Source: Pseudomonadota bacterium (lineage in GTDB: Bacteria; Desulfobacterota; Desulfobacteria; Desulfobacterales; Desulfobacteraceae). Taken from it: 15,579 bases of DNA. The position numbers and the translations under genes were made by a program. Below, in pieces: positions 1 through 15,579 of the stretch. The notes beneath the pieces are model-generated. The model was not told where the DNA came from. It saw only the letters and a list, made by a program, of their open reading frames with translations, and made no database searches. The stretch's first letter is position 1. Each line of letters begins with the position of its first letter. The DNA lies in contig JAHIVS010000629.1 of the NCBI GenBank assembly GCA_018816605.1, positions 1-15,579 on the forward strand, given 5' to 3'.

Positions 1-47
1 AGGACCACTGCTGTAAGCATGAATTTGAATCCAAATCCTTTTTTCAT
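1..47 (-). CDS. 5' end of a further gene of the redox cluster (partial, unidentified)
   Basis: An ATG at 45-47 opens a minus-strand frame that reads MKKGFGFKFMLTAVV and then leaves the window. A purine-rich GGGAAGGGA lies about 8 nt upstream as a plausible ribosome binding site. The gap to the stop of the preceding FAD oxidoreductase gene is only 42 nt, so it is probably co-transcribed. Two lysines followed by a hydrophobic run look like the start of a signal peptide or membrane anchor, so the product is probably exported or membrane-bound. Fifteen codons are too few to name a family. Confidence 0.5.
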   Translation of the reverse strand, partial: MKKGFGFKFMLTAVV

Positions 48-89
48 GAATGCGGTCCCTTCCCCTGGCGCATCCCAGGCAAAAAATGA

Positions 90-1208
90 TTAATTTTTCT
101 CAATGGCCTGGAATCGTCGGATAAATTTTTGGTCAATATAGTCTTTTATCATAAAAGCCAGCCTGCCGCCAAAAACGAAATTATTTTTCCGCAAAAGCCC
201 TATTTTCCCGCCCAGATTAAAAATCAACAGATAATCGGGCCCGGGATCAAAGGGTTCAAGGTCTGTGCCCTCCAGAGCCGCCATGAGATTGTGGAGCAGT
301 ACGGGATTTTGCCGGACCGCATAGACCCCCACCTTGTCCAGGGGTTTGCTTTCAAAATAAATACAATCCCCTCCCCCAAAGAGTTCAGGGTATGACACGC
401 TCTGGAGATATGGGTTGACCCGAAGCCCCTTGTCCGGCCCCAGCGGCAAACCCGATGCCTCAAAAAGAGCGGAGGGCTTCACCCCCAGGGCCATGAACAC
501 AAAATCCGTATCAAAGCGTTCGCCGGTTTCAAGGGTGATGTTGTTCTGCGTCACAGCTTTCACATATCCTGTTTCGATAATCTCTATCCGCCTTTTATGG
601 AAAAGGGAAAAAATCCGCTGCCGGATGGACTCGGGAAATCGGGCCATGAATTTTTTCCCGGCAAAGATACGGATTTTCGGCAGATTTCCCTTTGTTTTGC
701 CGGCCAGCTGCCAGACATTGCCTGCAACCTCTGCCGAGGAGGGACCGCCCCCGACAATACTGATGGTTGCTGCCCTTTCCAAAAACAGCTTCTTTAGCTT
801 ATCCGATGCTTCCATAAGCCGTTCAATGGGCTTGACCGGATAGATATTCTCTCCGGATTCAAACGCTGATGCCATGGGCACATAACTGCCGGCATTAAAA
901 GAGAGCACATCATAGGCAAACTGCTGGCCCGATTGGGTAAACACCTGTTTTTTATCCGGATCAATCCGGACCACCCAATCCTTTACAAAAATACCGCCCT
1001 GGCCAATTACCACCTGCCGGGTATCAAACCGGATTTGCTCCGGGGTATAGGTATTGCCCAGGATTCCCGGTCCCATTCCCGAATAATAATGGTGGAAAGA
1101 GGGCGCAATCACAGTAACCTTGATCCCTTTCTCAACAAACCGGCTGATATTTTCCAGGATGACCATGTGGGCATGGCCTCCCCCGACCAAAATCAAATGT
1201 TTTCTCAC
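90..1208 (-). CDS. FAD/NAD(P)-binding oxidoreductase of the SelD-associated (Nterm_to_SelD) type
   Basis: This 372-residue flavoprotein has two nucleotide-binding folds. The FAD-binding start is GGGHAHMVILEN (residues 9-20). The second dinucleotide motif is SIVGGGPSSAEVAG (150-163), and LFGGGDCIYF (276-285) is the C-terminal FAD-binding GD motif. The GGGHAH start, the HYYSGMGPG segment (40-48), GVYAVRQNPVL (294-304) and the KDYIDQKFIRRF tail (355-366) resemble the domain found in front of selenide,water dikinase in SelD fusions (TIGR03169-like, recalled from memory). That family is related to NDH-2 and sulfide:quinone oxidoreductases. It has no redox-active CxxC pair, so it is not a classical disulfide reductase. 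The start is GTG (1206-1208) with GAGGGAGA just upstream. It lies 26 nt after the Sec-rhodanese gene, suggesting one transcript. Its electron donor and acceptor are unknown; NAD(P)H and rubredoxin or quinone are reasonable guesses. Confidence 0.85.
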   Translation of the reverse strand: MRKHLILVGGGHAHMVILENISRFVEKGIKVTVIAPSFHHYYSGMGPGILGNTYTPEQIRFDTRQVVIGQGGIFVKDWVVRIDPDKKQVFTQSGQQFAYDVLSFNAGSYVPMASAFESGENIYPVKPIERLMEASDKLKKLFLERAATISIVGGGPSSAEVAGNVWQLAGKTKGNLPKIRIFAGKKFMARFPESIRQRIFSLFHKRRIEIIETGYVKAVTQNNITLETGERFDTDFVFMALGVKPSALFEASGLPLGPDKGLRVNPYLQSVSYPELFGGGDCIYFESKPLDKVGVYAVRQNPVLLHNLMAALEGTDLEPFDPGPDYLLIFNLGGKIGLLRKNNFVFGGRLAFMIKDYIDQKFIRRFQAIEKN

Positions 1209-1234
1209 GCTGCCATCTCCCTCAATATCAAACC

Positions 1235-2065
1235 CTATAGTTCATCCATAAGTTTTCCAAGGCTTGCCAGATGCACTTTTTCCTCATTGGCAATGTCGTT
1301 CAGGATTTTTCTGGGTGCGGCCTGGGTCAGACCTGCCCCTGCCCGCTGATAAAGATCCAGAGCCTGGGCCTCGATGGACATGGCAAGGGAAATCACCTCT
1401 TTTTCCGAATTAAGATCCGGACTGAACAATTCAAGGTACTGGTCTGTGGTCATCCCCCCTTCCATAGCCGTTGCGGTTACCGTGGCCTCAAACTCCACCT
1501 GTTGGATTTTGCCGGGAACAAGCGTTTCATATGCGGCTAAAATCGACAATTGATGCTTGACCTCAATCTCGGATAATTTCGAGAACAGGGACCGCACCCG
1601 TCGATTTTTTGCTTTTCTTTCCATGGAAAGGTAAAAATCCTGGAGCCCCTGCTCAAGGGAGTACGCCACCTTGAGGATATCTTCAGCAGATTCCATGCCG
1701 AAAAACAGGTCCAAGCCAAGGTCCTGGACACCCACAGCGGTTTTGGCCTTCCAGGCCTTGATTCCGCCGGACACATTGTACACCTGTTTAAATCCTTTGC
1801 CGGACAACATCTGGGCAGCAACACGGCTGCGCCCGCCGATGGCTCAATACACCAGAACAGGCTTCTCAGAATCGAGTTCTCCAAGCCTGTCGGTCAGTTC
1901 CGGCAAGGGGATGAGGGTGGCCCCTGGGATATGGCTTTGCTGATATTCATTGGGTTGACGCACATCCAGAATCGTTATCTCATCTGCCTTTGCCCGGGCA
2001 ATCATCTCCCGGGTTTCTTCATAGGCAATCGATTTTACCGGTGTCAAGAACTGAAGCCACTTCAT
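1235..2065 (-). CDS. Selenocysteine rhodanese fused to a ferritin-like (rubrerythrin-type) diiron domain; UGA at 1844-1846 read as Sec
   Basis: Read through one in-frame UGA, this is a 276-residue two-domain protein. Residues about 12-110 are a single rhodanese domain: TILDVRQPNEY (31-41), SHIPGA (44-49) and the active-site loop VLVY-U74-AIGGRSR, where every ordinary rhodanese has Cys. Residues about 125-275 are ferritin-like helices with a complete E / ExxH / E / ExxH set: E138, E168-H171, E232 and E262-H265. The protein contains no cysteine. Both halves are in the same frame, exactly 11 codons apart, and the intervening codons encode the expected conserved residues, so this is neither a frameshift nor a decayed gene. 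The start is ATG at 2065, placed by a strong AAGGAGGATCCC before it; an upstream extension to 2218 would overlap the rubredoxin gene. Likely roles are sulfur or selenium transfer coupled to peroxide or oxygen chemistry (inference). Confidence 0.92.
1808..1841 (-). promoter_or_regulatory. Bacterial SECIS-like hairpin downstream of the UGA
   Basis: In the mRNA, counting from the first base after UGA, bases 15-18 (CAGC) pair with 25-28 (GCUG) and bases 10-12 (GGG) pair with 29-31 (CCC), leaving a 2-nt CG bulge on the 5' side. The apical loop is the hexamer CGUGUU, with G in its second position. An outer CAU/AUG pair (3-5 with 34-36) can close the structure across an internal loop. The UGA-to-loop distance of 18 nt, the small loop and the early loop G agree with what is known of bacterial SECIS elements recognised by SelB. 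Pairing was done by eye, with no energy calculation. Confidence 0.75.
1844..1846 (-). other. In-frame UGA selenocysteine codon (Sec74)
   Basis: The UGA replaces the catalytic cysteine codon of the rhodanese active-site loop (VY-U-AIGGRS). Upstream and downstream codons keep the rhodanese pattern without any shift. An automatic caller would end one gene here and start a second at the internal Met86, losing the catalytic loop. Confidence 0.9.
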
Positions 2066-2075
2066 GGGATCCTCC

Positions 2076-2273
2076 TTATTTGTTAGCGTTGCCTTCCCCC
2101 AGGGATTTGAATGCTTTGGTGCTTGCCCCGCAAACCGGGCATTTCCAGTCTTCGGGCAAGTCTTCAAACCGGGTGCCCTTTTGAATTTTACCCTTCCTGT
2201 CTCCCCGGTCCGGATCATAAATATAGCCGCAATTGGTTGTTTGACACTGATACATATCCTTTGGTTCTGCCAT
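2076..2273 (-). CDS. Rubredoxin with widened C-X4-C first metal-binding loop
   Basis: This 65-residue mononuclear iron protein has [13 protein letters not shown] (8-20) as the first knuckle and WKCPVCGAS (43-51) as the second. The Fe ligands would be Cys10, Cys15, Cys45 and Cys48. The core DPDRGD and FEDLPEDW segments are typical of rubredoxin. The first pair is spaced C-X4-C instead of the usual C-X2-C, a variant I recall from a second rubredoxin of Desulfovibrio. The start is ATG at 2273 with AAGGAG ahead; an in-frame extension to 2345 has no better start and would touch the upstream gene. It ends 10 nt before the Sec-rhodanese/diiron start, so the two are almost certainly co-translated and it is the natural electron donor for the diiron domain (inference). 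Confidence 0.93.
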
Positions 2274-2341
2274 TTTTTTCTCCTTAATTTGCATCCGATT
2301 TCCGGTGTTTACCCGGCTAAGAATTACCAATCCCAAGTAAT

Positions 2342-3841
2342 TCAAATTTCATGCCCCCGCGTTTTTTTTATCGGACCTGCGGCCACTGCGTACAAAAGAA
2401 CGCTTGTCCTGTTCAAGCCCAGCAGGGCTTTTGCCTCCCCGTCATAGAGGGCGCCGACACCGCAACACCCAAGCCCTAAGCCCTGGGCTGCAAGATAGAT
2501 CCGCTGGGCAATCCGGCCGGCATAAAACATCACATACCGGTATCCCCTGGCACCAAAGGCTTTCTCCAGATCTTCAAGGTTGGCCATGAACAAAAAATTA
2601 ATCCCCGCGGCTTTGATCCATTCCTGGTCCAGACAGATGCCGGCAAAAGCGCGGGCAAATCGCCCCTTTTCCATAAGCTGCATTTTGGAAGGATTTCTAG
2701 AAAAAAAATAACACCCGTCATCCAGGTTCTCAAGATTTTGACAGATCATTCCCATGCTCAGAAAATCCAGTGCCCTTGCAGCCGGTCGGCTGGCATCAAA
2801 ACAAAGAGAACAAAAAATAGTGTTCATCAAAGCAGACCAGGTCCTGACCGGAAGTGTCTCCTGGACAAAATTGCGCCGGGATCTTCTGAGGAGCACAGAA
2901 TCCACAAACCCCTGCCCCCCCTCCATTGGCGGTGGTTTCATGGGAACTGCCACAGGGCCCAACCCTTTTTTTTGTGTAATTTCAGGCAGGGGAAAGGGCC
3001 TGTCCGGTTTGACAATCTTGCCCAAAGAATGGATTTGGGACAAAATTTCATACTGAACCGGTCTTTTCCTGTCCGTTGAGAAAGAAAACTCTGGACTGGG
3101 ATCGGCAGGCTTCCCGGGGTTTCCCGCCAGTCCCATGGCTGAGACATTCATGTCCCGGCCGGATGATACACACACCAAGGGCACCTCCTGGGATGGGTCC
3201 AGTTGTAAAAAATCGGAAATGGCCCTATCCTCAAAATCATAGCAAAGGGTGTGATCCACATCGTACAGCCCCAGGGCAAGGTCCAGATTTTCCACCAGAT
3301 GGCCGGCATCCAGAAGCATATACCGAAAGGCCCGTTCCCGGTATTTCCATGCACTGGTATAGAAGGATGCCGTGACCATGAAACAGACCGTATCCACATC
3401 CCGGGGCGCATAAGTTCCATGGAGCCGGCACAGACAAAAATGAACTGGATCAAAATAATACACACCTGTCTCAAGACCCTCAATCCCTGAAATTGCCACA
3501 TACAAATGGCAGGGATAAAGCCCGCCTGCTGACGGAAGGGTTCTGTTCAGGATCGGAATGGACCGGCTGCGTGTTACCGAGGTCACTCCATAGGCCAAAA
3601 ACAGGATGTGCGACACTGCAGCGATATCCAGACGGCCTTTGCCCGGTCCGGAGGAAAAAAGGGTCAATAGCGGTCTGTCTTGTTGGGAAAAAACTGTGGG
3701 CAACCCAATTCTTTCAAGGGTTTCATAGGCTTTAAATGCCAGGGGATAGGCATCGAAATCAAGGTGGTGGGGGGAGATCCGGTTACGAAAATAACCGGTC
3801 TTTTCATGATATTCCCCGGCAGACAAAAGTTGCATCTTCAT
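2342..3841 (-). CDS. SagB/ThcOx-family oxidoreductase with two nitroreductase-like domains
   Basis: This 499-residue protein carries two nitroreductase-fold halves. The first has the SagB-type signature [16 protein letters not shown] (100-115) and extends to about residue 230. After a Pro-rich linker (about 280-310) the second half starts with [13 protein letters not shown] (313-325), the FMN-phosphate-contacting start of nitroreductases, and ends with [15 protein letters not shown] (451-465). Family members are FMN enzymes; some oxidise azoline rings in peptide natural products, while many stand-alone members have no known substrate. No YcaO cyclodehydratase or evident precursor peptide is present here, so azole synthesis is not supported. 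The start at 3841 (or Met3 at 3835) has only a modest GGCGG upstream. It sits 97 nt after the zinc-ribbon gene and 68 nt before the rubredoxin gene. Confidence 0.85.
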
Positions 3842-3938
3842 TAAAATATCCGCCTATCGGGAGGGAGGCTCCATTGACCTTTCCCCCAAAGGGCCCGGGA
3901 CACACAAGCGCGCGCACCCTGCATCCCGGTCTCTTGCA

Positions 3939-4130
3939 TCAGACCTCTCCGCTCTTTTTCTCTTCCTCAACCTTGGCGTCCATGACCATCATGCATTCAT
4001 GGCATTCCAAATGGATATTGGGCACATCCCCATATTTTTTTTTCAGTTCTTCCTCTGACATCTCCGCTTCACCGCCACAGCCGCACTGGGGACAGGATGT
4101 TGTGATTCGGTATTTCTTTTTTTTTCCCAT
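3939..4130 (-). CDS. Small zinc-ribbon-like protein (63 aa)
   Basis: This is a short soluble protein with CPQCGC (13-18) and CHEC (43-46), a pattern expected of a zinc ribbon or a rubredoxin-like iron site. The N terminus is lysine-rich (GKKKK) and the C terminus acidic and charged. The ATG is preceded by GAGGAGA at good spacing. It begins 16 nt after the stop of the upstream 54-aa gene, so both are on one transcript. I do not recognise a named family. A metal-binding helper or small electron carrier would suit the company of rubredoxin and a diiron protein, but nothing in the sequence proves it. Confidence 0.75.
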   Translation of the reverse strand: MGKKKKYRITTSCPQCGCGGEAEMSEEELKKKYGDVPNIHLECHECMMVMDAKVEEEKKSGEV

Positions 4131-4146
4131 TTCTTTTCTCCTCTGC

Positions 4147-4311
4147 CTAATCTTTACCGGTTATTCTCGGATCAGTGGGTTTACCGGCACAATCCGGGGT
4201 ATAGCAGGAATTATCCACAAAAGAACACTCTTTTTTACAGGACGGACATTTCTCCGGCGGTGTATCGGCTTCCAGGCTATATCCGCATTTATCACATATC
4301 CAACTAACCAT
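4147..4311 (-). CDS. Rubredoxin-like mini-protein (54 aa), first gene of the cluster
   Basis: The frame begins MVSWICDKCGYSLEAD and continues with PPEKCPSCKKEC, so CxxC at 6-9 and CxxC at 22-25 form a rubredoxin-like knuckle pair like the C-terminal domain of rubrerythrins. Three further cysteines (29, 36, 41) follow, and the protein ends PTDPRITGKD. A strong GAGGAGG lies 8 nt before the ATG, and a TATAAT box lies 36 nt upstream. The gene is short enough to be missed by length cutoffs. It is probably an iron-binding redox protein; the extra cysteines may hold a second metal. The family resemblance is by eye only. Confidence 0.8.
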   Translation of the reverse strand: MVSWICDKCGYSLEADTPPEKCPSCKKECSFVDNSCYTPDCAGKPTDPRITGKD

Positions 4312-4346
4312 GATCTGCCTCCTCATATATGTTTGGTGGGTTACTG

Positions 4347-4352
4347 ATTATA
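4347..4352 (-). promoter_or_regulatory. -10 box (TATAAT) of the redox/selenoprotein cluster
   Basis: A perfect TATAAT on the minus strand lies 36 nt before the first ATG of the cluster. No recognisable -35 hexamer sits 16-18 nt upstream; that space is occupied by an inverted repeat. This suggests that a regulator controls the promoter. Confidence 0.55.
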
Positions 4353-4361
4353 AAAAAACGA

Positions 4362-4379
4362 TTCAAACGTCTATTTGAA
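4362..4379. promoter_or_regulatory. Inverted repeat TTCAAA-N6-TTTGAA over the -35 region (candidate operator)
   Basis: Two perfect 6-nt half sites are separated by 6 nt. They cover roughly -22 to -39 relative to the TATAAT of the cluster promoter. The placement fits a repressor, or an activator working in the promoter spacer. The cognate protein is unknown. Confidence 0.45.
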
Positions 4380-4383
4380 CACC

Positions 4384-4406
4384 TATCAAGACTCTTGATA
4401 TCAAGA
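4384..4406. promoter_or_regulatory. Alternating TATCAAGA/TCTTGATA palindromes (candidate operator)
   Basis: TATCAAGA, one spacer base, TCTTGATA, then TCAAGA run without a break. The first two form a 17-nt inverted repeat, and the second overlaps the 14-nt palindrome TCTTGATATCAAGA. Two overlapping dyads like this are unlikely in random sequence of this composition and sit just upstream of the -35 region of the cluster. Confidence 0.45.
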
Positions 4407-4630
4407 ATCGTGCCAGTTTTCTTTGTCCACATTTCATATTGATATTTCCCGCATTTCTTGGATGATATCACGGGCCGACTGCTTTCTGAGGGCAACAAAC
4501 AAGGCCCGGATAACCCATGCCGATGATAATGGGCATTCTAAATGCAGAAAAAATTGCGTATTCCAACCATAGCACAAATCCCATACCAGGCAAACCCTAT
4601 TACGCGTTTAAAAAAAATACCGGCACAAAC

Positions 4631-4679
4631 CAAGTAAAAATCCCCCGGATGCATGCTGAATCAGCCGCAGCCGGGGGAT
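4631..4679 (-). terminator. Rho-independent terminator of the flavodoxin gene
   Basis: On the minus strand ATCCCCCGG (4671-4679) pairs with CCGGGGGAT (4640-4648) as a perfect 9-bp stem. The 22-nt loop contains a further small GCTG/CAGC stem. The second arm runs straight into TTTTTA. It lies about 60 nt after the flavodoxin stop and insulates that gene from the downstream redox cluster. There is no T-run on the other side, so it works in one direction. Confidence 0.8.
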
Positions 4680-4741
4680 GAATTCTCCGGAACCAGACGA
4701 TCAGAGTCGTGGATCCGTTTTGCCTTTGGGGATTTCTGTCC

Positions 4742-5182
4742 CTAAAACTTTTCGCACAACCCTCTGGCATATTGCTGGCAGGCCCTTGTCCCTTCATCTG
4801 TTCCCATCATCACTTCGGTCAGATTCAAGGGGCCAAGATCCACCACATCCATTTTAAACACATGCTGCATGGTTTCAAAAATCATGGGAGCCGCTTCACC
4901 GCTATGGGTATGGGATCCAAAGGCCCCTCCGATCTTGCCGGTCAAATTGGCACCCGCAGCCAAAAAAAGAAATTGTTTCATTCCGCCGGTCATGTCTTTA
5001 TGGTAGGTGGGACAGCCAAAAAGATAGCCGTCATACCCGGACAGATCTGTCTCTTTTGTGATGGAGGATATTTTGACAACCTTGGGCTCATTTCCAGACA
5101 TCCTGACGCCCTCTGCCAGAAAATTAGCCATTTTATCAGTGGTTCCCGCTCTGCTGGTATACGCAATCAACACTTTTTTCAT
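4742..5182 (-). CDS. Flavodoxin-family protein
   Basis: This 146-residue protein consists of one flavodoxin fold. Residues 1-14, MKKVLIAYTSRAGT, give the beta1 strand and the FMN phosphate loop (TSRAGTT). YDGYLFGCPTYHKD (about 50-63) gives the loop that flanks the isoalloxazine ring. GGAFGSHTHSGEAAP is the third flavin-contacting loop. The length equals that of short-chain flavodoxins. The ATG at 5182 is preceded by GGGAGGG; upstream in-frame Mets lack a site. It probably carries electrons in the cytoplasm. It has its own terminator and is a separate unit from the redox cluster to its left, although it may serve the same stress or electron-transfer physiology. Confidence 0.88.
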   Translation of the reverse strand: MKKVLIAYTSRAGTTDKMANFLAEGVRMSGNEPKVVKISSITKETDLSGYDGYLFGCPTYHKDMTGGMKQFLFLAAGANLTGKIGGAFGSHTHSGEAAPMIFETMQHVFKMDVVDLGPLNLTEVMMGTDEGTRACQQYARGLCEKF

Positions 5183-5241
5183 TTTTCCCTCCCGTAATAC
5201 TTTGGTTAAAAAAGATGCCTCGGTGGAACTTAAAACCGCCT

Positions 5242-5291
5242 GAGACCTAATTGTTAGCATGAAGTATGCCACACCCCTTAGGTCAGGTCTC
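5242..5291. repeat. Imperfect inverted repeat with two alternative partners upstream of flavodoxin
   Basis: GAGACCTAA (5242-5250) can pair with AGGTCTC (5285-5291) over 7 bp, or its GACCTAA part with TTAGGTC (5278-5284) over 7 bp. The pairings exclude each other. This could be an operator or part of a leader RNA of the flavodoxin gene; it matches no riboswitch I know. Confidence 0.3.
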
Positions 5292-5426
5292 CTAAAGAAC
5301 CTTTGGACTGTTATTTTTAAAATATTTCCAGTACATTGCTGGTGCTTTTTTTTGACTCATATGGGCATCCCCGGTACCAGAAAAGGTGTCTGACCCCAGG
5401 ATCGCCATTGGGTGAGGGGATTCATA

Positions 5427-5455
5427 TTGACAAGCCGATTCCCTTCTGGGATATT
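5427..5455 (+). promoter_or_regulatory. Sigma-70-like promoter of the LOG/TraB pair
   Basis: TTGACA (5427-5432), a 17-nt spacer and GATATT (5450-5455) give a perfect -35, ideal spacing and a 4/6 -10. The ATG follows 41 nt later. Confidence 0.6.
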
Positions 5456-5496
5456 CACATCAGCTGTGAAATATGAAAAGGACTGGATAGGAACAG

Positions 5497-6078
5497 ATGA
5501 AAAAAATATGCGTATATTGCGGATCAAGCAAAGGCTTTCGACCCGAGTATGTGGCAGCGGCCCGTTTTCTGGCAGAGGAATTATTGTTGCGGGAAATCGG
5601 ACTGGTTTATGGAGGGGCCCATGTGGGCATCATGGGAGAGATTGCAGACACGGTTTTAAAGGGGGGCGGTGAGGTCATCGGCATCATGCCCCAGGCCCTG
5701 GTGGACCGGGAAGTGTCCCATCCCGGCTTGACCGATCTTGTCATCGTCAACTCCATGCACGAGCGCAAGGCCATGATGGCAGACCTTTCCCATGGATTTA
5801 TCGCCCTGCCCGGAGGACTTGGAACCGTTGAAGAATTGTTCGAAATCCTGACCTGGTCCCAGCTGGGGTTTCACAAGAAACCCTGCGGTCTGCTCAATGC
5901 CAGCGGTTACTATGACCATTTGTCCGCCTTCCTGGACCACACGGTTGCAGAAGGGTTTGTAATGGCTGCCCACAGGTCCATGCTCATTGTCGAAAAAGAT
6001 CCCATCAGGCTTCTGGACCGGTTTGCAGCCTATGAACCCCCACAGGTAAACAAGTGGATTGACAGGGAAAACACATGA
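5497..6078 (+). CDS. LOG-family nucleoside 5'-monophosphate phosphoribohydrolase (TIGR00730 type)
   Basis: This 193-residue protein shows the family order. MKKICVYCGSS (1-11) opens the Rossmann-like fold, and YGGAHVGIMGEIAD (38-51) follows. MHERKAMM (87-94) carries the conserved Arg-Lys, and PGGLGTVEE (105-113) is the nucleotide-binding and catalytic motif. Members hydrolyse the N-glycosidic bond of nucleoside monophosphates, including cytokinin ribotides in plants and actinobacteria; many were once misnamed lysine decarboxylases. The bacterial physiological substrate here is unknown, with nucleotide salvage or clean-up most likely. An AGGA lies upstream of the ATG. Its stop overlaps the start of the next gene (ATGA), so the two are translationally coupled. 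Confidence 0.92.
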   Translation: MKKICVYCGSSKGFRPEYVAAARFLAEELLLREIGLVYGGAHVGIMGEIADTVLKGGGEVIGIMPQALVDREVSHPGLTDLVIVNSMHERKAMMADLSHGFIALPGGLGTVEELFEILTWSQLGFHKKPCGLLNASGYYDHLSAFLDHTVAEGFVMAAHRSMLIVEKDPIRLLDRFAAYEPPQVNKWIDRENT

Positions 6079-6941
6079 AACCCAAACACCTGTGCATGGG
6101 AATCCTCTGTTTTTTTCTCCTGGCCTTTGGGGCCCATGCAGGATCTCCTGTATGGAAGGTAAGCCAGGCAAACCGCCACTTTTATCTGGGGGGAACCCTT
6201 CATATTCTCGGTGAATCGGACTACCCCTTGCCCACGGCCTTTGATGCCGCCTATGGCAAATCAGATGTCCTGATCTTTGAGACAGACATTGAAAAAAGCC
6301 GTGACCCCGCATTCACAAAAACCTTTATGGAGAAATTGGTCTATGCGGACAACCGGACCCTGAAAAAACTGCTGACACCTGACACCTTCCAGGCCTTGAA
6401 TATTTTTGCGGCAGACCGGGGAATAGCGGTTGAAGCCATGGAGCGTTTTAAACCCGGCCTGGTCCTGATCTCCCTGACAATGATCGAGGCAAAGAAACTG
6501 GGAGCGGCCGGAACCGGAGTGGATGAATTCTTTTTCTCCAAAGCGACCAGGGATAAAAAAAAAATGGGCTACCTTGAAAGTCCTGAAGAACAGATCGCTT
6601 TGTTTGAAAAGATGGGCACCGGAAATGAAGATGCATTGATTTCCTATATTATCGAGGACTTAAAACGCCTGCCAGTTTTACTGCCTGTCATCAAAGCCGC
6701 ATGGAAAAAAGGGGATGGCCCGGGCCTTGACAGGGCCATACTTGGGCCGCTGAAACATGATTTACCCCAACTTTACCACTCTGTTTTTGTCGCAAGAAAC
6801 CAGAAGTGGATGCCCGGGATAAGGCAATTGGCGGCCACACCCCAGGTTGAGTTTATTCTGGTGGGTGCGGGGCATCTGGCTGGAGAACAGGGCCTTTTGG
6901 CCCTGCTCAAAAACCAGGGATTTACCATTACAAGTCAATAG
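6075..6941 (+). CDS. TraB/GumN-family protein, exported
   Basis: This 288-residue protein starts with a signal peptide (basic MKPKH, a hydrophobic core, cleavage probably after AHA at residue 22). The family hallmarks follow: FYLGGTLHIL (about 37-46) with the conserved GTxH, an acidic ETDIE segment near 70, and the C-terminal FILVGAGHLAGEQGLL with the second conserved GxxH. Members resemble TIKI/TraB metal-dependent proteases and the GumN neighbours of xanthan genes, but bacterial members have no settled function. A periplasmic metallohydrolase is the best guess. The start overlaps the LOG stop by 4 nt. It has no evident terminator in the 26 nt before the convergent aminopeptidase gene. Confidence 0.88.
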   Translation: MKPKHLCMGILCFFLLAFGAHAGSPVWKVSQANRHFYLGGTLHILGESDYPLPTAFDAAYGKSDVLIFETDIEKSRDPAFTKTFMEKLVYADNRTLKKLLTPDTFQALNIFAADRGIAVEAMERFKPGLVLISLTMIEAKKLGAAGTGVDEFFFSKATRDKKKMGYLESPEEQIALFEKMGTGNEDALISYIIEDLKRLPVLLPVIKAAWKKGDGPGLDRAILGPLKHDLPQLYHSVFVARNQKWMPGIRQLAATPQVEFILVGAGHLAGEQGLLALLKNQGFTITSQ

Positions 6942-6967
6942 GGTTCAGGGCAAGGCTCCAAGAAGGG

Positions 6968-8746
6968 TTAGAGAGGATCTGTTTTCTGTTTGAGCCATGC
7001 CGCAACCTGGGGCTCAAGGCCCGGGCTTAAGCGTTCATACACCTGCTGATGATAGGTATTCAGATAGCGGGTTTCAAAATGGGAAAGCAGCGTTCTGTCC
7101 ACAAGGCTGGTTTCAAAATGGCAGAGGGTCATGTTCTCGAAGCCCATGAACTGGCCAAATTGGGTTTTGTGGGCCTCGTCCACCAAAATCATGTTTTCAA
7201 GGCGGATGCCGTAGTGCCCTTCCCGGTAAAGCCCGGGTTCATTGGTCAAGAGCATTCCCTTTTTCAATTCCACATCCACGGGATGGGGGCTGATCCGTGC
7301 AGGTCCCTCATGGACACAAAGAAAAAATCCCACACCATGGCCTGTGCCATGGCCGAAATTCATGCCTTCTTTCCAGAGGAACTGACGGGACAGGGTGTCT
7401 ATTTGAAACCCCTTGGTTCCCATGGGAAAAAGGGCTGTGGCCACGGCAATATGCCCCTTGAGCACCAGTGTATAATCATGGATTTCCTGTTGGGTGGGAA
7501 CACCAAGGTTGACGGTCCGGGTGATATCCGTCGTGCCGGTCAGATAATTGCCCCCGGAATCCGTGAGGAACATACCCTGGTTTCCAAGGAGGGCATCACT
7601 TTCGGGCGTTGCTGAATAATGACACATGGCCGAGTGCTCCCGGCAGGCCATGATGGGATTAAAACTATTGCTGAAAAAATCAGGCTGCACCCTGCGGAAT
7701 TCAAAAAGAGTTCTGGCGGCACTCATTTCAGAAGCAGGCGTATCGTCGGTTCTGTTTTCAAGCCAATACAAAAAATTGACCATGGCAACCCCGTCTTTAA
7801 CCGACGTCTGCCGCATATGACCGATCTCTATCTCATTTTTAATTGCTTTAAGTTCTGCAGCAGGATTTATCTGTTCAATGATCCTGGTTTCCGGGTTAAT
7901 CGCCTGAACAAAGGCATAACTGACCGTATTGGGATCCAGAAGAATCCTGGTCCCTTTGGCCAGACTGCCCAGCGTCTGTTTCAATTGCCCATAGGGGTAG
8001 AAATCTATCCTGTCCTGCTCAAATTGGGCGGCAAGGGGCGCATCCACCTTATCCGGATGGATAAAGACCATTGCCCGATCACGGGTGACCAGGGCAAAAG
8101 CCAGGTTCACGGGCGTGTTGCAGACGTCCTCCCCCCTGAGATTAAAGGTCCAGGCAATGTCGTCCAGGGTGGTTATCAAATGGGTATCGGCACCGGTTTT
8201 TGCCATGACCTCCCTGATCTGGGTAAGTTTTTGGGCCCGTGTCCGTCCGGCATAGATATCGGACAGAATCCAGGCCCTGGAAACCGGCATGGGGGGGCGA
8301 TCTGCCCAGATATCGGAAATAAAATCCACGTCCGCGACAAGGGCCATCCCTTTTTGTTCAAACCTGCGTTTATATTTTTCCACATTTGCAGCAGAGACCA
8401 CATGGCCGTCCATGGCAATGGTATCTTTTTCTGAAAGGGTTTGGGAAAGCCAGACATCAAACTCCGGAACATTTGCCTCCCCCTGTCTGAACAGCTCAAA
8501 GGAGGATCCCTTTATCTGGGAAGCGGCCTGGAGCCAATACCGGAAGTCTGTCCAGAGAATGGCCTTGTCTTTTGTCACAACCGCCACGCCTGCAGACCCC
8601 GTAAACCCTGTCAGCCAGCGTCTTGCCTGCCAGTGGTCTGCCATATATTCACTCTGATGGGGATCTGCCGTTGTGACCACGAAAGCTGCGATATGCCGGT
8701 TGGCCATTTTTTCTCTTAGCAGAACAAGTTTTTCCTGGGTATTCAA
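6968..8746 (-). CDS. X-Pro aminopeptidase (aminopeptidase P, peptidase family M24B)
   Basis: This 592-residue three-domain form matches the long cytosolic aminopeptidase P type. Two creatinase-like N domains (about 1-150 and 155-305) precede the pita-bread catalytic domain (about 310-535) and a C-terminal extension. All five dinuclear metal ligands are visible: D396 (LTDSGGN), D407 (GTTDIT), H470 (HGTGHGVG), E503 (TNEPG) and E517 (RLENM). Accessory histidines are at 371 (REHSAM) and 479 (CVHEGP). The spacing agrees with human XPNPEP1 as I recall it. It releases N-terminal residues before proline and helps recycle peptides in the cytoplasm; there is no signal peptide. The ATG follows AAAGGA at a long distance. 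It starts 12 nt after the chemotaxis receptor stop and is probably co-transcribed with it. Confidence 0.95.
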   Translation of the reverse strand: MNTQEKLVLLREKMANRHIAAFVVTTADPHQSEYMADHWQARRWLTGFTGSAGVAVVTKDKAILWTDFRYWLQAASQIKGSSFELFRQGEANVPEFDVWLSQTLSEKDTIAMDGHVVSAANVEKYKRRFEQKGMALVADVDFISDIWADRPPMPVSRAWILSDIYAGRTRAQKLTQIREVMAKTGADTHLITTLDDIAWTFNLRGEDVCNTPVNLAFALVTRDRAMVFIHPDKVDAPLAAQFEQDRIDFYPYGQLKQTLGSLAKGTRILLDPNTVSYAFVQAINPETRIIEQINPAAELKAIKNEIEIGHMRQTSVKDGVAMVNFLYWLENRTDDTPASEMSAARTLFEFRRVQPDFFSNSFNPIMACREHSAMCHYSATPESDALLGNQGMFLTDSGGNYLTGTTDITRTVNLGVPTQQEIHDYTLVLKGHIAVATALFPMGTKGFQIDTLSRQFLWKEGMNFGHGTGHGVGFFLCVHEGPARISPHPVDVELKKGMLLTNEPGLYREGHYGIRLENMILVDEAHKTQFGQFMGFENMTLCHFETSLVDRTLLSHFETRYLNTYHQQVYERLSPGLEPQVAAWLKQKTDPL

Positions 8747-8758
8747 AATAGGTATCCT

Positions 8759-10885
8759 TTATTTGATGACGAACCGGTTGATCAAGGTATCCAACTTATC
8801 TGTCTGGGTTCCCATCTCTTCGGTATCCCCATTAATGTGGTTGCAATTTTCAGACATTTTTACACTGGCCCGGTTCATTTTTTCCATCTGATTTGCGATG
8901 TCGGTGGTCAGGGTGTCAAACTCCGAAATACGGGTGTTCACATCCGAGATGCCAGAGGCAACGGTGGCGGTATTGTCTGCAATCTCCTTGGTCGTGGCAG
9001 ATTGTTCTTCAATGGCCGAAGCAATTTCGTTGACCACATCGTTCATATCACCGAATTTTTTCAAAATACCGGCCATCTCATCCATGGTGTCACCTGATGA
9101 GCCCAGGATCGTATCAATTTTATTTTTAATGTCCTGGGTGGCCATTGCCGTTTGCCGGGCCAATTCCTTTATCTCCCCTGCGACAACGGCAAATCCTTTT
9201 CCGGCCTCCCCGGCCCGGGCCGCCTCAATGGTGGCGTTCAGGGCCAGAAGGTTGGTCTGTTCGGAAATCTCATTAATGGTGGATGTGAAACCGTCAATCT
9301 GTTTTGCCTCCCTGCCCAGCTGATTCACTTTTACCGAGGCGGCTTCAATCATTTGATGGGTTTCCACACTCATTGCACGGGCGGCTTCGGCATTCTTGGC
9401 AATCTCGTTGATGGTGGCCGTCATCTCTTCTGTGGCAGAGGCCACAATGTCCAGGTTGTCCGAAGACTGGCCCACCACATGGGAAATGGCCGATATTTGT
9501 GAACTCATTTCCGTCGTGGCCTGGGTGACCCGCTTTGTGGTATCCAGCATCTGGTCTGAATTGTCCGATATCTCCCGGGAGGCGTCCCTGGTCACTCCAA
9601 CAGCATGGGACAGAACCTGAGAGCTCTGGGAAATGTCCTGGATCATGATCTGAAGTTTTTCGATAAAAACATTAAACCAATGGGAAAGCGCTCCTATCTC
9701 ATCCCTGGATGTGATGGGGATGCGTTTGGTCAAGTCTCCCTCCCCTTGGGCCGCATCTTTCAGACTGGAAGTGACCCTCAGAATGGATTTCACCATGGTT
9801 CCGGAAAAAAACAAGGCCACTGGAATAATCAGCACAATACAGCAAAGATAAACGATTACCATCGTATACACCAGCTGCAGGGTATTGTCCTTCACAATTT
9901 TATTGGAGGTCAGCAGGGCAATGGCACCGGCAAGGCTCTTGTCCGAATAAACGGGCAGCAGGCCCTGGAAATATTTGATCTTCTCCACCTCTAGGACTCC
10001 GGGGACCGCCCTTTGCTGTTCCAGGGTCCAGTCAGCACCGGCTGTGGGTGAAAACGTGTCCTTATCAAGGACGGAATAAGAGGGCAAACTTCCCGCTGCC
10101 AAGGTTTCTTTTGCAAAAATATTGACATGCATACCGGTCAGTTCCACCATCTGGTCTGCAAATGCCTTGTCCAGCAATTTTGACAGAACCACACCCCCAA
10201 AAGACCTGGGCTCCATCTGCTGGGTTTTTTTGTTGTAGTCATCCACCATTACAGGCACTGAAATGGACAATGCCAGGTGCCCTCCCAGGTGTCCCAGATT
10301 GCCTTCAGGAAGCGTTGCAGTCGTGGGAGGTTCAGTAATCCTGCTTTCAAGATCCGGGAGCTGGGGAGCTGTTTCCCACCGACTCTTTTTTAAATCCTGG
10401 GTCCCATTGATCCGAACAAATTTAAACATTTTCTCCGGATTTACATAGTAATACCCTGCCAAAAATGTGCCGTCCTTTTTTTGCTCTGCAAAGGCGACCA
10501 ATTCTCCTGCGGCATCATAGACCGCCAATCTCTTTAGATTATTTGCCGAGGCTGTTGCAAACAATGCATTGGCAAGATCGAAAAAAGCAGATTCGGTCAT
10601 GCCCAGGTCATAGTCCTTTTTAAACTCACCGATGAATTTAACGTTTTCACTCACCTTGAACACAGTATCCATCTGATTGATTTTTTTGAACAGGTCCTGC
10701 CGGACCTCTTCCATCTTATTTTTAATATTATTGACCCCGGTCACAAGACTGGCATTGGTAGCCGCCACATTCTGGTCATAGGTGACATAGGAGACCACAA
10801 GACAGGAAACAATCATGACGATACAGACCACAAGAACGATGACGCCGAGTATCTTTTGTCTTAATTTAAAAGAAAAAAAATTCAT
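8759..10885 (-). CDS. Methyl-accepting chemotaxis protein (transmembrane, large periplasmic sensor)
   Basis: This 708-residue receptor has TM1 at about 12-34, a periplasmic sensor of about 300 residues (38-335), TM2 at about 338-360 and a HAMP domain at about 361-415 ([17 protein letters not shown]). A long coiled-coil signalling domain follows, with the conserved hairpin tip [20 protein letters not shown] (539-558) and [15 protein letters not shown] after it. The sensor looks Cache-like in size and position, but I cannot assign a ligand. The C terminus ends RFVIK, without the NWETF-type pentapeptide that docks CheR/CheB. No chemotaxis signalling genes are nearby, so it is an orphan receptor that must work with a distant cluster. 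The ATG is preceded by AGGGAAGG at short spacing. Confidence 0.95.
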
Positions 10886-10934
10886 GCCTTCCCTATTTTT
10901 ATGTTTTTAACGACTATTTGTCATTTTTTACAAT

Positions 10935-10974
10935 AAACCTCAATTTCATACACTTTTTAAAACAAAACCTCAAT
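10935..10974. repeat. Direct repeat AAACCTCAAT x2, 30-nt period, upstream of the chemotaxis receptor
   Basis: The decamer occurs at 10935-10944 and 10965-10974, exactly 30 nt apart (about three helical turns), in the region before the receptor gene. On the minus strand each copy reads ATTGAGGTTT. The outer copy supplies a TTGAGG that could act as a -35, followed after 17 nt by TATGAA. This could be paired regulator sites or chance in A/T-rich DNA. Confidence 0.4.
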
Positions 10975-11009
10975 ATTTTTCCTTGCCCAGGCGAAGAGAA
11001 AGTGATAAA

Positions 11010-11031
11010 AACCATACCATAGGGTATGGTT
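11010..11031. promoter_or_regulatory. Perfect inverted repeat AACCATACC-N4-GGTATGGTT, probable TetR operator
   Basis: Nine-nt arms with a 4-nt centre lie 19 nt before the start of the tetR-type gene. This is the expected location and size for autoregulation. The repeat covers or abuts the likely -10 region (TATAAG at 11031-11036, or TAAAAA at 11006-11011). Confidence 0.75.
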
Positions 11032-11050
11032 ATAAGCTTTAGGAACTTCC

Positions 11051-11617
11051 ATGAAAAAAACAGACAAAACCCCCTGGTTTGATCAAGGATTCAAACTTCT
11101 CAAGACAGCAGGCGCTGCCGGTTTGACCATTGAAAACCTGACCCGGGCAATGGGCAAAACCAAGGGCGCTTTTTACCATCATTTTAAAAACAGACACGAT
11201 TATTCCCAAAAGCTTCTGGAGCAATGGGAAGAGAAACAGACCGGTGACATCATCCGGGACAGCCAGGTGCAAAAAACCCTGGAAACCATCAATGATGCCC
11301 TTGTGACCTTGTCGGAAAAGGCCATGGACCCGGAAACGGAAGTGGCCGTAAGGGCCTGGGCCCTGCGGGATCCCCTTGCCCGAAAGTTCCAGGAACGCAT
11401 TGACACCCGGCGGGTGGATTTTTTAAAAACCATGTTTTCCCTTATGACCCGGGACCCGGACCAGGTGGAATTTTTCTCTTTGATACGATATTGCTTTTAT
11501 ATCGGCAGCCACCAGATCATCCCCACCATGGATGAAGACCGCTATAAGCAAAACCTGACCGCTCTAATGAAAATGTTCGAACACTCTATACACCCCCCCA
11601 AAAAACCTAAAAAATAA
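11051..11617 (+). CDS. TetR/AcrR-family transcriptional regulator
   Basis: This 188-residue protein carries an N-terminal helix-turn-helix. GAAGLTIENLTRAMGKTKGA then FYHHFKNRHDY (residues about 18-48) contains the T-x-x-x-[LI] and K-G-x-[FL]-Y-x-[HY]-F pattern that is diagnostic of the family. The rest is a helical ligand-binding and dimerisation domain ending in a lysine- and proline-rich tail. An AGGAA precedes the ATG. It is the first gene of a probable operon with tryptophanase, whose start is 12 nt downstream, and a perfect palindrome sits just before it. It likely represses itself and the lyase and responds to a related small molecule, perhaps tryptophan, indole or an aromatic compound (inference). 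Confidence 0.93.
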   Translation: MKKTDKTPWFDQGFKLLKTAGAAGLTIENLTRAMGKTKGAFYHHFKNRHDYSQKLLEQWEEKQTGDIIRDSQVQKTLETINDALVTLSEKAMDPETEVAVRAWALRDPLARKFQERIDTRRVDFLKTMFSLMTRDPDQVEFFSLIRYCFYIGSHQIIPTMDEDRYKQNLTALMKMFEHSIHPPKKPKK

Positions 11618-11629
11618 GAGGATCTTTCC

Positions 11630-13006
11630 ATGAAAACCATTATCGAACCCTTCAGAATTAAGACCACCGAACCCATTAAGATTATTTCCCGGGAAGAACG
11701 GATCAAAGCTTTAGACGCAGCCCATGAAAACGTTTTTCTGCTGGATGCAGAAGACTGCTGCATTGACCTGCTAACCGACTCGGGCACCGGGGCCATGTCC
11801 ACCCGGCAATGGGCCGCCATGATGATGGGAGATGAATCCTATGCCGGCTCCAGATCCTGGAAAAATTTTGAACGGACGGTGCGAAGCATTACCGGGATCA
11901 AACACATATTGCCCACCCACCAGGGAAGAGCGGCAGAGGGAATTCTTGCCCAGACCCTTATAAAAAAAGGCCAGGTTATCCCGAACAATTCCCATTTTGA
12001 TACCACCCGGGCCAACATTGAATTTGTGGGTGGAATTGCTGCCAACCTCCTGTGTGCGGAAGGGGCGGACACAGCAGATGAATCACCCTTCAAGGGGAAC
12101 ATGGATATTGAAAAACTCAAGGCTTGCATTGCCGAACACGGAAAAGAAAATATCCCTTTTTGCATGATCACGGTCACCAACAACACCGGCGGAGGACAGC
12201 CCGTTTCAATGGCCAATATCCGGGCTGTCAAAAAGGTATTAAAACAGCAGGGGATACCCCTGGTCATTGATGCCTGCCGGTTTGCCGAAAATTCATATTT
12301 TATCCACGAACGGGAAAAAGGGTATCAGGGAAAGTCTTTGCTGGAGATTGCCCGGGAAATGTTTTCCCATGCCGATGCCGCCACCATGAGCTGCAAAAAA
12401 GATGGGCTTGCCAATATCGGAGGCTTTCTCATCTGCAATGACGATACCTGGGCGCAAAAGTTCACCAATCTTCTGATCATGCGGGAGGGATTTCCCACCT
12501 ATGGCGGGCTTGCGGGAAGGGATCTTGAAGCCATTGCGGTTGGGTTGATGGAAGCCCTTGAGTATGATTACCAGGTCTACCGCCAGGCAACGGTCCGATA
12601 TTTGAGTCAAAGCCTCATTAAGATGGGCATTCCCATAGTCCGGCCGGCCGGCGGCCATGCCGTTTTTCTGGATGCCAGAAAAATGCTTCCCCACATTCCT
12701 GCATTACAATACCCGGGCATCGGCGTGATCAATGCCCTTTACATCGAAGGCGGGGTCAGGGGAGTGGAACTTGGCAGTGTCATGTTCGGCAGCTTTGATG
12801 AAAACAAAAAAGAATTGCCCTCCCCCCTTGAACTGGTCCGCCTTGCCTTTCCCCGGCGGGTCTATACCCAGAGCCATTTTGATTACCTGATAGAGGTCAT
12901 AGGAGAGGTCTGGACAATGAAAAACGAAATCCCCGGCTATAAAATCACCTATCAGCCTCAATATCTACGCCATTTCACCTGCCATTTTGAACGGGTGACG
13001 CCCTAG
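11630..13006 (+). CDS. tnaA: Tryptophanase (L-tryptophan indole-lyase); tyrosine phenol-lyase less likely
   Basis: This 458-residue PLP enzyme belongs to the beta-eliminating lyase family. Near-invariant blocks are DLLTDSGTGAMS (46-57), MMMGDESYAGS (64-74), PTHQGRAAE (95-103), GGGQPVSMANIRAV (187-200) and SCKKDG with the Schiff-base Lys257. Y71, D214, R217 and R404 also fit. Three positions separate the two known activities. D124 (HFDTTR) and H448 (LRHFT) are the tryptophanase residues, equivalent to Asp137 and His463 of E. coli TnaA as I recall them. Position 381, an arginine essential in tyrosine phenol-lyase, is leucine here (GVELGS). The reaction is tryptophan to indole, pyruvate and ammonia in the cytoplasm. 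GAGGAT precedes the ATG. There is no TnaC-like leader peptide; control probably comes through the adjacent TetR protein. Confidence 0.87.
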   Translation: MKTIIEPFRIKTTEPIKIISREERIKALDAAHENVFLLDAEDCCIDLLTDSGTGAMSTRQWAAMMMGDESYAGSRSWKNFERTVRSITGIKHILPTHQGRAAEGILAQTLIKKGQVIPNNSHFDTTRANIEFVGGIAANLLCAEGADTADESPFKGNMDIEKLKACIAEHGKENIPFCMITVTNNTGGGQPVSMANIRAVKKVLKQQGIPLVIDACRFAENSYFIHEREKGYQGKSLLEIAREMFSHADAATMSCKKDGLANIGGFLICNDDTWAQKFTNLLIMREGFPTYGGLAGRDLEAIAVGLMEALEYDYQVYRQATVRYLSQSLIKMGIPIVRPAGGHAVFLDARKMLPHIPALQYPGIGVINALYIEGGVRGVELGSVMFGSFDENKKELPSPLELVRLAFPRRVYTQSHFDYLIEVIGEVWTMKNEIPGYKITYQPQYLRHFTCHFERVTP

Positions 13007-13037
13007 GCGGCCACCGGAAACAACTGAATTGATTATA

Positions 13038-13051
13038 CTTGTATATACAAG
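13038..13051. promoter_or_regulatory. Perfect 14-nt palindrome CTTGTATATACAAG, GntR-type operator candidate
   Basis: The sequence is a complete dyad of the TTGTATATACAA kind, which is common for FadR-subfamily GntR regulators (GT-N-AC core). It lies after the tryptophanase stop and about 70 nt upstream of the putative liv promoter. No GntR gene is in the window. Confidence 0.45.
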
Positions 13052-13122
13052 ACAAGCGTCCAATTTTACTGGGATTTGCGCCATGTCTCTTTCTTTTTTT
13101 ATAACCCAAGGCCTTTTTTTAC

Positions 13123-13152
13123 TTGACTATAACCACCCTTCTTCTTTATATT
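13123..13152 (+). promoter_or_regulatory. Putative sigma-70-like promoter of the liv genes
   Basis: TTGACT (13123-13128) and TATATT (13147-13152) are 18 nt apart, about 70 nt before the binding-protein ATG. A 14-nt dyad ACAATT-AA-AATTGT (13163-13176) follows near the expected transcription start and may be an operator. Confidence 0.5.
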
Positions 13153-13222
13153 TGCAACACTCACAATTAAAATTGTAGTTATGCTGTACTATTAAATCAA
13201 TTTAACCAAAGGGGAGTAAGAG

Positions 13223-14341
13223 ATGAAATCTATTTTCAAAGCGTTGGCAATTGCGGCACTGGCAATGGCTGTGTTTGCAGTACCCGGTTTTGCCGGTGAT
13301 ACCATCAAAATCGGTTCTGGCGGAGTTATCTCCGGTGACCTGGCACCCTATGGAATCTCTTCCGTACGCGGCATTGAAATCGCCATAGAAGACATCAACG
13401 CCAAAGGCGGCGTCCTTGGTAAGCAACTGGAACTTTTAATTGGTGACGATGTGTGTAAACCCGAAGTTGCTGTCAACATGGCAACCAAACTGGTTTCCGA
13501 CGGTGCCCAGATGATTGTCGGCCATGTATGTTCCGGATGCACCATCGCAGCAAACAAAATTTATAAAGATGCCAATCTTCTGGTTGTCTCCCCGGCCTCC
13601 ACCAATGATGACCTGACCCTCAAGGGTGAACACCCCAATTTTTTCAGAACCATTGCCTATGACGGTGCCCAGGCAACCCTCATGACCAATTTTGTTAAAA
13701 ACGACCTCAAAGTCAAAAAAGTTGCCCTGATCCATGACAAGGGCGATTATGGAAAAGGCCAGATGGAACTTGCCCAGGCGGCATTTGAAAAACTGGGCGG
13801 CATTGAAATCGTATTGTTTGAAGGGGTTACAACAGGCGCTGTCGACTTTTCCGCCATTGTTCAGAAAATCAAAAGATCCGAAGCCCAAGTCACCATGTGG
13901 GGCGGCTATCATTCAGATGCCTCCAAAATTGTCCAGCTGTTGAAAAAGAAACGGGTGGATACCATTTTCTTTGGCGGTGACGGCATCATCGGTGACAACT
14001 TCACCACCCTGGCCGGCAAATATTCCGAAGGCGTTTATGCAACCGGCCCCAATGATACCTCTTCCAACCCCCTGTACCAGGAACTTGCAGCCAAACACCA
14101 GAAAAAATACGGAGAAGATCCCGGAACCTTCTTTTACAATGGGTATGCCTGTGTCCAGGCCCTTGCCATGGCAGCTGAGAAAGCCGGTTCAGTTGATTTT
14201 GACAAGATGAAGGCCGCCATGTACGAACTCAAAATCGATTCCCCCCTGGGCCCCATCGGGTTTGATAAAAACGGGGATGTTATCGGGGCTGGTTTCTCAG
14301 TTTACAAAGTTATGGATGGAAAATACAAACAAGTTAATTAA
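13223..14341 (+). CDS. livK: Branched-chain amino-acid ABC transporter, periplasmic substrate-binding protein
   Basis: This 372-residue protein has a clear signal peptide (KSIFK, a hydrophobic AIAALAMAVFAV core, cleavage after GFA at residue 24). The mature part starts DTIKIGSGG and follows the type-I periplasmic binding fold of LivJ/LivK: GDLAPYGISSVRGIEIAIED, GGVLGKQLELL and a Cys pair in VGHVCSGCT that is typical of the family. It captures leucine/isoleucine/valine or related amino acids in the periplasm and delivers them to the LivHM permease. The true ligand cannot be told from sequence. A strong AAGGGGAG lies before the ATG. The permease gene follows after a terminator, the usual layout when the binding protein is needed in excess. 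Confidence 0.92.
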   Translation: MKSIFKALAIAALAMAVFAVPGFAGDTIKIGSGGVISGDLAPYGISSVRGIEIAIEDINAKGGVLGKQLELLIGDDVCKPEVAVNMATKLVSDGAQMIVGHVCSGCTIAANKIYKDANLLVVSPASTNDDLTLKGEHPNFFRTIAYDGAQATLMTNFVKNDLKVKKVALIHDKGDYGKGQMELAQAAFEKLGGIEIVLFEGVTTGAVDFSAIVQKIKRSEAQVTMWGGYHSDASKIVQLLKKKRVDTIFFGGDGIIGDNFTTLAGKYSEGVYATGPNDTSSNPLYQELAAKHQKKYGEDPGTFFYNGYACVQALAMAAEKAGSVDFDKMKAAMYELKIDSPLGPIGFDKNGDVIGAGFSVYKVMDGKYKQVN

Positions 14342-14361
14342 TTGCTGATGTTGAAACAAAA

Positions 14362-14398
14362 CAGGAGCGTAATTCATTCAATTACGGCTCCTGTTTTT
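14362..14398 (+). terminator. Intrinsic terminator/attenuator between livK and livH
   Basis: CAGGAGC-GTAATT (14362-14374) pairs with AATTAC-G-GCTCCTG (14380-14393) with a single unpaired base. The loop is short, and TTTTT follows. Being inside the operon, it should let only part of the transcripts continue into the permease genes. Confidence 0.85.
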
Positions 14399-14454
14399 GT
14401 CAGTATTAGGTTTACTTTAATTTAACAAAGTTTAGGAGTCTTAAATTAATTAAC

Positions 14455-15438
14455 ATGCGTTGGATTAATATAACTATAGGGGTGGCTATCACCGGGGTAC
14501 TGGGATTTTTGGGTATCAGGGAAGTGGTTTCAGACCCTGTCTATTTTTTGGAACTGCTTTTGGGGGGCCTCACGCGGGGCAGCATTTACGCCTTGATCGC
14601 CCTTGGATATACCATGGTATACGGGATTATCCAATTGATCAACTTTGCCCACGGTGAAATCTATATGATCGGTGCCATGACCGCACTGATCGTGGCCAGC
14701 GTCCTGGGGCTCTGGGGATGGAATGCGGCGGTGATTGCCATCCTTGCCGTTGTTTTTGCCGTTGTTTACTCCTGCGCCTATGGATTTACCGTTGAAAAAA
14801 TTGCATACAAGCCTCTGAGGAATGCGCCCAGACTCTCTGCCCTGATTTCTGCCATTGGGATGAGCCTTTTCCTCCAGAACTATGTCATGCTTGCCCAGAC
14901 ACCTGAATTTATGCCCTTTAAAAGTCTGATTCCTGATTTTGCATTCTGGGAACCCTATGCACACATTATGTCCTCTGTGGAACTGACCATCATTGTCACC
15001 ACCGTGATTGTCATGGTCCTTCTTGGGCTACTCATCAAATTTACCCGTATCGGTAAGGCCATGCGGGCTACGGCCCAGGACAAAGTCATGGCAGCCCTTT
15101 TGGGTATCAATGTTAACGGCGTCATTTCCACCACCTTTGTGGTCGGATCCGCCACGGCTGCCATTGGGGGGGTTTTAATCGCCTGCCACGTGGGCCAGAT
15201 AAACTTTTTTATTGGATTCCTTGCCGGACTCAAAGCCTTTATCGCAGCAGTGCTCGGCGGAATTGGGTCAATACCGGGTGCCGTGCTTGGCAGCCTTGTT
15301 CTGGGGATTTCCGAAAGCTTTTTTACCGGCTATTTCTGGAGCGAGTATGAGGATGTCTTTGCCTTTTCCATTCTTGTTATTATTCTGATCTTCAGACCCT
15401 CAGGCATACTTGGCAAACACGAAGCCCAAAAAGTTTAA
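14455..15438 (+). CDS. livH: Branched-chain amino-acid ABC transporter permease LivH
   Basis: This 327-residue polytopic membrane protein has about eight hydrophobic segments. The family start GLTRGSIYALIALGYTMVYG (38-57) is followed by IQLINFAHGEIYMIGA, and the late GLKAFIAAVLGGIGSIPGAV is the cytoplasmic loop that contacts the ATPase. LivH proteins usually begin close to the GLTxGSIYAL block. Here about 35 extra N-terminal residues (MRWINITIGVAITGVLGF...) add a hydrophobic stretch. The ATG at 14455 lacks a close ribosome binding site; the nearest AGGAG is 17 nt away. An internal start is therefore possible, but none is clearly better. It forms the inner-membrane channel with LivM. Confidence 0.92.
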   Translation: MRWINITIGVAITGVLGFLGIREVVSDPVYFLELLLGGLTRGSIYALIALGYTMVYGIIQLINFAHGEIYMIGAMTALIVASVLGLWGWNAAVIAILAVVFAVVYSCAYGFTVEKIAYKPLRNAPRLSALISAIGMSLFLQNYVMLAQTPEFMPFKSLIPDFAFWEPYAHIMSSVELTIIVTTVIVMVLLGLLIKFTRIGKAMRATAQDKVMAALLGINVNGVISTTFVVGSATAAIGGVLIACHVGQINFFIGFLAGLKAFIAAVLGGIGSIPGAVLGSLVLGISESFFTGYFWSEYEDVFAFSILVIILIFRPSGILGKHEAQKV

Positions 15439-15462
15439 CCTCATTATTTGAAAAAGAAAATT

Positions 15463-15579
15463 ATGGTTACAAAAAAAGAAATCAAACAGGCATTTTTCGT
15501 GGCATTGTGGTTTATGGTGCTGACCTTTCCCATCATGGTCATAAAAGTCAACACCATAAAGCAGGTTGTCATTTTCAGG
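15463..15579 (+). CDS. livM: Branched-chain amino-acid ABC transporter permease LivM (5' part)
   Basis: The frame starts at ATG 15463 and stays open to the window edge for 39 codons. It begins MVTKKEIKQAFFVALWFMVL and continues with a hydrophobic stretch and IKVNTIKQVV, the charged start plus first transmembrane helix expected of LivM. It lies 24 nt after livH in the standard gene order. No strong Shine-Dalgarno is visible, only an A-rich AAAAAGAAAA. Identification rests mainly on position and hydropathy. Confidence 0.78.
   Translation, partial: MVTKKEIKQAFFVALWFMVLTFPIMVIKVNTIKQVVIFR

Follow-up and report, generated by a model that had tools for sequence, protein, structure and literature searches.

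An in-frame UGA at codon 74 of a gene on the reverse strand (1235..2065) of the window, by which we mean the whole 15,579-nt stretch of DNA analysed here, almost certainly encodes selenocysteine (Sec), judging from comparison with homologous genes. The gene codes for 276 residues, and when its single in-frame TGA is read through, a rhodanese domain is found joined to a rubrerythrin-type diiron domain. The TGA (1844..1846, reverse strand), read as selenocysteine, occupies the catalytic position of the rhodanese.

The fusion gene and its domains

All elements of the fusion gene lie on the reverse strand. The ATG start is at 2065-2063, the TGA at 1846-1844 and the stop codon at 1237-1235. A ribosome-binding site, AAGGAGG, is located at 2071..2077, read from 2077 to 2071, and an SD-like motif was seen ahead of 123 of 136 homologous genes checked. 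The sequence-only reading of this DNA had placed the gene at 1235..2065 with a strong ribosome-binding site and a frame intact on either side of the TGA, and had described it as a fusion of a rhodanese and a diiron ferritin-like domain. Its coordinates are exact, the frame is intact as described, and both domains are matched by Pfam when the TGA is read through. The rhodanese domain comprises residues 20-108 (1742..2008, reverse strand; Pfam Rhodanese, E 2.5e-23) and the diiron domain residues 129-273 (1247..1681, reverse strand; Pfam Rubrerythrin, E 4.8e-12; 46.9 bits on PF02915 against a cut-off of 22.8).

The diiron domain is of the four-helix type with a conserved Glu and two ExxH motifs, and iron binding is predicted. 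The presumed ligands are E138, E168, H171, E232, E262 and H265. In an alignment of 157 distinct homologues E138 and E168 are invariant (157/157 each) and H171 is present in 156; E232, E262 and H265 are found in all 155 rows that have a letter at these positions. The rhodanese part shows the rhodanese fold with its catalytic Cys or Sec in the active-site loop. The active-site arginine, R79, is invariant (157/157), and the motif x-x-G-x-R-S-R prevails in both TGA and Cys forms. Besides the Sec, no Cys is present in the window protein, and 74 of the 94 TGA proteins likewise have none. In two other loci a second, separate rhodanese with an active-site Cys is encoded no more than about 2.5 kb from the Sec fusion gene, upstream in L005 and downstream in L024.

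These residues bear on an alternative in which the selenoprotein is mainly a peroxidase, its Sec reducing peroxide and its diiron domain only storing or sensing iron. Sec is commonly used for peroxide reduction, and 15 of the 157 loci have a rubrerythrin-like gene, identified by reading of its sequence, no more than 4.5 kb away. However, the invariant R79 and the motif shared by TGA and Cys forms are expected of a sulfurtransferase loop, and the second Cys that would resolve an oxidised Sec is missing in most members. We consider this alternative unlikely.

Codon 74 among homologous genes

A set of 163 genes, 157 of them distinct, was assembled from a 37-locus scan seeded by the window protein, 30 loci from an order search, 100 further listed rows and the window itself. 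Four loci of the scan (L033, L035, L036 and L037) gave no usable gene, six of the 30 order-search loci were copies of genes already in the set, and L034 was excluded from the 157-gene counts as frame-broken, though its codon is TGA. Also left out were two near-full-length genes with no internal stop (G033:C224 and G235:C94), partial rows and unlisted rows. At codon 74 the 157 genes have TGA in 94, TGC in 38, TGT in 25 and no other codon, a TGA:Cys ratio of 94:63 that is no census because sampling left rows out. The scan by itself, in which 33 of the 37 loci span the codon, gave 25 TGA and 8 TGC or TGT. No further in-frame stop occurs in any of the 157 distinct genes.

This distribution is a Sec/Cys exchange pattern. 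Alignment of an in-frame UGA with Cys in homologues, a criterion for selenoproteins, is found here with 94 TGA and 63 Cys codons in 157 genes. The sequence-only reading had put Sec at the catalytic Cys position of the rhodanese and had proposed an alignment of homologues in search of U/C exchange at residue 74; exchange is what the alignment shows, with no random residue. Both forms are found in named isolates: TGA in Desulfospira joergensenii, Desulfopila sp. IMCC35006 and Desulfobulbus alkaliphilus, and Cys in Desulfobacter latus and Desulfosarcina widdelii. In Desulfosarcina cetonica (L034) the site is also TGA, with the two halves of the fusion gene in different frames; the same genome holds a second match without internal stop, G033:C224.

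Among the query and 120 listed of 3047 homologues in the protein collection, the residue-74 column holds C in 119 of 121 sequences, the query being counted here because C had been written for its U. In the remaining two the sequence starts only after residue 74. One (P0002) is the window's own truncated gene call, a 191-residue piece after the TGA that starts at an internal ATG; the other (P0038), 88% identical, is a like-truncated call on a related contig and also starts at an internal ATG. The earlier expectation that standard gene calling would split the gene is thus borne out for at least some gene callers.

These calls, in which the second half opens with an internal ATG, speak for a true stop at the TGA, whether between two separate proteins, in a decayed gene or through a sequencing error. 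Against this, 94 distinct genes have TGA at the same codon and none has another stop, and the split would come after strand 70-73 and before helix 79-89 of the predicted fold. Selection is also seen on both sides of the TGA: between the window and its closest relative (L001), purifying selection is evident before the TGA (pN 0.012, pS 0.20) and likewise downstream (pN 0.051, pS 0.26). A sequencing error is very unlikely because 93 other distinct genes have the same TGA, and the true-stop explanation as a whole is barely credible.

Exchange and distribution of the two forms

On a quick tree built without the residue-74 column, at least 22 Sec/Cys state changes are needed, and at least 10 of these are forced by starred branches; the counts are rough, since 63 of 154 inner branches are open and several rows are long. 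With named isolates of both kinds, at least 10 exchanges provide natural matched pairs in which to look at what, if anything, Sec contributes to a rhodanese.

The fusion family is not a rarity. Matches at E ≤ 1e-30 were obtained in 209 of 389 genomes from the order of L009, the weakest of which may not be the full fusion. In a phylum-wide draw 49 of 395 genomes matched at E ≤ 1e-70; 19 of the 49 matches have one internal TGA, its place having been checked only for genes already in the 157-gene set. Among the matches listed, Cys relatives occur in Candidatus Scalindua and Brocadiales (P0061 and P0120). The gene is common in sulfate reducers, and at least some gene callers truncate it at the UGA.

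A putative SECIS stem-loop after the TGA

Family comparison points to a putative bacterial SECIS stem-loop at 1813..1832 (reverse strand). Its core stem pairs 1830-1826 with 1819-1815 (GCAGC with GCUGC, five pairs), an outer pair joins 1832 and 1813, and the six-base loop at 1825-1820, CGTGTT, has G in second place. A bacterial SECIS is a stem-loop about 16-37 nt after the UGA with a G among the first two loop bases, and the stem-loop of the window has this geometry. The loop starts 19 nt past the TGA, with G in second place, in both registers described below.

The comparison supports the view that the stem-loop is kept in TGA genes through synonymous codons. Synonymous-codon constraint in TGA genes peaks at codons 79-84, 13-30 nt past the UGA. 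All five core pairs are intact in 87 of 94 TGA genes versus 13 of 63 Cys genes, and Ala83 is encoded by GCT in 88 of 94 versus 15 of 63 (Fisher p about 4e-21 and 2e-20, respectively, with kinship ignored). In Cys genes the constraint is shared at Ser80 (AGC), and in part at Arg79 and Arg81, and is absent from Ala83. A G among the first two loop bases is found in 92 of 94 TGA genes and also in 60 of 63 Cys genes. In five TGA genes (L029, L106, L111, L112 and L115) a C-G pair has changed on both sides to A-U, with Ala84 replaced by Ser. The change may be a single event, because all five carriers share one starred group of eight rows, in which L023, L018 and L101 are without it.

When kinship was controlled, the tests went in the expected direction and were mostly not significant. 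The association of Ala83 GCT with TGA had 6.8 pairs for and 1.1 against out of 10 independent pairs (median sign-test p 0.07), that of the core stem 6.0 for and 1.1 against (p 0.125), and that of a third-base G in codon 84 a median p of 0.375. TGA and Cys genes could not be told apart by folding energy relative to synonymous shuffles (mean z -0.69 versus -0.58). The 42 nt of the window folded alone have their minimum in a register slid by 3 nt, with a loop of 3, and the same segment folded with its flanks has its minimum in the core register, with the loop of 6. All pairs of the slid register can form in 41 of 94 TGA genes, and the same holds for 17 of 63 Cys genes. Outer pairs are weak in TGA genes: nt 12 and 31 pair in 43 of 94 and nt 13 and 30 in 49 of 94, the latter being C-C in the window.

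The hairpin with SECIS geometry named by the sequence-only reading is therefore present and its core stem is kept in TGA genes, while folding energy does not discriminate and the slid register competes with it. Rfam had no match in the window at gathering scores, so the assignment as a SECIS rests on the family comparison.

Selenocysteine machinery in genomes of relatives

The closest relative found, with 91% protein identity, comes from a genome that has selA, selB, selC and a TGA-containing selD. This genome (G001) is Desulfobacula sp. S2_67, which shares 90% DNA identity with the window across 4.6 kb; it scores 76.9 bits for tRNA-Sec, 347.3 for SelB, 613.6 for SelA and 369 for SelD, the last with one TGA. 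Among the 33 genomes of the 33 informative loci, tRNA-Sec was over its cut-off in 28, compared with 5 of 14 controls, and SelB in 28, compared with 2 of 14. Neither was over cut-off in G003 and G027, genomes for which completeness is not given; SelD and SelA are both present in G003. Among the 12 of 25 TGA genomes tested for the other two proteins, SelD was found in all 12, its best copy always having one TGA, and SelA was found in 11; the controls gave 2 of 14 and 1 of 14. Genomes with the Cys form mostly have Sec machinery too, so the machinery permits Sec and does not decide in favour of it. Four genomes (G003, G009, G012 and G024) each have two SelD genes over cut-off with one in-frame TGA apiece.

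Neighbouring genes

Three genes on the same strand flank the fusion gene in the window. A rubredoxin gene (2076..2273, reverse strand; PF00301, E 6.1e-21) ends 10 nt before it, and an oxidoreductase of the FAD/NAD(P) type (90..1208, reverse strand; PF07992) begins 26 nt after it. Upstream of the rubredoxin lies a gene for a SagB-type nitroreductase-fold protein (2342..3841, reverse strand; TIGR03605, 153.1 bits against a cut-off of 78.4). Leaving the window aside, 24 of 89 TGA loci and 1 of 59 Cys loci have a rubredoxin gene immediately upstream. The flavoprotein gene follows on the same strand in 67 of 88 loci of the TGA form and in 36 of 60 of the Cys form. The SagB-type cluster occurs in 22 of 157 loci, all 22 of the TGA form, with 21 of its 24 members on the same strand; the gene is a possible operon member. 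A sulfide:quinone-type role, which needs two Cys, was set aside for the flavoprotein, as only one Cys was counted by eye in its sequence.

The flavoprotein is related to a domain that is found fused to SelD (TIGR03169), on which it scores 243.8 bits. This relationship suggests an alternative in which the rhodanese of the selenoprotein handles selenium instead of sulfur, its Sec or Cys accepting reduced selenium and passing it to SelD with help from the flavoprotein. Rhodaneses have been proposed as selenium carriers, and the SelD with an in-frame TGA in all 12 TGA genomes tested also speaks for such a role. On the other hand, the flavoprotein falls below the TIGR03169 cut-off of 310, the diiron domain is left without a role, and the flavoprotein is the usual neighbour of Cys forms as well (36/60, compared with 67/88 for TGA forms). 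Since this SelD-related neighbour is shared by Cys-form loci, a function as selenium donor was given less weight, and we regard it as distinctly improbable.

Proposed function

In the reading that we prefer, sulfane sulfur or persulfide would be turned over at the Sec, in coupling with a diiron centre that receives its electrons from rubredoxin; we give this inferred function about an even chance of being right. It is favoured by the conservation of both sites, the lack of another Cys in most TGA proteins, the persulfide enzymes among the structures related to the rhodanese domain, and the flavoprotein and rubredoxin neighbours. SelB and tRNA-Sec would decode UGA 74 as selenocysteine, helped by the downstream stem-loop, and the Sec would stand in for the catalytic Cys of the rhodanese domain. 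Since the window protein has no other Cys, the Sec could form no internal bond and would have to act alone. Most likely its sulfane sulfur would come from one of three donors, polysulfide, thiosulfate or a low-molecular persulfide, and would end up bound to selenium; because no second thiol is available this adduct would have to be resolved by an outside partner.

Gene order suggests the remaining steps. The rubrerythrin-type domain most likely holds two irons and acts as a reductase of peroxide or O2. Its diiron site would draw electrons from the adjacent rubredoxin, which would stand in for the rubredoxin domain that classical rubrerythrin carries. The flavoprotein encoded next door most likely uses NAD(P)H to reduce either this rubredoxin or the adduct of Sec and sulfur. 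Such an electron route would not be universal, because a minority of loci have rubredoxin directly upstream and 45 of 148 lack the flavoprotein as the next gene downstream. Overall, the genes may form a protection module that combines sulfane-sulfur turnover with oxygen and peroxide defence in sulfate reducers, and it would shield a sulfide-rich anaerobe from oxygen, peroxide and reactive sulfur.

A more far-reaching reading can also be put forward. The protein could be a self-contained seleno-persulfide oxidoreductase in which the Sec holds sulfane sulfur and the rubredoxin-fed diiron centre uses trace O2 or peroxide against that sulfur, an anaerobe's counterpart of the persulfide dioxygenase-rhodanese fusion, and Sec/Cys exchange could track the oxidant exposure of a lineage. 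We consider this reading quite unlikely.

Relation to known proteins

Rhodanese selenoproteins had been predicted before, as the sequence-only reading said. A rhodanese-related selenoprotein from the Sargasso Sea is mentioned in passages of a 2005 paper (PMC1088965), and the portions consulted of a 2026 review (PMC13188914) describe forms 1-5 of predicted rhodanese selenoproteins, with UxxG listed for forms 2 and 4. The window protein resembles forms 2 and 4 as given there in having Sec in a rhodanese-like protein, and its U74-A-I-G also fits UxxG. The words rubrerythrin and ferritin do not occur in the main text of the review. The fusion family may sit in the review's catalogue, since UxxG rhodanese selenoproteins are already included, and it could be inside form 2 or 4 under a generic name, a comparison made by motif only. 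In excerpts of another paper (PMC8318568) the selenoproteins predicted for a marine deltaproteobacterium include a 'sulfurtransferase' and one with 'a rhodanese-like domain', for which no detail is given there. At least 31 selenocysteine proteins are reported for Desulfobacterium autotrophicum (PMC2702500), in passages that do not name the fusion. A literature search, with most subscription journals outside it, found no paper that joins selenoprotein, rhodanese and rubrerythrin. The earlier statement that the fusion is uncharacterised stands insofar as no paper naming it was found, but the catalogued UxxG forms, as far as the parts of the review consulted show, could include it.

TsoB (NF045694), a rhodanese/DsbD fusion-like selenoprotein, resembles the window protein in being a selenoprotein whose rhodanese is fused to a partner. 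On the model of this family the window protein reaches 26.5 bits against a cut-off of 805, and it is not a member. With rubrerythrin the window protein shares the four-helix domain of the Rubrerythrin Pfam family. Unlike classical rubrerythrin, its chain contains a rhodanese and has no rubredoxin domain match, rubredoxin being encoded by the separate adjacent gene. Residue 235, which we take to be the position of the extra Glu in classical rubrerythrin, is Ala in 149 of 155 rows that have a letter there.

Among the solved structures related to the rhodanese domain are persulfide reductases and a fusion of persulfide dioxygenase with rhodanese. The fusion (PDB 5ve3, 5ve4 and 5ve5) links a rhodanese to a redox enzyme that takes its name from persulfides, and persulfide reductases of the NAD(P)H type with a rhodanese domain (3nta, 6pfz and 8a56) show the same kind of joining. 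Their rhodanese domains agree with that of the window protein in sequence and fold, and it is only this part that aligns. The partners in these six structures are presumably other folds, and the catalytic residue presumably Cys. The window protein would bring selenium, sulfane-sulfur and, probably, diiron chemistry together in one chain, in most members without another thiol.

Other features of the window

A short Cys-rich open reading frame at 3942-4130 (reverse strand; MGKKKKYRITTSCPQCGC...) ends at a TGA, after which an open stretch would follow if the codon were read as Sec. Similar small proteins form a cluster in 11 loci. The TGA is probably an ordinary stop, because the cluster member shown ends near the same place. 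At 11630-13006 on the forward strand the window carries a gene like those for tryptophanase or tyrosine phenol-lyase (NF009709), located behind a TetR-type regulator.
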